64,000 bases of DNA from a virus. The notes under the pieces are model-generated. The model saw only the letters and a program-made list of their open reading frames with translations. It was not told the origin of the DNA and ran no database searches. Below are positions 1-64,000 of this stretch, in pieces (position 1 is the first letter of the stretch; each line of letters opens with the position of its first letter). The DNA is taken from positions 1-64,000 of IMG/VR virus record IMGVR_UViG_3300020595_003017; one strand, 5' to 3'. Position numbers and translations under genes: made by a program.

Positions 1-1
1 T

Positions 2-100
2 GATTACCGTGACCCGCCCCGAAAGCCACTCAAAATGGACAAAGGACGCCGAGCCCCAAGCAAGGCAGAACTTGATAGGATGAAGGACTACGACATCTAA
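2..100 (+). CDS. C-terminal end of an unidentified protein (partial)
   Basis: An open frame enters from the left edge and stops at TAA 98-100, giving 32 residues that end KDYDI. The tail is rich in Lys, Arg, Pro and Asp. The stop lies one base before the next ATG, in the tight spacing seen throughout this operon. Too little is visible to name the protein. Confidence 0.6.
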   Translation, partial: DYRDPPRKPLKMDKGRRAPSKAELDRMKDYDI

Positions 101-101
101 A

Positions 102-377
102 ATGAAAATCACCAAGTCTCAACTACAGCAAGTTATCAGAGAAGCCGTACAAGAAGAGTACGAGTCTGGCGCTGCAAGGGCAGACAGAGAATTCTATCTA
201 GATAGAATGGGACGGTCAGCCGAGTACCTTGACAGAGCCAATACGGAAAAACTCCAAACTATGCTTTACAAACTTGAAGATGATTTTTTGCCTTTCCTTA
301 TGAATACGGAAGAGGTAGAAATCGGCGAGGCTGCTAATCAACTTTACAAACTCCTCAAAGCCAGAGTAGAAGGATAG
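102..377 (+). CDS. Small protein with N-terminal MKITKSQL tag
   Basis: A 91-residue acidic, helical protein of unknown function. Residues 1-19 (MKITKSQLQQVIREAVQEE) form a predicted amphipathic helix that is nearly the same as the start of the next two genes, while the remainders are unrelated. That pattern suggests a detachable targeting tag. In T4, short N-terminal capsid-targeting sequences bring internal proteins into the prohead and are later removed by the gp21 protease. A gp21 homologue is present at 14940. Packaging into the head is inference. Confidence 0.8.
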   Translation: MKITKSQLQQVIREAVQEEYESGAARADREFYLDRMGRSAEYLDRANTEKLQTMLYKLEDDFLPFLMNTEEVEIGEAANQLYKLLKARVEG

Positions 378-381
378 TAAA

Positions 382-555
382 ATGAAAATCACAAAATCAC
401 AACTACGAGAAATCATCAAAGAAGAGATGGATGACGAACTCGGCTTTGCGACCGGCGAACGAGTTTTAGAATTTTTATTCAACCAGTTTGGGGTGAGAGA
501 AGAAGCAGCACCAGACTTTTTACGATTTGTCGCCAACCGCTTAGAAGGCAAATAA
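382..555 (+). CDS. 57-residue tagged protein
   Basis: A very short gene, MKITKSQLREIIKEEMDDE at the start and RFVANRLEGK at the end, stop TAA 553-555, one base before the next ATG. It has the same N-terminal tag as its neighbours at 102 and 557, followed by only about 40 residues of helical sequence. The tag, the start codon context (taaaATG) and the tight spacing support it as real. Function unknown; possibly a packaged head protein. Confidence 0.75.
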   Translation: MKITKSQLREIIKEEMDDELGFATGERVLEFLFNQFGVREEAAPDFLRFVANRLEGK

Positions 556-556
556 A

Positions 557-1159
557 ATGAAAATCACAAAATCCCAACTAAGACAACTTATTAAAGAAGA
601 AGTGATGAATGAAATTGGTCAGGTTTCCGATATGGATATTGACATGGAAGATCTTGCTTTAGTTTATGACGAAGAGTTTGGTCCAGATTATGTTATTGGC
701 ATAATGGCTAGCGAGTTTCCAGCCCTTGACAAAAATGAAGCCGCATTTGAAAAGGCTCTAGGGATGTTTAAAGAAGCTGCTCGACGAGGTGAGGAAGATT
801 ATCCTCTTAACTTTTTGGCAAAACGTTTCGCTGAGCTTATGAATAAAATGGGCGGGATCGAAGAAGCGTTGCCTCCTCACCTACAGAAGCATTTTCGTAA
901 GGATGGCTCTTCGGTTCATGGACCCGAAATCAAAGATGTCACCCCTGCTGGCTATGGACCAGAAGATCCTAAAGAAGCGATGCTTCGTCAAATTGTTTCA
1001 GACAAACAAAGAGGCAAGGTAGAAGGCGTAATGGTTGATTTGTTTACTGCTTCCGCTATTGTGTCTGTCTTGGATGCTATTAACGATGCTAACAAGGATA
1101 AACTCTTGGCGTTGCCTGTTGACCGAATGGCCGACATCGCATTCAAAATGATGAAATAA
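557..1159 (+). CDS. Tagged protein, 200 aa, unknown function
   Basis: Begins MKITKSQLRQLIKEEVMNE, the third copy of the tag. Residues 20-100 are acidic and helical. Around residue 104 is LPPHLQKHFRKDG, followed by a Gly/Pro-rich linker and a C-terminal helical domain. No catalytic motif is recognised. The IKEE stretch in the tag has acidic residues where a gp21-type protease could cut (T4 cleavage follows [LI]-x-E), so removal of the tag during head maturation is plausible but not shown. Confidence 0.8.
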   Translation: MKITKSQLRQLIKEEVMNEIGQVSDMDIDMEDLALVYDEEFGPDYVIGIMASEFPALDKNEAAFEKALGMFKEAARRGEEDYPLNFLAKRFAELMNKMGGIEEALPPHLQKHFRKDGSSVHGPEIKDVTPAGYGPEDPKEAMLRQIVSDKQRGKVEGVMVDLFTASAIVSVLDAINDANKDKLLALPVDRMADIAFKMMK

Positions 1160-1160
1160 A

Positions 1161-1751
1161 ATGAAAATTACCATAGAAGAAATCCGTGAGATGGTGAAGC
1201 AACAAATAGAAGAGCGTTGCCAAAAGGGCTACAAGACCCACGAAAAGCGGAAGACCAAAAAGATGTTCGGCAAGCAGTATAGGAACTGCGTCAAGGCAGA
1301 ATCTAATGTGAAAGAGGCTCAATTTGGTCGCTTTACAGGTGGGGCAGCCCCGCTAGACCCTGACCCTGTGGACAGCGGTCCAGTTCCTTTGGGACAACTA
1401 AAACAATTGTTTGATATCCTAGTTGATATGGGAAAGCCCGTAGAAGATATTTTAGCGATGCCCGAGTTCGTTGAGGTTGGTGTCACCAGCCCGGAGCAAC
1501 TGGGCGAGGCTAATTTGAAAGAACGTGCCGCCATCCCTATGGAAGATATTGTGCGGGCAGAAGACATTATTAAACGCTACCTTGAAGAAATGTTTGACGA
1601 GATAGGCAGAGAAGACCTGTCTCAAAATTTCTCAACAGAAATACTTGTTGAGCCAATTATACAAAAATATGTCAATAGTCGGCGTGCTCAAAGAAACCCT
1701 CGTTTCAATAAGTTGACCGGTCGTATGAGCCGCAGGTCCGTAAAACCCTAA
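1161..1751 (+). CDS. Tag-related protein with basic segment, 196 aa
   Basis: The N-terminus MKITIEEIREMVKQQIEER is a diverged form of the neighbouring tag. It is followed by a strongly basic stretch (residues 20-45, containing KTHEKRKTKKMFGKQYRNC) and then an acidic helical region; the last 25 residues are again Arg-rich. Basic stretches suit a DNA-associated packaged protein, but nothing identifies a function. It is the last gene before a promoter-like sequence at 1749. Confidence 0.75.
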   Translation: MKITIEEIREMVKQQIEERCQKGYKTHEKRKTKKMFGKQYRNCVKAESNVKEAQFGRFTGGAAPLDPDPVDSGPVPLGQLKQLFDILVDMGKPVEDILAMPEFVEVGVTSPEQLGEANLKERAAIPMEDIVRAEDIIKRYLEEMFDEIGREDLSQNFSTEILVEPIIQKYVNSRRAQRNPRFNKLTGRMSRRSVKP

Positions 1752-1777
1752 ACACCCCAAACAACATCTGGTACAAT
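1749..1777 (+). promoter_or_regulatory. Putative sigma70-type promoter with extended -10, upstream of sbcDC fusion
   Basis: TAAACA (1749-1754), 17 bp, then TACAAT (1772-1777) preceded by TG at 1769-1770 (extended -10). The -35 match is weak. It lies 29 bp upstream of the ATG at 1806, which has AGAAGGAGTG as ribosome binding site. Confidence 0.45.
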
Positions 1778-1805
1778 AAGACACGCTTACAGAAGGAGTG
1801 CGCCT

Positions 1806-4800
1806 ATGGTGCGGATAGCACATTTCGGGGATACCCACATCAAAAATCTGAAATACCATTACGAGTATCGTAAAGCATTTGAGGAAATTTACCAGACTCT
1901 GCGAGAGCAGGATGTAGACTACATCGTCCATACTGGCGACTTGGCTCACACAAAGACACAACTCTCACCCGAGTACTTTGAACTGGCCACAGACTTCCTA
2001 AAGAACTTGGCAGACATCGCCGAGACCCATATCATTCTTGGCAACCATGACGGCAACCTGCGGAACAGCAGTCGCCAAGATGCCATCACTCCAATTGTTG
2101 ATGCCCTTGACCATGCAAGCCTGATGCTTCACAAGTATTCGGGCGAAGTTCAATTAGAGGATGACCTGACTATTAACGTTTTATCAATCTTTGACGAGAC
2201 CAATTGGCAAGACCCAACTGATCCAGAGGCTATCAACATTGCCCTTTACCACGGAGCAATTAATAATAGTAAAACCGACATGGGTTGGATTATGGATCAT
2301 GGCGACCACGACATCAAAGTATTTGATAAGTTTGATTACGCTATGTTGGGTGACATCCACAAGACCAATCAGATGCTCAACGAAAGTGGCACCATCCGCT
2401 ATTGTGGCTCTACTATCCAGCAAAATCACGGCGAGACAAACGACAAGGGCTTTTTGATTTGGGATATTAAAAGCAAGACTGAGTTTGATGTCAAGCATCA
2501 TCTTGTAAAGAATATTAAACCTTTTACGACAATTGAGTTGACTTCCAAAGGGAACATGCCTAGAGACCTAGACATCCCAGAAGGAGCACGACTTCGTGTG
2601 GTAACTCACTACAAAGTTTCACTAGACAAGATCCGTCGGGTTATGGATATTGCTAAGAGCAAGTACAAACCTGAGAGCCTATCTTTTGTCAACAAGGCTG
2701 GACTTAAGCGTTCCAGCGTGGATGTTGATGGATTGGGCAGCACAGAGAACTTGCGGGACCAACAAGTCCAAGAGCGACTTATCCGGGAATACTTAAAAGA
2801 ATATGAACCCGACGACAAGACCCTAGAAAGAGTTTTCCAACTCAACTCACGCTACGATGCTCGGGTCAACGGCGAGGATGCCTCTCTGCGAAACGTGGAA
2901 TGGTCCCTTAAAAGTATGCAATGGGACAACCTCTTCAACTACGGAGAAAACAACACCATCAACTTTGAGAAGCTGAACGGCGTTGTGGGTGTCTTTGGCA
3001 AGAACTATTCAGGCAAGAGTTCTGTAATTGATAGTGCGTTATATACGATTTACAACTCTATTAGCAAGAACAATCGCAAGAACCTGAACATCATCAACCA
3101 GAATAAGCAGGCTGGCTGCGGTCGTGTTGAAATTGATATTGACGGCAAGGCCTACATCATTGAGAGAAAGTCGGAGAAGTATAAAAAGAAACTTCATGGC
3201 GAAGAAACCGACGAAGCAAAAACCGATGTAGAGTTTTCAATGATTGACCCAGCAACAGGTGAAGAGACGAGTCTTAACTCGCTTGACCGCAACGGCACCG
3301 ACAAAGAGATCCGTAAAATCTTCGGAACCATTGATGACTTCTTACTTACGAGCATGTCCAGCCAGATGGGTGCGATGACTTTCATCAACGAGGGTTCAAC
3401 CAAGCGCAAGGAAATCTTAGCCAAGTTCTTGGACCTTGACCAGTTTGAGAAGAAGTTCCGAGCCTCCAAGAATGATAGCATTGAGACCCGTGCTCTTCTC
3501 AAAAAACTGGAAGATAATACTTTTGATGAAGATATTACGCAACTCGTCGGACAAATGTCCGATAATGAAAAGGACCGAGAAACGCAAGAAAGGAAATGTA
3601 AGAAACTAACTAACCAGTTAGAAACCATTTCCGAGCGAGTAAAAGAGATTGATGGACTTTTCGCATCTGCCCCTGTTGAGCTTATTAATATTAGAAAAGA
3701 GACAGCAAGACTTGCGGCAGCAGAGCAAAAATCCTCAGACCTCCATCTCAAATCAGCCCAGACCAAAAAGCAAAAGAAAGATGTTCTGGCGCAAGCTGAA
3801 GTCTTAAAGAAACTTTTAGATGCTACTGATGTTGATTCACTCCGAACCCAAATTTCTCGTTGTGACGAATTACAAAAAGACCTCACAACTATTGAGAACC
3901 AGATTAAGCTGGAAGAAAACAATAGAAGCACTTACGAGAAGAAGCTCAGTGCTCTTGATGAAGTACCTTGCGGTCCTGACTGTGGTCTCCGCAAATATAT
4001 CAAAGATGCTTATGAAGCTAAAGAACTTCTCCAAGAGGTAAAGAAGACTCTCACTCTTTTGAAGCGCCGTCATGACAAACTCACCGACAAGTTGGAAGAG
4101 ATGGATGTGGAAACGCTGGAGAAAGAAAAGAAACTTTATAAAGATAGGGACAAGGAATATGCTGACCTGTCTACAGAGGGCACTAACCTTGATTTGCTTT
4201 TGGCGCAAACCACAAACAAACTTCACCTCCTTACAAATGAGGTGGCAAGCATCAAAACCAAGATTGAAGTTTACGAACTCAACAAGGAAGCAATCGAGAA
4301 CCGAGAAGGTCTCATCAAGGAGCAGGACGACCTAAAAGAAAATGCCATCAAGATGGAGAGTAATATCGCCATTTGCGATTCTAAAGTACTTGCTCTTGTC
4401 AAACAACATGGCGGTATTGAAACCCAGATTGCAAACATCAAAGAGAAGCAGCAAGAACTGGAAGACCTGCGGACGGAGTATGCTGCCTATGATTTGTTTA
4501 TGCGGTGTACTCACCCCAACGGTATCAGTTATGATGTGGTGAAGCGGATGCTTCCTCTCATCAACGAAGAGGTTAGCACGGTGCTGGCCAACGTCACCGA
4601 CTTTGATATTTTCTTTGAGGCAGAAAAGAATAAGTTAGACATCTTCATCAAGCATCCAAAGTACGAAGCACGACCTTTAGAGATGGCTTCTGGCGCAGAG
4701 AAGACGCTGGCAGCAATTGCCATTCGCATTGCCCTGACCAATGTGTCAACACTACCAAAATCAGACATTATGATTATGGATGAGCCGGGCACAGCGTTGG

Positions 4801-4958
4801 ACGCCGAAAACCTTGAAGGCTTTATGCGAGTGATGGAAATGATTAAGGGCTACTACAAGACTGTGCTTTTGATTACTCACTTGGATAGTCTCAAAGATAT
4901 TGCCGATATGACTATTGACATTGAACGTCAAGATGGGTATGCTTATGTCTCCCAGTAA
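1806..4958 (+). CDS. Fused SbcD-SbcC / Mre11-Rad50-type nuclease-ATPase (gp47-gp46 fusion)
   Basis: A 1050-residue protein joining two normally separate subunits. Residues 1-330 are a calcineurin-like phosphoesterase with metal-site motifs FGDTH (D9, H11), HTGDLAH (D45), GNHD (80-82) and GDIHK. From about residue 370 an SbcC/Rad50 ATPase begins: Walker A GKNYSGKS at 398-405, long coiled coils broken by a zinc-hook-like CGPDC (C722, C726), a signature region LEMASGAEKTLAA and Walker B IMIMDEPGTALD (D992, E993). In T4 gp46/gp47 process ends for recombination-dependent replication and degrade host DNA. The fusion is uninterrupted. CxxxC instead of the usual CxxC at the hook is odd. Confidence 0.92.
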   Translation: MVRIAHFGDTHIKNLKYHYEYRKAFEEIYQTLREQDVDYIVHTGDLAHTKTQLSPEYFELATDFLKNLADIAETHIILGNHDGNLRNSSRQDAITPIVDALDHASLMLHKYSGEVQLEDDLTINVLSIFDETNWQDPTDPEAINIALYHGAINNSKTDMGWIMDHGDHDIKVFDKFDYAMLGDIHKTNQMLNESGTIRYCGSTIQQNHGETNDKGFLIWDIKSKTEFDVKHHLVKNIKPFTTIELTSKGNMPRDLDIPEGARLRVVTHYKVSLDKIRRVMDIAKSKYKPESLSFVNKAGLKRSSVDVDGLGSTENLRDQQVQERLIREYLKEYEPDDKTLERVFQLNSRYDARVNGEDASLRNVEWSLKSMQWDNLFNYGENNTINFEKLNGVVGVFGKNYSGKSSVIDSALYTIYNSISKNNRKNLNIINQNKQAGCGRVEIDIDGKAYIIERKSEKYKKKLHGEETDEAKTDVEFSMIDPATGEETSLNSLDRNGTDKEIRKIFGTIDDFLLTSMSSQMGAMTFINEGSTKRKEILAKFLDLDQFEKKFRASKNDSIETRALLKKLEDNTFDEDITQLVGQMSDNEKDRETQERKCKKLTNQLETISERVKEIDGLFASAPVELINIRKETARLAAAEQKSSDLHLKSAQTKKQKKDVLAQAEVLKKLLDATDVDSLRTQISRCDELQKDLTTIENQIKLEENNRSTYEKKLSALDEVPCGPDCGLRKYIKDAYEAKELLQEVKKTLTLLKRRHDKLTDKLEEMDVETLEKEKKLYKDRDKEYADLSTEGTNLDLLLAQTTNKLHLLTNEVASIKTKIEVYELNKEAIENREGLIKEQDDLKENAIKMESNIAICDSKVLALVKQHGGIETQIANIKEKQQELEDLRTEYAAYDLFMRCTHPNGISYDVVKRMLPLINEEVSTVLANVTDFDIFFEAEKNKLDIFIKHPKYEARPLEMASGAEKTLAAIAIRIALTNVSTLPKSDIMIMDEPGTALDAENLEGFMRVMEMIKGYYKTVLLITHLDSLKDIADMTIDIERQDGYAYVSQ

Positions 4959-5262
4959 AATTTGGGAGTGGATGAATAACAATATGTTCAAGACAGTTTT
5001 TGTCTTAACATTCATTTCGGACTTCTGGGCCAACTGGTATTCATATGCTATTGTTCACGACTGGATTATATTACAAGCCTTTCTCGGAGCAGTGTTGCCA
5101 TTTATTAATCTCCCAGGGGTTTTGTTTTTCATTGACCAGAAGGACTTGGGTGTGCGGTTGAAACTTTGTGGTATCGCTTCGCTTGGAATGGTGTTTGGTT
5201 CAACTATGATGTTATTGATGATACGGTCAGGGTGGGGAGTCGGTGTAGATGCAATTCCATAA
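4945..5262 (+). CDS. Small integral membrane protein
   Basis: About 105 residues with three to four hydrophobic segments (FKTVFVLTFISDFWANW, IILQAFLGAVLPFINLPGVLFFI, LCGIASLGMVFGSTMMLLMI), so a predicted inner-membrane protein. ATG 4945 overlaps the end of the preceding gene by 14 nt; ATG 4972 and 4984 are alternatives, the latter following GGGAG. Function unknown. Confidence 0.65.
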   Translation: MSPSKIWEWMNNNMFKTVFVLTFISDFWANWYSYAIVHDWIILQAFLGAVLPFINLPGVLFFIDQKDLGVRLKLCGIASLGMVFGSTMMLLMIRSGWGVGVDAIP

Positions 5263-5542
5263 AACCTTCTGGGAAGACGAGCAAGGAAACTTGACAACGA
5301 TACAAGAAGTCCTAGAAGAATTACAGGACGAACCAATCGTTTTGTTGAAGGTTGCGTCCCTAACTCATCTTCGCAGGAGCACTATTGAACCCGACAGAAA
5401 AGAGAAAGCAGATTTATCCTTTCCAATAATTGTGAGGGAAAAAGATAATAAGTTTGAGTGTATCCTTGATGGGAACCACAGATTACAAAAAGCGATAGAC
5501 AAAGGCGAGACACATATCTCGGCTAAAATATTGAAGGTATAA
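5249..5542 (+). CDS. ParB/sulfiredoxin-fold protein, 97 aa
   Basis: The C-terminal half contains FPIIVREKDNKFECILDGNH followed by RLQKAIDKGETHISAKI. This is the ParB-type nuclease/sulfiredoxin fold signature, in which a G-[ND]-H-R box binds a nucleotide. The domain is minimal, without the helix-turn-helix of plasmid ParB. Phage versions may act as nucleases, regulators or nucleotide-binding proteins; the sequence does not decide between them. It overlaps the membrane protein gene by 14 nt. Confidence 0.7.
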   Translation: MQFHKTFWEDEQGNLTTIQEVLEELQDEPIVLLKVASLTHLRRSTIEPDRKEKADLSFPIIVREKDNKFECILDGNHRLQKAIDKGETHISAKILKV

Positions 5543-5545
5543 AAA

Positions 5546-6070
5546 TTGAGGGAACAATTAATAAAACAGATGGCTGATTATGTCATCAATGTCCTAGAAG
5601 AAAAACGACCCGAGTTCTCAGGTTTTTCTGTTTGTCCTTTTGTTAAATCTGATAGGGTTGCTGACGAGTTACATTTAGACATTTTTGATAACACAAGAGA
5701 TACTTTATTAGACGTTTTCAAAAGATTCAAACAGTCTGGGAAAAGGAGTGCCTTGGTGGCACAAATAAATGAAAACATAGAGAGCCACGAAACAGATAAA
5801 TATCAAGATTTTATTAATTGTGTTTTGCAAGAGTCCGGCAACTCCAATATAGCGGCCTTGTGTTTTAATCCTAATGATGAGCTTGAGATAGAATCCTACA
5901 ATCCCAGATCTAGAGCGCCTTGTTTTTTGATCAATATGGCATATACAAAACATCTTTCGGCGGCGCATAATTCTTTACTAAGAACAAACTATTATGATAA
6001 GATGCCAAAGAAGTACACTGACTATTTGAGAATAACGAAAAAACTTAACAAAAGTGAAAATACTAATTAG
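5546..6070 (+). CDS. Hypothetical protein, 174 aa, probable TTG start
   Basis: TTG at 5546 follows AAGGT with 7-8 nt spacing; an ATG at 5570 is an alternative with poorer context. Features include SGFSVCPFVKSDR near residue 25 and two further Cys residues. The mix of helices and strands suggests a globular cytoplasmic enzyme or binding protein, but I do not recognise the family. It overlaps the next gene, a DUF523/TudS homologue, by 17 nt, so the two may be co-translated. Confidence 0.65.
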   Translation: MREQLIKQMADYVINVLEEKRPEFSGFSVCPFVKSDRVADELHLDIFDNTRDTLLDVFKRFKQSGKRSALVAQINENIESHETDKYQDFINCVLQESGNSNIAALCFNPNDELEIESYNPRSRAPCFLINMAYTKHLSAAHNSLLRTNYYDKMPKKYTDYLRITKKLNKSENTN

Positions 6071-6506
6071 TGCTTGTGTTTATGGTCAAGATGTAAGATG
6101 GAATGCGACTAATCGTCGTGACCAAGAAATTCAACACTGGGCTGAGTCCAACGGGTTTGAACTCGTGCCTGTGTGCCCAGAGAACGAATTATTTGGTACA
6201 CCCAGGAAAGCAATTAGGTTGCGAGCCATCGATGGGGAGATAAAAGGTTTTGCAGGAAAAGATGAGGTATACGGAAAACTAAAAGATAAATGCAAAGAAA
6301 TTTCTAATAGACACAATGATATCGTTGGTTTTATTGGCATAGCAAACTCTCCATCTTGTGGATTATCTGCTGGCGTTAAGGATCTTGGCTCGACAATCAA
6401 AGCACCTATGCATCAAGCTCTTGATTGTCCAACTACAGAGATAAGTTCCATGCGGAGCGAAAAAAACAGAGACTTATTTTTAAAGAGAATAATGAAAAAC
6501 CTATGA
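6054..6506 (+). CDS. DUF523 / TudS-like protein (candidate thiouracil desulfidase)
   Basis: 150 residues, GTG start at 6054. Family signatures: ISACVYGQDVRW (C8), PVCPENELFGTPR (C41) and IANSPSCGLSAG (C102). In the DUF523/TudS family three conserved cysteines of this kind bind a [4Fe-4S] cluster, and characterised members desulfurise 2-thiouracil. All three are present. A phage copy could remove sulfur from modified bases or nucleosides, or detoxify a thio-base made from tRNA breakdown; that role is inference. The gene ends in an ATGA overlap with the next start. Confidence 0.8.
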   Translation: MKILISACVYGQDVRWNATNRRDQEIQHWAESNGFELVPVCPENELFGTPRKAIRLRAIDGEIKGFAGKDEVYGKLKDKCKEISNRHNDIVGFIGIANSPSCGLSAGVKDLGSTIKAPMHQALDCPTTEISSMRSEKNRDLFLKRIMKNL

Positions 6507-6706
6507 AGCCTGGAGATCTTGTTAGGTTTAGGGAGTGTTTGTTTCATGGTACTCCCAAAGTGTACACTCCATGGAAAATTGGTTTACTATTGGAATATTT
6601 TTCGTGGACTAAAATAGCCACAATAATGCACGATGGAAAAGATTATCGCATTAGAGCATCAGACGTTCAATTACATAAGCCGTCGAAAAGGTTTAAAGAT
6701 CACTAA
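6503..6706 (+). CDS. GDLV-family small protein, 67 aa
   Basis: Starts MKPGDLVRFRECLFHGT from ATG 6503, which overlaps the previous TGA (ATGA). An upstream in-frame ATG at 6425 lies inside the previous gene and is unlikely. The order G-D-L-V, a short hydrophobic strand (WKIGLLLEY) and a later charged strand match the tandem family at 55.6-59 kb. It is an isolated member far from that cluster. Predicted small beta barrel; function unknown. Confidence 0.75.
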   Translation: MKPGDLVRFRECLFHGTPKVYTPWKIGLLLEYFSWTKIATIMHDGKDYRIRASDVQLHKPSKRFKDH

Positions 6707-6734
6707 TTAAAACTAAAGAGGAGGTGCTACAATA

Positions 6735-6917
6735 ATGCACGAAAAAATAGACTCATGGCTCGGTAAATGGGCTTCACGAAAACTAATAGTGTGGGGGACT
6801 TCGACCGCTTTCTTGGCGGCTGGATCATTGACAAGCAGCGACTGGGTTGCTGTATCTCTTGCCTATATTGGACTACAGGGTGCAGCCGACATCGCTGCCA
6901 AGTGGAAACACGGCTGA
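6735..6917 (+). CDS. Small membrane protein, holin-like
   Basis: 60 residues with two hydrophobic segments (LIVWGTSTAFLAAGSL and WVAVSLAYIGLQGAADIA) and a basic C-terminus (KWKHG). A very strong ribosome binding site, GAGGAGGTG, precedes ATG 6735. Size and topology suit a class II holin. The following gene, overlapping by one base (TGATG), encodes a membrane-anchored coiled coil, which fits a lysis cassette. No lysis motif is diagnostic, so the role is inferred from topology and context. Confidence 0.65.
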   Translation: MHEKIDSWLGKWASRKLIVWGTSTAFLAAGSLTSSDWVAVSLAYIGLQGAADIAAKWKHG

Positions 6918-7231
6918 TGAAATGGTTGTGGTACAAGCTAAAGTTAGGCTGGTGGAAATTTGTGTTGGGGTTTGTCGTTTTGGCAAGCCTGCTTATTTAT
7001 TTTTACCGCCTATTAAAACCATCTGATGACAAGATTGAATACTTAGAGGCCATAAAAGCGGAGGCTACAGTAGCCTTAAAAGAAAATGAGTTGCGTGGTA
7101 GACTAGAAAAAGATAAGATTGGAGCGATCAAAGGAGTCTTTGAAAGCCGTCTTGAAGATACAAAGAAAATAGATGACAGAGAAGAACGATTGAAAGCATT
7201 AATCAGACTTCACAAGGAATTGGACATTTAA
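6917..7231 (+). CDS. Membrane-anchored coiled-coil protein, possible i-spanin
   Basis: 104 residues from ATG 6917: a short basic N-terminus, one transmembrane segment (FVLGFVVLASLLIYFY, about residues 15-30), then a charged helical region to the end. Rz-type inner-membrane spanins have this architecture, and the upstream neighbour is holin-like. No endolysin or o-spanin is adjacent, so a structural or scaffolding role remains possible. An upstream in-frame ATG (6767) lies inside the previous gene and is rejected. Confidence 0.65.
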   Translation: MKWLWYKLKLGWWKFVLGFVVLASLLIYFYRLLKPSDDKIEYLEAIKAEATVALKENELRGRLEKDKIGAIKGVFESRLEDTKKIDDREERLKALIRLHKELDI

Positions 7232-7242
7232 GGAGATAAAAA

Positions 7243-8376
7243 ATGGTAGACATTCCTACACTAGATATTGAGGATTATGATCCCGAACTAAACGAAGAAG
7301 AAGAGGCTGTTGAAGATAAATCTGGCGGCGCTCTAACTTATGCTATTGTTGGCGCTGGTCAAGGCGGCGGACGTATGGCTAAGGCTTTTTATGATATGGG
7401 TTATACTAAAACTATTGCAGTCAATACTGCTCGTTCAGACTTGAATGGTCTTGATCTTCCAGATGAGCAAAAGTTTCTTGTTGACGAACATGGCGAACAG
7501 GGTGCCGGCAAAGACCAGGCAAAAGCCCAAGCAGCCATCGAGCGTAAAGAGCAAGAGGTCTTTAACAAATTCCGTGAGGTGTTTGGCACCAACGTAGATC
7601 GTATTTTGATCTGTCTTGGGGTTTCGGGCGGATCAGGCGGCGGCACTGTGAACACTCTTATTAAGGTTGCTAAGAAGTATTTTACTTACATTGGCATTGA
7701 AGATGTGGACGAACGTGTTGGCGTGGTTGCATCGCTTCCAACTGCTGGCGAGTCAGCCTCCCCGAGGGTAGCTAAGAACGCTCACGCTCGCATGACTCAA
7801 CTTTGCGGGCTAGCAGAAAAAGGACAGATTGCACCACTGATTATGGTGGACAATGAAAAGATTAAAAAGCTTTACCCTAAGCTCACAGTTAAGAAGTTCT
7901 GGACAACCATCAATAATACGGTCGCTGGCTTGTTTCATGTCTTTAACGTACTTGCAAACAAGGATTCAGAGTATACAACTTTTGATGCTACAGACTATGA
8001 TAGTATTATGCGCCAGTCTGGTTGTATGATTATGGGCGTTACCAGTGTAAAAGACATTGAGAATGAGACTGCCGTCTCAAATGCCCTTAAAAAGAACTTA
8101 GAGAAAACTCTTCTCGCTGAAGGTTTTGACTTGACAACTGCTACAGGTGCTGCTTGTATTGTTGTTGGTAGCGAAGAAATCTTTGAAGAGACTGCTGGAC
8201 TGATGGACAACATTGAGTTTGGCTTTGATACCTTGGCTGCCTTGACAGGTGGTGCAATGGTTCACCGTGGGATTTATGAGGATCCTAATAAAAGCAAACT
8301 GGTCACATATACTTTAGTCAGTGGTCTTAAGAGACCTGCTAAGCGAATTGAAGGCCTCAAAAAGTTTTTGAAATAA
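7243..8376 (+). CDS. Tubulin/FtsZ-family GTPase
   Basis: 377 residues. After an acidic 28-residue leader come the FtsZ/tubulin landmarks in order: nucleotide loop GAGQGGGR (37-44), NTARSDLNGL (61-70, like NTDxxxL of FtsZ), glycine-rich tubulin signature SGGSGGG (128-134), and a T7-loop-like TFDATDYD (246-253) keeping the two acidic residues (D248, D251) that drive GTP hydrolysis across a filament interface. The protein is therefore expected to polymerise and hydrolyse GTP. Phage tubulins (PhuZ, TubZ) position DNA or replication centres. This one has no long C-terminal tail. A second, degenerate relative is at 40203. The start follows AAGGAG with good spacing. Confidence 0.85.
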   Translation: MVDIPTLDIEDYDPELNEEEEAVEDKSGGALTYAIVGAGQGGGRMAKAFYDMGYTKTIAVNTARSDLNGLDLPDEQKFLVDEHGEQGAGKDQAKAQAAIERKEQEVFNKFREVFGTNVDRILICLGVSGGSGGGTVNTLIKVAKKYFTYIGIEDVDERVGVVASLPTAGESASPRVAKNAHARMTQLCGLAEKGQIAPLIMVDNEKIKKLYPKLTVKKFWTTINNTVAGLFHVFNVLANKDSEYTTFDATDYDSIMRQSGCMIMGVTSVKDIENETAVSNALKKNLEKTLLAEGFDLTTATGAACIVVGSEEIFEETAGLMDNIEFGFDTLAALTGGAMVHRGIYEDPNKSKLVTYTLVSGLKRPAKRIEGLKKFLK

Positions 8377-8377
8377 T

Positions 8378-8758
8378 ATGAAAAAAATAGTTGCACTCAT
8401 ACTACTTTCTTCTCTCAACGCTGCTGCGGCAGAGGTTACGAAGTTCGAACCCCGCCCAGCAGTTGTTGAGCAAGAAGGAAGCACTTATGTTGGAATACTC
8501 CTTAGTGAAGAGGACTTCCGTAAAATGCTGGAAAAGAAAATTGAGACCATCGCCAAACTTTCAGAATGTTCGGTGGACCAAAAGGTTTGCAGCCAGATGC
8601 AAGTGACGTACATTCGTTCCATTACCAAGCTAGAAGAACAACTAAAGAAAAATAATTCTTGGTTCGACAGGAACAGAGGAACGCTTGGCATCGTCACAGG
8701 TTTAGTTATTGGGACTGGGCTATCTGTAGGTATAGTTCATGCTGTTTATCAGAAATGA
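8378..8758 (+). CDS. Exported protein with C-terminal transmembrane helix
   Basis: 126 residues. MKKIVALILLSSLNAAAAEV is a typical signal peptide with an AAA-A cleavage region. The mature part has a helical stretch and two Cys (SECSVDQKVCSQM) that could form a disulfide in the periplasm. A hydrophobic helix (LGIVTGLVIGTGLSVGIVHA) lies near the C-terminus. The topology predicts periplasmic exposure with an inner-membrane anchor. It could belong to a lysis or superinfection-exclusion function; no family is recognised. Confidence 0.7.
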   Translation: MKKIVALILLSSLNAAAAEVTKFEPRPAVVEQEGSTYVGILLSEEDFRKMLEKKIETIAKLSECSVDQKVCSQMQVTYIRSITKLEEQLKKNNSWFDRNRGTLGIVTGLVIGTGLSVGIVHAVYQK

Positions 8759-9183
8759 AAAAAGATTATAATTACATCGCTGCTCTTGAGAAAGCTATCG
8801 CCGAAAAATATGGAAAAGATGCTGTCCAGGATTTTCGTTCCATGTGGACCCCAGAGAAAGAAAAAGATTACCTATCCGACCTAAAAGAAAAATACGACAA
8901 AGAAAAAACAAGCAAAAATGAAGTATTTGAAGTTAGGGGCGTTGAAATTCGTATTAACTCAATTGCGACAAAGAAAGAAAGAACTTGCCCTGTATGTAAA
9001 ACATATTCATTTTCTGGCAAGGACGACCTATATATGAATAGGTTTGATTGTTGTTACGAATGTTATGTAGATTTTGTAGCTCATGAAGAACAACGTTGGG
9101 CTGACGGCTGGAGACCAGACTCAGAACGTTTAGCTTACGCTTTTAGGAGAAGAAAAAATGGCAACAGTGCTAGAGATAGTTAG
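8755..9183 (+). CDS. Zinc-binding protein upstream of terminase
   Basis: 142 residues from ATG 8755, overlapping the previous stop (ATGA). A helical, charged N-terminal half precedes a zinc-ribbon-like site: C78-P-V-C81 and C99-C100-Y-E-C103. A longer reading from 8659 would run through the previous gene and is unlikely. Its place just before the terminase region makes a packaging-accessory or small-terminase role possible, but no DNA-binding fold of known small terminases is seen. Confidence 0.75.
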   Translation: MKKDYNYIAALEKAIAEKYGKDAVQDFRSMWTPEKEKDYLSDLKEKYDKEKTSKNEVFEVRGVEIRINSIATKKERTCPVCKTYSFSGKDDLYMNRFDCCYECYVDFVAHEEQRWADGWRPDSERLAYAFRRRKNGNSARDS

Positions 9184-9721
9184 AGGTTTAAGTCAGGCTG
9201 CTGCGAACGCTTATGACGGAGCCCTGGATGAAAACGGCGATGTTTTACAGGTCGGCTTAAATAGAGAAGAAGGGCATCCAATTTTAGATAAGCGCATTAT
9301 CGACGGTTTTGGAGTCAAGTTTGCTGGTGATAAACTAGTGGTCACTTATCATAGTGAGGTTAACTTGAAAGAGGTTCACCCAAGAAATCAATTTGAAAAT
9401 GAAATAGAGCGTAAGTTTGGTGACATTGTTAAGTTTTTAAAGAAAGAATATAAAAAAGTAACCAAAAGCTCTGTATCTCTTACAGAAGTTGCTGATGCAG
9501 ACGTAATAGTCCAATCTACCTCTAGAGTAAAATCTTGGGTGCAAGCCACAAAGCAGTATAAAATTGGTGGGCTAGATGAGGTAGAGTCAGTCAGAAAATC
9601 TTCAGAGAGAGATCAAGATAAGCCGTTTGAAAAAAGATTTAAGGATTTTTTGGAATTATCTTCGGACAAGAGACCGTCAAACGACAAGTCTACCAAAAAT
9701 CCAGATACGCCAGAGGCATAA
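9158..9721 (+). CDS. Conserved-looking protein preceding terminase, 187 aa
   Basis: ATG 9158 is preceded by TTAGGAGAAG and overlaps the previous gene by 26 nt. Residues 1-100 form a mixed alpha/beta region (MATVLEIVRGLSQAAANAYD at the start); the C-terminal 60 residues are charged and low in complexity, ending with Lys, Ser, Asp and Pro. It could be a head-completion or packaging protein by position. The gene abuts terL with one base between. Confidence 0.75.
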   Translation: MATVLEIVRGLSQAAANAYDGALDENGDVLQVGLNREEGHPILDKRIIDGFGVKFAGDKLVVTYHSEVNLKEVHPRNQFENEIERKFGDIVKFLKKEYKKVTKSSVSLTEVADADVIVQSTSRVKSWVQATKQYKIGGLDEVESVRKSSERDQDKPFEKRFKDFLELSSDKRPSNDKSTKNPDTPEA

Positions 9722-11293
9722 ATGTCACTCTCTAAACGAGAGATAATGGCGGAGATTGTCCGCTGCGGAAAAGACCCGGCTTATTTTTGCAATACTTATG
9801 CAAAAATTTCACACCCTATGAAGGGTTTGATTAGTTTTGATTTATATGATTTTCAGAAAGATGCCCTTGAGGATTTTAAACGAAACAGGTTTAATGTAAT
9901 CTTGAAGGCACGCCAGTTGGGTATTTCTACTACAGTGGCTGCCTATGTTTGTTGGATGATGCTTTTTCATAGGGATAAGAATGTTCTTGTCGTGGCCACT
10001 AAGTTGGGAACAGCTACTAATTTAGTAAAGAAAATAAAAGCAATTCACAGGCACCTACCCCAATGGCTAAAGATTGCATCCATTAGCATTGATAATCGAA
10101 CTTCTTTTGAATTGAGTAATGGCTCACAAGTTAAAGCATCATCGACATCTGGTGATGCAGGTCGATCAGAAGCTTTATCGTTGCTGGTTGTTGACGAGGC
10201 TGCGTTTGTGGAAGGGATGGAAGAACTTTGGGCTGGTTTATATCCTACTCTTTCTACGGGTGGTCGCTGTGTTGCTTTATCTACACCTAATGGGGTTGGG
10301 AACTGGTTTCATAAAACTTATACTGAGGCTGAAGAGGATAAGAATGATTTTCACACAATCAAATTACCCTGGGACGTACATCCAGATCGAGATGAACAAT
10401 GGTTTGAAAAAGAGACAAGAAATATGTCTCGGAGAGAAATTGCTCAAGAGTTAGAATGTAACTTTAATGCATCAGGGGAAACAGTTATTCATGGTGACGA
10501 CCTCAAGTTAATGCTGGAGAGTTTGTTTGAACCTAAGAGACGCACAGGATTTGATAGAAACTATTGGATCTGGGACGAGCCCAAAGAAAACTCAGATTAC
10601 TTATTGGTTGCCGATGTCGCCAGAGGTGATGGTACTGATTTTAGTGTAGCTCAGGTTTTTGATATAAAATCTATGACTCAAGTGGCTGAATACCAAGGTA
10701 AAATTACACCTGATATGTTTGCTCCACTGCTTTTTTCAATAGCTAGTGAATACAACAATGCACTATTAGTGATCGAAAATAATTCATTGGGTATCGGGGT
10801 ATTAAGTAGACTTAGGGATCTGGAGTATAAAAATTTATATTATAGTGTAAAATCTACTCATGAATATGTTGACGAATTAACTGCTGATGCTATTGGAGGT
10901 GTGCCAGGTTTTACAATGTCGATGAAAACTCGTCCGCTAGTGATAGCTAAGTTTGAAGAATTCATTAGAAATAAACTAATTACTATTAATTCTATGCGAT
11001 TAGCTAATGAAATAAAAACATTTGTATGGCACAATGGGAGACCGCAGGCTATGAGAAGTTATAATGACGATCTAGTTATAGCCACTGCCATAGGGTGTTG
11101 GGTCAGGGATACAGCTTTAGTTACAAACAAAAGAGATATTGAGTATAAAAAGGCGATGTTATCCGGCATATCAGTTTCAAGCACTACTTTGAATACTAAA
11201 ATACATGGACAACACGGACACAGAGGACAGCCAACCACATTTAAAGGAACTGATGGAAGATCACATGATATGGGATGGATAATAAAAGGATAA
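9722..11293 (+). CDS. terL: Terminase large subunit (T4 gp17-like)
   Basis: 523 residues. The ATPase domain has Walker A KARQLGIST (62-70) of the gp17 type and Walker B LLVVDEAAF (D158, E159), followed by coupling motif ALSTPNG. The nuclease domain is RNase H-like, with LLVADVARGDGTDF (D298) and LVIENNSLG as metal-binding acidic segments, and YNDDLVIATA near the end. It cuts concatemeric DNA and pumps it through the portal, encoded directly downstream. T4 gp17 is somewhat longer (610 aa). Confidence 0.95.
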   Translation: MSLSKREIMAEIVRCGKDPAYFCNTYAKISHPMKGLISFDLYDFQKDALEDFKRNRFNVILKARQLGISTTVAAYVCWMMLFHRDKNVLVVATKLGTATNLVKKIKAIHRHLPQWLKIASISIDNRTSFELSNGSQVKASSTSGDAGRSEALSLLVVDEAAFVEGMEELWAGLYPTLSTGGRCVALSTPNGVGNWFHKTYTEAEEDKNDFHTIKLPWDVHPDRDEQWFEKETRNMSRREIAQELECNFNASGETVIHGDDLKLMLESLFEPKRRTGFDRNYWIWDEPKENSDYLLVADVARGDGTDFSVAQVFDIKSMTQVAEYQGKITPDMFAPLLFSIASEYNNALLVIENNSLGIGVLSRLRDLEYKNLYYSVKSTHEYVDELTADAIGGVPGFTMSMKTRPLVIAKFEEFIRNKLITINSMRLANEIKTFVWHNGRPQAMRSYNDDLVIATAIGCWVRDTALVTNKRDIEYKKAMLSGISVSSTTLNTKIHGQHGHRGQPTTFKGTDGRSHDMGWIIKG

Positions 11294-11296
11294 AAA

Positions 11297-13204
11297 ATGA
11301 GCGATAACAATTCAAACAACAATAACAATAACCCTAGAAACGTACAGTCTTCGCTTTTCAAGAGACTGACAAGATTATTTAGCGGACCAATTGTAAACTA
11401 TGATCGGCCATTACCAGCTAGCTCTAGAGGCTCTAGGGATGTTAAAAAGTATACGTTTAAAACTAATACAGGCAGAGAGTTTAAAAAGAATGAGTACTAC
11501 AATCCTTTTACGGATTACAATAGCAAAGTCTTGCACGCAAGAAATAAACAGGTTAGGTACACCGATTTTGAACAAATGGAATACATGCCGGAGATTGCCT
11601 CCGCTCTTGACGTTTACGCCGATGAAATAACCACATCTAATGCTTTGTCTGATTTGGTTAATATCGAGTGCCACAATCAAGAAATCAAAGAAATAATCAA
11701 ATTACTTTTGTATGGCGTCCTAAACATTGATTCAAATCTTTTTGGCTGGGCGAGAAGCATGTGTAAGTATGGTGATTACTATTTATACATTGACATTGAC
11801 GATACTATGGGTATAACGAATGTCATCCCTCTACCAGTTAGGCAGGTTGAAAGAATAGAGGGCACGGACCCAACGAACCCAAATTATATCCAATATTTCT
11901 GGGAAAATGCTGATGCTGGTAAAGGAGTTACCTTTGAGAATTGGCAAGTATCACATTTTCGTGTCCTAGGTAATGACAAATATGTCCCATATGGAACGTC
12001 TGTACTAGAGCCATCTCGCCGAATTTGGCGACAGTTATCTTTATTGGAAGATGCGATGATGGCTTACCGTATTGTCAGATCACCCGAGCGTCGTGTTTTC
12101 TATATTGATGTTGGGAACATCGCCGCTGAAGATGTGGAGCAATATATTGAGCGTGTCAAGACCCAGATGAAAAGAAACCAGATTGTTGACGAAGATTCAG
12201 GGCGAGTTGATTTAAGATACAACGCTATGAGTATCGACGAAGATTATTATATACCAGTAAGAGGTGATAAGAATAGCACTAGAATTGAAACAATCGCTGG
12301 CGGGCAATTTACAGGCGACATCGACGATGTTCAGTATCTTAGGGATAAACTGTTCTCTGCCTTAAAAGTTCCGAAAGCTTATTTGGCCCAATCCGACTCA
12401 ATGGAGGATAAGACCACGTTAGCTCAAAAAGATATCAGATTTGCCAGAACAATTCAAAGACTTCAAAGAGTCGTTATTGCCGAATTGGAAAAACTTTGTG
12501 TAGTTCATTTATTTTCTTTAGGGTTTAGAGACAAAGATTTGTTATCGTTTAAGTTATCTTTGAACAATCCTTCTAAGCTGGCTGAATTACAAGAATTGGA
12601 ACATCTAAGAACTAAATTTGATATTGCTGGTAGCGCCACCGACGGGTACTTCTCCAAAAGATGGGTCTATAAGAATATATTCAAATTATCAGAAGAAGAA
12701 ATACAGAGAATGCAGATAGAGCAATTCTCCGATGCAAAATTAAGCTCCATTATAGAACAAACTGGCGAAGCAGCAGCCGGCGGTGAAGGTGGCGGTGAAG
12801 GTGGACTTGATGATCTTCTAGGTGACGAAGGGGGTGATGACGCTGGAGATGATCTTCTGGGCGATACCGGAGATGAGGGCGATGAGGATGAGGGTCCGCT
12901 TTTGGCACAACCTGGAGACGAGCCAGATGAACCAGCGCAACGAGATGACGGATACACTCCAGTTACCTCGACTAAATTTAAACAAGGGGCAAGAAAAAGA
13001 AGTTATTTGTCATCTGTGGGAAACAATATTGCCTCATCCTCCGAAAGAAACCTATTTAAAGGGTGGAGCGGTGAAATGGGACCCCTCTCCAGGGGGATTG
13101 TTGGCGAAGCGTTAGATAAAGAAGAGAAACTTCTTCATGAAACCCAGCACGAAGTCAAACAACTAATAGAACAGTTGGAGCGAAAAAATGAAAAAGAGAC
13201 ATAA
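11297..13204 (+). CDS. g20: Portal protein (T4 gp20-like)
   Basis: 635 residues. The Asn-rich N-terminus (SDNNSNNNNNN) is followed by the portal core: FEQMEYMPEIASALDVYADE, WQVSHFRVLG, and the central helix region around LFSALKVPKAYLAQSDS, all typical of gp20-type portals. The C-terminal 130 residues are acidic and Gly/Asp-rich (EGGGEGGLDDLLGDEGGDDA), then basic. The portal sits at one capsid vertex, receives DNA from TerL and nucleates prohead assembly. ACTATTTA at 11778 lies inside the gene. Confidence 0.93.
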   Translation: MSDNNSNNNNNNPRNVQSSLFKRLTRLFSGPIVNYDRPLPASSRGSRDVKKYTFKTNTGREFKKNEYYNPFTDYNSKVLHARNKQVRYTDFEQMEYMPEIASALDVYADEITTSNALSDLVNIECHNQEIKEIIKLLLYGVLNIDSNLFGWARSMCKYGDYYLYIDIDDTMGITNVIPLPVRQVERIEGTDPTNPNYIQYFWENADAGKGVTFENWQVSHFRVLGNDKYVPYGTSVLEPSRRIWRQLSLLEDAMMAYRIVRSPERRVFYIDVGNIAAEDVEQYIERVKTQMKRNQIVDEDSGRVDLRYNAMSIDEDYYIPVRGDKNSTRIETIAGGQFTGDIDDVQYLRDKLFSALKVPKAYLAQSDSMEDKTTLAQKDIRFARTIQRLQRVVIAELEKLCVVHLFSLGFRDKDLLSFKLSLNNPSKLAELQELEHLRTKFDIAGSATDGYFSKRWVYKNIFKLSEEEIQRMQIEQFSDAKLSSIIEQTGEAAAGGEGGGEGGLDDLLGDEGGDDAGDDLLGDTGDEGDEDEGPLLAQPGDEPDEPAQRDDGYTPVTSTKFKQGARKRSYLSSVGNNIASSSERNLFKGWSGEMGPLSRGIVGEALDKEEKLLHETQHEVKQLIEQLERKNEKET

Positions 13205-14012
13205 TAAAAAAAGAAACACAGCTTTTTTGTTTGAAATATTAGTTAGGGAGCTAACCAAGTCATTTGTGTCAAAAGACTCCGGCAGATCTTCCAGAATAAA
13301 GAAAATGTTTAAGGAGTCTTTTGGAGATCGTTCAATTCTTAAGAAAGAGTTAGATTGTTATAAGGCTTTAAGAGAGAAGTCTGGTCTTGATAAGTACACA
13401 GCAGAAAAGTTAGTATTTGAAACTAAAAGAGTCTACAACTCTTTGGATCAAGATGAAGTATTTCTAGAGCAATCTAAATTGATCAAAAGAATAAACACGA
13501 ACTTAGGTTCTGAAGTTTATAAAAACTTTGTTCCAAACTATAAAACGTATGCTACAATATCACAGATTTTTGGCGACAAGACGCCTGTAAAAAATCGTGT
13601 CTTGTTAGAGTCAGAAATCATAGATAATCTTGTGACCGAGGGCAAGAAGCAAGAAGACATGAAAACAGTTGATTCTTTGGTCGTTAGAACTTTTACAGAC
13701 AATTTTAATAAAAAGTACGCTGGACTTCTTGAGTCCCAAAGAGAACTTCTAGAAAACTATATTGTGTCCTTCTTAGATAACGGAGTAGATTTTAAAATAT
13801 TTTTGGTGGAACAATTGAATGTTATCAAAAGTAAAATTAAAGACTCACTAAAACTTGAAGAGGTTAAAAACGACAAAGACATGATAGAAAGCACGAAGAA
13901 AACGCTATCTATAGTTGAAAATTTTGATGTCTCTTCGTTCGGCAAAAAAGACTTGATCAAAGTTCTGAAACTTCAAAACCTAGTGAACGAGTACAAAAAA
14001 GATGCCGATTAA
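13188..14012 (+). CDS. Head-region protein, 274 aa, unknown
   Basis: Starts at ATG 13188 after GGAGCG, overlapping the portal gene by 17 nt. The N-terminus is very basic (MKKRHNKKRNTAFLFEILVR) and the rest is almost entirely helical and charged, with likely coiled coils. It occupies the place of T4 genes 67/68 (prohead core) between portal and protease, so a prohead-core or internal head role is plausible from synteny. No sequence motif confirms it. Confidence 0.75.
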   Translation: MKKRHNKKRNTAFLFEILVRELTKSFVSKDSGRSSRIKKMFKESFGDRSILKKELDCYKALREKSGLDKYTAEKLVFETKRVYNSLDQDEVFLEQSKLIKRINTNLGSEVYKNFVPNYKTYATISQIFGDKTPVKNRVLLESEIIDNLVTEGKKQEDMKTVDSLVVRTFTDNFNKKYAGLLESQRELLENYIVSFLDNGVDFKIFLVEQLNVIKSKIKDSLKLEEVKNDKDMIESTKKTLSIVENFDVSSFGKKDLIKVLKLQNLVNEYKKDAD

Positions 14013-14541
14013 GATTAAAATAGGGGACAATGCCAAAAACGAAAGTAAGCCCACCCAGGCCACAGTTGCGCTTAAGATAAGCAAAACACTCAATGGCAAT
14101 CTCCTAATAAACGACCATAAACATATAGACATAGTTATTATGCCTAAAGAGAACAGAATAGTCACTATGCCTAAGCCATACGCTGAAATAGATACCTTTC
14201 AGACGCAGAAAGATTTTCTATATGCCATGTTTAAGGGCGGCGTCACTGAAAATTTGAGCCCCGAAGGCGGTCAAGCATTTGGCATGATTGAGGCTAAATA
14301 TCCGTCAGAGGCGGATGTGGATCCACTTCAAGCTGTCCTTTATCAAATTGAAAAATATATTCACGAATCTAAGGATGATGAACTTGTGTATGATAATTAT
14401 GATGCGAACATAGAGGACAATTTTGTTGACCCATCACCTGAAAAATCAACTGAATATGGTGAGGTCCCTCCATATGAAGACACACCAGAGGGCGCACAGA
14501 CTGCTGTGTATTCTTACTATGGCCATGGGTACAGATATTAA
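14002..14541 (+). CDS. Head-region protein, 179 aa, unknown
   Basis: The N-terminal half is beta-rich (MPIKIKIGDNAKNES; a strand containing HIDIVIMPKENRIVTMPKP) and the C-terminal half is acidic and Tyr/Pro-rich, ending YSYYGHGYRY. It starts inside the end of the preceding gene. It lies in the portal-protease interval and is probably co-expressed with head genes. Family not recognised. Confidence 0.7.
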   Translation: MPIKIKIGDNAKNESKPTQATVALKISKTLNGNLLINDHKHIDIVIMPKENRIVTMPKPYAEIDTFQTQKDFLYAMFKGGVTENLSPEGGQAFGMIEAKYPSEADVDPLQAVLYQIEKYIHESKDDELVYDNYDANIEDNFVDPSPEKSTEYGEVPPYEDTPEGAQTAVYSYYGHGYRY

Positions 14542-14553
14542 AGAAAGACAAAA

Positions 14554-14898
14554 ATGAATTTGTTGTTATTTATCCTTTGTTGTTACGGGTTAACACAAAT
14601 ATTAGTTTATTCGACATTATTCAAGAGTATTAGACCTGAACACCACTTCTTCCATTGCCCTATGTGTGTTGGCTTTTGGGTTGGAGTTGTTCTTATGCTC
14701 CTAAACCCATTTACAGAACTATTTACCTTTGATGTTTCTTTGGTAAACGTTTTACTGTTAGGTTGTTTATCATCCGGGACATCATATGCGTTGTGTATGC
14801 TTATATCGGACGGAGGATTCCAACATGAATACCGAGTTAAAGGGAATGTGGACCCAAAAGTGGAGACTGAGACCCGTCGCAAGGTGTTGCAGGGGTAG
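14554..14898 (+). CDS. Membrane protein with CPMCxGFW motif
   Basis: 114 residues. N-terminal hydrophobic helix (MNLLLFILCCYGLTQILVY), then FFHCPMCVGFWVGVVLMLL and a third hydrophobic segment (VNVLLLGCLSSGTSYALCML). The CxxCxGFW box is seen in DUF1360-type small membrane proteins of phages and bacteria. Its position between portal and prohead protease is curious for a membrane protein; a role in membrane-associated head initiation is conceivable but unproven. The last 25 residues are charged. Confidence 0.7.
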   Translation: MNLLLFILCCYGLTQILVYSTLFKSIRPEHHFFHCPMCVGFWVGVVLMLLNPFTELFTFDVSLVNVLLLGCLSSGTSYALCMLISDGGFQHEYRVKGNVDPKVETETRRKVLQG

Positions 14899-14905
14899 TA
14901 GTATC

Positions 14906-14924
14906 GTGCGGGTAACGCCCGCAC
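14906..14924 (+). terminator. Hairpin before prohead protease gene
   Basis: GTGCGGG (14906-14912), loop TAACG, CCCGCAC (14918-14924): a perfect 7-bp GC-rich stem. No U-tract follows, so it is either a weak or Rho-assisted terminator or a transcript-stabilising or processing hairpin. The ribosome binding site TAAGGAG lies just downstream. Confidence 0.5.
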
Positions 14925-14939
14925 TCTAAGGAGATAAAA

Positions 14940-15536
14940 ATGAATAAGAAATATGTGCTTCAAGAGTTTATGAATCTAGATTATAGTGACGATCTTCTTA
15001 CAGAGGAAGAGCGTGAGGGCAACCGAGCAGGCACCCATCTTATTGTTGCCGGCAAGATTCAGGCTGCTGACGCTAAAAACGGCAATGGTCGTATTTATCC
15101 TCGACCTATACTTGAACGAGAAGTTAAAAACTATGAGAAGCTAGTCAAAGAGGGCCGTGCAATCGGAGAATTAGATCACCCAGACAGTTCAGTAGTAGAA
15201 CTTAAGAATGCTAGCCACGTCATCACAGAAGTGTGGTGGAAAGGTAATGATGTCATGGGCAAAATGAAAATTCTGAATACACCTGCTGGACAAATAGCTC
15301 GCCAGCTTGTTGAGGGCGGCGTTCAGTTGGGTATTTCTAGTCGTGGGCTGGGGTCAACTCGCCAGGAAGGTGGCACCACGATGGTAGAAGATGATTTTCA
15401 GCTTTTATGTTTTGATCTAGTGTCAGAACCAAGCACAACCGGCGCTTTTCTTGTTGCTGAAGGACAAGAGGTTAAGACCCACCTGACAAAGGCTGATCGT
15501 ATTAATCGTGCGCTCAATGACGTGTTGGGAGACTAA
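14940..15536 (+). CDS. g21: Prohead core protease (T4 gp21-like, peptidase family S77)
   Basis: 198 residues. Family landmarks are NGRIYPRPILEREVKNY, a His in AIGELDHPDS (about 76) and a Ser in VQLGISSRGLGST (about 133), which fit the catalytic His and Ser of gp21-type proteases, followed by FDLVSEPSTTGA. In T4 the enzyme cleaves scaffold, capsid N-termini and internal proteins after [LI]-x-E. Its presence supports the idea that the short N-terminal tags seen on several proteins here are processed. Confidence 0.9.
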   Translation: MNKKYVLQEFMNLDYSDDLLTEEEREGNRAGTHLIVAGKIQAADAKNGNGRIYPRPILEREVKNYEKLVKEGRAIGELDHPDSSVVELKNASHVITEVWWKGNDVMGKMKILNTPAGQIARQLVEGGVQLGISSRGLGSTRQEGGTTMVEDDFQLLCFDLVSEPSTTGAFLVAEGQEVKTHLTKADRINRALNDVLGD

Positions 15537-15541
15537 GCAAA

Positions 15542-16801
15542 ATGGGAGCCGGTTTTGCATCTAGCGGCAGTGGTGGCCAGGGCTTTGCTATCAAACTTGA
15601 GGGCGATGGCGACACAAAGCTAGGAAATAGCGACGGTGACCTACATCAGTTCACCGGCAGCGTTGAGATGAACAATAACGTATTTTTCCTAGCAAACGGA
15701 CGTGTAGGTATTAACACTGATTCACCTGCTTATAAACTAGGTGTTGCTGGCAACGTTGGACTCAATGAATACATCTACCATAATGGCGACGCTGATACAT
15801 TTATGAGGTTTCAAGACGATTCGATAAATTTTCAAGCAGGTGGTGCTGATTTTATTACATTAACAGAAGCATCTCAAGATGAAGTTGTTATCAACGAGAA
15901 CAGCACCGATATTGATTTTCGGGCAGAGAGCAACCACAATACTCATATGTTCTTCATTGATGGTGCCAATAGCCGAATTGGGATTGGTACTAACTCAGCG
16001 CAATCTGTCATTCATATTGTTGACCCCTTTGATGCGTATTCAGGCGCTGAAAGGGATGCTGTCATGATTATGAAAAGCAAGAAAGAGACAGGGATCAAAC
16101 TTATCGCTGACTCTGGTAACGACAATCCTGATGGCGAGGCTAACAATCCTTTTGTAGACTTTTACCAAGATGGGCAGTCTGACACATCGGGAAGAGGTCA
16201 GAGAAATGCTAGTATCGCTATGGAGGGCAATGCAGCTACGACATTCACTGGATCTTTGGCCAATTCTTTCTTTATGGATGCTCACGTTCCAAACTCAGCC
16301 CACTCATCACGTCCACTCCAGTTAGCCAGTGATTCAATTAACGGCGGTCACGCTGCTCGTATCACTCTTGAGGGAACAAATGGGTATGTAGGTATCCATA
16401 CATCCACTCCGGACTTTCCTTTGGAGGTTTCTGGAAATACAAGGGTTGCCGGAACAACCACATCTCAGTTTTATGTTACAAATGTAGCCGAACAAGATCT
16501 TGGCAGTGGAACAAGTAGTACTTTAACCCTGGCCTCTGGTACTATGCTTCTAGACGCAGACTCAATTAATGGTATTGATATGGGCGGCATGGAGGTTCAT
16601 GGGTTAGCAATTGCTCGTGGGGGAAACTCCGGCACAAGATTATCACTTATACTCAAGGGGTCTAGTAATAATGTGTTTATCTTACCTTCGGGACTTATAA
16701 GCGGTTCCTTCGATAGTATTAATCCTGCTGCTGGCGTAACTTCATTAGAGTTTATGTGGATAAGCGAGGGAACACATCAAGCTTGGCATCAAGTTAAATA
16801 A
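15542..16801 (+). CDS. Fibre-like structural protein within head cassette
   Basis: 419 residues, Gly/Ser/Asn-rich and beta-rich. Three copies of a fibre motif are visible: GRVGINTDSPAYKLGVAGNV near 53, SRIGIGTNSAQSVIHIVD near 141 and GYVGIHTSTPDFPLEVSGNT near 280. Motifs of this VGIxTxxPxxxLxVxG type are common in tail-fibre and intramolecular-chaperone proteins. No S74 chaperone domain is seen at the C-terminus. Lying between protease and scaffold it may be a head fibre or decoration rather than a tail fibre; this is inference from position. Confidence 0.75.
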   Translation: MGAGFASSGSGGQGFAIKLEGDGDTKLGNSDGDLHQFTGSVEMNNNVFFLANGRVGINTDSPAYKLGVAGNVGLNEYIYHNGDADTFMRFQDDSINFQAGGADFITLTEASQDEVVINENSTDIDFRAESNHNTHMFFIDGANSRIGIGTNSAQSVIHIVDPFDAYSGAERDAVMIMKSKKETGIKLIADSGNDNPDGEANNPFVDFYQDGQSDTSGRGQRNASIAMEGNAATTFTGSLANSFFMDAHVPNSAHSSRPLQLASDSINGGHAARITLEGTNGYVGIHTSTPDFPLEVSGNTRVAGTTTSQFYVTNVAEQDLGSGTSSTLTLASGTMLLDADSINGIDMGGMEVHGLAIARGGNSGTRLSLILKGSSNNVFILPSGLISGSFDSINPAAGVTSLEFMWISEGTHQAWHQVK

Positions 16802-16813
16802 GAAAGGAAACAA

Positions 16814-17200
16814 ATGAAAAAATCGGAACTCAAAAATATTATTAAAGAATGTGTAAAAGAGGTTATCTTTGAGGAGGGTGTTCTTTCGGGCATCATCACA
16901 GAAGTGGCAAAAGGATTGCAAGCTCCTAGGCTAGTACAAGAGGCTACCAAAGTTAAAAATTCTAGATCTCATAGTGTCAGCCCTAACAGAGAAGTTTTGG
17001 CTTCGATTGCAAAAGATAACTACGCAGACGCAAAAAATAAATTTCAAAATCCGGAGTTGTTTGAGGGCACTAGACCCGCCCCTTCAGGAGATGGCAGAGG
17101 TCCACTCTCGGGGGTAGATCCAAACGACTCTGGAGTAGATTTAAACAATATACCAGGGATGTCTTCCTGGTCCTCATTGGCGAAAGGAACTAGGTCATGA
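16814..17200 (+). CDS. Tagged small head-region protein, 128 aa
   Basis: Begins MKKSELKNIIKECVKEV then IFEEG, an amphipathic helix of the same design as the MKITKSQL tag. The middle is helical and the last 50 residues are Pro/Gly/Asp-rich and probably disordered. Location inside the head cassette strengthens the idea that such N-termini direct proteins into the prohead. An I-F-E segment near residue 20 would suit cleavage by a gp21-type protease (inference). Confidence 0.75.
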   Translation: MKKSELKNIIKECVKEVIFEEGVLSGIITEVAKGLQAPRLVQEATKVKNSRSHSVSPNREVLASIAKDNYADAKNKFQNPELFEGTRPAPSGDGRGPLSGVDPNDSGVDLNNIPGMSSWSSLAKGTRS

Positions 17201-17478
17201 GAAATAGAGCTAACCAACAGAAGAACAAGGTGAGTGGTTTTGTTACTGTTCACGCTAACGAGTGCGGAGATAACGCCGACAGAATGATACGCAAATTTAT
17301 CAAAAAGGTGAAAAAAGAAGGTATCATAGACGAAGTTAGGGAACGAAGGTACTTTAAAAAGAAGACCACCGTTCGTGCTGAGCGTAAAAGAAACAAAAAA
17401 AGATTAGTGCAAAAAATAAATAAGCAAAGAGACGAACTATTTACTACAACGAAAACTCGTCTTAAAAGGAGAAAGTGA
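17197..17478 (+). CDS. rpsU: Ribosomal protein bS21 homologue
   Basis: 93 residues. Residues 15-80 match bS21: NECGDNADRMIRKFIKKVKK, then EGIIDEVRERRYFKKKTTVR and a run of Arg/Lys helices. In bacteria bS21 binds the 30S platform next to the anti-Shine-Dalgarno region and helps initiation. Several uncultivated and marine phages carry bS21, thought to bias host ribosomes toward phage mRNAs. Here it sits within the head genes (ATGA overlap before, TGATG after), implying late expression. The N-terminal 12 residues are extra. Confidence 0.82.
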   Translation: MRNRANQQKNKVSGFVTVHANECGDNADRMIRKFIKKVKKEGIIDEVRERRYFKKKTTVRAERKRNKKRLVQKINKQRDELFTTTKTRLKRRK

Positions 17479-17894
17479 TGCCAACTTACGGTGTATCAAG
17501 CAGCTACGTCAGACAAGCAGGTATAGGGAACGCTGCCTCATATCAGGTCTCAGGTAGGCCATATTTGACTGGAAATCTGGATATAGACAACGGCGTTGAG
17601 GACAAGATTGTTTTTCCTGCGGTAACGAAAAGAATTGTAATTCAGAACATGGCAGACATCGACTTAAGGGTCCATTTTGCTACCACGCACTCAACATCGG
17701 TCAATGGAACATCTTGCTTTTTTACATTACCGACGACAAAAGACAAGTTAGATATTGATGTAAAGTGTACAGAGATATATATCTCCAACCCCACTGGAAA
17801 CAATGGCAAGTATGAACTGTACGCAGAACTCACCGGTATTTCTCCGGAGAATATGTTTGAACTTACAGGGTCCGGTATCTCTGGTGCCACATAA
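17478..17894 (+). CDS. Structural protein upstream of scaffold, 138 aa
   Basis: Start taken at ATG 17478 (TGATG junction, AAGGAG upstream); a GTG lies one codon earlier. The sequence MPTYGVSSSYVRQAGIGNAA and later beta-strands (KRIVIQNMADIDLRVHF) suggest a compact beta sandwich. The position just before scaffold and capsid and the size suit a head decoration or cement protein, unconfirmed. ACTATTTA at 17436-17443 is 34 bp upstream, inside the bS21 gene. Confidence 0.75.
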   Translation: MPTYGVSSSYVRQAGIGNAASYQVSGRPYLTGNLDIDNGVEDKIVFPAVTKRIVIQNMADIDLRVHFATTHSTSVNGTSCFFTLPTTKDKLDIDVKCTEIYISNPTGNNGKYELYAELTGISPENMFELTGSGISGAT

Positions 17895-17922
17895 ATAATA
17901 CGTTCGTTTAACTTATCGAGCT

Positions 17923-17930
17923 ACTATTTA
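17923..17930 (+). promoter_or_regulatory. ACTATTTA motif upstream of scaffold gene
   Basis: Perfect ACTATTTA 34 nt before ATG 17965, in a 70-bp intergenic gap. It belongs to a set of copies placed before late structural genes, proposed here as a late promoter element. Confidence 0.5.
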
Positions 17931-17964
17931 CTTTTGATATTTACCATCTTTAAGGGGTATTAGC

Positions 17965-18945
17965 ATGTCAAATATGTTAGAACAGGCAATTGTAGATGCA
18001 CAATCACTGCGTGAAGCTGCCATTAAAAACGCTGAATCTGAAATTGTTGAAAAGTATTCTGATGAAGTCAGAGAAGCTGTAACAAAACTTCTAGAACAAG
18101 ACGACGAATTAGATCTAGGTCTTGATGATGAAGAGCAGGTTGATAGCACTGCTATGGAGCAAGTGCCAATGGCTCATGTTTCTGATGGCGCAGAGGACAT
18201 CGTTGAGGTTGATCTTGATGACATCATTGCAGCCGCCCAGGATGATAACGACGATGAAGAGTTCGAAATGGGTAGGGAAGAAATTGCTGACGAAATTGGT
18301 ATTGATCTTACTGCTGATGAGCCCGGTAATCGGGATGATGAAGATTTGGCCATCGATGAAGGTGATTTAGTTGACCTCTTCAAAGAGCTTTTGGTTTTAG
18401 ACGTTCCTGAGAAAGCTGTTGAAGATTCGATGGAAGAGATTTCTAGAGACGAAGTTGAAGCAGACGAAGAGGAAGTGTCGCAAGATACTAACGTTAGCAT
18501 CGAACGTGTCGAGGGCATGGAAAAAGAGGATTCTGAAGAATACTTGAAAACCAAAGAAAAAAATGAAAGCCTTAATAGAGAAAATAAAAACCTTAAAGAT
18601 CTTCTGGAAAGCCTCAAGAGCAAGCTAGAAGAACTTCATACACAAAATACAAGATTATTGTACACAAATCGTGTTTATGAGAACACCTCCTTGAATGAGC
18701 GGCAAAAAAATAAAATTGTCGAGATGGTCTCAAACGCACGATCAGTTGACGAAGCAAGAGTAATTTTTGAAACTCTTCAAAAGACAATGGCGAGCATTGC
18801 TGAAAAGACTGCTCCAAAATCGTTGTCTGAAGCGGTAACAAAAAGATCTTCGGTTGTTCTTAGCAGTCGCAGGGAAGAACCAGTTTCGCAACAAAGCCCG
18901 ACCACTGATCGATGGGCGATCTTGGCGGGATTAAAAGACAAATAA
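17965..18945 (+). CDS. g22: Prohead scaffold protein (T4 gp22-like)
   Basis: 326 residues. Residues 1-160 are extremely acidic and helical. Residues about 190-235 are a Glu/Lys/Asn-rich coiled coil (YLKTKEKNESLNRENKNLKD). The C-terminal 70 residues hold a basic helix ending AILAGLKDK. Composition, coiled coil and location directly before the capsid gene identify it as the scaffold. Several [LI]-x-E sites could be cut by the protease encoded at 14940. Confidence 0.85.
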   Translation: MSNMLEQAIVDAQSLREAAIKNAESEIVEKYSDEVREAVTKLLEQDDELDLGLDDEEQVDSTAMEQVPMAHVSDGAEDIVEVDLDDIIAAAQDDNDDEEFEMGREEIADEIGIDLTADEPGNRDDEDLAIDEGDLVDLFKELLVLDVPEKAVEDSMEEISRDEVEADEEEVSQDTNVSIERVEGMEKEDSEEYLKTKEKNESLNRENKNLKDLLESLKSKLEELHTQNTRLLYTNRVYENTSLNERQKNKIVEMVSNARSVDEARVIFETLQKTMASIAEKTAPKSLSEAVTKRSSVVLSSRREEPVSQQSPTTDRWAILAGLKDK

Positions 18946-18958
18946 AGGAGATAATATA

Positions 18959-20740
18959 ATGTCTGTAATTAATACCCTTACAGAGGGAATCAGACAACGT
19001 TCGTTAGCTAACGAAGGTGAAGCTCTTCTTGGAAAGTGGGAGCGCACAGGTCTTCTAGAGGGTCTCGACGATGTAAAACGTTCGAATATGGCTCGTCTTC
19101 TAGAAAACCAGGCTGCTCAACTTCTGAGAGAGACTACCACCATGCAAGCTGGTGACGTTGAAGGATTTGCCTCAGTTGCTTTTCCAATTGTGCGTCGTGT
19201 ATTCGGCAATCTTTTGGCACAGGACCTCGTTTCGGTCCAACCGATGAGCCTCCCGAGTGGACTCATCTTTTTCATGGACTTCGTTTATAGTCCAGACGGA
19301 TTGCAAGGCCATGGCGGCGCAGTTCAAGATCCTGAGCATAGATTAGGTGCCTCAGGTGATCAGTCGATTTATGGTGGTGGAGTTGTTGGTCGCCAGTTAA
19401 CTGGTGGTATTAACCTCACTGATATCAACTCGCAAAAAGGTTTTTACGACTTAAGTAACGGATACTCTAGCCCGACAGGATCGGTTAGAGGTATTAAAGG
19501 ACTTAACGGTAAGACAACGGGTGTTCAGGCATCCGGTACATATGGTGACAGTAACTCGAAGCCAGGCAGTGAGTATTATGAAATCTTGAGAGGAGATCCT
19601 GATCTCATTTCGGGAACGTCAACATACTTCATTGGTGAAGTTGATCTGACTGGTTCGGGTGCAAACTTTGATAACCTGCAAGCCTTTGTGGTTTCCGGAA
19701 CTGATGGTGGCGGCGAACTTGGCGTCGGCGGATATCACGCTACTCGCCTTAACCAGTTCTCTGGTTCAAGCACAACGGCGGTTATTGTTGTTGGTCTTTC
19801 CCGTTTGGGTCAAAGAAGCGCAATTCAGTTGTCGTCGTCGATGATGGCTGCTGGTAATGATGGTAAAATTTTCTATCCGGTCGTTGATAGCTTTGTCGCC
19901 TCGGGCGATCCTTTCGGTGCTATTAAGGGTTCAACCACAGTCGCAGGCTGGGGACTTGAAACCGAGACGAAGATTCCTGAAATCGACATCAAGGTGGACA
20001 GCGTTGCAGTGACAGCAGTCACCAAGAAGCTGAAAGCCAAGTGGAGCCCTGAGCTTGCTCAGGATCTTAACGCTTATCACAACCTCGACGCTGAAGTTGA
20101 ATTGACAAGCGTTCTTTCGGAGCAAATTGCTCTTGAAATCGATCAAGAAATTCTTTCTGATCTTGTTAGTGGTGCCAACGGCGCAACCCTTTATTGGAGT
20201 CGCCTGCCTGGTAAGTTTGTTAACCGTGAAGACGGAAGCATTCTCGGAAGCTCGCTCTTCCCAGACTTCACCGGAACGGTTAGTGAGTGGTACGAAACAC
20301 TTCTTGAGACAATCAACGAAGTCAGTGCCCGAATCCACCGCAAGACATTGCGTGGTGGTGCCAATTTCATCGTCGTCTCGCCCGAGATGGCTAACATTCT
20401 TGAGTTTACTAGCGGATTCCGTGCTGCGGCCGCCGTTGACGAAGAGGGTGGAAATTGGGGAGTTAAGCAAGTCGGCTCGATTAGCCGCAAGATGGATATC
20501 TACGTTGATCCTTACTTCATCCGAAACGTCGTTTTGGTTGGACGCAAGGGCAACAGCTTCCTTGAAAGCGGATATGTTTATGCTCCGTATGTCCCACTGC
20601 AAGTCACGCCGACCATTTTTGGTACCGAAGACTTCGTGCCCCGCAAGGGCGTGATGACTCGCTATGCCAAGAAGATGGTTCGTCCTGACATGTATGGTCT
20701 AGTTATCTGTGTCGATCTTGTGAATGCGCTAACTGATTAG
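18959..20740 (+). CDS. g23: Major capsid protein (T4 gp23-like)
   Basis: 593 residues. Diagnostic segment: VFGNLLAQDLVSVQPMSLPS followed by GLIFFMDFVYS, matching the gp23 N-arm. The C-terminal fold includes EEGGNWGVKQVGSISRKMDI and VPLQVTPTIFGTEDFVPRKG, also gp23-like. The N-terminal 60 residues are helical and contain LLEGL near residue 32, a possible gp21 cleavage site, so the mature subunit would lack a leader. T4 gp23 is 521 aa. AAGGAG precedes the start and a strong terminator follows. Confidence 0.95.
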   Translation: MSVINTLTEGIRQRSLANEGEALLGKWERTGLLEGLDDVKRSNMARLLENQAAQLLRETTTMQAGDVEGFASVAFPIVRRVFGNLLAQDLVSVQPMSLPSGLIFFMDFVYSPDGLQGHGGAVQDPEHRLGASGDQSIYGGGVVGRQLTGGINLTDINSQKGFYDLSNGYSSPTGSVRGIKGLNGKTTGVQASGTYGDSNSKPGSEYYEILRGDPDLISGTSTYFIGEVDLTGSGANFDNLQAFVVSGTDGGGELGVGGYHATRLNQFSGSSTTAVIVVGLSRLGQRSAIQLSSSMMAAGNDGKIFYPVVDSFVASGDPFGAIKGSTTVAGWGLETETKIPEIDIKVDSVAVTAVTKKLKAKWSPELAQDLNAYHNLDAEVELTSVLSEQIALEIDQEILSDLVSGANGATLYWSRLPGKFVNREDGSILGSSLFPDFTGTVSEWYETLLETINEVSARIHRKTLRGGANFIVVSPEMANILEFTSGFRAAAAVDEEGGNWGVKQVGSISRKMDIYVDPYFIRNVVLVGRKGNSFLESGYVYAPYVPLQVTPTIFGTEDFVPRKGVMTRYAKKMVRPDMYGLVICVDLVNALTD

Positions 20741-20771
20741 TAATTCACCTGGATTGAATAATAACTGAGGG

Positions 20772-20801
20772 AACCCCGTCCATGTGGCGGGGTTTTCTTT
20801 T
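20772..20801 (+). terminator. Rho-independent terminator after major capsid gene
   Basis: Stem AACCCCG (20772-20778) pairs with CGGGGTT (20788-20794), with a 9-nt intervening loop, followed by TTCTTTT. It lies 32 bp past the capsid stop, ideal for ending the abundant head transcript. Confidence 0.85.
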
Positions 20802-20820
20802 ATTATTTGCAAAACCAAAA

Positions 20821-20828
20821 ACTACTTA
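20821..20828 (+). promoter_or_regulatory. ACTACTTA, variant of the putative late motif
   Basis: One mismatch to ACTATTTA, 28 nt before ATG 20857 and just after the capsid terminator, where a new promoter would be needed to express the neck and tail genes. Confidence 0.35.
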
Positions 20829-20856
20829 TAAAGTAAACCTATGAGGTAACTTTTTC

Positions 20857-22116
20857 ATGCCAACAAATTTACAACCACAAAGCACAGTAAGCTCAGTTGT
20901 ACTACCGTCTACCGGATCTCACTCTGAGGTCGCTGATTTTTTAGCTTATGGCATCTATACCACTTCTTCTTTTATCAGTGGTGCCGTGGATCAGGTTGCA
21001 TATACCTTTAATAAATTGGGCGGAAACGTCCTAGACTTAGAAATATCGACAAGAAACGTCTACAACGCATATGAAGAGGCGTGCTTAGAATATTCCTACC
21101 TGATAAACACCCATCAGGCCAAAAATGTATTATCTGATTTGATGGGTAATACAACTGGAACATTTAATCAAGATGGTGAGTTTGTTGATTTTGACAAAGG
21201 CGTTAACGAAAAGCCAAATTTAAAATTCCCACGATTCCAGTTAGGCTATGCTGCGCACATAGGTAAGGGAGGTTCGGTTCATGCCGGACTAGGATCAACA
21301 CAAAGAATATTCTCTGCTTCTATCACTCCAATCAAAGATCAGCAAGAATATGACCTGCAAGCAATAATATTTAGCGCCTCTGTTGACAACTCAGCCGACG
21401 GGGCTGCTTTCACAGGTTCAGTCGGAACAAGTAGAATAAATATCTCTAAAGTGTACTATCAAACACCTGCCGCCGCTTGGAGGTTTTTTGGTGGTAATGC
21501 GATTCAGACTGTTGGCAACTTATCAACGTATGGATCTTACGCAGACGATAGCACGTTTGAAATTGTACCAAGTTGGCAAAATAGATTGCAAGCAATAAAT
21601 TATGAGGATAACCTCAGGGTTAGGGCTTCTCATTATTCGTATGAAATCAATGATAATCGTTTAAAGTTGTTTCCCATACCGAATGGAGAAAGCCCAGAAA
21701 AGTTTTGGGTAGAGTTTAGAACAGGTGAAGATGCTTACGACGAACAAGCTGACAGAACATACGGTGCCTCCGGGGTAAACAATATGAATGCTTTACCATT
21801 TCCAAATGTTCCCTATGTTAATATTAATAGCATTGGTAAGCAATGGATTCGTAGGTATGCCCTTTCTTTAACAAAGGAAATACTAGGACAAGTTAGATCT
21901 AAAATAGGTACAATACCAATCCCAGGAAATGACATAACCTTAAATGGTCCTGCTTTAGTGAGCGAGGCCAAGACAGAACAAAATGAACTAAGGGATGAAC
22001 TTAAGACAGTATTAGACGAGTTGGTATATGGAAAACTAGCTGAAGGTGATGCACAACTTCAACAGAATGTTGAGACAGTTATGGCTTCAATACCTTATGG
22101 CATATATGTGGGATAA
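20857..22116 (+). CDS. Neck protein (T4 gp13-like)
   Basis: 419 residues. The C-terminal third, IGKQWIRRYALSLTKEILGQ, then VRSKIGTIPIPGNDITLNG and an acidic helix, follows the pattern of gp13-type connector proteins that bind the portal ring after packaging. The N-terminal region is larger than in T4 gp13 (309 aa), with a beta-rich insertion around residues 120-230. Position directly after the capsid and before a second connector supports the call. Confidence 0.65.
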   Translation: MPTNLQPQSTVSSVVLPSTGSHSEVADFLAYGIYTTSSFISGAVDQVAYTFNKLGGNVLDLEISTRNVYNAYEEACLEYSYLINTHQAKNVLSDLMGNTTGTFNQDGEFVDFDKGVNEKPNLKFPRFQLGYAAHIGKGGSVHAGLGSTQRIFSASITPIKDQQEYDLQAIIFSASVDNSADGAAFTGSVGTSRINISKVYYQTPAAAWRFFGGNAIQTVGNLSTYGSYADDSTFEIVPSWQNRLQAINYEDNLRVRASHYSYEINDNRLKLFPIPNGESPEKFWVEFRTGEDAYDEQADRTYGASGVNNMNALPFPNVPYVNINSIGKQWIRRYALSLTKEILGQVRSKIGTIPIPGNDITLNGPALVSEAKTEQNELRDELKTVLDELVYGKLAEGDAQLQQNVETVMASIPYGIYVG

Positions 22117-22120
22117 GTAA

Positions 22121-22624
22121 ATGGCATCTAACAAATGGACACAGCCCGCACAGCCGCCACCGCCGCTTTTTGTCGGGCAAGCTGAAAGAAACTTCGTTAA
22201 ACAAATTAACGATGAAGTCATTGAGAAGGTTGTTGGACAACAGGTATTATACTTTCCAATAGATATTGAGAGGTCAAAGTACCATACGTTGTACGGCGAG
22301 GCACTTAATAAAACTTTCTTACCACCTGTAAGAGCATATGCTTTGGTAGAGTATCTTGGGTCTACTAGAACTCAAACCGAAATAGGTTTTGATAATGTTT
22401 ATAATATTAGTGTTCATTTCCACAAGAGAAGACTGACAGCGGATCAAAACCTATTTGTTAGACTTGGAGACTTTGTTCAGTACGATCAATTGTATTTTGA
22501 AATAGTTGATGTTTTTGAGCCTAGGTATTTGTTTGGTCAGGATAGCGATTTTGCTGACGGAACCTCGTTGGAGGTGACAGCGATAGGAAGAGAGGCAAGG
22601 GAGGGATTATTCGATGCCAACTAG
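22121..22624 (+). CDS. Head-tail connector / neck protein (gp14 position)
   Basis: 167 residues. A Pro-rich N-terminus (TQPAQPPPPLF) is followed by ERNFVKQINDEVIEKVVGQQ and a beta-barrel-like C-terminus with VRLGDFVQYDQLYFEIVDVF, a pattern typical of head-closure or stopper proteins. It lies between the gp13-like gene and a larger tail-completion gene. The exact T4 equivalent (gp14) is by gene order only. Confidence 0.65.
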   Translation: MASNKWTQPAQPPPPLFVGQAERNFVKQINDEVIEKVVGQQVLYFPIDIERSKYHTLYGEALNKTFLPPVRAYALVEYLGSTRTQTEIGFDNVYNISVHFHKRRLTADQNLFVRLGDFVQYDQLYFEIVDVFEPRYLFGQDSDFADGTSLEVTAIGREAREGLFDAN

Positions 22625-23495
22625 GACACCACAACAAACCCAGCTATCAGCGTCTTACCCTCTGGCATCTTCAAACATTGAAACAATTGATTATGCTTTG
22701 TACAACTTTGTCAACGATAATTTAAACATATACTGCGAAACGAACAAGGGTTCACAAAAAGTCCCGGTTCTGTTTCAAACTCCTGAAAGAGCCTTCCAAA
22801 TTAAGAATGAACCAACCCTGAGGAAGGACAATGGTCGCACTATTAGTTTACCTCTCATTACTGTAAAAAGAACAGCGATGAATAAGAACCCTGCGAACAA
22901 GGGTCGATATGGGGTCTATATACCACCATACTTTGATTTTTATAACAAAGGCGGATCGCTCGAAATAGCAAGAAAGGTTCAGCAAGATAAAACTAAAAAT
23001 TTTGCAAACTCCAACGCCATAAAAAAGTCGTCAGGCGGTGACAACGTTAATAGGCAAACGTTTCCGGGAGAAAATAAAAATGTGGTCTATGAATCCATAT
23101 CAATTCCGTACCCAACCTTCATTGAGGTAACCTATGAAGTAAAATTATTCTCCGAGTATCAGCAACAGATGAATGAGATGATGGAAACAATGTCAACTTT
23201 CACAGGATCACCCAGCAGATTTAAGATTGAGCACGGTGGCAACAGCTATGAGGCACTTTTGGACCCGTCTTACGCTGTAGCTAATAATTTTGACTTGGGA
23301 ACCGAGGAAAGAAGGTTCGAAACCACTTTGACAACGACTGTTTTGGGGTATTTGATTGGTGCTGGGAAAAACCAAAAGACTCCAAACGTTGTTATTAGAC
23401 AATCGGCGGCCAAAATCCAAATACAAAGGGAAAGAACAATTGTTGGCGATGTTCCAGAGTTCAGAATAGACAACAAAGACAAATATAGACCATAA
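22614..23495 (+). CDS. Tail completion / terminator-like protein
   Basis: 293 residues, overlapping the previous gene by 11 nt. The central region has YESISIPYPTFIEVTYEVKL and FSEYQQQMNEMMETM, the sort of strand-helix pattern found in proteins that cap the tail at the neck. By order (before the sheath) it may correspond to T4 gp15 or gp3. Family-level evidence is weak, so a general tail-completion call is all I can support. Confidence 0.6.
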   Translation: MPTRTPQQTQLSASYPLASSNIETIDYALYNFVNDNLNIYCETNKGSQKVPVLFQTPERAFQIKNEPTLRKDNGRTISLPLITVKRTAMNKNPANKGRYGVYIPPYFDFYNKGGSLEIARKVQQDKTKNFANSNAIKKSSGGDNVNRQTFPGENKNVVYESISIPYPTFIEVTYEVKLFSEYQQQMNEMMETMSTFTGSPSRFKIEHGGNSYEALLDPSYAVANNFDLGTEERRFETTLTTTVLGYLIGAGKNQKTPNVVIRQSAAKIQIQRERTIVGDVPEFRIDNKDKYRP

Positions 23496-23537
23496 AATAC
23501 CGAACTCTTCTTTACAGGGAGTTTCGCCCTTTCCTCT

Positions 23538-23545
23538 ACTATTTA
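23538..23545 (+). promoter_or_regulatory. ACTATTTA motif upstream of tail sheath
   Basis: Perfect motif in the 125-bp gap before the sheath gene, 75 nt from ATG 23621. The distance is longer than at the other copies. The remainder of the gap contains the AAGGAG ribosome binding site and no other clear element. Confidence 0.45.
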
Positions 23546-23620
23546 TTAAGAGCAATGCAGTGAGAATATAACTATCATGTTTGTTCGATTACTAGATATT
23601 ACATCAAGGAGACCTTTTTG

Positions 23621-26600
23621 ATGGCTGACGAAAGAAAGTTTAAGTTCATATCTCCAGGCGTTTTTATAGACGAAATTGACAACTCCCAATTACCTGCCGA
23701 ACCCGGTACAATTGGACCTTTGGTCATAGGAACAGCCCCCCAGGGACCAGCTATGGTTCCAGTTACAATTAATTCTTTTTCGGATTTGGTAGAGACCTTT
23801 GGAGAGCCAAATGCCGGACAGCCCGCAGAAGATGCTTTTCGAACTGGGCAGTTAAGTGCCCCAAGTTATGGGCTTTATGCTGCTCAAGCATGGCTTAGAA
23901 ACAATGCGCCCCTGACTTTTATGCGTCTTGTTGGAGAGCAGGACCCCGACGCTAACACTGCTGGTAAAGCAGGCTGGAAAGCCGGAACACTTGACGCTGA
24001 CCCAGCTAACGGCGGTGCATTTGCACTTGTAGCTTTCCCGAGTGGGGCGGTAGCCGCTGCTAATGCGCCCGCAGCAGTAGCTGTGTCGGGTGCAGTCGCA
24101 GCCATCTTTTATGCTAACGAGGGTCGAGTTGTTCTTAGTGGTGCCCATGCTGGACCGACAGCCCTCGCCTCTCGTCTCGGCACAGGAAGCCTTTCGACGC
24201 TAATAGAGACGGATGCTAAAGGTCGATTCCATTTGGCGTTTGCACCCAATGGAACAGATTCGCTGTCTGATTATACAGCCCACGTCTCTTTAAACCCGGA
24301 TGACAGAAACTTTATTAGAAAGGTCCTGAATACAAACCCAACAGTTGTTAACTCAACAGTCACCACACAACAGACTCGAACTGCTAATCAAGGCGGTGGC
24401 TATTGGCTTGGGGAGTCCTTTGAAAGACAGCTTTTGACAATGGGCTCAGCGTCGATGGGTGTGATGAGTAATAGTATTTACGGACAGAAGCATCATTTGG
24501 CCTTATTTCCAATGAGAAGCCAAGCCTCAACTACCCAAGATCAAAATGATCACCAATACGGATCTTTAAAAGCTTCAACTGGTTGGTATATAGCACAAAA
24601 CTTGAACGACGGTGCTGATGCTACTTACCAGGCTCAAGGTCAACAAAAACTTTTTAGACTTGAGGCAAGAACTGGCGGACAATCAGCACAGAGACGTGTT
24701 AAGATTAGTATTGAAAACATTAAGGCACCCGAGGGTGAGTTTGAAAGATACGGTAGCTTCTCGGTTGTTGTTAGAAAATTAGACGATACTGATTTGAATC
24801 AAAAAATCTTAGAACGATATGATTCACTCAATCTAAACCCTGCATCGACAAATTATATTGCCAGAGTGATTGGTGATAAGTTTGTGACCTACGATACAAC
24901 CACAAAAACAAACCGTGAGTACGGTAACTTTACCAATAACTCAAAATATATTCGTGTTGCTATGGATGAGGATGTTGATAGAGGCACAACAAACGCAGAG
25001 TTCCTGCCGTTTGGTGTTTTTGGACCGCTGACCTATCGTGCTGCTCTTGTTACTAGCGGCTCGGGCGGACTTGTTGACTATGGAAAGGAACAAGCATCTT
25101 CACAGCTTAGTGGAGCCCGTGGCGGTTTTGCCACTATGCTTGACAGTAGTGATGATGGGACGTTCGGCGACCCAGGCGGATATCACGCCTCTAGCTTCGG
25201 CGGCACGGAGAATGAATTCCTTGTTTTCTACGACCAAGCTGACGCAGCCAAGATTTGTTCGAACACCATAACCTTTACAGGGTCTTTTGTCTTCCCATCG
25301 ACGCCATTACGCCGTCACCAAAACTGGGGCAGGGCTGGAGTTCCAATGAAGCAAGTTTATTGGGGCGCTTGGACTGGTATCAAGCACAGCGATCAAACTT
25401 TTGATCTTGGTGTGTTAGATACACTAACGGCCAGAGCAAGCGGACTTGAAACAGTGATATCGCCTACGACACCAAAAGATGTCGCACCATCTTTTCAGGC
25501 AAATATCGGCAACTCACCGGATCACAATGAGCCCATGATGGGTAGAGGAACAGCTAATTCCTCATCCACCGACCCACTACAACATGCTTGGGTGTTTACC
25601 CTTGATGATGTGGCGGAACACTCGGCATCTCTTGGTCTTGGTGGAGGATATGTTTACATGTCCGGTACAAGACAAGCCGGAAGTAGCATTTCGGCACTGT
25701 CTGGTGGGTACACAGGCTCCCTTAATAAAGGTCTTGATAGATTCACTACTTTGCTGCATGGCGGATTTGACGGAACTGATATTACAGAAAGAGATCCTTT
25801 CAGAAACAGTGCCACAGCCGCTGGTACAGCAGAGGTCGATAGTTCGAAGTTGCACTCCCTCAAGAGAGCAATTAATATTATCTCCGACGTTGATCAGAAT
25901 CAATACAATATTGCAACGATGCCTGGCATCACACAGCCTGACGCAACTGATTACCTTTTGGAAAAAGTTGAAGAACGTGGTGATGCATTGGCGATCATTG
26001 ACTTGGAGAAGATTTACACTCCTGATACCGAGAGCACCGCAAGTGCCTCGTCTAGAAACTCTTTCACGATAAAGCAAGCTACAGACGCTCTTAAAGCTAG
26101 AAACATTAATAATAGCTATGGCGCTGCTTACGCTCCGTGGGTGCAAATTCAGGACACCATCTCTAATAGATTGCTTTGGGTACCTCCTTCGGTTGTTGCC
26201 TTGGGCGCTCTGTCATCGAACGACAGGATTGCTGCACCTTGGTTCGCTCCGGCTGGATTCACCAGAGGCGGATTGTCTGAGGGTGCTGGAGGTATTCCGG
26301 TCCTTGATGTCACGAAGAGACTAACTTCGGACGATAGAGATGATCTGTATGAAGCAGGTATTAACCCAATCGCTAAATTCCCGGCTGAAGGAATTGTGAT
26401 CTTCGGGCAAAAGACTCTGCAACAAACAGCGTCTGCGCTTGATAGAATCAACGTAAGAAGATTGTTAGTGTTCTTGAAGAGAGAAATATCTTTCATTGCC
26501 TCAAGATTACTGTTTGCTCAGAACACCCAGGACACTTGGAACCGCTTTTTACAGCAGGCCACACCAGTGTTGGAAGGTGTTAAGTCACAGTTTGGTATTG

Positions 26601-26758
26601 ATGACTTCCGACTTATCTTGGATGAGACAACAACAACACCTGACTTAGTGGATAGAAATATTATCTACTCTAAGTTGATTGTGAAGCCAACTCGTTCCGC
26701 AGAATTCTTTGCGATCGACTTTGTTATTACGAACAGCGGTGCTTCTTTTGAGGACTAA
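23621..26758 (+). CDS. g18: Tail sheath protein (T4 gp18-like), oversized
   Basis: 1045 residues from ATG 23621 (TTG one codon earlier). The N-terminus KFISPGVFIDEIDNSQLP and the C-terminal core (GIVIFGQKTLQQTASALDRI, INVRRLLVFLKREISFIASR, PTRSAEFFAIDFVI) are classic contractile-sheath landmarks. T4 gp18 is 659 aa; the extra length lies in the middle (about residues 120-780), rich in Gly/Ser/Thr, and probably forms additional surface domains. The AAGGAGA ribosome binding site is well placed. Confidence 0.93.
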   Translation: MADERKFKFISPGVFIDEIDNSQLPAEPGTIGPLVIGTAPQGPAMVPVTINSFSDLVETFGEPNAGQPAEDAFRTGQLSAPSYGLYAAQAWLRNNAPLTFMRLVGEQDPDANTAGKAGWKAGTLDADPANGGAFALVAFPSGAVAAANAPAAVAVSGAVAAIFYANEGRVVLSGAHAGPTALASRLGTGSLSTLIETDAKGRFHLAFAPNGTDSLSDYTAHVSLNPDDRNFIRKVLNTNPTVVNSTVTTQQTRTANQGGGYWLGESFERQLLTMGSASMGVMSNSIYGQKHHLALFPMRSQASTTQDQNDHQYGSLKASTGWYIAQNLNDGADATYQAQGQQKLFRLEARTGGQSAQRRVKISIENIKAPEGEFERYGSFSVVVRKLDDTDLNQKILERYDSLNLNPASTNYIARVIGDKFVTYDTTTKTNREYGNFTNNSKYIRVAMDEDVDRGTTNAEFLPFGVFGPLTYRAALVTSGSGGLVDYGKEQASSQLSGARGGFATMLDSSDDGTFGDPGGYHASSFGGTENEFLVFYDQADAAKICSNTITFTGSFVFPSTPLRRHQNWGRAGVPMKQVYWGAWTGIKHSDQTFDLGVLDTLTARASGLETVISPTTPKDVAPSFQANIGNSPDHNEPMMGRGTANSSSTDPLQHAWVFTLDDVAEHSASLGLGGGYVYMSGTRQAGSSISALSGGYTGSLNKGLDRFTTLLHGGFDGTDITERDPFRNSATAAGTAEVDSSKLHSLKRAINIISDVDQNQYNIATMPGITQPDATDYLLEKVEERGDALAIIDLEKIYTPDTESTASASSRNSFTIKQATDALKARNINNSYGAAYAPWVQIQDTISNRLLWVPPSVVALGALSSNDRIAAPWFAPAGFTRGGLSEGAGGIPVLDVTKRLTSDDRDDLYEAGINPIAKFPAEGIVIFGQKTLQQTASALDRINVRRLLVFLKREISFIASRLLFAQNTQDTWNRFLQQATPVLEGVKSQFGIDDFRLILDETTTTPDLVDRNIIYSKLIVKPTRSAEFFAIDFVITNSGASFED

Positions 26759-26772
26759 AAAAGTTATAAGGA

Positions 26773-26780
26773 ACTATTTA
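26773..26780 (+). promoter_or_regulatory. ACTATTTA motif upstream of tail tube
   Basis: Perfect motif 33 nt before ATG 26814, in the 55-bp gap between sheath and tube. GAGGAG follows as ribosome binding site. Confidence 0.5.
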
Positions 26781-26813
26781 GGTATAGTATTTCTTTCGAG
26801 GAGAAACTAAATT

Positions 26814-27341
26814 ATGAGTGGACTTTTTTGGAGTAACGTCAATACTGATCCAAAGCGCCGTTTTAGATTTATACTTACTGCTGGCAATATTCCAATTTGG
26901 ACTATTAAAACAGTAACTAAGCCAGCCGTGACGGTAGGGGCGGTAGAACACCAGTTCCTCAACCACACTTTTAAGTATCCTGGCAGAGTGACCTGGAACA
27001 ACATTACGATGACCCTCGTAGATCCTGTTGATCCAGATTTGGCCTTTACATTCTTGGACAAACTCCGCAAGTCGGGTTATGACTATCCGACTTCTGACCG
27101 TGTTAGAGGCACGATCAACAAGAAGGACGCTGCTGGAGTTCAAGGTATCGGTGGTGTTAGTATAGCTCAAATCGACGCTGAGGGCAAAGAGATAGAAAAA
27201 TGGAAATTAACAAATCCATTTATTGTCAATATAGATTTTGGTGGTAACTTAGATTATGCTGCTGATGAAATGAATGAGATCTCCGTTGAGATTGCATATG
27301 ATTGGGCTGAGCTTGTCACAAAGGGCAAAGTAGCTAGATAA
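26814..27341 (+). CDS. g19: Tail tube protein (T4 gp19-like)
   Basis: 175 residues (T4 gp19 is 163). KRRFRFILTAGNIPIWTIKT, FKYPGRVTWNNITMTLVDPV and a C-terminal ISVEIAYDWAEL form the typical tube fold. Hexameric rings of this protein stack inside the sheath as the DNA conduit. Gene order sheath-tube is as in T4. Confidence 0.93.
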   Translation: MSGLFWSNVNTDPKRRFRFILTAGNIPIWTIKTVTKPAVTVGAVEHQFLNHTFKYPGRVTWNNITMTLVDPVDPDLAFTFLDKLRKSGYDYPTSDRVRGTINKKDAAGVQGIGGVSIAQIDAEGKEIEKWKLTNPFIVNIDFGGNLDYAADEMNEISVEIAYDWAELVTKGKVAR

Positions 27342-27380
27342 TTTTAAACAATCACTTTTTATCTGGTAGAGTATTAATAG

Positions 27381-27388
27381 GTTATTTA
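27381..27388 (+). promoter_or_regulatory. GTTATTTA, variant of the putative late motif
   Basis: Matches ACTATTTA at six of eight positions and lies 13 nt before ATG 27402. A transcript starting about 10 bp downstream would leave almost no leader, so it is the least convincing member of the set. Confidence 0.25.
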
Positions 27389-27401
27389 GAAAGGTTATAG
27401 A

Positions 27402-28280
27402 ATGAGTAGAAATGAAGGAAGAGTAAACCCATCTGAGGACGAGGCTCTTGAACAAGAAGAGCCGACTCCTATGAGTTATCCAACTCGCCCACCCTCGTCA
27501 GACGATTCTGGTTTTAATTGGACCAATCCGACATATTTTGTTGATTTACCGAGCAAGGGTAAGTTCTATCCTCCGTCACATCCTCTTCACGGCAAAGAGC
27601 ACGTTGAAATTAAGTATATGACCGCCAAAGAGGAGGATTATCTTACATCTCAGCCACTGCTTCGTAAAGGAATTGCGATAGATAGAGTCCTTGAGAGTGT
27701 CTTGGTTGATAAATCAATTGATTTAGACGGTCTGCTTCTTGGCGACAAGAACGCCATCATGGTTGGAGCTAGAATTACAGGCTATGGCGAAGAGTACTCT
27801 GTAAATGTTACCTGTCCTAAGTGCAAAGCTGACACAAATTACGAATTTAATTTAGAACAGATCGAAAACTGGGATTTTGAATCAAAGCTAGAGGAACTAG
27901 CTTGTGAGTTCACACCCAAGAACACTGTTCTGGTGCAGCTTCCCCTATCCAAGGTTGATGTTGAGATTAAGCTTCTTAATGGACATGATGATAAGAAATT
28001 AACGGATCAGGCAACCAAAAAAAGTAAAAAGAACTTAGACTCTAGCACCCTTACAGACCAACTGAGAGCTTTCATTGTTTCCGTTAATGGTATTGACTCG
28101 CCTTTTGCAATTGCAAACTTTGTGACTGGGATGCCTGCGAGAGATTCAAAGTTTCTAAGAAACTTGTATGTTGACATCGCCCCCAACATTGACTTAACCC
28201 AAGAATTTGAGTGTTCCAGATGCGGACACACAGCGGACATGGAGGTTCCGCTCGGCGTCAACTTTTTTTGGCCTGAGTGA
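27402..28280 (+). CDS. Baseplate/tail assembly chaperone (gp26-like), upstream frame
   Basis: 292 residues. FVDLPSKGKFYPPSHPLHGK and YMTAKEEDYLTSQPLLRKGI match a gp26-type family present in T4-like phages. Two zinc-type pairs, CPKC near 145 and CSRC near 273, probably bind one metal. The gene lies between tube and tape measure, the standard place for tail assembly chaperones. It ends LGVNFFWPE just after a T7 run; a longer product by frameshifting into the next frame is likely. Confidence 0.78.
   Translation: MSRNEGRVNPSEDEALEQEEPTPMSYPTRPPSSDDSGFNWTNPTYFVDLPSKGKFYPPSHPLHGKEHVEIKYMTAKEEDYLTSQPLLRKGIAIDRVLESVLVDKSIDLDGLLLGDKNAIMVGARITGYGEEYSVNVTCPKCKADTNYEFNLEQIENWDFESKLEELACEFTPKNTVLVQLPLSKVDVEIKLLNGHDDKKLTDQATKKSKKNLDSSTLTDQLRAFIVSVNGIDSPFAIANFVTGMPARDSKFLRNLYVDIAPNIDLTQEFECSRCGHTADMEVPLGVNFFWPE
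28263..28269 (+). promoter_or_regulatory. Candidate programmed frameshift site (T7 run)
   Basis: Codons AAC TTT TTT TGG in the upstream frame. Seven consecutive T residues let a Phe-tRNA re-pair on TTT after either a +1 or a -2 shift, both of which enter the downstream open frame. The upstream frame stops 9 nt later (TGA 28278-28280). Confidence 0.6.
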
Positions 28281-28449
28281 AGATAATAAAGAATACATCT
28301 ACGAAGAAATATTTCAATTAGTATACTATGGTGGATGGTCTTTTAGAGAATGTTACAATCTGCCCGTGCTAATAAGGCGATGGTTCATAAACAGGTTTTC
28401 GGCAGAAAAACAAAAAGAAGCTGAAATCCGAAGCAGGGGATCATCATAA
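28270..28449 (+). CDS. Frameshift extension of the tail assembly chaperone
   Basis: An open frame of 59 residues after the T7 run (GLSEDNKEYIYEEIFQLVYY, then GGWSFRECYNLPVLIRRWFI). It contains no Met at all; only a TTG at 28207, inside the upstream gene, could start it independently. Its composition is protein-like, with an aromatic helical region. In most long-tailed phages two overlapping frames between tube and tape-measure genes yield a short and a long chaperone by frameshifting, the long form contacting the tape measure. The shift direction (+1 or -2) cannot be settled from sequence. Confidence 0.65.
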   Translation, partial: GLSEDNKEYIYEEIFQLVYYGGWSFRECYNLPVLIRRWFINRFSAEKQKEAEIRSRGSS

Positions 28450-28462
28450 AAGTTCTTAACAG

Positions 28463-28470
28463 ACTATTTA
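28463..28470 (+). promoter_or_regulatory. ACTATTTA motif upstream of small tail gene
   Basis: Perfect motif 21 nt before GTG 28492, in the 42-bp gap after the chaperone extension. Confidence 0.45.
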
Positions 28471-28491
28471 CTTAAGCTGTGAGGATACCCT

Positions 28492-28824
28492 GTGAAAGAT
28501 AAAATAGATTTTGAAAACGAGGTTCTTGACTTAGATGAGATCAAGAATACTTTGAACGAAAATATTCTCCACGTCTTTGCTGCGTGGATTGAGTATTTGT
28601 TATCTAAAATGTTCAAAGGAAGAAGAGTGCCAGTTCGTGTTCGGGGCAACCGAATTGAAGTGGAGCGGTTCACCGATGCCCTGGTGAATGAAAAAAGATA
28701 TATGGACTACATCAAGAAATATGGACTTGATGACCCCATGACCTACAAGCAAAAATCAAAACTTGACGTTGCGATTAAAAAGTTTGAACGTGAGGCAAGA
28801 ATAAATTGGCCAATCAGAAACTAA
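28492..28824 (+). CDS. Small tail-region protein, 110 aa
   Basis: GTG start with GAGG eight nt upstream. Helical, with a basic middle segment (FKGRRVPVRVRGNRIEVERF) and a C-terminal helix. It lies between the chaperone and tape measure and is presumably tail-related. No family recognised. Confidence 0.7.
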   Translation: MKDKIDFENEVLDLDEIKNTLNENILHVFAAWIEYLLSKMFKGRRVPVRVRGNRIEVERFTDALVNEKRYMDYIKKYGLDDPMTYKQKSKLDVAIKKFEREARINWPIRN

Positions 28825-28846
28825 TCACACCGTGGAGATTTAGCAG

Positions 28847-31312
28847 ATGGTAGCGAAGGGCGTCAAAAGCGGCGCAAGGGCTGTTGCGGATCTTACTAAA
28901 AAAGTCACCCGAAGCGGCGGAGCCGGGCGAGCAATTAGAAATGAGATGATAGCAGAGGGCGGAATGGAAGCCCTTGAAGAATTTATGGAGGCGTCCAAGA
29001 ACACGGCGCAGCGGGTAGCTGAAACTCTGAACCCGATGAAGGGTGTCATACAGGGAATTCAGTCAGCTTTTGGTGTTTCAATACCAAAAAACTTTGCTGA
29101 TCTAACGGCAGAAATTATAAAACTCAATGTTCAGTTAGACGATCTTCAGGTTGATGTTGGTCGTTCCACTGGATTATTTACACAGCTAGGATCTCAGATA
29201 GAGGTCTTAACAAAACAAAATCGACAACTAGGTGTTACTTTCGATCGAACCGCCAAAGCAATGATGTCTTTGGACTCAGGCTTTAGTAGTCTTTATAGAC
29301 AAACCACTGTACAACAGCAAGCTACTCTTAGGTTGACTTTTGCCCTAGAAAATCTCGGCGTCGCTGCTGATGATACCGGACGAGGACTTGAAGTATTTAC
29401 CCGTGGCATGGCTTCCTCTGATAAAGCCGCCCAGCAAAGCGTTAAAAATCTTATTAATCTTGCTAGGGAGATAAGGTTCAAGGGTGGACCAGCCCAAATG
29501 ATGAGAGATATTGCTGAAATAGGTCCAATGATAGTCAAATTTGGTTCAAGCTCAGAGCAGGTTATGGGTGACCTGGCCAAACACGCTCGTGCAACCGGTT
29601 TAGAGATGAGGCAAATTTTTGATGTGTCTGATCAATTTGATACATTTGAGGGAGCCCTAGATAAAGCAGGGCAGCTTAATGCACAATTTGGATTAGGGCT
29701 TGATTCGATTGCACTAATGCAAGCAGATGATGCAGAAAGAAGAGATATAATTGTTGGTAGATTTAGTGAATTGTATGGTAACTTTGAATCCCTAGACAAG
29801 CGGCAGAAACAAATTATGGGCGAGACATTAGGCTTTGGCTCGGACATATTAGCTACTAGAAAATATTTTGAAGAGATGCCTATGTTTAAGGACTCTGTTA
29901 CCTCAATTGAACAGGCAGCCGTCGAACAAACAAAATTGAGCGAAAGAGGACAGGCAGCTATGGAAGGCGTTATCCGTGACGCTGGCGACACCATGCTTCC
30001 GGGTCTTGGCGCTAGTGTAAATCAAGTTGTTGGATCCACGTTGGACTCTTTTAAGAACTTGTCAAATTCTACTGATCTTATCTCTATGGAAATGAAGAGA
30101 CAATTTGGACTTCAAATGATGGGACCAGGCTTAGCTAAGGAAACAGCCGATGCACTATCTGGCGCAGCGCAGATAATAACAACAATGCAAACAGGACCAG
30201 TAGCTACACCCGGCTTGGTGCCCTTAGCTGGTGCTGCTGGGGCGATGCCCCTTACAAATAGGGGTATTGACCTTGCGAACGCAACTCAGAATCCTTATAT
30301 GACTCCGCAAGGTATGCGTGATGCAGCAAGAAGAGGAAGAAACCCTGGACAACAACCCGCCGGTACGCCCACAGGTCAGCCTACCACCCCAGGTGGTTCG
30401 CCCTTCATCGACCTCGCCGCAGCGTCTACCGATGTAGCGGGTGCCGTCATCAGACCGGGCATGACCGCTGCTGAATTTACTAAAGCTATGGATCCTGATA
30501 ATGTTAGGGCAGCCAGAGAAGCATTTAAATTACAAAGATTACAGAAAATGGGTATGGATCTCGCCGCTGAAGACCCCGATGCATTTTTCAAACTTGCGAA
30601 GGCTCAGGCTCCCGGCGGCTCTCTGGAAACTTATAAGCGAGCTAGGGCCACTAATATTGCAAAGGGTGGACAAATTACCGTTGGTAACGTGGGTCGTAAA
30701 TTAGCCAAAGAGGGGCTTAAACGTGGTGCTAAAAAAGCAATTCCAGTTATTGGTGATGTTGCTTTTGGTTATATGGAGGCTGAAGAAAATATTGCACAAG
30801 GCATGAGCAAAGGAAAATCATACGCTCGTGAGGGTATTGGCGCAACTGCTGCCATTGGTGGTGGATTATTAGGTGCAGCTAAGGGCGCTGCATTTGGTGC
30901 TGCGGTTGGTGGACCTCTTGCACCAGTCACTGCTATACTTGGCGGTATCATAGGTGCCGTTGGGGTCAGCTTGGCGGCAGAGGCTACCGCTGAGGCTGGC
31001 TTTGATGCGATTGCCGGCAACGAGGTAAAAGACAGACGAAAAAAAGAAGAAGCAAGAGCAGCCTTACAAGTTCAAAAACAAGCACCCCAAAAAATGGCGA
31101 ACAGTTACATGCAAGCGATGTATGGGCAACAACAAAGACAACCAACAGAAATGGGTGCTACTATACCGCTCCAAAATGTTATTAACATTAATGGTGCTGA
31201 AGTATACAACGATACAACAGATTTGAAATCACAACTTAATGTGACCACTGGTCGTCAACCTCCTCGTCCGCAGCGCATGAACCTGCCGGCTGTCACCACG
31301 AATAGTAGGTAA
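28847..31312 (+). CDS. Tape measure protein
   Basis: 821 residues, mainly alpha-helical in the first 450. A Pro/Gly/Thr-rich spacer (about 480-520) follows, and a glycine-rich hydrophobic segment (GIGATAAIGGGLLGAAKGAA, AFGAAVGGPLAPVTAILGGI) lies near residue 670. Long helical tail-lumen proteins with a late hydrophobic zone behave as tape measures and may insert into the host membrane during DNA entry. Position after the chaperone pair supports this. Its length predicts a rather short tail if the usual proportionality of about 0.15 nm per residue holds. Confidence 0.8.
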   Translation: MVAKGVKSGARAVADLTKKVTRSGGAGRAIRNEMIAEGGMEALEEFMEASKNTAQRVAETLNPMKGVIQGIQSAFGVSIPKNFADLTAEIIKLNVQLDDLQVDVGRSTGLFTQLGSQIEVLTKQNRQLGVTFDRTAKAMMSLDSGFSSLYRQTTVQQQATLRLTFALENLGVAADDTGRGLEVFTRGMASSDKAAQQSVKNLINLAREIRFKGGPAQMMRDIAEIGPMIVKFGSSSEQVMGDLAKHARATGLEMRQIFDVSDQFDTFEGALDKAGQLNAQFGLGLDSIALMQADDAERRDIIVGRFSELYGNFESLDKRQKQIMGETLGFGSDILATRKYFEEMPMFKDSVTSIEQAAVEQTKLSERGQAAMEGVIRDAGDTMLPGLGASVNQVVGSTLDSFKNLSNSTDLISMEMKRQFGLQMMGPGLAKETADALSGAAQIITTMQTGPVATPGLVPLAGAAGAMPLTNRGIDLANATQNPYMTPQGMRDAARRGRNPGQQPAGTPTGQPTTPGGSPFIDLAAASTDVAGAVIRPGMTAAEFTKAMDPDNVRAAREAFKLQRLQKMGMDLAAEDPDAFFKLAKAQAPGGSLETYKRARATNIAKGGQITVGNVGRKLAKEGLKRGAKKAIPVIGDVAFGYMEAEENIAQGMSKGKSYAREGIGATAAIGGGLLGAAKGAAFGAAVGGPLAPVTAILGGIIGAVGVSLAAEATAEAGFDAIAGNEVKDRRKKEEARAALQVQKQAPQKMANSYMQAMYGQQQRQPTEMGATIPLQNVININGAEVYNDTTDLKSQLNVTTGRQPPRPQRMNLPAVTTNSR

Positions 31313-31315
31313 AAA

Positions 31316-32362
31316 ATGAAAATTAACAACAAAGAATTTTTTATGAGTTCCTTACCGGGTGAGTCTAGCCTTTTCAATAACGGGCAAAGACTAGAAATAA
31401 CACATTTGGCAACTGACTATTCAGTGGCCTTCTCGGCTTTCTTAGATGATTTTAGTGATGCATATACCTCTGAGTGGTCAGAAGAAGAATCATACGGACG
31501 CATGGATCCGATAGGAAACTTCATGATGACTCGCCGAAACATTTCAGTTTCTTGGAGAATTCCAGCAGCTAGTTTTCAACAAGCTAAAGATAATTTAGAT
31601 AAAATGAACAAAGTTGTATCATTCTTGTATCCTCTTTATGGGAAAGCGGGTGCCACGCAGTCTAACTTCATAAAGATGGGCCCTTACTGGAAAGTCAAGT
31701 TTGGTAACTTAATTTGTAATTCACTTGACGGGGGACCACTCTTAGGTTGGGTTAACGGGATCACCGTTGACCCCTTGTTTGAAGAGGGGACATTCATGCT
31801 AGACGGAGATAAGTTGCCCGGTGTAGAAACACCCGGCGCTGGCGATGGCACGAGGCACAACCCAAATGGAGCCGGTGTAAACTACTATCCTAAAACCTAT
31901 AAGCTTAATTTTGAAATGACTGTTCTGCACGAGCACTCCGTTGGGTGGAAAAAGAATGCGGAGGGGGACTTTATATTTAGAGGAAAAATGGGTAAGTCCA
32001 CCGAGGGTAAGAATTTCCCTTATAGGTCAGCCGCTGGAATAAATCAAGAAGATACCTTAAAGGTTCCCCGACGAACCCAGGATTCAATAGACGAGACAAG
32101 CTTAACAAGGGCACAGGTCATGCAAAGCCCCCAAGGAAGCCCCGGCAATAACCCCAATGACCCAGGCAAGATTCTCTTTGATGCACACGGGGAGAGGGCA
32201 CTTTGGTGGGAGAGAAAATATAATACGGAACTTGTTGACGGTAAAATTACATCAACAATGGTTGCCGCTGGTCCAAACGTTGAGTATTATGAAAAAGAAA
32301 ACCCTGTAGGGCTAGCGTTTGCCAGAGATGTGATGAACGATACAACCGGTAGAGGAAAATAA
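31316..32362 (+). CDS. Baseplate/tube-initiator-type protein, paralogue A
   Basis: 348 residues. Strong similarity to the next gene: LPGESSLFNNGQRLEITHLA, VAFSAFLDDFSD, GRMDPIGNFMMTRRNISVSW, LDKMNKVVSFLYPLYG, WKVKFGNLIC. Two paralogues directly after the tape measure recall T4 gp48/gp54, the tube-cap and tube-initiator pair with a tube-like fold; that equivalence is inferred from order and duplication. The C-terminal 120 residues are unlike paralogue B and look flexible. Confidence 0.7.
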   Translation: MKINNKEFFMSSLPGESSLFNNGQRLEITHLATDYSVAFSAFLDDFSDAYTSEWSEEESYGRMDPIGNFMMTRRNISVSWRIPAASFQQAKDNLDKMNKVVSFLYPLYGKAGATQSNFIKMGPYWKVKFGNLICNSLDGGPLLGWVNGITVDPLFEEGTFMLDGDKLPGVETPGAGDGTRHNPNGAGVNYYPKTYKLNFEMTVLHEHSVGWKKNAEGDFIFRGKMGKSTEGKNFPYRSAAGINQEDTLKVPRRTQDSIDETSLTRAQVMQSPQGSPGNNPNDPGKILFDAHGERALWWERKYNTELVDGKITSTMVAAGPNVEYYEKENPVGLAFARDVMNDTTGRGK

Positions 32363-32367
32363 TAATC

Positions 32368-33279
32368 ATGAAAAATTATTTTATGAAAACTGGGATGCCG
32401 GGTGAACAAAATCTCTTTAACGAAGGTTATCGCCTAGAGATAACTCACTTACCGACAGGATACTCGGTGGCCTTCTCTGCCTTTATAGACCAGATGAGTG
32501 ACTCTTACAATGCAAATTGGGCTTCGGAGCAAGTCTTTGGCAGAATGGATCCTATTGGTACCTACGAAAGAACAAAAAGGAACATCTCTGTCGTATGGAG
32601 AGTCCCTGCATCAGACGTTATCATGGCTAGAGACAACTTAGATAAAATGAACAGATTAGTATCTTTTTTGTATCCCACATATGGGAATTCTATGGGCGCA
32701 ACAATGATGACTCAATCGCCCATGTGGAGAGTTAAATTTGGAAATTTAATTTGTGATGCACGCACAGGGGACGGGCTTTTAGGCTGGGTTAGAGGCATAA
32801 CTATAGACCCAGCTTTAGACGAGGGAATATTTACACTAGACTCGAAAGCTCAAGCAGCTAATTCTGCTTTCGGTGCGGGCGTTGATTATTTTCCCAAAAC
32901 GGTTCGCTTGAATATTGAACTAGCGGTGGTGCATGAACATGACCTTGGCTGGGAAAACGTTGGTGGCACCGAGAGCGGCGAAGAAATATTTGTTTTTCGG
33001 GGATCGGGCAGAGAATCACAATCTGGACAGAAAGAGGGTATGGCTTTCCCGTATCCTTCCAGAAGACATGTCTCTGACCCGATACATGAAGTTTCAAAAA
33101 ATACAAAGCAGGGTTTAATAGACCTAAGGAAAGCTTTTAATTCCCTTCTTACAAGGCAGGATCCAATGGGGAATCTTGTTCAATTGGCTGTAGACGCCGT
33201 AAGCCCCACTGATGTCCCGGATCAAGATCGGACTGCTCAAAACGCCGTTCTAAGTGCGCAGACAGGAGGTAAGAAATAA
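32368..33279 (+). CDS. Baseplate/tube-initiator-type protein, paralogue B
   Basis: 303 residues with the same core as the preceding gene: MPGEQNLFNEGYRLEITHLP, VAFSAFIDQMSD, GRMDPIGTYERTKRNISVVW, LDKMNRLVSFLYPTYG, WRVKFGNLIC. The shared part covers roughly the first 220 residues. The stop overlaps the next start (TAATG). Confidence 0.7.
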   Translation: MKNYFMKTGMPGEQNLFNEGYRLEITHLPTGYSVAFSAFIDQMSDSYNANWASEQVFGRMDPIGTYERTKRNISVVWRVPASDVIMARDNLDKMNRLVSFLYPTYGNSMGATMMTQSPMWRVKFGNLICDARTGDGLLGWVRGITIDPALDEGIFTLDSKAQAANSAFGAGVDYFPKTVRLNIELAVVHEHDLGWENVGGTESGEEIFVFRGSGRESQSGQKEGMAFPYPSRRHVSDPIHEVSKNTKQGLIDLRKAFNSLLTRQDPMGNLVQLAVDAVSPTDVPDQDRTAQNAVLSAQTGGKK

Positions 33280-33620
33280 TGGGATCAAGATACAGAGGTC
33301 GAGGACTCATCTTTAACGATAATGAAGAATACAGGAAAAAGTTCTTCATTGATCGTAATGTCAATCAAGTTGTACAATATGACACAGCAGAATTTTTCTA
33401 TCCTGATGCAGATGAGGTTGGTAGTTTACAGAATATTAAAGTTCGCTGGGGTGCGACCTCAAAATTATATAACTTAGCAGCACAACATTATGGAGATCCA
33501 ACCTATTGGTGGGTTATTGCGTGGTATAATAAGAAGCCCACAGAGGCAGATTTTAATGTAGGGGATATTATATACGTCCCGTTGCCACTTGAAGAAGCTT
33601 TGGAATATTTCGGAGTATAA
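33279..33620 (+). CDS. LysM-like baseplate wedge protein (gp53-like)
   Basis: 113 residues. The C-terminal half reads KLYNLAAQHYGDPTYWWVIA, WYNKKPTEADFNVGDIIYVP: a LysM-type module in which an early helix, a D-P-x-x-W-W turn and an I-x-V-P strand are typical of T4 gp53 and related tail proteins. It likely links hub and wedge or peripheral baseplate parts. Confidence 0.8.
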   Translation: MGSRYRGRGLIFNDNEEYRKKFFIDRNVNQVVQYDTAEFFYPDADEVGSLQNIKVRWGATSKLYNLAAQHYGDPTYWWVIAWYNKKPTEADFNVGDIIYVPLPLEEALEYFGV

Positions 33621-33623
33621 CAT

Positions 33624-36600
33624 ATGGCTAAGTGGGTTTACGCATCATTTCCTTGGGTAGAAGCCGCTCCGGACGGTGGCTGGGGAGCCCTGACACAACG
33701 AGCCCAAGATGATAACAGGTCAACTGTTGGTGCTATTGGTAGTTACTATAGTACGGAAGATGCATGGCTAACTAACATAGGCTTTAAAAAAGGTATTAGA
33801 GAAGACGCCAGTCAGTTAACTGGCGACATCAACGGCATGATAGCTGACATGGCCTTGACAACCCTGCCTGGCGAAGATCCGAATGGAAAAACATATTATG
33901 TTCCGGCACTTATCAAAGAGGCGATTGAGGTCTCATACATTATCCGTGGCGCTCTTCAGGTTCTTCAAGAGTCAAATCTTTTAGGTCCCTTGGAGGTTGT
34001 TGGCATATCGAGTATTAATTCAGTAAGAAAAATATACAAAGAAATGTTCGGCAGCCAACGTGGCATTGATATTCTCATAGAAGAAATGGAGAACATGTCC
34101 ATCACAAGTGGACAAGCAGCGGACGGCGACAAAGCAGCGGATGCAGATTTTTATGGTGTGGATAATAGACTGCCGCAAGGACGCAAGCTTGGCAACGGGA
34201 TGCTTTTTTCGGAGGCTGTACTAAGACTAAAACAAACCTATCCGCTGTGTGTTGCTTATGACCCGTTTTATCAATATTCTGACAACCCGCAAGATGATTT
34301 GGCTGTGCAGCCTTATGGTTTAAACTTGAGAGGCAACTATACTGGATACTTTGAAAATTTTCTTGGTGTTGATTCGATATTTTCAAGACAAGAATTAACG
34401 AGGTTAGGCTACGGTAATACCACAGCCGAAATACGTCAGCAAGCTGTTATGGATCTCCTTGATTCTGGTGAAGCGTTTACTAGTGATAAGGGATACAGAG
34501 GAAGAGTTGATGTATCTAGTGTAACTTATCCTTTAACATCGCTGATTGGTGCCCTCCCGGCAGAGCCAGGACAAGCTCCAAGAGATCCGATAATAGGAGC
34601 TTTGCGATATCCACCAATGGCACCTGGCGGACGAGCACCTGAGCCCTCGGGGCAAATACTAGGCGGACTTAGTGCAACTGAGAGAACTTATCAAATACGG
34701 TTCAAATATTTTAACACTACAGCTTACAACAACGTAAGAAAATTTATTCTGTCCGAGCACAGAAAGTTTCTGAAACAACAATTAGAAGAAGCTAAAAAGA
34801 AAAAGGCTGCTGGTGACTTTCAACCCGAACCAGCTAGAGCCGCCTCTGGAGTCATGTCTGGAGCGAGGGCAACGGCAAAGACTGCACCTAAGCAGGGTGA
34901 TCCTGCTAGAGATGCAGCGATTAGAATTTTAAATTCACAACTTATATTGATGCGTAACTTAAGAAGCTTAATGCCCGTCGCAACACTTACACACTATCAT
35001 GCTTCCGGAAGACCAGATTCACCGATCGCTCGTAACCTTCGTTTTGATCATTTGATAAACGCCCTTTGTGAACCAGAATCCGTGATACCGTTATTAAATA
35101 ATCCGATGACAGGCTTAGACTCTTTTATAAATGCACCTAATTCTGCACTTTCAACTCTCGTTCCAAAGCTAACGTTTTTCATCGGAGACTCGAAGGGAAA
35201 TAGAAGGAAGGTGGAGTTCCCGGATCACATTCATGATTACCAGATTAAAGCTTTGGCAAAGGGAAAGAGCAGTACTCAAATAAAAGATATATTAAGAAAC
35301 AGGTCTAACCATGGCACCGATGCAGGTGTTAAAAGTTTCTCTTGGGATTTTGACCAAATCCATGAAGGCGACAATGCGGTAAAAGCCCGCTTGTCTTTGT
35401 TTTTCGGCTCAGCACTTGATATGATGAATGATGATTATAAGGCCTTCTTGTATACAACGGGCGACCCAAGCTCAGATGCACCTAGAATCAAGGGTCGCAG
35501 GTTTGTAAAAGAGACCAAAGAGAAAAAAGTTGAAAGACTATCGATAGTTTTACAGAAGAGGCAAGAGAAGCTAACAGATCCAAATCAGAACCCCCCGGTG
35601 GAGGATGGTAAGGACTCCATATCAAGAAACAACAGGGCTAGCAAGAGGACTGCTCCTGGCAAGCCATCTTTGGGTCTTTATGTTAGGGTCGGATGGGCTG
35701 TTCCACAAGGTAAAATGCCGGCTGATGCGCCAACCGATTTTATAAAAACTATAGAAAAAACTCAACGTGAAATAAAATTAAATTTAACTGGACATAGTGT
35801 ATCGTATAGTCCCAACGGACAACTAACTCTGGACCTTGAATATGCTGGGTCTATTGGTAATGCTCTTGATCACTTGTCAAGATCAGACGTTCTAAGAACC
35901 AGAAAAGGTCCAACGGATATAGATTTTGTTGAATATTCAATACCAAACATAGTAGTGCCAGTACCAGAAGATTCTATAGACCCTGAAATTTCCAGACTTG
36001 ACTCAGCAACTTATGCCAACTCGGCTTGGCCCCAAGGTTACATAAAAAGGAAAGCCATAAAAAATTATAGAGTTACAGAGCAAAATCCAAACCCGTCATA
36101 TCGGCTTAAAGATGTTCAACCAACTGTTGCGCTCGCTAAGGCGGGAATTGAATATGAAATAAAAACCCTTGACACCTTGATTCAAACAATGCATGATAAA
36201 ACTGCACTTTTACCAAAAAAGAAAAGAGCAAAGGTGGAGAAGGATGCAACTCTTGCTGCAATGCATGACGCCTTACAGCGCCACCGTCGAGTTGCTCAGA
36301 TAGCTTTAGACAACATTCTAGAAAAAATTAGAGAGCCAAAATATGCCTCCATACTGGAGCGCCTGTTGGCTGATAAAAAAATATATTATGGTAGAATAAT
36401 ACCGAGGACAGATTCCTTACCCGTAAGTGCTTACGGTACCGTGAAGTCTGGCAATTATACTGACGCCACTGCTGGTACAACCAGGCATAATTTTGATGTT
36501 GTCTTCACCAAAAAGCAGCCAAAAAGCAAAACAGAAACAAAGTCTGAGAGACTAAAAAGAGTCAAAGATGCTTTGAGTGACGCCTATAGGACAGGAGCTA

Positions 36601-37550
36601 ACCCAGCCCTGAGACTTGATCCAACCTCGGCATCGACAAGAGATTTTGATGTGGATTATGGCTCCAGGAACTTATATTATATTAGGTTGGGAGACCTGAT
36701 AGATAACATACTTGAAAACATAGACAACACAGAGGAAAATAATGATGATTTTTATAAGGTTGTCTTAGGATCTATACGCCCGATAAACTATGGAATACCA
36801 GGGTTTACAGAAACAGATGTTTTTATGTTAGCAGACTTGCCAATATCTATAGAATATTTTGGACAGTTCTTTATAGATACTGTTGTTGCCCCTCAGCGTA
36901 ATTCTATATCTTTGAAAGAGTTTTTGGATGCTCTTAGACTGAAACTGCTGTCTCCCATGTTCAGAGAGTTTTCCCAAACGCAAGGTAAAAAATCAACTCC
37001 GATATTTAACATGACGCCTCTTTTTTCTGGGGTCGAAGCAGAGCCAGGGGCGGTGCTAAACCAAGACGAACTAAGACAGTTGGCTTTTAATAGAACTCAA
37101 GCAAATCTTGCCAAGAATAAATACTTAGTTATATCCCCACGAACTATAACATACAAAAAGCGCAGGGGCATAGAATCCGAAGATATTAAAAACGGCATAT
37201 ATCATCTAAAGATTGGAGTTGACAAGGGTATAGTTAAATCATTCTCTACCACCGAGAGAAATATGACAAAATTTCACCGAGCGATGCAGGTGGAACGCAG
37301 CAATGAACCTGATGGTTTTTTGGTTGTGCCGCAAAACTTTGATTTAACCTTGGTTGGTAATCAGTTCTTTCCAAACGGCACTACGGTATATATTGATGCA
37401 GATGTTGGCTTTGGTAGAGAAATAGCTCAGACCTTAGGAATCGGCGGTTACTACGGGGTCGTTAGGTCCTCTCACTCAATAGAGGGTGGAACCTTCGAGA
37501 CTGTGTTACAGTGTGTATGGCAATCTTCTGGCAACAAGGACGGATTATAA
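33624..37550 (+). CDS. Very large baseplate/hub structural protein, 1308 aa
   Basis: The longest gene in the window. The N-terminal 350 residues are mixed, the middle (360-820) has charged helices, and the C-terminal 150 residues (HLKIGVDKGIVKSFSTTERN, then FDLTLVGNQFFPNGTTVYID, GIGGYYGVVRSSHSIEGGTF) follow the style of contractile-tail hub proteins, where a strand-rich domain ends in ETxLxCxW. It could combine several baseplate proteins that are separate in T4. No enzymatic lysozyme domain is recognised. It is preceded by a LysM wedge protein. Confidence 0.6.
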   Translation: MAKWVYASFPWVEAAPDGGWGALTQRAQDDNRSTVGAIGSYYSTEDAWLTNIGFKKGIREDASQLTGDINGMIADMALTTLPGEDPNGKTYYVPALIKEAIEVSYIIRGALQVLQESNLLGPLEVVGISSINSVRKIYKEMFGSQRGIDILIEEMENMSITSGQAADGDKAADADFYGVDNRLPQGRKLGNGMLFSEAVLRLKQTYPLCVAYDPFYQYSDNPQDDLAVQPYGLNLRGNYTGYFENFLGVDSIFSRQELTRLGYGNTTAEIRQQAVMDLLDSGEAFTSDKGYRGRVDVSSVTYPLTSLIGALPAEPGQAPRDPIIGALRYPPMAPGGRAPEPSGQILGGLSATERTYQIRFKYFNTTAYNNVRKFILSEHRKFLKQQLEEAKKKKAAGDFQPEPARAASGVMSGARATAKTAPKQGDPARDAAIRILNSQLILMRNLRSLMPVATLTHYHASGRPDSPIARNLRFDHLINALCEPESVIPLLNNPMTGLDSFINAPNSALSTLVPKLTFFIGDSKGNRRKVEFPDHIHDYQIKALAKGKSSTQIKDILRNRSNHGTDAGVKSFSWDFDQIHEGDNAVKARLSLFFGSALDMMNDDYKAFLYTTGDPSSDAPRIKGRRFVKETKEKKVERLSIVLQKRQEKLTDPNQNPPVEDGKDSISRNNRASKRTAPGKPSLGLYVRVGWAVPQGKMPADAPTDFIKTIEKTQREIKLNLTGHSVSYSPNGQLTLDLEYAGSIGNALDHLSRSDVLRTRKGPTDIDFVEYSIPNIVVPVPEDSIDPEISRLDSATYANSAWPQGYIKRKAIKNYRVTEQNPNPSYRLKDVQPTVALAKAGIEYEIKTLDTLIQTMHDKTALLPKKKRAKVEKDATLAAMHDALQRHRRVAQIALDNILEKIREPKYASILERLLADKKIYYGRIIPRTDSLPVSAYGTVKSGNYTDATAGTTRHNFDVVFTKKQPKSKTETKSERLKRVKDALSDAYRTGANPALRLDPTSASTRDFDVDYGSRNLYYIRLGDLIDNILENIDNTEENNDDFYKVVLGSIRPINYGIPGFTETDVFMLADLPISIEYFGQFFIDTVVAPQRNSISLKEFLDALRLKLLSPMFREFSQTQGKKSTPIFNMTPLFSGVEAEPGAVLNQDELRQLAFNRTQANLAKNKYLVISPRTITYKKRRGIESEDIKNGIYHLKIGVDKGIVKSFSTTERNMTKFHRAMQVERSNEPDGFLVVPQNFDLTLVGNQFFPNGTTVYIDADVGFGREIAQTLGIGGYYGVVRSSHSIEGGTFETVLQCVWQSSGNKDGL

Positions 37551-37551
37551 A

Positions 37552-38982
37552 ATGGTGCAACCTAGAAAAGTAGATCCAAACTTAAATTCAATTAGGTACT
37601 CGAACGCCGACAACGATTCGGATGCGAGAGAGGTTTTTAAAGACAGAGAAAAGTATGCCAATTTCATTTTCCCAGCCGCTTCGTCTCTTGGTGTCGGTAC
37701 GGCTTATAATTTTTGGGGTAAGGACAGGTTTTTTGGAAAAATAAACCCGGTTGGAAACCCCGCTATAGTAATTGAGAGTCGCCTAAGACAACTTAGGCAC
37801 GCAGATCCAGGACAAACATTTTATGCGTTAGATTTCGTAGCCGATGCGTGGAGAGATTTTTGCGACAGAATTAATCTCGAATTGGCCAACGGGACGCTGT
37901 ACGACTCTGGTCCCTATTCGTCAATGACTGTCAAGCGAGGGTGGACAGACGTCTATAAAGAATATCACAACTATATGGTAAATGATTTGTACCCTGCTTT
38001 TCAAAATATTTTCATGAGTTCCCCAAAAAGAAAAAGAATGCTGACAGACTTTGATACTTTCCTAGAGGTATTTGATGAGTTTTCAGGGAAAATAATTAAA
38101 AACGCAGGACCTATAACTTTATCGGGCTTTGTAGAGAGTTTATATTATTCACCACTGAACACAGGGCTTGCGCTTGAGATCGCCACTGATGCTCATGATG
38201 ATGATCTAAGAAAAGAAATAAAGTTTTTGTACGATGAAAATTTTCCACTGGTTATGAAATTAGCAACATACTATGGTTTTTCTGTGGACAAGAATGCGCC
38301 TTGGAGATTTGTTATAGATCCAAGCTCCCTTGCAGCGCAGGAATATATGCTTGGCCTTTTTATGGAAAGCGGAGATCTGCCACCACAATCAGGAGCGGAG
38401 TGTGAGGATGGCGTGTTTATACCAAAAAACAGAAGAAGTCCAGAACTTTTTGGTTATTCAGAAATACCAGGCTTTGAAGATGTAATCAGGCACGCCCCTG
38501 GTTACGCCCACTACCAAGATCAGATAGGGGGTTCTTATTCTCCAGTCGTAGTGTATACTGGGTTATTTAACGCTTCTTACCTTGAAACTATTACAGACGA
38601 CATGAATTTACTAAAGGTTTATTTGTTTGACTTTTACAACAGATATGTGTCCGCCAACGCTAGCTTATTAATACCTGCTGGGACAATAGACGATTGTGAC
38701 AAACCTAGAACTATCTTAAGGGACTTAGTGAATCCTGAAATTTTGTCATTATACGGAGACAAATGGTCTCTTAGGGCCACCTATGTTCTACGTCGCCGAG
38801 AGCGAGGGATAGTGGAAAGTAGAGATAATGAGATTAAAGACTTGAGAGATATTTTTAATTTCTATGACTTCATGCCAAGCAACAGAAACTCTAACAAGTA
38901 TCTTCGTGCCCTAGGGTACATCAATGAAAAGTTCATTGGGAGGTTAACGACTAGCTCGTTTGATACTAATATTATCTCATAG
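37552..38982 (+). CDS. Structural protein, 476 aa, baseplate region
   Basis: ATG 37552, one base after the previous stop; an upstream in-frame start at 37486 is inside that gene. Largely helical with many aromatic residues (FYALDFVADAWRDFCDRINL; YHNYMVNDLYPAFQNIFMSS). It closes the run of virion genes, so a baseplate or tail-tip component is the natural guess. No family recognised. Confidence 0.65.
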   Translation: MVQPRKVDPNLNSIRYSNADNDSDAREVFKDREKYANFIFPAASSLGVGTAYNFWGKDRFFGKINPVGNPAIVIESRLRQLRHADPGQTFYALDFVADAWRDFCDRINLELANGTLYDSGPYSSMTVKRGWTDVYKEYHNYMVNDLYPAFQNIFMSSPKRKRMLTDFDTFLEVFDEFSGKIIKNAGPITLSGFVESLYYSPLNTGLALEIATDAHDDDLRKEIKFLYDENFPLVMKLATYYGFSVDKNAPWRFVIDPSSLAAQEYMLGLFMESGDLPPQSGAECEDGVFIPKNRRSPELFGYSEIPGFEDVIRHAPGYAHYQDQIGGSYSPVVVYTGLFNASYLETITDDMNLLKVYLFDFYNRYVSANASLLIPAGTIDDCDKPRTILRDLVNPEILSLYGDKWSLRATYVLRRRERGIVESRDNEIKDLRDIFNFYDFMPSNRNSNKYLRALGYINEKFIGRLTTSSFDTNIIS

Positions 38983-38989
38983 GTTATTT

Positions 38990-40210
38990 ATGTTATTTCA
39001 AACTTTAGACGACAAGACTGAGTGTGTTGGCATTTACGCTGACAATAAACTACTATTTGATGTAGGTGACTTCCCCGAGGGGCTTAAGTCTACTTGGAGT
39101 TACTCGCCCTACCTAAGAGGCATGGATATCGATTACGCATCCTTGTATCTTGAAGGCGAAGACCTGTCTGGCAATATACCTGAGTTTTTGCGGGACGACT
39201 GGAGTGATGTATCAGAAAGAATATTGGCTTTCAGGCGGTCTTTACAAATCTCTAAGGTCAATCAAGACGAAAACTGTTTCTTCGACCTTGTGCCAGAAAG
39301 ATTCCTCAAGGACTTTTGTGAGGTAAAGAATAATATAACTAAACATATTCTTAAGACAGTACCAAAGCCTAAAAGATACGATTATCACAAGCATGTTTCA
39401 ATGCTGCTAGGAGATATAGCTTGCCAACCAGTAACTGTGGACAGAAAAAAGCTTTCATCTTATCTTACTAGTAAGAAGCTAGGCAATCAAGCCAGGGCTA
39501 TGATGGAGTGCTCTCCTTATGTTAGGTATAATCAGTTTGGTACTGTTACAGGTAGGCTTACCACTAAGAAAAACTCTTTCCCGATTTTAACTTTGAATAG
39601 ATCACTAAGACATGCTATTAAGCCACAAAATGATTATTTTTTAGAACTGGATTTTAATGGGGCAGAGGTAAGAACTCTTCTTGGGATGTTAGGATCACCG
39701 CAACCTGTGAATGACGTTCATGACTTCCACCTGACAAACGTTTTTAATTCTTTGGTTTCTAGAGAGCAGGCCAAGACTTTGTTTTTCTCGTGGCTGTATG
39801 GCTCAAGGCAAATGGCTGCCTCTGCGGAGGGTAAAAAGCTAGAAAGTTTTTATGAGAGATCAAAACTGTTGGATAAATTTTATTGTGACTCTACTGTAAC
39901 GACGCCATTTGGCAAAGTCATTAACGACGTGGACAAACATCTTGCTTTGAACTATTTGGTCCAGTCAACCACGGCAGAACTAACCCTAAAGCAAGCTTTG
40001 AAGATAGATTACCTGCTCAGAAGAGATGGCACTGGCTCAACAATAGCTTTTTTAATACATGACGCTATTGTTCTGGACCTTAAAAATGAGGATGAGTGGT
40101 TGTTGCCTAGCATTAAAAAACTAATGGCTTCAACCAATTTTGGCAACTTCATCATAAATACTAAATCAGGAAAAACACTTGGTTCTTTAAGGGATATTAA
40201 AATTGGATAA
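38990..40210 (+). CDS. Minimal family A DNA polymerase (palm/fingers only)
   Basis: 406 residues from ATG 38990. Pol A motifs are clear: TVTGRLTTKK before the palm, motif A LELDFNGAEVR (D221), motif B REQAKTLFFSWLYG (the R-x3-K-x3-F-x3-YG O-helix) and motif C LIHDAIVLDL (H357, D358). No 3'-5' exonuclease or 5' nuclease domain is attached; a 5' nuclease is separate at 43533. The enzyme is far shorter than E. coli Pol I Klenow (about 600 aa). A polymerase made of just this part recalls the split Pol A of Rhodothermus phage RM378. Confidence 0.85.
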   Translation: MLFQTLDDKTECVGIYADNKLLFDVGDFPEGLKSTWSYSPYLRGMDIDYASLYLEGEDLSGNIPEFLRDDWSDVSERILAFRRSLQISKVNQDENCFFDLVPERFLKDFCEVKNNITKHILKTVPKPKRYDYHKHVSMLLGDIACQPVTVDRKKLSSYLTSKKLGNQARAMMECSPYVRYNQFGTVTGRLTTKKNSFPILTLNRSLRHAIKPQNDYFLELDFNGAEVRTLLGMLGSPQPVNDVHDFHLTNVFNSLVSREQAKTLFFSWLYGSRQMAASAEGKKLESFYERSKLLDKFYCDSTVTTPFGKVINDVDKHLALNYLVQSTTAELTLKQALKIDYLLRRDGTGSTIAFLIHDAIVLDLKNEDEWLLPSIKKLMASTNFGNFIINTKSGKTLGSLRDIKIG

Positions 40211-41060
40211 GGTTATAGGATTAGGAAAATTTGGCTGTTCCATCGCTGAGCATTTAACGTCTTATCCAGAGTATCGAGTTTATAAAATCGATTCTGACAT
40301 TACAGAACGAGGCTCCCTTTCTATCGGAGCACATAACGACATGCAAGAATATGAAAACTTAATTGATGATCAAGAAATAACAGTATACCTCAGGTCAGTT
40401 AAGACAGACGATGAGGTGCTGATTATCACAGAGGGCGGCGAACCAATATCTGGTGCTTTGCTTAGAATTTTATCGACTATAAAAGACGCTAAAGTCTCAG
40501 TTCTTTATGTTTGCCCAGATCGACAAATATGTTCTGAAATACAAAAACGAGACGATAAAATATGTTTCAATATAATTCAGCAATACGCCCGCAGCGGGGC
40601 CATTGAAACTGTTTATTTGTTAAGCAAATCATCTGTTGAGGCTCTGGTCGGAGATGTTTCGATTCAAGAGTATGAGAAAAGTATGTCGTACTTTGTTTCT
40701 TATGTGTTGGCGATGGTTAATTACTTTAACCACACAAAAGCAATTGTCTCAAACAAGTTATCTGTAAGAAATTCTTGTAGGATTGCAACTTTTGGAGTAT
40801 GCTCCCTTGAGAACAACGCCCCGGTTAGCTTGTTGTTCCCGTTACAAAAAATATCAGACGTGCATTTCTATTATGGGTTACCTGAAGAAACCATAGAGGG
40901 TGACGGAACCATCATGAAAAAAATAAAACAGCAAGTTACGGATTACAAAACAGACGAAAATATGAGCGTTGGTTTCTCTGTCTATCCTTTAACTTTGGAC
41001 GACCCATTTGTGGCTTGTCTTGCCTATTCGAGTGAAATACAAAATTTTGCCTTTATTTGA
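40203..41060 (+). CDS. Degenerate tubulin/FtsZ-fold protein
   Basis: 285 residues, TTG start overlapping the polymerase stop. It follows the GTPase at 7243 segment by segment: VIGLGKFGCSIAEHL for the first glycine loop, VLIITEGGEPISGALLRILS in place of the tubulin signature, then ARSGAIETVYLLSKSSVEAL and MSYFVSYVLAMVNYFN against the partner's AEKGQIAPLIMVDNEKIKKL and TTINNTVAGLFHVFN. The catalytic T7-loop acids are lost (SNKLSVRNSCRIATFG). It probably keeps the fold but not GTP hydrolysis, and could cap or co-assemble with the active protein. This alignment was made by eye. Confidence 0.65.
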   Translation: MDKVIGLGKFGCSIAEHLTSYPEYRVYKIDSDITERGSLSIGAHNDMQEYENLIDDQEITVYLRSVKTDDEVLIITEGGEPISGALLRILSTIKDAKVSVLYVCPDRQICSEIQKRDDKICFNIIQQYARSGAIETVYLLSKSSVEALVGDVSIQEYEKSMSYFVSYVLAMVNYFNHTKAIVSNKLSVRNSCRIATFGVCSLENNAPVSLLFPLQKISDVHFYYGLPEETIEGDGTIMKKIKQQVTDYKTDENMSVGFSVYPLTLDDPFVACLAYSSEIQNFAFI

Positions 41061-41083
41061 CACTATATATTGTGATATAAAAT
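41057..41083 (+). promoter_or_regulatory. Possible sigma70-type promoter
   Basis: TTGACA (41057-41062), 15-bp spacer, TAAAAT (41078-41083), 15 bp before ATG 41098. The spacer is short of optimal, so moderate support only. Confidence 0.35.
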
Positions 41084-41097
41084 AGGGTAATTTCCGC

Positions 41098-41538
41098 ATG
41101 AACCAAAACAATAGGCGAGGTATTCTTCTAGCCTCTTTTGTGAACACTGAAGACGAAAATATAATAAATGCAGAGGTTCAATGGATTGTTGAAAAGCTTG
41201 AGCTTACCAATAATTACATTTTTTTGCTACAGAATCTTGATACCCCAGAAAAGAAAATACTAACTTACAGTGCTATAACAGAGCCGGGGAAAAGATTTAA
41301 TCCAAGGTTGCACACTATGCGAATCCACCGGAAAAAACAGACAAATACGCTTTACACCATAAATGCACTTAATGCAGCAGTGTCAAAACAACACGATGGA
41401 CAGACTGGGAAGCATCTAAAACTTGATTGGGAAGAGTATTCTAATTGTCTGTTATTGACCTCTGGAAAAAAACTTCAAGCTTATCCCATTGAAGTAATAA
41501 AGATTTTTAAAATAGAAGACCCTCCTGAGGAAAATTAG
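41098..41538 (+). CDS. Hypothetical protein, 146 aa
   Basis: An alpha/beta protein (RRGILLASFVNTEDENIINA; KLDWEEYSNCLLLTSGKKLQ) with a basic middle (LHTMRIHRKKQT) and an acidic tail (IEDPPEEN). It directly follows the degenerate tubulin-fold gene and precedes SSB. No recognisable domain; a partner of the preceding protein is possible from adjacency alone. Confidence 0.65.
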   Translation: MNQNNRRGILLASFVNTEDENIINAEVQWIVEKLELTNNYIFLLQNLDTPEKKILTYSAITEPGKRFNPRLHTMRIHRKKQTNTLYTINALNAAVSKQHDGQTGKHLKLDWEEYSNCLLLTSGKKLQAYPIEVIKIFKIEDPPEEN

Positions 41539-41539
41539 C

Positions 41540-41567
41540 TTTACACCCTATCCTGATATGGTATAGT
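41540..41567 (+). promoter_or_regulatory. Sigma70-type promoter before SSB
   Basis: TTTACA (41540-41545), 16 bp, TATAGT (41562-41567), 36 bp before ATG 41604. Good match in a 65-bp intergenic gap, with AAAGGAG as ribosome binding site downstream. Confidence 0.65.
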
Positions 41568-41603
41568 AGATCACGGTCAACTAACCAGTAAAGGAGAAAT
41601 ACA

Positions 41604-42377
41604 ATGGGTATTGACTTGAGCAAGATGAGGGCGAAGCACGCTGCTCTTACGACCAGAGGAGGAGACTCCTCAGAAAACTTTTGGAAGCCAGAAGAGGGCA
41701 CGCACCAGTTGCGACTAGTATGCCCGCCAAACGGCGATCCTTTCTTTGAGGCATATTATCACTACGGCATGGGTGCCGAGGGTAAGACCACTGTCCTCAG
41801 CCCACGCACTAACGGTGGTGATGACCCCATCGCAGAGTGGGGAACCCGTCTTTGGAACGAAGGCACCGACGGCTCTAAGGAAGCAGCCAAACGCTTTTGG
41901 CCTAAGATGCGTATTTTCGCCCCCATCGTCGTCCGTGGCGAAGAGGACAAAGGCGTCCGCTGGTGGGGCTTTTCCCGCACCACCTATCAGGCACTTCTTG
42001 ACTTAGTTCTTGATCCTGAATACGGTGACATCACCGATACCGAGAAGGGTACAGACATCCGTATTGATTACGGCAAGAAGTCTGGTCAATCCTTTCCGAC
42101 GACGGATGTCCGACCAATGCGTCGTACTTCGCCCCTTGCGAAGACAGAGGAAGAAGTCAACACTCTTCTTGAAAGCATTACATCCGCTGCCGAAATCTTT
42201 GACGTCGCCTCCTATGAGGATTGTGAGAAGGTTCTTAATGAGACGCTCGGTGACACAGACACCAGCGCCACCAACGAGACAACTCGCTACAACGACAGCA
42301 CCGCTACCAAGTCTGACAAGGGCATGGAAGGCGTGGCAGATATCGAATCAGCGTTTGACGATTTGCTGTCTAGTTGA
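41604..42377 (+). CDS. Single-stranded DNA-binding protein (gp32-like)
   Basis: 257 residues. FWKPEEGTHQLRLVCPPNGD and RWWGFSRTTYQALLDLVLDP, then DIRIDYGKKSGQSFPTTDVR, are gp32-type OB-fold segments. The C-terminal 55 residues are acidic (ending ADIESAFDDLLSS), as in SSBs that recruit partners through their tails. It coats ssDNA for replication and works with the UvsX-like protein encoded next. T4 gp32 is 301 aa; the zinc motif of T4 is not seen here. Confidence 0.85.
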   Translation: MGIDLSKMRAKHAALTTRGGDSSENFWKPEEGTHQLRLVCPPNGDPFFEAYYHYGMGAEGKTTVLSPRTNGGDDPIAEWGTRLWNEGTDGSKEAAKRFWPKMRIFAPIVVRGEEDKGVRWWGFSRTTYQALLDLVLDPEYGDITDTEKGTDIRIDYGKKSGQSFPTTDVRPMRRTSPLAKTEEEVNTLLESITSAAEIFDVASYEDCEKVLNETLGDTDTSATNETTRYNDSTATKSDKGMEGVADIESAFDDLLSS

Positions 42378-42391
42378 CCAGCACCCGCAGG

Positions 42392-42415
42392 GGGGCACGG
42401 GGTGACAGGTGCCCC
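42392..42415 (+). terminator. GC-rich hairpin between SSB and recA-like genes
   Basis: GGGGCAC (42392-42398) pairs with GTGCCCC (42409-42415), loop 10 nt. No U-tract follows. It may partially terminate, making SSB more abundant than RecA, or protect the SSB mRNA 3' end. Confidence 0.5.
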
Positions 42416-42437
42416 TCCTTATGGAAATGGAGATTAA

Positions 42438-43508
42438 ATGGGAAACAAAGCTGGAAACAGCCTTGTAAGTGATTTGCGCAGCGAATTAAACAAGGCAGCT
42501 AAAGAAAATATTGCATATGACTTGCATGGGGATAACCCAACAGACGTCAAGACTTGGATTTCCACCGGCTCAACGCTTTTGGATTATATTATTTCCAACC
42601 GCCGAGACGGGGGGATCCCTGTTGGCAAGCTCACCACGATTGCTGGTGAATCTGCTAGTGGCAAGAGTCTTGTTGTCACTCAGATCCTGGCCAACTGTCA
42701 GAAGATGGGAGGCGTTGCTGTTTATATTGATACGGAGAACGCAGCATCCCCAGATTTTATGGAACAACTAGGACTTGACACAAAGAACAACTTTATGTAT
42801 GTTCAACCTGGCACGATTGAAGAAGTGTTTGAAACTATTGAACGCCTCATCGGACTCATCAGGGAAAAAGCACCTGACCGCTTAGTCTGTATTGTGTGGG
42901 ACAGCGTTGCTGGAACCCCAGTCAAAGCCGAGGTAGAAGGGGACTATGATCCCAACAGTCGTATCGGTCTGACAGCCAAGGCACTAGCCAAAGGTATGCG
43001 GAAAGTAACGGAGACACTCGGCAAAGAGCAGATCGCCATGGTTTTCACCAACCAGTTGAAGACCAACATCGGCGTGATGTTTGGAGACAACCGAGTGGAG
43101 CCAGGTGGCAAGGCTCTACCCTATCATGCTTCCAGTCGTATCTGGCTGACCCAGCACAAGGGAAAAGCCAACGGTCAGATTCTAAACGAGAAGAAGCAGG
43201 TCATTGGTTTCCATACCAGTGCCAAGACGATGAAGTCTCGCTTCGGACCATCACCAAGGAGTTGTCAGTTTGATGTATTATTTGACCTTGCTAACGACCG
43301 TGTTGGCGTTGATGATGAAGGTTCCTGGCTTAGTGCTATCGCTGGCACGCCTGGCTGTATTCGCAGCGGCGCTTGGTATACTATCAATGTTGACGGGGAA
43401 GATAAAAAGTTCCAAAGTAAAGACTTTTCGAAGCTCTTAGAAGATAAGAAGTTTAAGGAAAGAGTTCTTGACATCCTAGAGGATGAGTGTAGAATAGGTA
43501 AGAAGTAG
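42438..43508 (+). CDS. uvsX: RecA/UvsX-family recombinase
   Basis: 356 residues. Walker A GESASGKS (about residue 70), an ATPase segment YIDTENAASPDF, Walker B LVCIVWDSVAG and loop region FTNQLKTNIGVMFGDNRVEP with PGGKALPYHASSRIW are RecA/UvsX landmarks. It forms filaments on ssDNA for strand exchange and recombination-dependent replication, consistent with the SSB gene upstream and the gp46/47 fusion at 1806. T4 UvsX is 391 aa. Confidence 0.93.
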   Translation: MGNKAGNSLVSDLRSELNKAAKENIAYDLHGDNPTDVKTWISTGSTLLDYIISNRRDGGIPVGKLTTIAGESASGKSLVVTQILANCQKMGGVAVYIDTENAASPDFMEQLGLDTKNNFMYVQPGTIEEVFETIERLIGLIREKAPDRLVCIVWDSVAGTPVKAEVEGDYDPNSRIGLTAKALAKGMRKVTETLGKEQIAMVFTNQLKTNIGVMFGDNRVEPGGKALPYHASSRIWLTQHKGKANGQILNEKKQVIGFHTSAKTMKSRFGPSPRSCQFDVLFDLANDRVGVDDEGSWLSAIAGTPGCIRSGAWYTINVDGEDKKFQSKDFSKLLEDKKFKERVLDILEDECRIGKK

Positions 43509-43532
43509 AGATACTACTCTTACGGAGACCCC

Positions 43533-44489
43533 ATGAAAAGATTGCTGATTATTGATGGACAAAATATGTTCATCCGTAACTATGTCATGTCCCCTCAGTT
43601 GGATATCAACGGAAATCCAATTGGGGGGCTGACTGGTTTTATGCGCTCCCTTCAGAAAGAAGTACGACGTGCCAAGCCTGACCGAGTGGTCATCTGCTGG
43701 GAGGGCCCAGGCGGTTCACAAAAACGCCGGGAGAAGAATAAGAATTATAAACTTGGGCGCAAGGCTCCTAAGCTCAATCGTGAGTATGAATTTGCCACAC
43801 CCGAAGCAGAGCGGGAAAATAAATACGAACAACTCATGCGACTAATTGAATATCTAGAAAACCTTCCAGTGCTCCAGATGTCGCTTGACAGTGTAGAGGC
43901 TGACGATATCATTGCCTGGTTGTGTCACTGTAACGAGTACGCCGAATGGCAGAAGATCATCGTATCTAACGACCAAGATTTTTTGCAGTTGTGTGACGAT
44001 AAAACTATCCTTCTACGACCGGGTAAAAACGAACAGGTTCTTAATAAGAACAAGGTCTTAGAGGAATATGGAATCCATCCTCGCAACTTTGCCTGGGCTC
44101 GTGCAGTTGTTGGAGATAAGTCTGACAACTTAGATGGTGTTAAAGGTCTTGGTCTAAAAACCATGGCTAAAAGATTTCCCTTCCTTTCGGAAAATAAAGA
44201 CTATGGCCTCGACGACATTATGTCGCACGCAAGAAATAATAAAAATAAAATTAAGGCATATCAAAATGTTGTTGATAATGAAGAAATTATCGCCCTAAAT
44301 TATGAGATTATGCAGCTATATATCTCTACCATATCACCGCAAGGAGTTAACAAACTCAAGTATGCGATTCAGAACGACGGGGTTGATCTAAATCGCACCA
44401 AAATTAGGACAATGCTTCTCAAGGATGGTATCGGTACTCTTAATATTGACGAACTTATGTTGATGCTAAACTCTCATAAAAAAGTTTGA
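43533..44489 (+). CDS. 5'-3' exonuclease / flap endonuclease
   Basis: 318 residues. Family motifs: LLIIDGQNMFIRNY (metal Asp), DRVVICWEGPGGSQKRRE, SVEADDIIAW, IIVSNDQDFLQLC and GDKSDNLDGVKGLGLKTM (helix-hairpin-helix). These are the acidic clusters and H3TH of T4 RNase H and Pol I 5' nuclease domains. It removes RNA primers and 5' flaps. The separate gene complements the mini Pol A, which lacks this domain. Confidence 0.92.
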   Translation: MKRLLIIDGQNMFIRNYVMSPQLDINGNPIGGLTGFMRSLQKEVRRAKPDRVVICWEGPGGSQKRREKNKNYKLGRKAPKLNREYEFATPEAERENKYEQLMRLIEYLENLPVLQMSLDSVEADDIIAWLCHCNEYAEWQKIIVSNDQDFLQLCDDKTILLRPGKNEQVLNKNKVLEEYGIHPRNFAWARAVVGDKSDNLDGVKGLGLKTMAKRFPFLSENKDYGLDDIMSHARNNKNKIKAYQNVVDNEEIIALNYEIMQLYISTISPQGVNKLKYAIQNDGVDLNRTKIRTMLLKDGIGTLNIDELMLMLNSHKKV

Positions 44490-44543
44490 GAGCAGCCTTC
44501 ACATTTTCGTTAGATGAGTTATAGTAAGGAACAAGGAATACAA

Positions 44544-46031
44544 ATGCCCGAACAACAGTACGACACATTCAGCAAGTTCGGAAAGTCGTTCCAAGAAAAA
44601 TTAGTAAAGACAGTCCTCTTTGATCGCAATTTTGCGAATCAGATGGAAGAGGTATTGGATACCAGTTATCTAGAACTAAAGTATCTTCAGGTTTTTGTAG
44701 ACCTGATGTTCCAACATAAGCAGTCCTATCCGCACCCAACCTATGAAGCAATGGTTTCAGTTGTGCGTACACAGACCGAAGATTACTCAGATAGTATTAT
44801 TAAACAAGTCATTGAGTTTATGGCTCGCATCAAGAGCAATGCTATTGGTGATGACGACGAAGAATACGTCAAGGAAAAGTCCTTAGACTTTTGCAAGAAG
44901 CAGAAATTAAAAGAAGCCATCCTTAAGTCCGTTGACCTTCTCCAGTCCCAGAGCTTTGATCAGATCCAAAAGGTTATCAACGAAGCTATGAATCTTGGAG
45001 CCGATAATAACCATGGACATGACTGGCACAAGGACGTTCTTGATCGCTTTGAGCTAAAGATGCGCAATCCTGTTTCTACCCAGTGGGACGAGATTGATAT
45101 GATTACTAAGGGTGGGCTTGGTAAGCGTGAGCTTGGCGTGGTGGTTGCTCCAACTGGCGCAGGTAAATCCATGGCTCTTGCTCACCTGGGTGCTCATGCA
45201 GTGATTAAAGGCAAGACCGTGGTCCATTATACGCTGGAGCTTGCCGACACCGTAGTTGGCCAACGCTACGATTCCTGTATTACAGGCATTGATTTAAAGA
45301 ATTTGATGTCTATGAAAGATTCCATCTTGGGGGTGATTGAGCACATCCCTGGGCAACTCATTATCAAAGAGTATCCAACCAAGTCAGCATCCACTCGTAC
45401 AATCTCAACGCACCTAGAGAAACTAAAGCAAAAGGGTATCAACCCTGATATGATTATCGTGGACTATGCTGATCTTTTGAAACCAACAGCCTCCGGGTTC
45501 AAGACCCAGGAGCTACGCCACAGTCTTGGAAACATCTATGAAGAACTTCGAGCCATTGGCCAAGTTTGGGATATCCCAGTGTGGACAGCATCGCAGACGA
45601 ATCGCAGTGGATTGAACGCCGAGGTTATCACGATGGAGTCCATCAGTGAAGCATTTAGCAAGTGCTTTGTAGCTGACTTTATCTGTTCCATCTCCCGCAC
45701 GGTTGAGGATAAGACCGAGAACAAAGGTCGCATGTTTGTGGCCAAAAACCGTAACGGTGTTGATGGCATTGTTTACCCAATGGAGATTGATACAGCCAAG
45801 GTTCATCTGCGAGTGCTCCCACCTGACGAGCACTCGACAATAGATGCTGTGGTGATGAAGACCAAACAAGAACAAGATGAACACCTACGCAAGAAGTATC
45901 AGAAGTTTAAAGAAGAGCGCCGCAAACAACAAGCGGACGATAAAAAAAAAGTGAATGAAGAGAAGAGCCTTAAAAATGAGTTACAAGATTTAGCAAAAAA
46001 AATAAAATCTGAGGAGCAAGAAGCAGTATGA
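44544..46031 (+). CDS. Replicative DNA helicase, DnaB/gp41 type
   Basis: 495 residues from ATG 44544, chosen because AAGGAACAAGGA precedes it; ATG 44514 lacks a binding site. RecA-like core: GGLGKRELGVVVAPTGAGKS (Walker A about 202-209), HYTLELADTVVGQRYDS, MIIVDYADLLKP (Walker B) and WTASQTNRSG. The helical N-terminal domain is small. The C-terminal 70 residues are Lys/Glu-rich. It should unwind DNA ahead of the polymerase. No primase domain or gene is recognised in the window. Confidence 0.9.
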   Translation: MPEQQYDTFSKFGKSFQEKLVKTVLFDRNFANQMEEVLDTSYLELKYLQVFVDLMFQHKQSYPHPTYEAMVSVVRTQTEDYSDSIIKQVIEFMARIKSNAIGDDDEEYVKEKSLDFCKKQKLKEAILKSVDLLQSQSFDQIQKVINEAMNLGADNNHGHDWHKDVLDRFELKMRNPVSTQWDEIDMITKGGLGKRELGVVVAPTGAGKSMALAHLGAHAVIKGKTVVHYTLELADTVVGQRYDSCITGIDLKNLMSMKDSILGVIEHIPGQLIIKEYPTKSASTRTISTHLEKLKQKGINPDMIIVDYADLLKPTASGFKTQELRHSLGNIYEELRAIGQVWDIPVWTASQTNRSGLNAEVITMESISEAFSKCFVADFICSISRTVEDKTENKGRMFVAKNRNGVDGIVYPMEIDTAKVHLRVLPPDEHSTIDAVVMKTKQEQDEHLRKKYQKFKEERRKQQADDKKKVNEEKSLKNELQDLAKKIKSEEQEAV

Positions 46032-47899
46032 AAGATCAAGAAATTTCAACCAGGATATTATCCGATATCACAGTGTACATGAAGTATGCCCGTTATTTGC
46101 CTGAGTTAAAGCGTCGAGAAACTTGGGAGGAACTTGTTGCTCGTAATATGGAAATGCATATGAAGAAGTACCCAAATCTCAAGCAAGAGATTAAGGATAA
46201 CTACCAATTCGTATATGATAAAAAGGTTCTCCCATCGATGCGATCCATGCAGTTCGCAGGGAAACCTATTGAAATCTCTCCTAACCGTGTGTTTAATTGC
46301 GCTTATGCTCCCGTGGATGACTGGCGTGTATTCGGCGAGATTATGTTTTTGTTACTTGGTGGAACTGGTGTCGGTTACTCGGTCCAACAACATCATGTTG
46401 ATGAATTGCCAGAGATCCGTAAACCTAATCCCAACAGAACTCGGAGGTATTTAGTAAATGATAGTATTGAAGGATGGGCTGATGCCGTCAAGTATCTTAT
46501 CCGTAGTTACTTCTTCGGTGGCTCACGGCTACGATTTGATTATAGCGATATTCGCCCTAAGGGTGCTCGCCTTGTAACGTCTGGCGGCAAAGCCCCAGGA
46601 CCCCAACCACTGAAAGAGTGCTTGGTCAAAGTGGAAGGTGTTTTAACTGAGAAGAGTGATGGTGAAAAACTGTCGGCCATTGAAGTGCATGACATCGTTT
46701 GCCATATTGCCGACGCTGTTTTGGCTGGAGGCATTCGCCGTGCTGCTCTCATCTCTCTTTTTTCCGCAGATGATAAAGAGATGATTGCTTGCAAGTCTGG
46801 CAACTGGTGGGAGACTAATTCACAGCGAGGACGAGCCAACAACTCCGCTGTGCTTTTGCGGCACAAAGTAACAAAAGAATTCTTCTTAGATTTGTGGAAG
46901 CGAGTGGAAGCATCCAATGCCGGCGAGCCTGGTATCTACCTGTCCAACGATAAGGACTGGGGAACCAACCCGTGCTGCGAGATTGGGCTGCGACCATTTC
47001 AGTTTTGCAACCTGACTGAAGTCAATGTCAGTAATATTGCTGGACAGAATGATCTAGAAGAACGAGTGAGAGCCGCATCTTTTATCGGCACACTCCAAGC
47101 TGGCTACACAGACTTTCATTATCTCCGTCCAGTTTGGCAGCGGACCACCGAGAAGGACGCCCTTATTGGTGTGTCTATGACTGGTATCGCTTCCGGTCGT
47201 GTGCTTCAAGATGACATTAGTTTGACGGATGCTGCCAACGTAGTGAAAGAGGAAAATGTTCGTGTTGCAGATATGATTGGAATCAATCACGCAGCCCGCA
47301 CAACCTGTGTTAAGCCTGCTGGAACCACCAGCTTGACCCTAGGAACTTCCAGTGGTATTCACGCCTGGCACAATGATTATTATATCCGCCGAATTAGAGT
47401 TGGCAAAAATGAGCCAATTTATTGGCACCTTGCTGTCAACCACCCTGATCTGGTTGAGGATGAGTACTTCCGCCCACATGATACAGCCGTAATATCAGTG
47501 CCCCAGCGGGCACCCGAAGGTTCTATTTTGCGTGATGAAAGTGCGTTTCAGCTTTTGCGTCGGGTAAAGAAGATTACCAAAGAATGGATTAACCCTGGCA
47601 AACGCTCTGGACAGAACGGCCACAATGTCTCTGCGACTGTATCTTTACATGAAAATGAGTGGACTGATGCTGGCGAATGGATGTGGGATAACCGTAACTC
47701 ATACAACGGATTGGCTGTTCTTCCGTACAACGGTGGAACTTATCAACAAGCACCGTTTGAGGACTGTTCGAAAGAAAAATACGAAGCCATGTTATCGGCT
47801 CTTGAAAACGTTGACCTCACAAAGATTATTGAAGAGGATGACAACACCGATCTCAAAGGCGAGGCTGCTTGTGCCGGGGGTGCGTGTGAAATTACTTAA
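46028..47899 (+). CDS. nrdJ: Class II (adenosylcobalamin) ribonucleotide reductase
   Basis: 623 residues, starting in an ATGA overlap with the helicase gene. Key features: SPNRVFNCAYAPVDD (redox Cys), LLLGGTGVGYSVQ, NPCCEIGLRPFQFCNLTEVN (radical Cys, Asn and Glu), KPAGTTSLTLGTSSGIHAW and a C-terminal CAGGACEIT Cys pair for re-reduction. It is most like monomeric B12-dependent reductases (739 aa in Lactobacillus), which act on nucleotides without a separate small subunit; no nrdB-like gene is nearby. It would free deoxynucleotide supply from oxygen and from host NrdAB, but needs host cobalamin. Confidence 0.9.
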   Translation: MKDQEISTRILSDITVYMKYARYLPELKRRETWEELVARNMEMHMKKYPNLKQEIKDNYQFVYDKKVLPSMRSMQFAGKPIEISPNRVFNCAYAPVDDWRVFGEIMFLLLGGTGVGYSVQQHHVDELPEIRKPNPNRTRRYLVNDSIEGWADAVKYLIRSYFFGGSRLRFDYSDIRPKGARLVTSGGKAPGPQPLKECLVKVEGVLTEKSDGEKLSAIEVHDIVCHIADAVLAGGIRRAALISLFSADDKEMIACKSGNWWETNSQRGRANNSAVLLRHKVTKEFFLDLWKRVEASNAGEPGIYLSNDKDWGTNPCCEIGLRPFQFCNLTEVNVSNIAGQNDLEERVRAASFIGTLQAGYTDFHYLRPVWQRTTEKDALIGVSMTGIASGRVLQDDISLTDAANVVKEENVRVADMIGINHAARTTCVKPAGTTSLTLGTSSGIHAWHNDYYIRRIRVGKNEPIYWHLAVNHPDLVEDEYFRPHDTAVISVPQRAPEGSILRDESAFQLLRRVKKITKEWINPGKRSGQNGHNVSATVSLHENEWTDAGEWMWDNRNSYNGLAVLPYNGGTYQQAPFEDCSKEKYEAMLSALENVDLTKIIEEDDNTDLKGEAACAGGACEIT

Positions 47900-47919
47900 A
47901 GGGAAACAAAAACTATAAT
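47892..47919 (+). promoter_or_regulatory. Sigma70-type promoter at end of RNR gene
   Basis: TTACTT (47892-47897), 16 bp, TATAAT (47914-47919), 27 bp before ATG 47947, which has AGGAAAGGAG. The -35 overlaps the RNR stop. Confidence 0.55.
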
Positions 47920-47946
47920 ATAATATAAAGAGGAAAGGAGTCTAAC

Positions 47947-48180
47947 ATGGCTACTCTAAACTTTATTATGCCCCGTGAGCTACAAGAAGGATTTTGTAAT
48001 CGAGAGGCGAAACAAAACAAGGTGAAACATGCGTGGGTTCCCTCTGGGCAGACCCGTGCTATCTTTGGCGACCAGATAGCGATCGAGTGTTATTGTAAAC
48101 ATTGTAATAAACGAGAATGGACCCAGACTTCTCGCTTTGAGTTTGAAATGCTACAGGATTATTGGGAGGAATTAAGATGA
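47947..48180 (+). CDS. Small Cys-rich protein, 77 aa
   Basis: Contains Cys in EGFCNREAKQ and a compact IECYCKHCNKREW site, so probably binds zinc. The C-terminus is helical and aromatic (FEFEMLQDYWEELR). The stop overlaps the start of the GroES-like gene (ATGA). Function unknown. Confidence 0.7.
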   Translation: MATLNFIMPRELQEGFCNREAKQNKVKHAWVPSGQTRAIFGDQIAIECYCKHCNKREWTQTSRFEFEMLQDYWEELR

Positions 48181-48428
48181 AACCTTTAAATCGCAGACTA
48201 CTTATTGAAATAATCGAGGAGGATCCACAACAGGGTGCGTTCTTTGTACCTACAGAGGAGAAGGTTGAAGACTTCTTACCGGCTAAAGTATTGGACTGCG
48301 CTGACGATTGCGCAAAAGACTTAACCGGAAAGACAGTTGTCATCCACGCTTTTGGTAGAGAGGAAGTAACCGTTAAAGGTAAAAGATATACTTTTATTGG
48401 TGAAAGTCATCTGATCTGTGTGGAGTAA
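48177..48428 (+). CDS. GroES-like co-chaperonin, 83 aa
   Basis: The pattern follows Cpn10: N-terminal MKPLNRRLLIEIIEEDP, a mobile-loop-like QQGAFFVPTEEKVEDF with hydrophobic FFVP, then AKVLDCADDCAKDLTGKTVV and C-terminal VKGKRYTFIGESHLICV. Bacterial GroES is about 97 aa. T4 supplies gp31, which replaces GroES to fold gp23; this protein could do the same for the capsid encoded at 18959. Identification rests on order of strands and the loop, not on high identity. Confidence 0.65.
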   Translation: MKPLNRRLLIEIIEEDPQQGAFFVPTEEKVEDFLPAKVLDCADDCAKDLTGKTVVIHAFGREEVTVKGKRYTFIGESHLICVE

Positions 48429-48431
48429 TGT

Positions 48432-49130
48432 ATGAAAAAGATTTTGAGCGAGTGGAAGAAGTTTTTGAATGAGTCTGGTTTCAATAGGATTAGAAATATT
48501 CTTCAAGGCAAGGTGGCCTCGGTAAACACCATAGGCTTCATGACTGGTGAGAATCCTATGGCGCAAAAGCTATCTCGCAAACAGAATCAAAAACTAAACA
48601 AAGAGTTGATGGCATTCATGCGAGAGCGAGGCTATGGACCTATCCGCATCAAAGGACGCTTTGGAAACAAGGAGCGGTCACTAATGATTCCCAACATTAC
48701 TAGAGAAGACATGGTAGAGGCTGGGCAATATTTCAACCAAGAATCTGTTATCTGGGGAGAAAAGACAGGCGAAGATAAATTTGTCTTCGAATATATTGAA
48801 GGTAACAAGACCTTACAGAAAAGAGACGCTGTTCTGTTTGACGATGAGGTACAGGCTCGTGAAGATTTCTTTTCCCAAGAGAGGCAATCAGCCGGCCGTA
48901 AGTTTTTTATTCCGTTCTTTGATGAGCAGTATGAGATGGAAGAGGGTTTTGAATATGATTACGACTTACCCAGTCTAAACGAAACCCAACGGGAACAGAA
49001 CAAAGAACTAATCAAAGAAATAAATGAGCGAGTTAAAAACACTTTAGATACTAATCGAACACCAAAGTCTCGCTGGCACCATCGTCAAATATTGAAAATT
49101 AATCTTCGGGAACTAAAAAATAAATTATGA
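48432..49130 (+). CDS. DUF3293-like protein with N-terminal tag, 232 aa
   Basis: N-terminus MKKILSEWKKFLNESG is a short amphipathic helix of the kind that may target head proteins. Residues 35-100 (GFMTGENPMAQKLSRKQNQK, LNKELMAFMRERGYGPIRIK, then EAGQYFNQESVIWG) resemble the DUF3293 pattern, in which T-x-x-N-P, a gly-aromatic strand and Q-x-[AS]-V-[IV]-W recur. The C-terminal third is charged. The family has no established function. Confidence 0.7.
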   Translation: MKKILSEWKKFLNESGFNRIRNILQGKVASVNTIGFMTGENPMAQKLSRKQNQKLNKELMAFMRERGYGPIRIKGRFGNKERSLMIPNITREDMVEAGQYFNQESVIWGEKTGEDKFVFEYIEGNKTLQKRDAVLFDDEVQAREDFFSQERQSAGRKFFIPFFDEQYEMEEGFEYDYDLPSLNETQREQNKELIKEINERVKNTLDTNRTPKSRWHHRQILKINLRELKNKL

Positions 49131-49627
49131 ATTCATTAGTTGAAAAGTTTAAGGACTTTATTACAGAGCAGCGTGCTCGTAAAGATCAGTTTGACCGGAA
49201 CGGTCTCATTAAGTTGTTTCACTATTCTCGCCCCGATGTAGAAAGCCTGATGCTGGACCCAGAATTCGGCGCTCAATCCTATTCCAGAAATGATTATATT
49301 GTTTCAGACGTTCCGAGAGTTTTCTTTTATGTAGACCCGAATGACAAAGAAAGATATTTCTATGGAGCAAACTTATTTACTGTTGACGTTCCGACAAATA
49401 AGGTGTATGATCTTACGGCAGATAAAGAAGGATATATTGAAAAGGTAAGACACCCTATATATGGTCTAAGAGATCGTGAGGAGTGGAACACCCTGTTAGA
49501 AACGATCAGAGAAGATTACGATGGTGTTTTTTATGACACAGGAAACCTTAAAATAGTAACTTGGTTTTACCCCATTGAGGTAAACCGCATATCATCAGAA
49601 GAACAAGCCCGACTTGAGGGCAGATAA
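49127..49627 (+). CDS. Tagged protein, possible ADP-ribosyltransferase fold
   Basis: 166 residues in an ATGA overlap. N-terminus MNSLVEKFKDFITEQ resembles the tag of the preceding gene. Then GLIKLFHYSRPDVESLMLDP and PRVFFYVDPNDKERYFYGAN, with DYDGVFYDTGNLKIVTWFYP at the end. An initial [LF]-x-H-Y-S strand, a DP-x-F-G turn and a late D-G-V-F-Y strand are reminiscent of ADP-ribosyltransferase-like proteins. T4 injects such an enzyme (Alt) with its DNA, so a tagged, packaged ART would be a sensible design. This is speculative. Confidence 0.55.
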   Translation: MNSLVEKFKDFITEQRARKDQFDRNGLIKLFHYSRPDVESLMLDPEFGAQSYSRNDYIVSDVPRVFFYVDPNDKERYFYGANLFTVDVPTNKVYDLTADKEGYIEKVRHPIYGLRDREEWNTLLETIREDYDGVFYDTGNLKIVTWFYPIEVNRISSEEQARLEGR

Positions 49628-49642
49628 AGAAAGGTATAAAAA

Positions 49643-50605
49643 ATGAAAAGAACCGCTGAGTGCATTACCCCGCACCATCCTGATAAGATTTGTGATAGGG
49701 TATCAGACGCTGTTTTGGACGAGTGTCTCAGGCAAGATCCTAATTCTAGGGTTGCTATTGAGACCATGGGAGGACATCGAAAGATTGTCGTGATGGGCGA
49801 AATTACCACAGACGCTGAATTGGATATCCCCAGGATTGTAAAAAGTGTCTATGATGATGTTGATGAAATAGATGTCCACGTTGTCAAGCAGAGTAATTTT
49901 ATTTCTCAAGGAGTGGATACCGGCGGTGCTGGTGACCAGGGTATCATGGTAGGTTATGCCTGCGATGATAATCAGCAGATGATCCCGCAAGAGCTTTATC
50001 TTGCTCGGCAGTTATGCCAACTACTTTATGAAGACTATCCCTATGACGGTAAGACTCAGGTAACTTTAGATGATGGCGTTATTACTGCTGTCGTGGCAAG
50101 TTTTCAAAAGACTTCAGGCTTAGAGCTTTATAACCGGGTGGAAGAGTGGCTCGACGATCAAGGGTATAAGAACCCATCTGGCTCCGTTGAGATTCATTGC
50201 AACCCAGCGGGCGATTGGGAAGTCGGCGGCTTTGATGCAGACACAGGACTGACCGGTCGCAAATTGGTTGTTGATAATTATGGCCCTAGGGTCCCAATTG
50301 GCGGCGGTGCCTTCTCCGGCAAAGACCCTAGTAAGGTTGATCGCTCGGCAGCTTATATGGCTCGCCGCATTGCAGTTGACTATCTAAATAATCACGACGC
50401 TAAAGAAGTTTATGTTTACCTTGCTTATGCGATTGGGCACCCGGCACCTGTTCAAGCCACAGCTATCGTGGACGGACAGCATCATGATGTCGAGGGCTAT
50501 GACTTAACACCCAATGGTATCTCAGAATTGTTACAGTTACGAGAGCCAAAGTATCGCCAGACAGCCGGCTGGGGTCACTTTGGAAACGGTTTTCTCTGGG
50601 GCTAA
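49643..50605 (+). CDS. metK: S-adenosylmethionine synthetase
   Basis: 320 residues (cellular MetK about 384). Signature parts: ECITPHHPDKICDRVSDAVL (ATP and metal site), GAGDQGIMVGYA (95-106), GGGAFSGKDPSKVDRSAAYM (phosphate-binding loop) and YLAYAIGHPAPV. All catalytic boxes are there. The enzyme makes SAM from Met and ATP, presumably to support methylation of phage DNA or RNA; no methyltransferase gene is seen in this window. It replaces no obvious T4 gene. Confidence 0.93.
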   Translation: MKRTAECITPHHPDKICDRVSDAVLDECLRQDPNSRVAIETMGGHRKIVVMGEITTDAELDIPRIVKSVYDDVDEIDVHVVKQSNFISQGVDTGGAGDQGIMVGYACDDNQQMIPQELYLARQLCQLLYEDYPYDGKTQVTLDDGVITAVVASFQKTSGLELYNRVEEWLDDQGYKNPSGSVEIHCNPAGDWEVGGFDADTGLTGRKLVVDNYGPRVPIGGGAFSGKDPSKVDRSAAYMARRIAVDYLNNHDAKEVYVYLAYAIGHPAPVQATAIVDGQHHDVEGYDLTPNGISELLQLREPKYRQTAGWGHFGNGFLWG

Positions 50606-50629
50606 TAACATCTTATGGGAGACGCAAAG

Positions 50630-50989
50630 ATGAGCGAAGAACAGAAAACAGTTAACACAGTTGCTGACGACTTGATTCCTAAGCCACCACCAAAGTTGGC
50701 ACCAAGAGGAATTACCAGTTTTACCGTATACCGCCAACACGACGAGACAGGAGTTTCGGGTGACGGTGTTGTTATTGAGGGAGTTGTCATGGCCACGGGT
50801 CAATGTGTTGTACATTGGCTTTACCCTCCACCCCGTGGTGGTATCGCTATCTTTGACAGTATGAGTGATTTTGTTAAGGTTCATATTGAACCACACCCAG
50901 CCAATCAAACCATCATCACTTATCAGGACGGACACAAAGATGTGTACGGGCACAAGCCTGATGAAGATAAAGAGGAAGAAGAAAAATAA
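50630..50989 (+). CDS. Conserved small protein, 119 aa
   Basis: ATG 50630 follows GGGAG at 8-nt spacing; ATG 50615 lacks a binding site. Core FTVYRQHDETGVSGDGVVIE and GVVMATGQCVVHWLYPPPRG, then FDSMSDFVKVHI, is a beta-rich module that I have seen in many unrelated phages without known function. The acidic tail ends DEDKEEEEK. It follows metK and precedes a strong terminator. Confidence 0.75.
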   Translation: MSEEQKTVNTVADDLIPKPPPKLAPRGITSFTVYRQHDETGVSGDGVVIEGVVMATGQCVVHWLYPPPRGGIAIFDSMSDFVKVHIEPHPANQTIITYQDGHKDVYGHKPDEDKEEEEK

Positions 50990-51033
50990 TACTTCTATTT
51001 AAAACAATTGGAGATCCCCACATGCTGGGTGGA

Positions 51034-51066
51034 GAGCAGGGCGGCTGGTGCCCTGCTCATTTTTTT
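51034..51066 (+). terminator. Strong Rho-independent terminator
   Basis: GAGCAGGGC (51034-51042) pairs perfectly with GCCCTGCTC (51050-51058), loop 7 nt, followed by A and seven T (51060-51066). It closes the replication/metK operon. A new promoter begins two bases later. Confidence 0.93.
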
Positions 51067-51067
51067 C

Positions 51068-51095
51068 TTGAACAATTTAGAATCTCTGCTATAAT
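51068..51095 (+). promoter_or_regulatory. Sigma70-type promoter before GDLV gene and dnaE
   Basis: TTGAAC (51068-51073), 16 bp, TATAAT (51090-51095), followed by GAAGAGGAGAGAG before ATG 51120. Same architecture and leader as promoters at 55619, 56928 and 57341. Confidence 0.8.
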
Positions 51096-51119
51096 ATACA
51101 TATAGAAGAGGAGAGAGAA

Positions 51120-51332
51120 ATGAAAGTCGGAGATCTTGTCAAGTTCACCAATCGCAGTCACAGCCTTTATCACAAGTATTCCAAGGGTGTAGGTCTTGTT
51201 ACAGAGATTGATCACATTGCTAAATACAACAGAGGCTCCCGCCAAGAATATCTTGGAGCTAAGGTCACAGTCCAGTTCCCAGAACTAGACAAACCATCAG
51301 TCGTTACAGAATTTTCACTACAAGTAATTTAA
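51120..51332 (+). CDS. GDLV-family small protein, 70 aa
   Basis: MKVGDLVKFTNRSHSLYHKY, then GVGLVTEIDHI and KVTVQFPELDKPSVV: GDLV box, GLV strand and V-x-F strand as in the cluster at 55.6-59 kb. First gene after the terminator-promoter pair and 13 bp before dnaE. Predicted small SH3/KOW-like barrel; function unknown. Confidence 0.8.
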   Translation: MKVGDLVKFTNRSHSLYHKYSKGVGLVTEIDHIAKYNRGSRQEYLGAKVTVQFPELDKPSVVTEFSLQVI

Positions 51333-51345
51333 AGGAAGGTAGTCA

Positions 51346-54300
51346 ATGACTAACCGAATTGAAAGCAAGATCCCATTCGTGGGATTACATGCTCACTCAG
51401 GACTCTCACCGTTTGACGGACTGGGAATGCCTGGGGAGCATATGGACTTCGCCTACGAGAACGGGATGAACGCCCACGCCCTGACCGACCACGGTCACAT
51501 GAACGGGCTCTCGTTTCAGGTGGAGCACTTAAAGAAAATGAAGGAGGGCGGCAAAGACTTCCGAGCCATCTACGGATGTGAATCTTACTTCATTAAGTCC
51601 CATCGTAAATGGCGTACAATGTACGAGGAGCACAAGGCTAACTCCAAGAAGCAGAAGAAGGAAGAGTATGGGATGGTCATCGAGGATGAGGACCGACAAA
51701 AGAAGTTCAACCCACTCAACCGACGAAGCCATCTTGTGATGGTCGCTCAGAATCAGACAGGTCTAAATAACTTATTCAAGCTAGTGTCCGATAGTTATCA
51801 GCCTGAAAACTTCTATCGCTATCCTCGTATGGATTTTGAGATGCTAGACAAATACAACGAGGGGCTTATTATCAGCACCGCTTGTATGTCTGGCCCATTG
51901 TTTGGAGACTTCTGGAAGAACCGAGACAAGAGTCCAGACCATGTACTCTCCGCTATGCGGGATACCATTGCTCAGTTCAAGGAGATCTTCGGCGACAGGT
52001 TTTACGGAGAGGTCCAGTGGAATGATATTCCCGAGCAGCATCTCGGCAACAATTATATTATCCAAGCCTGTATGGAAATGGGAGTAGAGGTTATCAGCAC
52101 AGCCGATAGTCATTACCCACGACCAGAACTTTGGAAAGAGCGAGAGATGTACAAGCGCATCGGCTGGGGCGGCAAGATCCCAGCCTGGGCTGAAGGCGGC
52201 AATGGTCTTCCCGATTCGGTTGATGAGGTCGGCTACGAACTCTACCCGAAGAATGGCGACCAAATGTGGGAGAGTTACAAGAGTTACTCTGCCAAGCATC
52301 GCACAGAGTACGACGATACTTTTGTCCGTGACTCAATTGAGCGTACACATCACATTGCCTTTGACCGCTGTGAAGACTTCCTTCCTGACAGCACCGTCCG
52401 ACTCCCTGAGTTCGTGGTACCTGAAGGCAAGACAGCCATCCAGGCTCTGACCTCTGACGCTCTGGCGGGAATGAAAGAAAAGAATATCACAGACCCAGAG
52501 TATGTGGACCGCTTGAAGTATGAACTTAATATTATCAAGGAGCGAGGCTTCGCTCAATACTTCCTGACGATGAAAGCCATTTCAGACAAAGCCCAGGAGG
52601 AAATGCTGGTAGGCCTTGGACGGGGGTCGGCTGCCGGCTCGCTCCTGTCATATGTTCTGGACATCACACAGATTGACCCAATCAAATATGCTCTCCAGTT
52701 TGAGAGGTTTCTGACCAAGGGCGGCAAGGGCTACCCCGACATTGACTTTGATGTTGAGGAACCAATGGAACTGAAGCAGCAACTGGCAGAGGAGTGGGCT
52801 AAGATCGGCGTGAACGTTGTTCCCATCAGCAACTTCAACACACTCCAGTTGCGTTCACTTATCAAAGACATCGGTAAATTTTATGATATTCCATTCACCG
52901 AGGTCAACAAGGTGACTGGTGTGATGATGGCGGAAGCCACCCCTCTAGCCAAGAAGGCTCACGGGCAGACTGCCGGTGTCTACACTCCCACATTTGATGA
53001 GGTAAAAGAATACAGTGAAACACTCCAAGCATTTTTCCAGAAGTACCCAGAGGTTGCTACTCACGTTGATCACTTGTTCGGCAATATGCGGAGTATTTCT
53101 CGGCACGCTGGTGGGGTTGTTGTTGCGGAGAACCTTGACAGGCACATGCCCCTGATCAACTCCGGCGGTGTCATCCAGACCCCCTGGAGTGAAGGTCAGA
53201 ACGTCAGACACTTAGAACCCCTCGGATTCATTAAGTTCGACCTGCTTGGCCTGTCAACTCTTCGTATGATTTCGGGAGCTATCCGTCACATCCTTAAGCG
53301 CCACCAAGGCATTGAGGAGCCGACCTTTGAACAGGTCAGAGATTATTATAATACTCATCTCCACCCGGATACCATTGACTTTGATAATCAGCAAGTCTGG
53401 AAGGAAGTATTCCACGAGGGCAAGTGGGCTGGCATCTTCCAGATGACCAATGGTGGAGCCCAGCGGTTCTGTCAAGAAGCCCAGCCAGAATCTCTTTTGG
53501 ACTTCGCTGCTGTCACGGCTATCTTCCGCCCTGGTCCACTTAGCGCCAAGGCTCACAGCCTGTACGTCGCAAACAAGACCAACCCTGACCAAGTACATTA
53601 CGACCACCCAATCATCAAAGAAGTGCTCGGAGAAACCTATGGTCTTTTAGTCTTCCAAGAGCAGTTAGCTATGCTCGCCCACAAACTCGGCAAGGACCTC
53701 TCGCTGGATGAGGGCAACCTTCTCCGTAAGGTCCTGACCAAAAAGGGAACAGGGAAAGATAAAGTAAAAGATAACCTGTACAAGAAGTTTGTAGCCGGCT
53801 GTGCCGAACACGGATTGTCCAAAGAGGTTGCCGACAAGCAGTGGGCAAACATGGAGTTCTTCTCAGGCTACGGCTTCAACTTGTCGCACGCCGTGTCCTA
53901 CGGAGCGGTATCCTTCCAGTGTGCGTGGCTCAGTCATTACTACCCAGTGGAGTGGATGGCTGCGTTCTTGGACAAGGAGCCAGAAGACAAGAAGGCAGGG
54001 GCAATTAACACAGCCAAGTCCTTTGGCTTCGAGATCGTCCCACCCAGTATCAACAAGTCAGGACGAGTGTGGGAGATCGGTGAAGATGGCAACACTTTGA
54101 TTCAGCCGCTTGCCGGCATTAAGGGTCTGGGCGACAGTGCCATTGATCAGATTGTAGCCAACCGACCTTTCAATAGTATTGAGGAGTTTATCTTCAACGA
54201 GAATATTACATACTCCAAGCTCAATAAGAAAGCCTTGGATGTTCTGGTCAGAAGCAAAGCCCTTGACGAGTTGATGGACGACAGGTTCACAGGACTGAAA

Positions 54301-54762
54301 CACTTCTGGTCAGCCGTTGCCGTGGATAGGCCACGCAAGGAAAAGAACCTGATTGAAAACATTGACCTCTACGCTCCCGAAGGAGACTTCTCCGAGGAAG
54401 AGAAGTTGGAACACTTCGCATCGCTCACAGGGATCTTCCCCATCCACGAGATTATGCCACAGGAAATCCAAGACAACCTGATGACCCGTGGCTGTCCGCC
54501 CATCAGCGAGTACGACCCTGACCTCAAGCTGGTCTGGTTCATTCCAAGGGAAGTAAAAGTAAAGAAGACAAAGAACGGCAAAGAATACTGGGTCATCAGC
54601 ACAACCGACAGTAACGCCTTTGATGCGAACATCCGCTGCTGGGGTGTGAGAGAAGATGACAAAATCTCTCTTAATAAAGTATACATTGCTAACTTAGACT
54701 ACAATGAGAAGTGGGGATTCAGCACCCGCTCTATCAAAAGAAGTTTTAGAAGATTAACTTAA
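51346..54762 (+). CDS. dnaE: DNA polymerase III alpha subunit (DnaE, family C)
   Basis: 1138 residues, close to bacterial DnaE (1160). The N-terminal PHP domain has GLHAHSGLSPFDG (H15, H17) and ALTDHGHMNG. The palm has LGRGSAAGSLLSYVLDITQI (about 424) and GYPDIDFDVE (about 463-471), which carries the catalytic Asp pair. Then come SRHAGGVVVAENLD, FKFDLLGLSTLR-like KFDLLGLSTLRM, GYGFNLSHAVSYG, a helix-hairpin-helix (GIKGLGDSAIDQIV) and a C-terminal OB-like region. No clear clamp-binding peptide is seen. Family C enzymes are rare in phages, and a T4-type virion would normally pair with a family B polymerase. Confidence 0.95.
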   Translation: MTNRIESKIPFVGLHAHSGLSPFDGLGMPGEHMDFAYENGMNAHALTDHGHMNGLSFQVEHLKKMKEGGKDFRAIYGCESYFIKSHRKWRTMYEEHKANSKKQKKEEYGMVIEDEDRQKKFNPLNRRSHLVMVAQNQTGLNNLFKLVSDSYQPENFYRYPRMDFEMLDKYNEGLIISTACMSGPLFGDFWKNRDKSPDHVLSAMRDTIAQFKEIFGDRFYGEVQWNDIPEQHLGNNYIIQACMEMGVEVISTADSHYPRPELWKEREMYKRIGWGGKIPAWAEGGNGLPDSVDEVGYELYPKNGDQMWESYKSYSAKHRTEYDDTFVRDSIERTHHIAFDRCEDFLPDSTVRLPEFVVPEGKTAIQALTSDALAGMKEKNITDPEYVDRLKYELNIIKERGFAQYFLTMKAISDKAQEEMLVGLGRGSAAGSLLSYVLDITQIDPIKYALQFERFLTKGGKGYPDIDFDVEEPMELKQQLAEEWAKIGVNVVPISNFNTLQLRSLIKDIGKFYDIPFTEVNKVTGVMMAEATPLAKKAHGQTAGVYTPTFDEVKEYSETLQAFFQKYPEVATHVDHLFGNMRSISRHAGGVVVAENLDRHMPLINSGGVIQTPWSEGQNVRHLEPLGFIKFDLLGLSTLRMISGAIRHILKRHQGIEEPTFEQVRDYYNTHLHPDTIDFDNQQVWKEVFHEGKWAGIFQMTNGGAQRFCQEAQPESLLDFAAVTAIFRPGPLSAKAHSLYVANKTNPDQVHYDHPIIKEVLGETYGLLVFQEQLAMLAHKLGKDLSLDEGNLLRKVLTKKGTGKDKVKDNLYKKFVAGCAEHGLSKEVADKQWANMEFFSGYGFNLSHAVSYGAVSFQCAWLSHYYPVEWMAAFLDKEPEDKKAGAINTAKSFGFEIVPPSINKSGRVWEIGEDGNTLIQPLAGIKGLGDSAIDQIVANRPFNSIEEFIFNENITYSKLNKKALDVLVRSKALDELMDDRFTGLKHFWSAVAVDRPRKEKNLIENIDLYAPEGDFSEEEKLEHFASLTGIFPIHEIMPQEIQDNLMTRGCPPISEYDPDLKLVWFIPREVKVKKTKNGKEYWVISTTDSNAFDANIRCWGVREDDKISLNKVYIANLDYNEKWGFSTRSIKRSFRRLT

Positions 54763-54772
54763 AGTAAATATA

Positions 54773-54964
54773 ATGGAACGATGTAAACTATTTAAAACTA
54801 AGAAGACCTATCGCATACCGGTCGGATTAACGGGGGTGGTTCTAGATACTTTAGAATCATTCCCTCAACTTAAAGTTGTTGCCATTAAGTATGATGTTAG
54901 CGGTTGGAAGTTGTCTGTGATAGCCGAGAAAGATCTTGAATATTTAGAGGACCAAAATGATTGA
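54773..54964 (+). CDS. Small protein, 63 aa
   Basis: MERCKLFKTKKTYRIPVGLT then GVVLDTLESF and VVAIKYDVSGWKLSVI. The run of short strands resembles the barrel part of the GDLV family but lacks the GDLV box, so it may be a distant relative. It contains ACTATTTA at 54787, which is coding and probably fortuitous. Overlaps the dUTPase frame by 8 nt. Confidence 0.6.
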   Translation: MERCKLFKTKKTYRIPVGLTGVVLDTLESFPQLKVVAIKYDVSGWKLSVIAEKDLEYLEDQND

Positions 54965-55517
54965 CGGAAAGAAATTAATTAAAAACGAAAACGATTGTTA
55001 CAATTGTGGCTGCAATTTAAAACCAGTCTGTCCAGACTATGAAGGAGACAAGATGGAAGTAAGAGTAGAGCGACTTCACGAAAACGCTAAGCTGCCTGTG
55101 CGGGCACACCCGACAGATGCCGGCATGGATTTATTCTTTTGTCCAGAGCCTAAGCCGGAATTAAAAAATCAAATCGAAACAGTCCTTCCTTTTGGATCGT
55201 CAGTGATTCCCACAGGATTAAAGATTGAAGTTCCAGAAGGGTACATGCTGGAGATTAAAAACAAATCTGGAATCGCCTCAAAGCGTGGGCTGTTAGTTGG
55301 TGCCTGTGTTGTAGATCGTGGGTACACAGGAGAAATCTTTGTGAACCTTCATAACGTGACACACAGAAACCAAACTATCCACGATGGAGATAAGGTTGCC
55401 CAAGCTGTCTTCGTCAAAGTTGACACCGATATTAAATTAGTGGAAACAGAAAAGGGTATCTACGACGAGGACACTAGTCGTGGCGACGGCTCTTTAGGAT
55501 CCACAGGTGACAGATAA
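54957..55517 (+). CDS. dut: dUTPase
   Basis: Trimeric-type dUTPase with all five motifs: HPTDAGMDLF, NKSGIASKRGL, GACVVDRGYTGEIFVNLHN, GDKVAQAVFVKV and SRGDGSLGSTG. It converts dUTP to dUMP and protects replication from uracil. Two starts are possible: ATG 54957 gives 186 aa with a Cys-rich leader (DCYNCGCNLKPVC), ATG 55053 gives 154 aa and has a strong AAGGAG. The leader has four Cys and may bind zinc; both forms may be made. Confidence 0.92.
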   Translation: MIDGKKLIKNENDCYNCGCNLKPVCPDYEGDKMEVRVERLHENAKLPVRAHPTDAGMDLFFCPEPKPELKNQIETVLPFGSSVIPTGLKIEVPEGYMLEIKNKSGIASKRGLLVGACVVDRGYTGEIFVNLHNVTHRNQTIHDGDKVAQAVFVKVDTDIKLVETEKGIYDEDTSRGDGSLGSTGDR

Positions 55518-55618
55518 TTTTTGGCAATATATTAAAATATCTTAAAACCTGAATGCCTCCGAAAAAATCTTCCTCCATATTTTCCAGATTTTTAGATTTT
55601 ATTTCACGAAGATAAAAC

Positions 55619-55646
55619 TTGACAGACTCTCTTTCCATGATAATAT
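55619..55646 (+). promoter_or_regulatory. Sigma70-type promoter at head of GDLV cluster
   Basis: TTGACA (55619-55624), 16 bp, TAATAT (55641-55646), then ATAAGGAGAGAG before ATG 55666. Near-consensus. The upstream 100 bp (55518-55618) is AT-rich with no gene or clear terminator visible. Confidence 0.88.
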
Positions 55647-55665
55647 AAGATATAAGGAGAGAGTT

Positions 55666-55893
55666 ATGCATGTCGGTGACAAAGTAAAACTTACAGGCAT
55701 CACCCAGCACGGCAAAAATCGTGTTCGTGAACAGAGTGATGTCTGGGAGGTTATCCGCATGAGTCCCACAGTTTCATTTAAAACATCTGCCTCTGGTCCG
55801 TTTATGTTGTTGCAGGCCACCAAGGGTATCCATATGCGCTGGGTTTCCACCGTCAACGACGACAACTTTTCAGTAGAGGTTATTGATGAGTAA
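55666..55893 (+). CDS. GDLV-family protein 1 of the cluster, 75 aa
   Basis: MHVGDKVKLTGITQHGKNRV; GDKV replaces GDLV. Later strands FMLLQATKGIHMRWVS and FSVEVIDE. First gene after the promoter at 55619. Function unknown. Confidence 0.75.
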   Translation: MHVGDKVKLTGITQHGKNRVREQSDVWEVIRMSPTVSFKTSASGPFMLLQATKGIHMRWVSTVNDDNFSVEVIDE

Positions 55894-56095
55894 GAATGAG
55901 TGGCGTAAAGACTTGAAGGTCGGGGACCTCGTGATGATGAAGAGCGGCGGGATGGCTATCCTTACAGAGGTGTTCTTTCGGTTTCCAGAAACTGACCCAT
56001 CCTATCCCCATATAAAGATGATTTATTGTGATGACAACACACCAGGCAGTTGTAGCGCCTGGCGAGTAGAGGAACTAATCAATGCAAGTCGGTGA
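55886..56095 (+). CDS. GDLV-family protein 2, 69 aa
   Basis: ATG 55886, overlapping the preceding gene by 8 nt. LKVGDLVMMKSGGMAILTEV, then IKMIYCDDNT and the closing WRVEELINASR. The closing LxxLIN is the C-terminal strand shared by the family. Its last 14 nt contain the start of the next gene. Confidence 0.75.
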   Translation: MSKNEWRKDLKVGDLVMMKSGGMAILTEVFFRFPETDPSYPHIKMIYCDDNTPGSCSAWRVEELINASR

Positions 56096-56255
56096 TTTGG
56101 TAAAACGACACGAAGGCTGGCAAGGCTGGAAGCGTCAGCAACTCGGGCTCGTAGTAAATGTAGACCGAGCCGTTATCAGAGTTCAGTGGTCTGGCGACTA
56201 CGGAACATTTTCTCACCCTATCACGTCGCTGGAGGTGCTCAATGAAAGAAGGTGA
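56082..56255 (+). CDS. GDLV-family protein 3, 57 aa
   Basis: MQVGDLVKRHEGWQGWKRQQ, LGLVVNVDRAVIRVQWSGDY, ending SLEVLNERR. One of the clearest members: GDLV box, GLVV strand, VQW strand, LEVLNE end. Overlaps both neighbours by exactly 14 nt. Confidence 0.8.
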   Translation: MQVGDLVKRHEGWQGWKRQQLGLVVNVDRAVIRVQWSGDYGTFSHPITSLEVLNERR

Positions 56256-56394
56256 TTTGGTTCGCATGGATGGCCAAACGGGAGTTATTGTTCTCGCTTG
56301 GGGCGTCATGGATGTTGTAGAGGTGCTCTGGGACGATGGGGAAACCAGAGGTCAGAACACCTGCGAGTTGGAGTTGCTCAATGAAGCCCGGTGA
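56242..56394 (+). CDS. GDLV-family protein 4, 50 aa
   Basis: MKEGDLVRMDGQTGVIVLAW, VVEVLWDDGETRG, ending LELLNEAR. Minimal family member, defining the core as about 50 residues. Its ribosome binding site GGAGGT lies inside the previous gene's LEVLNE codons. Confidence 0.8.
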   Translation: MKEGDLVRMDGQTGVIVLAWGVMDVVEVLWDDGETRGQNTCELELLNEAR

Positions 56395-56545
56395 TTTGGT
56401 AAAATATAAAGGCAACGGAAAATGCTATCTGGTATCCGAGGTACGAAAAATTAAAGGTGAGGTAAGGTACTTCCACTTGGACACCTTCCATCCCCAAAGA
56501 GTTTTCTATTCAGATGATGTGAAGGTGATTAATGAAACCAGGTGA
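56381..56545 (+). CDS. GDLV-family protein 5, 54 aa
   Basis: MKPGDLVKYKGNGKCYLVSE, YFHLDTFHPQRVFYS, ending DDVKVINETR. Start at ATG 56381 within the previous gene; an in-frame ATG at 56336 is rejected because the GDLV box would then be internal. Confidence 0.78.
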   Translation: MKPGDLVKYKGNGKCYLVSEVRKIKGEVRYFHLDTFHPQRVFYSDDVKVINETR

Positions 56546-56720
56546 CTTGGTAAGAATCTCAGATTGGGATTCGGTTGGGGGTTGGAACCCCATCGGTCTT
56601 GTTTTATCTTATCCTGAAGTAAAGAATCACGGGACAACCTCTGTCCTTGTTGACTGGCTTGAATCGCCCGACACAGAATATTACTCAGTCCATCATTTGG
56701 AAATCATCAGTGAAGGCTGA
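56532..56720 (+). CDS. GDLV-family protein 6, 62 aa
   Basis: MKPGDLVRISDWDSVGGWNP, IGLVLSYPEV, SVLVDWLESPD, ending HHLEIISEG. Good match to all family strands. 14-nt overlap with the previous gene and 11-nt overlap with the next. Confidence 0.78.
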   Translation: MKPGDLVRISDWDSVGGWNPIGLVLSYPEVKNHGTTSVLVDWLESPDTEYYSVHHLEIISEG

Positions 56721-56931
56721 CTTTGAATATCAACTTGGCGACCTCGTATCTTTCAACCCAAGGCGACTGACGGAAGAATATATTAATGATGTTGTCCTGA
56801 CTGGCGTTGTAATCAAGCAGCGTTTAGTTTTCACTGCGGACAATAAGTTCTTGGTGCGAACCCCCGAAAGAGATTACTGGGTTTCAAGACCACGCCTAAC
56901 TTTACTTTCGAGGGCACAAAATAAAACTTGA
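56710..56931 (+). CDS. GDLV-family protein 7, 73 aa, GTG start
   Basis: GTG 56710 in the usual overlap position. FEYQLGDLVSFNPRRLTEEY, VVLTGVVIKQ, FLVRTPERDYWV, ending RLTLLSRAQNKT. The box is preceded by a short leader, unlike its neighbours. Last gene before the second cluster promoter, whose -35 (56928) overlaps its stop. Confidence 0.72.
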   Translation: MKADFEYQLGDLVSFNPRRLTEEYINDVVLTGVVIKQRLVFTADNKFLVRTPERDYWVSRPRLTLLSRAQNKT

Positions 56932-56955
56932 CAAACACTCTATCCATAGTAAGAT
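56928..56955 (+). promoter_or_regulatory. Sigma70-type promoter within GDLV cluster
   Basis: TTGACA (56928-56933), 16 bp, TAAGAT (56950-56955), followed by GTAAGGGAGAGAG before ATG 56976. Same design as 55619 and 57341. Confidence 0.8.
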
Positions 56956-56975
56956 AAGTTGTAAGGGAGAGAGTT

Positions 56976-57131
56976 ATGTCGGTTCAAGACCATATTGAAA
57001 ATATTCTCAACGCCGAAGGTCAAGAGTGTCTTGACGCTTGGTATGTTGCCATCAACGAGTATCCCCAAAATGCTATGGAAATTCACGATGTGGTTGTTGA
57101 CCACCTCGTTGAAAATACCTTCTTGTATTAA
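56976..57131 (+). CDS. Small acidic protein, 51 aa
   Basis: MSVQDHIENILNAEGQECLD, AWYVAINEYPQNAMEIHDVV, ending ENTFLY. It is helical and acidic and is not a GDLV member. It has its own promoter and a GAGAGAG leader, and the next gene has the same leader (AGGGAGAGAG), so it is very likely expressed. Small acidic early proteins often act by binding host proteins; that is only a suggestion. Confidence 0.72.
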   Translation: MSVQDHIENILNAEGQECLDAWYVAINEYPQNAMEIHDVVVDHLVENTFLY

Positions 57132-57142
57132 GGGAGAGAGTA

Positions 57143-57337
57143 ATGATTACGGCAGCAGGTTTCGGGATGGGCGCTCTAGTCAACTTTGAGTGGAAGCTGG
57201 ACAAAGAGTTGGGTATGATTGTGCGTCAAAGCAGAGGATACTTTTGGATGGTCAAACGTCTTAGCGACGGCAAGAACCTACTCGTCCCCGAGCGGGATAT
57301 GGAAGTGCTCAGTCCAGCCAGGCCAGCGGCTATTTAA
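57143..57337 (+). CDS. GDLV-family protein 8 (variant), 64 aa
   Basis: FGMGALVNFEWKLDKELGMI then VRQSRGYFWMVKRLSDG and MEVLSPARPAAI. GALV replaces GDLV; the LGMIV strand and the MEVLS end fit. Preceded by AAGGGAGAGAG. Confidence 0.7.
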   Translation: MITAAGFGMGALVNFEWKLDKELGMIVRQSRGYFWMVKRLSDGKNLLVPERDMEVLSPARPAAI

Positions 57338-57340
57338 AAC

Positions 57341-57368
57341 TTGACAAGCACCCTAGACGTGGTAATAT
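57341..57368 (+). promoter_or_regulatory. Sigma70-type promoter within GDLV cluster
   Basis: TTGACA (57341-57346), 16 bp, TAATAT (57363-57368), then ACAAGGAGAGAG before ATG 57388. Near-consensus. Confidence 0.88.
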
Positions 57369-57387
57369 AAGGTACAAGGAGAGAGAT

Positions 57388-57633
57388 ATGTTGTACGGAA
57401 AAGAGTTAGCCCAATCAATCCAGAAACGCTGTAAGATTCAGCCAGGGATGCTGGTCAAGTCCTCGGCGGGAACCGAGGTAAACAAAATTGCCCTCGTTGT
57501 CCGGTTGTCTCCAGCCTGTGAGTTTGACCGAGATTATGAAGGATCAGAGGATCACATCTTTTATATCTGCGAGCCTTGTGATGGAACGCCAGCCTTCTCG
57601 GACTATGTAACGAATATGGAACAGGTCTCATGA
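57388..57633 (+). CDS. GDLV-family protein 9 (variant), 81 aa
   Basis: A 17-residue leader, then IQPGMLVKSSAGTEVNKIAL, VVRLSPACEF and IFYICEPCDGTPAF. PGMLV replaces PGDLV. Three Cys residues, including CEPC. Overlaps the next start (ATGA). Confidence 0.7.
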   Translation: MLYGKELAQSIQKRCKIQPGMLVKSSAGTEVNKIALVVRLSPACEFDRDYEGSEDHIFYICEPCDGTPAFSDYVTNMEQVS

Positions 57634-57803
57634 AACTCGGAACCCTAGTCCAGTTCGCCGCCTACGGGGCGGTCATGGATACTGGCTATGTTTCAAAGTA
57701 TGATGAGGACCCAAAATTCATGTGGGTAGAGTGTGTGAAGATGGGACCTCAGCGGGTCAGCAAAGACAGCACGATGTTGGAGGTGCTAAGTGAAGCCGGG
57801 TGA
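57630..57803 (+). CDS. GDLV-family protein 10, 57 aa
   Basis: MKLGTLVQFAAYGAVMDTGY, VSKYDEDPKFMWVECVKMGP, ending LEVLSEAG. GTLV variant of the box. Its LEVLSE codons contain GGAGGT, the ribosome binding site for the next GTG start. Confidence 0.75.
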   Translation: MKLGTLVQFAAYGAVMDTGYVSKYDEDPKFMWVECVKMGPQRVSKDSTMLEVLSEAG

Positions 57804-57987
57804 TTTAGTCCGCATCAGAAAAACCTCAATTGACCACATGTCGGCCAATTGGTTTATCTGGCACGCAGAACACAAGACCCCGCTGGTTTTGATTAAAGAA
57901 CTAAACAAAAGTTATTGGAATGTACTGAAGCCTGATGGCGAGACTGTGTTCATTCACAAAAGCCACTTGACGAAGAGAATGTATTGA
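57790..57987 (+). CDS. GDLV-family protein 11, 65 aa, GTG start
   Basis: VKPGDLVRIRKTSIDHMSAN (start GTG read as Met), TPLVLIKELNKSYWNVLKPD, ending HLTKRMY. 14-nt overlap with the previous gene. Confidence 0.75.
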   Translation: MKPGDLVRIRKTSIDHMSANWFIWHAEHKTPLVLIKELNKSYWNVLKPDGETVFIHKSHLTKRMY

Positions 57988-58178
57988 TGGAACACAAATT
58001 ATATAATATCGGAGACTTGGTAGCGGTTGCTTCCAACCGAGTGCTTGGCATCATCACCAAGTCCAACTACTGGGCTCTTGATGAATATCTCGGTGGTGAG
58101 ATTGAGATGGTGGATGTGATGTTCGGCTCCTCGGTTTCCAAGCAATACCCAGTTCAATATCTGGTGGAGATGAGATGA
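57987..58178 (+). CDS. GDLV-family protein 12, 63 aa
   Basis: Start ATG 57987 (TGATG). LYNIGDLVAVASNRVLGIIT, KSNYWALDEYLGGEIEMVDV, ending YPVQYLVEMR. Box, LGIIT strand and final LxxM fit the family. Confidence 0.75.
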   Translation: MEHKLYNIGDLVAVASNRVLGIITKSNYWALDEYLGGEIEMVDVMFGSSVSKQYPVQYLVEMR

Positions 58179-58396
58179 CCAGAGTTATCACATACCGACC
58201 CGAAGTCGGCGACATCGTGAAGTATCATATGTTTGGCTGCCGTGATAAGGTCGGCGTAGTTTTGGGAATAGAAAAAAAAGAAATGAACTACACATCCTGT
58301 AAGGTAGTTGAGGATGGTTGCTTAGTGTCTTTTAATAATAAGCCCCCCGTGTGGGAACCATTATATTCTTTGGAAAAGGTTGATGGTAAATACTGA
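58175..58396 (+). CDS. GDLV-family protein 13, 73 aa
   Basis: Leader of nine residues, then PEVGDIVKYHMFGCRDKVGV, VLGIEKKEMN, ending LYSLEKVDGKY. GDIV variant. ATGA overlap at the start. Confidence 0.75.
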   Translation: MTRVITYRPEVGDIVKYHMFGCRDKVGVVLGIEKKEMNYTSCKVVEDGCLVSFNNKPPVWEPLYSLEKVDGKY

Positions 58397-58589
58397 TTTA
58401 AAAATAGGCACACTGCTCCGAGTGAGAGAGCACTGCCGGAAAAATATCACCATCCGCAACAACGGCGAGTATGGTATTTTGGCACTAAGTGCTAACGGAA
58501 AATATATTACACACGATGTATTATTTCCCAACGGAACCAGATGTATTTATATGCCCTTGAATTGGGAGGTTGTTAGTTATGCGGGATAA
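58383..58589 (+). CDS. GDLV-family protein 14 (GTLL variant), 68 aa
   Basis: ATG 58383 inside the end of the previous gene. LKIGTLLRVREHCRKNITIR, EYGILALSANGKYITHDVLF, ending NWEVVSYAG. The box has become GTLL, and the YGILALS strand corresponds to GLV. Confidence 0.7.
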   Translation: MVNTDLKIGTLLRVREHCRKNITIRNNGEYGILALSANGKYITHDVLFPNGTRCIYMPLNWEVVSYAG

Positions 58590-58836
58590 GATGTGGGAAG
58601 TTCAACAGCCCGGAACTCTTTTGCGAGCACGCAGTAGCCATCAATATGGTAAACTGGCTTTAGTCCTTCAAGAGGCTTATGCTGGACCTACGCCAAGCAA
58701 CGGCTATCCTCCCCGCCAGTATGTGAAGATGCAGTGGCTTGCCACTGGCGAGCGGTTTGAAGAAATGTTAACAAATGCTCATAATTGTTTTGACATTGTG
58801 GGTTCCTGTGATACACTAGGACCTGAGGAGAACTGA
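58579..58836 (+). CDS. GDLV-family protein 15 (GTLL variant), 85 aa
   Basis: ATG 58579 after GGGAGG. QQPGTLLRARSSHQYGKLAL, VLQEAYAGPTPSNG, YVKMQWLATGERFEEML. Shares the GTLL box with the preceding gene, suggesting that the two are the closest pair. C-terminus extended. Confidence 0.7.
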   Translation: MRDKMWEVQQPGTLLRARSSHQYGKLALVLQEAYAGPTPSNGYPPRQYVKMQWLATGERFEEMLTNAHNCFDIVGSCDTLGPEEN

Positions 58837-59039
58837 TGGCTATCACACCCAAGTTCAAGCCAGGGCAACTGGTAGAGTATGCTGACCCTGACTGGTCACT
58901 TGTTGGTCTGGTCAAGTCTACACAATTCGCCCGTCGCCGAGGTGACCCAGTTTTTGTGCTGGTCCAGTGGTGTGGAAAGTATCGGAACAATGAAGAATAT
59001 ATTCCCCAATCAGAACTTAAACTAGTGGAGGGTTCATGA
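58836..59039 (+). CDS. GDLV-family protein 16 (GQLV variant), 67 aa
   Basis: FKPGQLVEYADPDWSLVGLV, KSTQFARRRGDPVFVLVQWC, ending SELKLVEGS. VLVQW and the LxLVE end match. Last member of the tandem run; ATGA overlap with the next gene. Confidence 0.75.
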   Translation: MAITPKFKPGQLVEYADPDWSLVGLVKSTQFARRRGDPVFVLVQWCGKYRNNEEYIPQSELKLVEGS

Positions 59040-59563
59040 ATATTTTTGCTATCGAAGGCGATGAAGAGACAGGACAGATTGACTGGGAGAAGTCAGCACA
59101 GTCTCAAGACAACTTGCGGGTCGTCAAGATGATCCTAGAGTCTTGTCAGATCATGTCAACAGTTATCAACGAGCAGGGGCTCAAAGCTCCCTACCGTTCG
59201 TTCAATCCCAAGCACCCATCGTGCCTATGGGCTGCTGAGTCGGCAAGTAACTATATGAATCTTGCTTTGCACTGCCAGGCTATGATTGATGAGTACGAGC
59301 ATCGCTTCAACAAGACTCACAAGTGCCAAGCGGTTCTCAAGACTCTTATTGAGTTGTTTGACCCTGGCTTGTTTCCATCCATGGAGTGTACCCCGCTCCG
59401 CCTGGCCATGCCTGACGAGTTTCGATCAGACAATCCTGTAGTATCTTACCGCAGGTTCTATGCTTCTAAACCACGTTTGCGCTACCCAGTTGACAAAATC
59501 CCACAATGGGTATATGATTATCGTACTGAACCATTTGAAGTAGTTGAAGGAGAAAAAAGATGA
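59036..59563 (+). CDS. Conserved phage protein of unknown function, 175 aa
   Basis: MNIFAIEGDEETGQIDWEKS, DNLRVVKMILESCQIMSTVI, NPKHPSCLWAAESASNYMNL, CQAMIDEYEHRFNKTHKCQA and LAMPDEFRSDNPVVSYRRFY. Proteins with this run of motifs (xVVKMILExxQ, HPSxxWxxxSxxNY, EYxxRxxKxHK, MPDE) occur in many tailed phages. The strictly placed His, Lys, Glu and Arg residues look enzymatic, perhaps nucleic-acid directed, but no activity is established to my knowledge. Confidence 0.78.
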   Translation: MNIFAIEGDEETGQIDWEKSAQSQDNLRVVKMILESCQIMSTVINEQGLKAPYRSFNPKHPSCLWAAESASNYMNLALHCQAMIDEYEHRFNKTHKCQAVLKTLIELFDPGLFPSMECTPLRLAMPDEFRSDNPVVSYRRFYASKPRLRYPVDKIPQWVYDYRTEPFEVVEGEKR

Positions 59564-59727
59564 CAACTGAATGGAACCCCAGCACCACTGTGATGAACAC
59601 CAAGACCAATGAGACGGGTCGTTTGTTAGGCCAGTTTTTTAGAAAGGGTGAGCGATGGTGGACTGTCTATTGGGAAAGCGGCGAGACCACAGCCGAGTGT
59701 GAGAAAGAAATGCTTGGTGATGAGTAA
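59560..59727 (+). CDS. Small protein, 55 aa, barrel-like
   Basis: MTTEWNPSTTVMNTKTNETG, RLLGQFFRKGERWWTVYWES, GETTAECEKEMLGDE. It lacks the GDLV box but its G-R-L-L-G strand, W-x-V-x-W strand and closing E-C-E-K-E-M-L resemble the second half of the GDLV proteins. ATGA overlap with the previous gene and an 8-nt overlap with the next. Confidence 0.68.
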   Translation: MTTEWNPSTTVMNTKTNETGRLLGQFFRKGERWWTVYWESGETTAECEKEMLGDE

Positions 59728-59998
59728 GAAGCATTTAAAGAAACTTAAGCGAGCCAAAAAGAAAAAGAAAGATAAAAAGGTTTCCGAAGAGCAGCAGCGA
59801 CATCTAGCTAAACAGATGAACATGTTTGATAGGTTGCCTGATTCTTGTTCGGCTTGCAAAAAAGAGTTCCCTAAGACCCGCCAGGCACACACAACCTGGA
59901 AGGTCGTGGTGAGGACAGAAAAACAGCAAGTGAGACTTTTTTGCCCAGAGTGTCAGAAATTAGCCAATAAGTTGGCGGAGGAACAAAATGAAGTTTAA
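59720..59998 (+). CDS. Basic zinc-binding protein, 92 aa
   Basis: ATG 59720; an upstream in-frame ATG (59648) is inside the previous gene. N-terminus extremely basic (MSKKHLKKLKRAKKKKKDKK), then FDRLPDSCSACKKEF and RLFCPECQKLANKL: two CxxC pairs making one zinc ribbon. The layout suggests nucleic-acid or RNA polymerase binding. Function unknown. Confidence 0.78.
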   Translation: MSKKHLKKLKRAKKKKKDKKVSEEQQRHLAKQMNMFDRLPDSCSACKKEFPKTRQAHTTWKVVVRTEKQQVRLFCPECQKLANKLAEEQNEV

Positions 59999-61028
59999 AG
60001 AGGCTATCACCTACGATGATATGTTACTAGTGCCTCAGTACAGTGATATTACGAGCAGAAGTGAAGTTGAGATCGGCAATAGGATGGGACACAGGCATCT
60101 CAAGATGCCGATTATCGCTTCCCCGATGGACACTGTGTCGGAGCATGAAATGGCAATCGCCATGTATCGTGCCGGAGGCATGGCTGTTCTTCATAGATAT
60201 AATACTATTCAAGAACAAGTAAGCATGGCAGAAAAAGTCACACAAGTGTCAAACTGGTCGGGACAGGTGGCCGCTGCCGTTGGTGTGACGGGCGATTTCA
60301 TCGAGCGTTCCGAGGCTTTGATCGCAGCAGGTGTTGATGTTTTGTGCATTGATGTGGCTCATGGTCATCATATTTTAGTAAAAAAAGCTCTTGAGCAATT
60401 GCGAAACGAATATGATAATCATATTTACATCATCGCAGGAAACGTCTGCACGCTGGAGGGTATTAACGATGTTGCTGATTGGGGGGCTGACGCTGTACGG
60501 TGTAACATTGGTGGCGGCTCCATTTGTTCTACTAGGACTGTCACAGGCCACGGTTTACCCGGCCTCCAAACGATCTTCGACTGCGCAAGAACAGACCGCC
60601 AAGTCTCGATCATCGCAGACGGCGGCATCAAAACCTCGGGAGATATTGTTAAAGCTTTAGCAGCCGGCGCAGATTTTGTAATGTGCGGCTCTTTATTAGC
60701 AGGCACCACCGAAAGTCCAGGAAAAGTAATTCACCTGCCTGACAATAACCGAGTAAAAGAATATAGAGGGATGGCCTCCAAAGACGCCCAACTGGACTGG
60801 CGCAGCAAATCATCCACCCCAGAAGGCGTGGCGTCTTATATCCCATTCAAGGGTAGCGTCTTAGATATTTTGACAGACCTGAGCGGAGGTATCAAGTCTG
60901 GATTTTCTTACAGCGGCGCTCGGAATTTATCAGAACTACAACACAAGGCGGAGTGGGCGAGGCAAACTTCTGCCGGAACCCATGAAAGTAGCACTCATAT
61001 TTTTTCTCAAGAAGGGAAACAAAAATAA
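59988..61028 (+). CDS. guaB: IMP dehydrogenase / GMP reductase family enzyme without CBS domains
   Basis: 346 residues. TIM-barrel landmarks: YDDMLLVPQYSDI, MPIIASPMDTVSE, LCIDVAHGH, IIAGNVCT, GGGSICSTRTVTGHGLPG (catalytic Cys180), IIADGGIKTSGDIVKALAAG, YRGMASKDAQ and PFKGSVLDILTDLSGGIKSG. The CBS (Bateman) module of most cellular IMPDHs is absent. The C-terminal LSGGIKSGFSYSGARNLSEL and YRGM favour IMPDH, while the length equals GMP reductase (about 347). Either would shift purine flow toward or from GMP. It overlaps the previous gene by 11 nt. Confidence 0.88.
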   Translation: MKFKEAITYDDMLLVPQYSDITSRSEVEIGNRMGHRHLKMPIIASPMDTVSEHEMAIAMYRAGGMAVLHRYNTIQEQVSMAEKVTQVSNWSGQVAAAVGVTGDFIERSEALIAAGVDVLCIDVAHGHHILVKKALEQLRNEYDNHIYIIAGNVCTLEGINDVADWGADAVRCNIGGGSICSTRTVTGHGLPGLQTIFDCARTDRQVSIIADGGIKTSGDIVKALAAGADFVMCGSLLAGTTESPGKVIHLPDNNRVKEYRGMASKDAQLDWRSKSSTPEGVASYIPFKGSVLDILTDLSGGIKSGFSYSGARNLSELQHKAEWARQTSAGTHESSTHIFSQEGKQK

Positions 61029-61351
61029 TGTTTTATCGTAAATCATCAGCAGATCAGCAAGCAGACATTGATCGTGAGCCAACTGAATTTGAGACTCAGT
61101 ACAATGAGAACCCAACTTGTTTCGAAGTCCACGAGAAGTGGCAACTGGAGTGCGATCAAGACAAGTGTAGGAACTGGATGGATTACTCTAGTGATTTAAA
61201 CTGTGCTGTCGTTTGCGCCAGGAAGCACGACAATGGCTTAAGCTTACGAGAAGTGGCAGAAAGAATGAATGTGAGCTTCCCCAGAATCAGCCAAATTGAG
61301 CACGCTGCTTTCAAGAAACTAAAAACAGCAGGAGTTTTTCAAGAAGAATAG
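61028..61351 (+). CDS. Sigma-region-4-like small regulator, 107 aa
   Basis: The C-terminal 45 residues, GLSLREVAERMNVSFPRISQ then IEHAAFKKLKTAG, reproduce the sigma70 region 4 helix-turn-helix (LxEVxxxxxVSxxRxxQIExxAxxKL). The N-terminal part has Cys residues (QLECDQDKCRNWMDY, NCAVVCARKH) that may bind metal. No sigma region 2 is present. Phages use such small sigma4-like proteins for late transcription or as host-polymerase adaptors. It is followed by a gene with the putative late motif. Confidence 0.75.
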   Translation: MFYRKSSADQQADIDREPTEFETQYNENPTCFEVHEKWQLECDQDKCRNWMDYSSDLNCAVVCARKHDNGLSLREVAERMNVSFPRISQIEHAAFKKLKTAGVFQEE

Positions 61352-61371
61352 GGTTTTTTACTTATTGATAA

Positions 61372-61379
61372 ACTATTTA
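61372..61379 (+). promoter_or_regulatory. ACTATTTA motif upstream of acidic head-like protein
   Basis: Perfect motif 42 nt before ATG 61422. Six bp downstream is a perfect palindrome GATTGTAAACAATC wait-free of coding (61385-61398), a possible operator or start-site hairpin. AAGGAG follows. Confidence 0.5.
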
Positions 61380-61421
61380 AAGATGATTGTAAACAATCAC
61401 CCCCTTAAGGAGATCATTATA

Positions 61422-62009
61422 ATGACTAAAAAGAAAACCCTTGTAAACGAAAGCGTTATCCGTCGTTGGGGCAAACTGGCAAATATGCCTGCCTTGACTG
61501 AAAACTTTCTTGATACTGCTGAAGAGCTAGAGGAAGAAGAAGGTGAAGAGGAAATGGAAATGAGCATGGACGCTGCACCTGCGGATGACGCTGCTGAAGC
61601 ACCTGCCGCAGAACAAGACGCAGTGGAAAAAATTGTTAACGCTGTCGTAGACGCTATCTCGCAAGAAACTGGTGTTGACATTGAAGTCGAAGGCGAAGCT
61701 GGTGCTGACGCTGGTGGCGAAGAAATGGACATGGCTGCCGACGATGATGACGTGGCTATGCGTGGCGCAGACCCCTCGATGGCGATGAGGGACGAAGATC
61801 CTGCCAATAGAGCAGACGAAGTTGAAGAAGGAATGCGTGGTAAGACAGCTATGCGTGGCGACAAGGATGAAAAAGCCATGCGTGATGATGACGACGAAGA
61901 TGATAAAAAGGTAAAGAAAGAAGAGCTTGACCTTGAAGTAATCGACGACGAGGCCCTCACCGAAGCAGTTCTTCGAAGAGTGGTTGAACGACTTTTAAGC
62001 CGCAAATAA
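61422..62009 (+). CDS. Acidic repeat protein, possible internal head/core protein
   Basis: 195 residues from ATG 61422. N-terminus LVNESVIRRWGKLANMPALT then ENFLD, a basic-hydrophobic helix. The rest is extremely acidic and Ala/Met-rich, with AMR repeats at 112, 121, 143 and 152 plus GMR at 137, each followed by Gly/Asp. It ends in a basic helix ALTEAVLRRVVERLLSRK. Charge and end-helix design match scaffold or core proteins such as the one at 17965, and the ACTATTTA motif suggests late expression. An upstream ATG (61365) would overlap the motif and is unlikely. Confidence 0.7.
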   Translation: MTKKKTLVNESVIRRWGKLANMPALTENFLDTAEELEEEEGEEEMEMSMDAAPADDAAEAPAAEQDAVEKIVNAVVDAISQETGVDIEVEGEAGADAGGEEMDMAADDDDVAMRGADPSMAMRDEDPANRADEVEEGMRGKTAMRGDKDEKAMRDDDDEDDKKVKKEELDLEVIDDEALTEAVLRRVVERLLSRK

Positions 62010-62025
62010 TCTTTCTGGAGACAGA

Positions 62026-62958
62026 ATGAACTCTCTTAACGCAAACGACCTCCGTAAGTTAATTACTGAGGTCGTTTCTGTTTATTGGACAGAAAAACAT
62101 CAGTGGCTACTGGAAAGCCCCAAAGTGTTAAAGGAAGGGGTTTTTGATCCCGGCATCCTCAAGGCAATCTTTACGGCTGGTGGACCAGGCAGCGGAAAAT
62201 CTTTCGTGGCTGATATGTTGATGGGCGCTCGCTCCCTTGAAAAACCCTACCAGAAGTATTTTGAGGAGCACACCTCATACCTTCCAGCCGGCATTAAGTA
62301 TGTCAACTCTGATAACCTCTTTGAAAAGGGGCTTCTGAAAATGGGCATCAATCCTAAAGACCTAGCCGACATAGAATCATTGCCCAGCGACGAGTTGTGG
62401 GATATCATTCAGGGGGAAGACCCAGAATCTATTCGCAACATAGCCAAAGGACAGCTTGCAGCCCAGCGTGCCTTTTACGAGAGTGGTCGTCTTGGAGTTC
62501 TTGTTGATGGAACTGGGCGAGAGTATGAGAAAATTGCGAGACAAAAAGAAAAGATGGAGAAGTTAGGATACGATACTGCTATGGTATTTGTAAATACTTC
62601 CGAAGAAGTCGCCCAACAGCGCAATGCCGGCAGAGACCGAGTTCTCCCAGAGAAAACTATTACAGACCTTTGGAATCAGGTGCAGAACAACCTGAAAGCC
62701 TACGCTCAACTTTTTGGTAACGACTTCACTATCGTCATGAACGATGCGCCAGGCGCTCCTCCTGAATCAGCAGTCAAGGCTATGAACGACTTCGTAGCCG
62801 CCCCGGTTGAAAACAAGTTTGGACAGTCATGGATTGAAGGAGAACTTGAGCGTCGAGGTGTCCAGACATTAGAGCCTGGCGGAGCCGGTGGCTTTCGTGG
62901 CGACCGAGAGTCTGCCGAACGCATCCAACAAATGAGGGACAGAAAGGCGGAACAGTGA
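62026..62958 (+). CDS. Zeta-toxin-type P-loop kinase with N-terminal tag
   Basis: 310 residues. N-terminus MNSLNANDLRKLITEVVSVY is tag-like. LKAIFTAGGPGSGKSFVADM is the Walker A of the zeta toxin/kinase group, followed by YVNSDNLFEKGL, AAQRAFYESGRLGVLVDGTG (Walker B side) and MVFVNTSEEVAQQRNAGRDR with the Arg-rich lid. Zeta toxins phosphorylate UDP-GlcNAc; phage relatives may act on other substrates. No antitoxin gene is adjacent. A packaged kinase delivered at infection is an attractive but untested idea. Confidence 0.75.
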   Translation: MNSLNANDLRKLITEVVSVYWTEKHQWLLESPKVLKEGVFDPGILKAIFTAGGPGSGKSFVADMLMGARSLEKPYQKYFEEHTSYLPAGIKYVNSDNLFEKGLLKMGINPKDLADIESLPSDELWDIIQGEDPESIRNIAKGQLAAQRAFYESGRLGVLVDGTGREYEKIARQKEKMEKLGYDTAMVFVNTSEEVAQQRNAGRDRVLPEKTITDLWNQVQNNLKAYAQLFGNDFTIVMNDAPGAPPESAVKAMNDFVAAPVENKFGQSWIEGELERRGVQTLEPGGAGGFRGDRESAERIQQMRDRKAEQ

Positions 62959-63332
62959 CGTTTGACGTCCTTAAGCTTTTAGAACAAGAAGGCTACATCA
63001 AAGACGGCGAGGACAACTTAGTTCATGCTGAGAAGGCCTTTTTCGCTGCACGAGTTATGCAGTGGATAAGAAATAAAGTAAACACAGAACCTGATTTCAA
63101 TCTTCAAGCCTATTTAACAATGTTAATGTATTATAAGACAGACGTGGCTGACTTAAAGTTTACAGAGGATGGTAGTAAACTAGTTTACCGGATGAGAAAT
63201 AATGATAAAGAGGTGCAGGATCTTGTTAACTCACTTATTAAATCTAGTAGCAAATCTCATGAAGAACCTACCTCAGAAGAAGGAAACACTCCCAGTGACA
63301 CCAAAAGCTCTGATAGAGATTCTGAATCCTAA
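62955..63332 (+). CDS. Hypothetical protein, 125 aa, GTG start
   Basis: GTG 62955 overlaps the kinase stop. Residues 1-95 are helical and well mixed (LVHAEKAFFAARVMQWIRNK; LQAYLTMLMYYKTDVADLKF). The last 30 residues are Ser/Glu/Asp-rich and disordered, and this part overlaps the next gene in another frame. Function unknown. Confidence 0.68.
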   Translation: MTFDVLKLLEQEGYIKDGEDNLVHAEKAFFAARVMQWIRNKVNTEPDFNLQAYLTMLMYYKTDVADLKFTEDGSKLVYRMRNNDKEVQDLVNSLIKSSSKSHEEPTSEEGNTPSDTKSSDRDSES

Positions 63333-63933
63333 GAATATAAAATCATATTTTGCAGCAAAAGATTATAAATTCTTTGACACTCCTGACAAGTTACTAAACC
63401 TAAATCTGATAGGTGTGCGTCGAGACAATCAAGGCACAAACACTTTTGATGATTTCTTGCTGGTAATGTATCGTGAAGAAGAATTAATGATTAGCACCCG
63501 ATATCAAGTAACAACTGACCCAGGGAAGCACTGGCTTGAAAAACCGATCAATCCCAAGGGAACAGCGGTGCTCGTGCCCGGACAATATCGAGGGACTTGG
63601 CAACTAGGAAAGCACCAGGGCAAGTATGAAGCACTAGTTCAGCGCAAGCCTGTTAAAGTTTATCGAGACAATAACAAAGACGAGATCATAGATTATAATA
63701 ATATAAACACGATAGTTGATGAGGGGTACTTTGGTATCAACATCCATCGCAGTAATCCCTACGATCAGTCTTATGTAATTAATAAATGGAGCGCAGGCTG
63801 CCAGGTCTTCAAAAAGATTGAAGATTATAATAATTTTATGGAACTCTGCAAAGAATCAGCAAAGATTTATGGCAACGGATTTACCTACACGCTCATTACT
63901 GAGAAAGATTTAAGAAATCACCTAGATAGCTGA
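63259..63933 (+). CDS. Possible cell-wall enzyme with H...SAGC motif, 224 aa
   Basis: FDDFLLVMYREEELMISTRY, TTDPGKHWLEKPINPKGTAV, LVPGQYRGTWQLGKHQGKYE, then GYFGINIHRSNPYDQSYVIN and KWSAGCQVF. The His-then-S-x-G-C order recalls the active site of YkuD-type L,D-transpeptidases (H...S-H-G-C), which also have a G-x-Y strand core. A peptidoglycan-remodelling or lysis role would fit, since no other lysozyme is found. Start uncertain: ATG 63202 has a GGATGAG-like site and would add 19 residues. Confidence 0.68.
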   Translation: MKNLPQKKETLPVTPKALIEILNPKNIKSYFAAKDYKFFDTPDKLLNLNLIGVRRDNQGTNTFDDFLLVMYREEELMISTRYQVTTDPGKHWLEKPINPKGTAVLVPGQYRGTWQLGKHQGKYEALVQRKPVKVYRDNNKDEIIDYNNINTIVDEGYFGINIHRSNPYDQSYVINKWSAGCQVFKKIEDYNNFMELCKESAKIYGNGFTYTLITEKDLRNHLDS

Positions 63934-63940
63934 CTATTTA
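63933..63940 (+). promoter_or_regulatory. ACTATTTA motif at right edge
   Basis: Perfect motif overlapping the previous stop and 35 nt before ATG 63976, with GAGGAG between. Confidence 0.45.
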
Positions 63941-63975
63941 TAGATAGTTCTATTTTCTGAGGAGAAAAAATAATA

Positions 63976-64000
63976 ATGTCCCAATATAAAATTTCCAAAG
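63976..64000 (+). CDS. Start of a gene cut by the window edge
   Basis: ATG 63976 with GAGGAG upstream encodes MSQYKISK before the sequence ends. The late-type motif upstream suggests a virion protein. Confidence 0.5.

Follow-up and report, generated by a model that had tools for sequence, protein, structure and literature searches.

A tubulin-fold pseudo-GTPase encoded next to the DNA polymerase of marine phages and its possible role as a polymerase partner

The window analysed here, a stretch of 64,000 nucleotides from a 190.5 kb virus record, encodes a protein of 285 aa (40203..41060, TTG start), referred to below as P1. P1 has a tubulin fold, has lost the GTPase motifs of that fold, is constantly linked to a family A DNA polymerase gene, is under purifying selection and diverges together with the polymerase. 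The best-supported reading, to which we give an even chance, is that P1, a pseudo-GTPase with a tubulin fold, has been put to a new use as a partner dedicated to the polymerase. That a tubulin fold has been turned into a constitutive subunit of the replicative DNA polymerase in a large group of marine phages is put forward tentatively, with an expectation somewhat short of even. The window also contains a second tubulin gene, ORF 7243..8376, whose product is called the 7243 tubulin. The features of the P1 region described below and the 7243 gene are all on the + strand.

Results and Discussion

Fold and superfamily assignment of P1

As a single sequence, P1 gave nothing convincing in Pfam, PHROG, PDB, NCBIfam or PADLOC, and its family is unnamed in Pfam, PHROGs, NCBIfam and the PDB. 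An AlphaFold model obtained with an alignment of 62 IMG/VR relatives as input has a pLDDT of 94.6 and a pTM of 0.92, and displays the topology of tubulins, with a predicted Rossmann N-domain, a central helix H7 and a C-terminal domain. A Foldseek search of the PDB with this model returned 506 matches at E≤0.001 (best E 6.5e-13), the best 50 of which are FtsZ or TubZ without exception; whole-chain TM-scores to FtsZ and TubZ are mostly 0.70–0.73 over about 315 columns. Among viral models, P1 matches phage FtsZ-like proteins and PhuZ. The predicted structure confirms a confident tubulin/FtsZ fold for P1, where the original prediction had named a different Rossmann-like fold as the outcome that would speak against it.

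The relationship is also detectable at the level of sequence profiles. BLASTP of P1 against the 7243 protein gives nothing (E 8.9), so the by-eye alignment of the two proteins in the original prediction lies beyond pairwise methods. Their family profiles nevertheless align collinearly over 236 columns (hhalign, 62 P1 relatives, E 1.7e-4), bearing out that alignment. When 115 P1 relatives are compared with a combined profile of 7243-type proteins and plasmid TubZ, the match reaches 97.5% with an E-value of 8.9e-12, and P1 and the 7243 protein do share the tubulin fold, as had been proposed. The P1 profile against TubZ alone gives 96.6% and E 5.4e-10 over 274 columns. Nine unrelated phage proteins used as controls, a Rossmann epimerase among them, score at most 0.5%. 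When 562 ORFs from two phage genomes are compared with the P1 profile, only 7243-type tubulins match it strongly, apart from P1 itself. In the reverse direction, a TubZ-type profile has a single match in a 165 kb genome (G010), and this is P1, at 1.2e-10. P1 is thus a member of the tubulin/FtsZ superfamily by profile-detectable homology, and the TubZ match, the clean controls and the reverse match together place it on the TubZ side. TubZ, a plasmid and phage GTPase, is the closest relative by profile, with S1-T1, T4, H5 and H7 in the same order. FtsZ is the closest solved fold, yet the profile of 115 P1 relatives gives no meaningful alignment with FtsZ.

That P1 might instead be an ordinary Rossmann dinucleotide-binding protein of the TrkA_N type is hinted at by TrkA_N matches of 21 of 62 family members (best 4.2e-5) and by a weak match of P1 to KtrA in the PDB. 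The whole-chain model, however, fits FtsZ and TubZ and not TrkA_N or NAD-binding Rossmann proteins, with no Rossmann oxidoreductase among the best 50 Foldseek matches. Since the P1 and TubZ profiles also find each other reciprocally with clean controls, we regard this explanation as extremely improbable.

Loss of the GTPase motifs

The T4 and T7 loops of P1 were placed from the order of strands, helices and loops. A T1-like loop (residues 5–12, IGLGKFGC; 40215..40238) follows strand 1 in the model; its GLGxxGC pattern is kept in the near and distant clades and altered in the third. The T4-like loop (residues 77–84, EGGEPISG; 40431..40454) is located by sequence, model and family alignment where GGGTGTG would be expected, and is preceded by a strand, as is the T4 loop. 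The signature loop reads GGEPISG, as originally noted, and does not agree with the GGGTG[ST]G of active GTPases. In the family it takes the form GxxxISG or, across 115 sequences, G-x-x-x-[IV]-[ST]-G, where I/V replaces the fifth glycine of tubulins. In the third clade it is further degenerated, to sequences resembling GSSYSSN or GASFSSS.

The central helix H7 (residues 154–176 by DSSP on the model; 40662..40730) coincides in profile alignments with the H7 helices of TubZ and of the 7243 tubulin. The T7 region that follows (residues 178–190 by family alignments; 40734..40772) has no catalytic acid pair: neither NxDxxD nor the FDxxE of TubZ occurs in the P1 of the window. The loss of the T7 acids claimed at the outset thus extends to the family: whatever the register, an acid pair occurs in no more than 14 of 115 sequences, and in no more than 1 of 42 in the third clade. 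Helices H8 and H9 of FtsZ appear to be missing from the P1 model, judging its secondary structure by eye. In known members of the tubulin superfamily, T7 and H8 form the longitudinal contact. P1 differs from FtsZ in lacking both GGGTGTG and NxDxxD. Compared to TubZ, it has no T7 acid pair, an altered T4 and a model apparently without H8 and H9, and its gene lies behind that of a DNA polymerase, whereas TubZ belongs to a partition operon. From its sequence, P1 is best read as a pseudo-GTPase of the TubZ branch.

The signature of the family is NIIQQYARSG (residues 123–132; 40569..40598 by family alignments). Residues Y24, Q126, R130 and S131 are invariant in all 157 family sequences, and pairs with unsaturated dS give a dN/dS of 0.03–0.045, indicating purifying selection. 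The strictest conservation lies outside the GTP loops, which suggests a protein contact rather than catalysis. Two of the three clades retain the glycines of T1 and T4, and P1 may thus still bind a ligand. A C-terminal tail, DDQ[DE]I[SG], is present in 48 of 115 P1 proteins, which belong to the distant clade, and absent from the clade of the window; conserved and acidic, it resembles partner-recruiting tails.

Linkage to the DNA polymerase

The gene constantly found upstream of P1 encodes a minimal DNA polymerase of family A, which in the window is 416 aa long (38960..40210; Pfam DNA_pol_A, 1.2e-12). P1-linked polymerases are small, 339–416 aa, with DNA_pol_A as their sole domain. According to the ORF coordinates, the end of the polymerase gene and the beginning of P1 share 8 nt (40203..40210, TTGGATAA), and exactly this overlap is found in 29 of 42 near-clade loci as well as in the window. 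To avoid circularity, linkage was searched from polymerase genes and not from P1; the loci so found are not all independent genomes. In the near clade (18 loci) and the third clade (59 loci), P1 lies downstream of the polymerase without exception. In the distant clade it does so in 66 loci, and 7 others end at most 0.7 kb past the polymerase. The linkage expected of a polymerase accessory subunit is therefore constant wherever the contig continues. Many distant-clade loci have an intervening ORF between the two genes. This ORF (at loci L124, L125, L134 and L160) encodes a protein of about 100 aa resembling NTP-pyrophosphohydrolases (KLVRDRIPEII...).

Loci retrieved with P1 as the query show the family A polymerase gene on one side of it and, on the other, the gene of a gp32-like single-strand DNA binding protein (SSB), which is downstream in 75 of 80. 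In the window, P1 is followed by a gene for a 146-aa protein (41098..41538) and by the SSB gene (41604..42377; PHROG 1192, 9.5e-17). The mirror-tree correlation between P1 and the polymerase (r 0.89–0.90) exceeds that of every other gene pair in the module. The 146-aa protein is co-inherited with both (r 0.75–0.78), and at the SSB the correlation drops to 0.06. Distances of genes on either side of 41538–41604 are uncorrelated across related phages, and this collapse points to a sharp recombination boundary behind orf 41098. Because adjacent genes share ancestry, some linkage and some mirror-tree correlation are expected without contact; since adjacency explains part of the correlation, the co-divergence supports, and does not prove, contact between P1 and the polymerase.

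Relatives of P1 are encoded in at least 571 IMG/VR stretches, and the family is that of a large group of marine viruses of microbes, mostly uncultured. A tblastn search of the INPHARED phages with two family members gave no match. Judged by UvsX, the nearest cultured phage is Microcystis phage Mel-JY01. In its genome a distant version of the polymerase gene leads straight into a homologue of orf 41098, with P1 absent. In a WOR-3 MAG (CP070664.1), a phage-like polymerase-P1-SSB-UvsX segment with masked gaps lies between bacterial chromosome genes, either by misassembly or by integration.

Other genes were noted in the course of the analysis. A single protein of 1050 aa in the window (1806–4958) joins SbcD-like and SbcC-like halves. 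A three-gene cluster elsewhere (G000:C1:95847-100294, L184) includes a PrkA/YeaG-type serine kinase, 73% conserved in a distant relative and preceded by two genes that are YeaH-like and SpoVR-like by eye; a kinase of this type is also present in Thermus phage phiYS40.

Relationship to the 7243 tubulin

The 7243 gene (7243..8376) encodes a TubZ-type tubulin. Its product matches Pfam Tubulin (PF00091, 7.9e-9) and TubZ-like_C (PF22453, 2.6e-6), FtsZ and TubZ in the PDB, and plasmid TubZ of the Bacillus type. The TubZ-type acids D248 and D251 are kept and are invariant in 16 relatives, in keeping with the active partner of the original prediction. Its AlphaFold model was left out (pLDDT 47.6, from a shallow alignment), and the negatives of a PF22453 genome search, which missed the window's own 7243 gene, were disregarded. 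The tubulin is 83–95% identical over some 80 marine viral contigs, and its direct neighbours only about 50%. The genes flanking it have no family match; short membrane-protein-like genes around it look like a putative lysis cassette.

The original prediction took the two proteins for a two-component cytomotive pair in which P1 would serve the filaments of the 7243 tubulin, its active partner, as cap, nucleator or adaptor. P1 and the 7243 tubulin are both of the TubZ branch, P1 is nearer to the 7243 type than to FtsZ, and the two genes do occur together in one phage: in the window and in records of 178.6 kb and 171.9 kb. In a first search, all seven records with a 7243-type match either held P1 or, for one 63.7 kb fragment, lacked it. 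Yet no 7243-type gene was detected in P1-bearing records of 193.8, 172.4, 165.1 and 148.1 kb, and relatives lacking the partner had been named in advance as evidence against a pair. The 165 kb genome is syntenic with the window; all its ORFs of at least 90 aa, compared with 7243, TubZ and FtsZ profiles, yielded only P1. In this genome the counterparts of 6920–7231 and 8378–8758, as assigned from their position and by eye, directly overlap one another, leaving the 7243 site intact, clean and empty. In the window, P1 and the 7243 gene are 33 kb apart, and their divergence is weakly correlated (r 0.47), below the value for the polymerase and the same tubulin (0.63). With an empty 7243 site and P1 linked to the polymerase, we consider the pair quite unlikely; it does not hold in the form proposed. 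P1 is a widespread core gene, and the 7243 tubulin an accessory gene not detected in most relatives. A secondary interaction between the two proteins could still occur in the one clade that has both genes.

Functional implications

On the best-supported reading, P1 is a TubZ-branch protein that has been stripped of the catalytic T7 acids, of helix H8 and of a conserved phosphate loop, and that would now serve a minimal DNA polymerase of family A as its dedicated phage-encoded partner. The P1 gene adjoins, and often overlaps, that of the polymerase, and the two are inherited as a unit. P1 is probably bound to the polymerase through a conserved surface comprising Y24, the Q-Y-A-R-S segment that ends H5, and the C-terminal Q280. 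We infer both the physical binding and an accessory role, most likely that of a clamp-like, regulatory or anchoring polymerase subunit rather than a filament. Against this reading stand the distant polymerase of Mel-JY01, which does without P1, the ORF that intervenes in many distant-clade loci, and the T1 and T4 glycines kept in two of the three clades.

T7 DNA polymerase uses host thioredoxin as an accessory protein. It offers an analogy for P1, as a family A phage polymerase with a small unrelated accessory; thioredoxin, however, is made by the host and has a fold unrelated to P1, whose binding is a proposal. PhuZ of the nucleus-forming phages is likewise a phage-borne tubulin fold (Foldseek E 1.5e-6 for that of phage Noxifer) and is a GTPase that forms a spindle (PMC4244570), whereas P1 has no catalytic motif and is linked with the polymerase. 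In open-licence papers, whose silence is not proof of absence, we found tubulins of jumbo phages and plasmids, and no GTPase-dead or polymerase-linked phage tubulin.

P1 could also form a scaffold, or polymers independent of nucleotides, by which the replication site is organised and the polymerase recruited. The absence of T7 and of H8, the longitudinal contact in known members, makes this rather unlikely, even with a tubulin fold, a position in the replication module and the precedent of other phages, whose tubulin organises DNA (PMC4244570). A different proposal, that P1 is a decoy subunit which caps or poisons host FtsZ and so blocks host division, draws on FtsZ as the closest fold in the PDB and on the consideration that a subunit without T7 and H8 could join one filament end only; phages do make FtsZ inhibitors, for example lambda Kil (PMC3961180). 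The sequence affinity of P1 is nevertheless to TubZ and not to FtsZ, its strictly conserved residues also lie outside FtsZ-contact loops, and its gene belongs to the core, being linked to the polymerase gene and in many loci overlapping it. We therefore find a decoy improbable, and prefer a polymerase partner.

With the fold retained without its energy-burning parts and its gene behind that of the polymerase, P1 suggests a filament former reused as a helper in DNA copying. Proteins of the tubulin superfamily have been described as nucleotide-driven filaments, and P1 would represent a new use of the fold. If this is true, a cytoskeletal GTPase has been turned into replication machinery, and these marine phages would have in P1 a replication component that is new and open to test.
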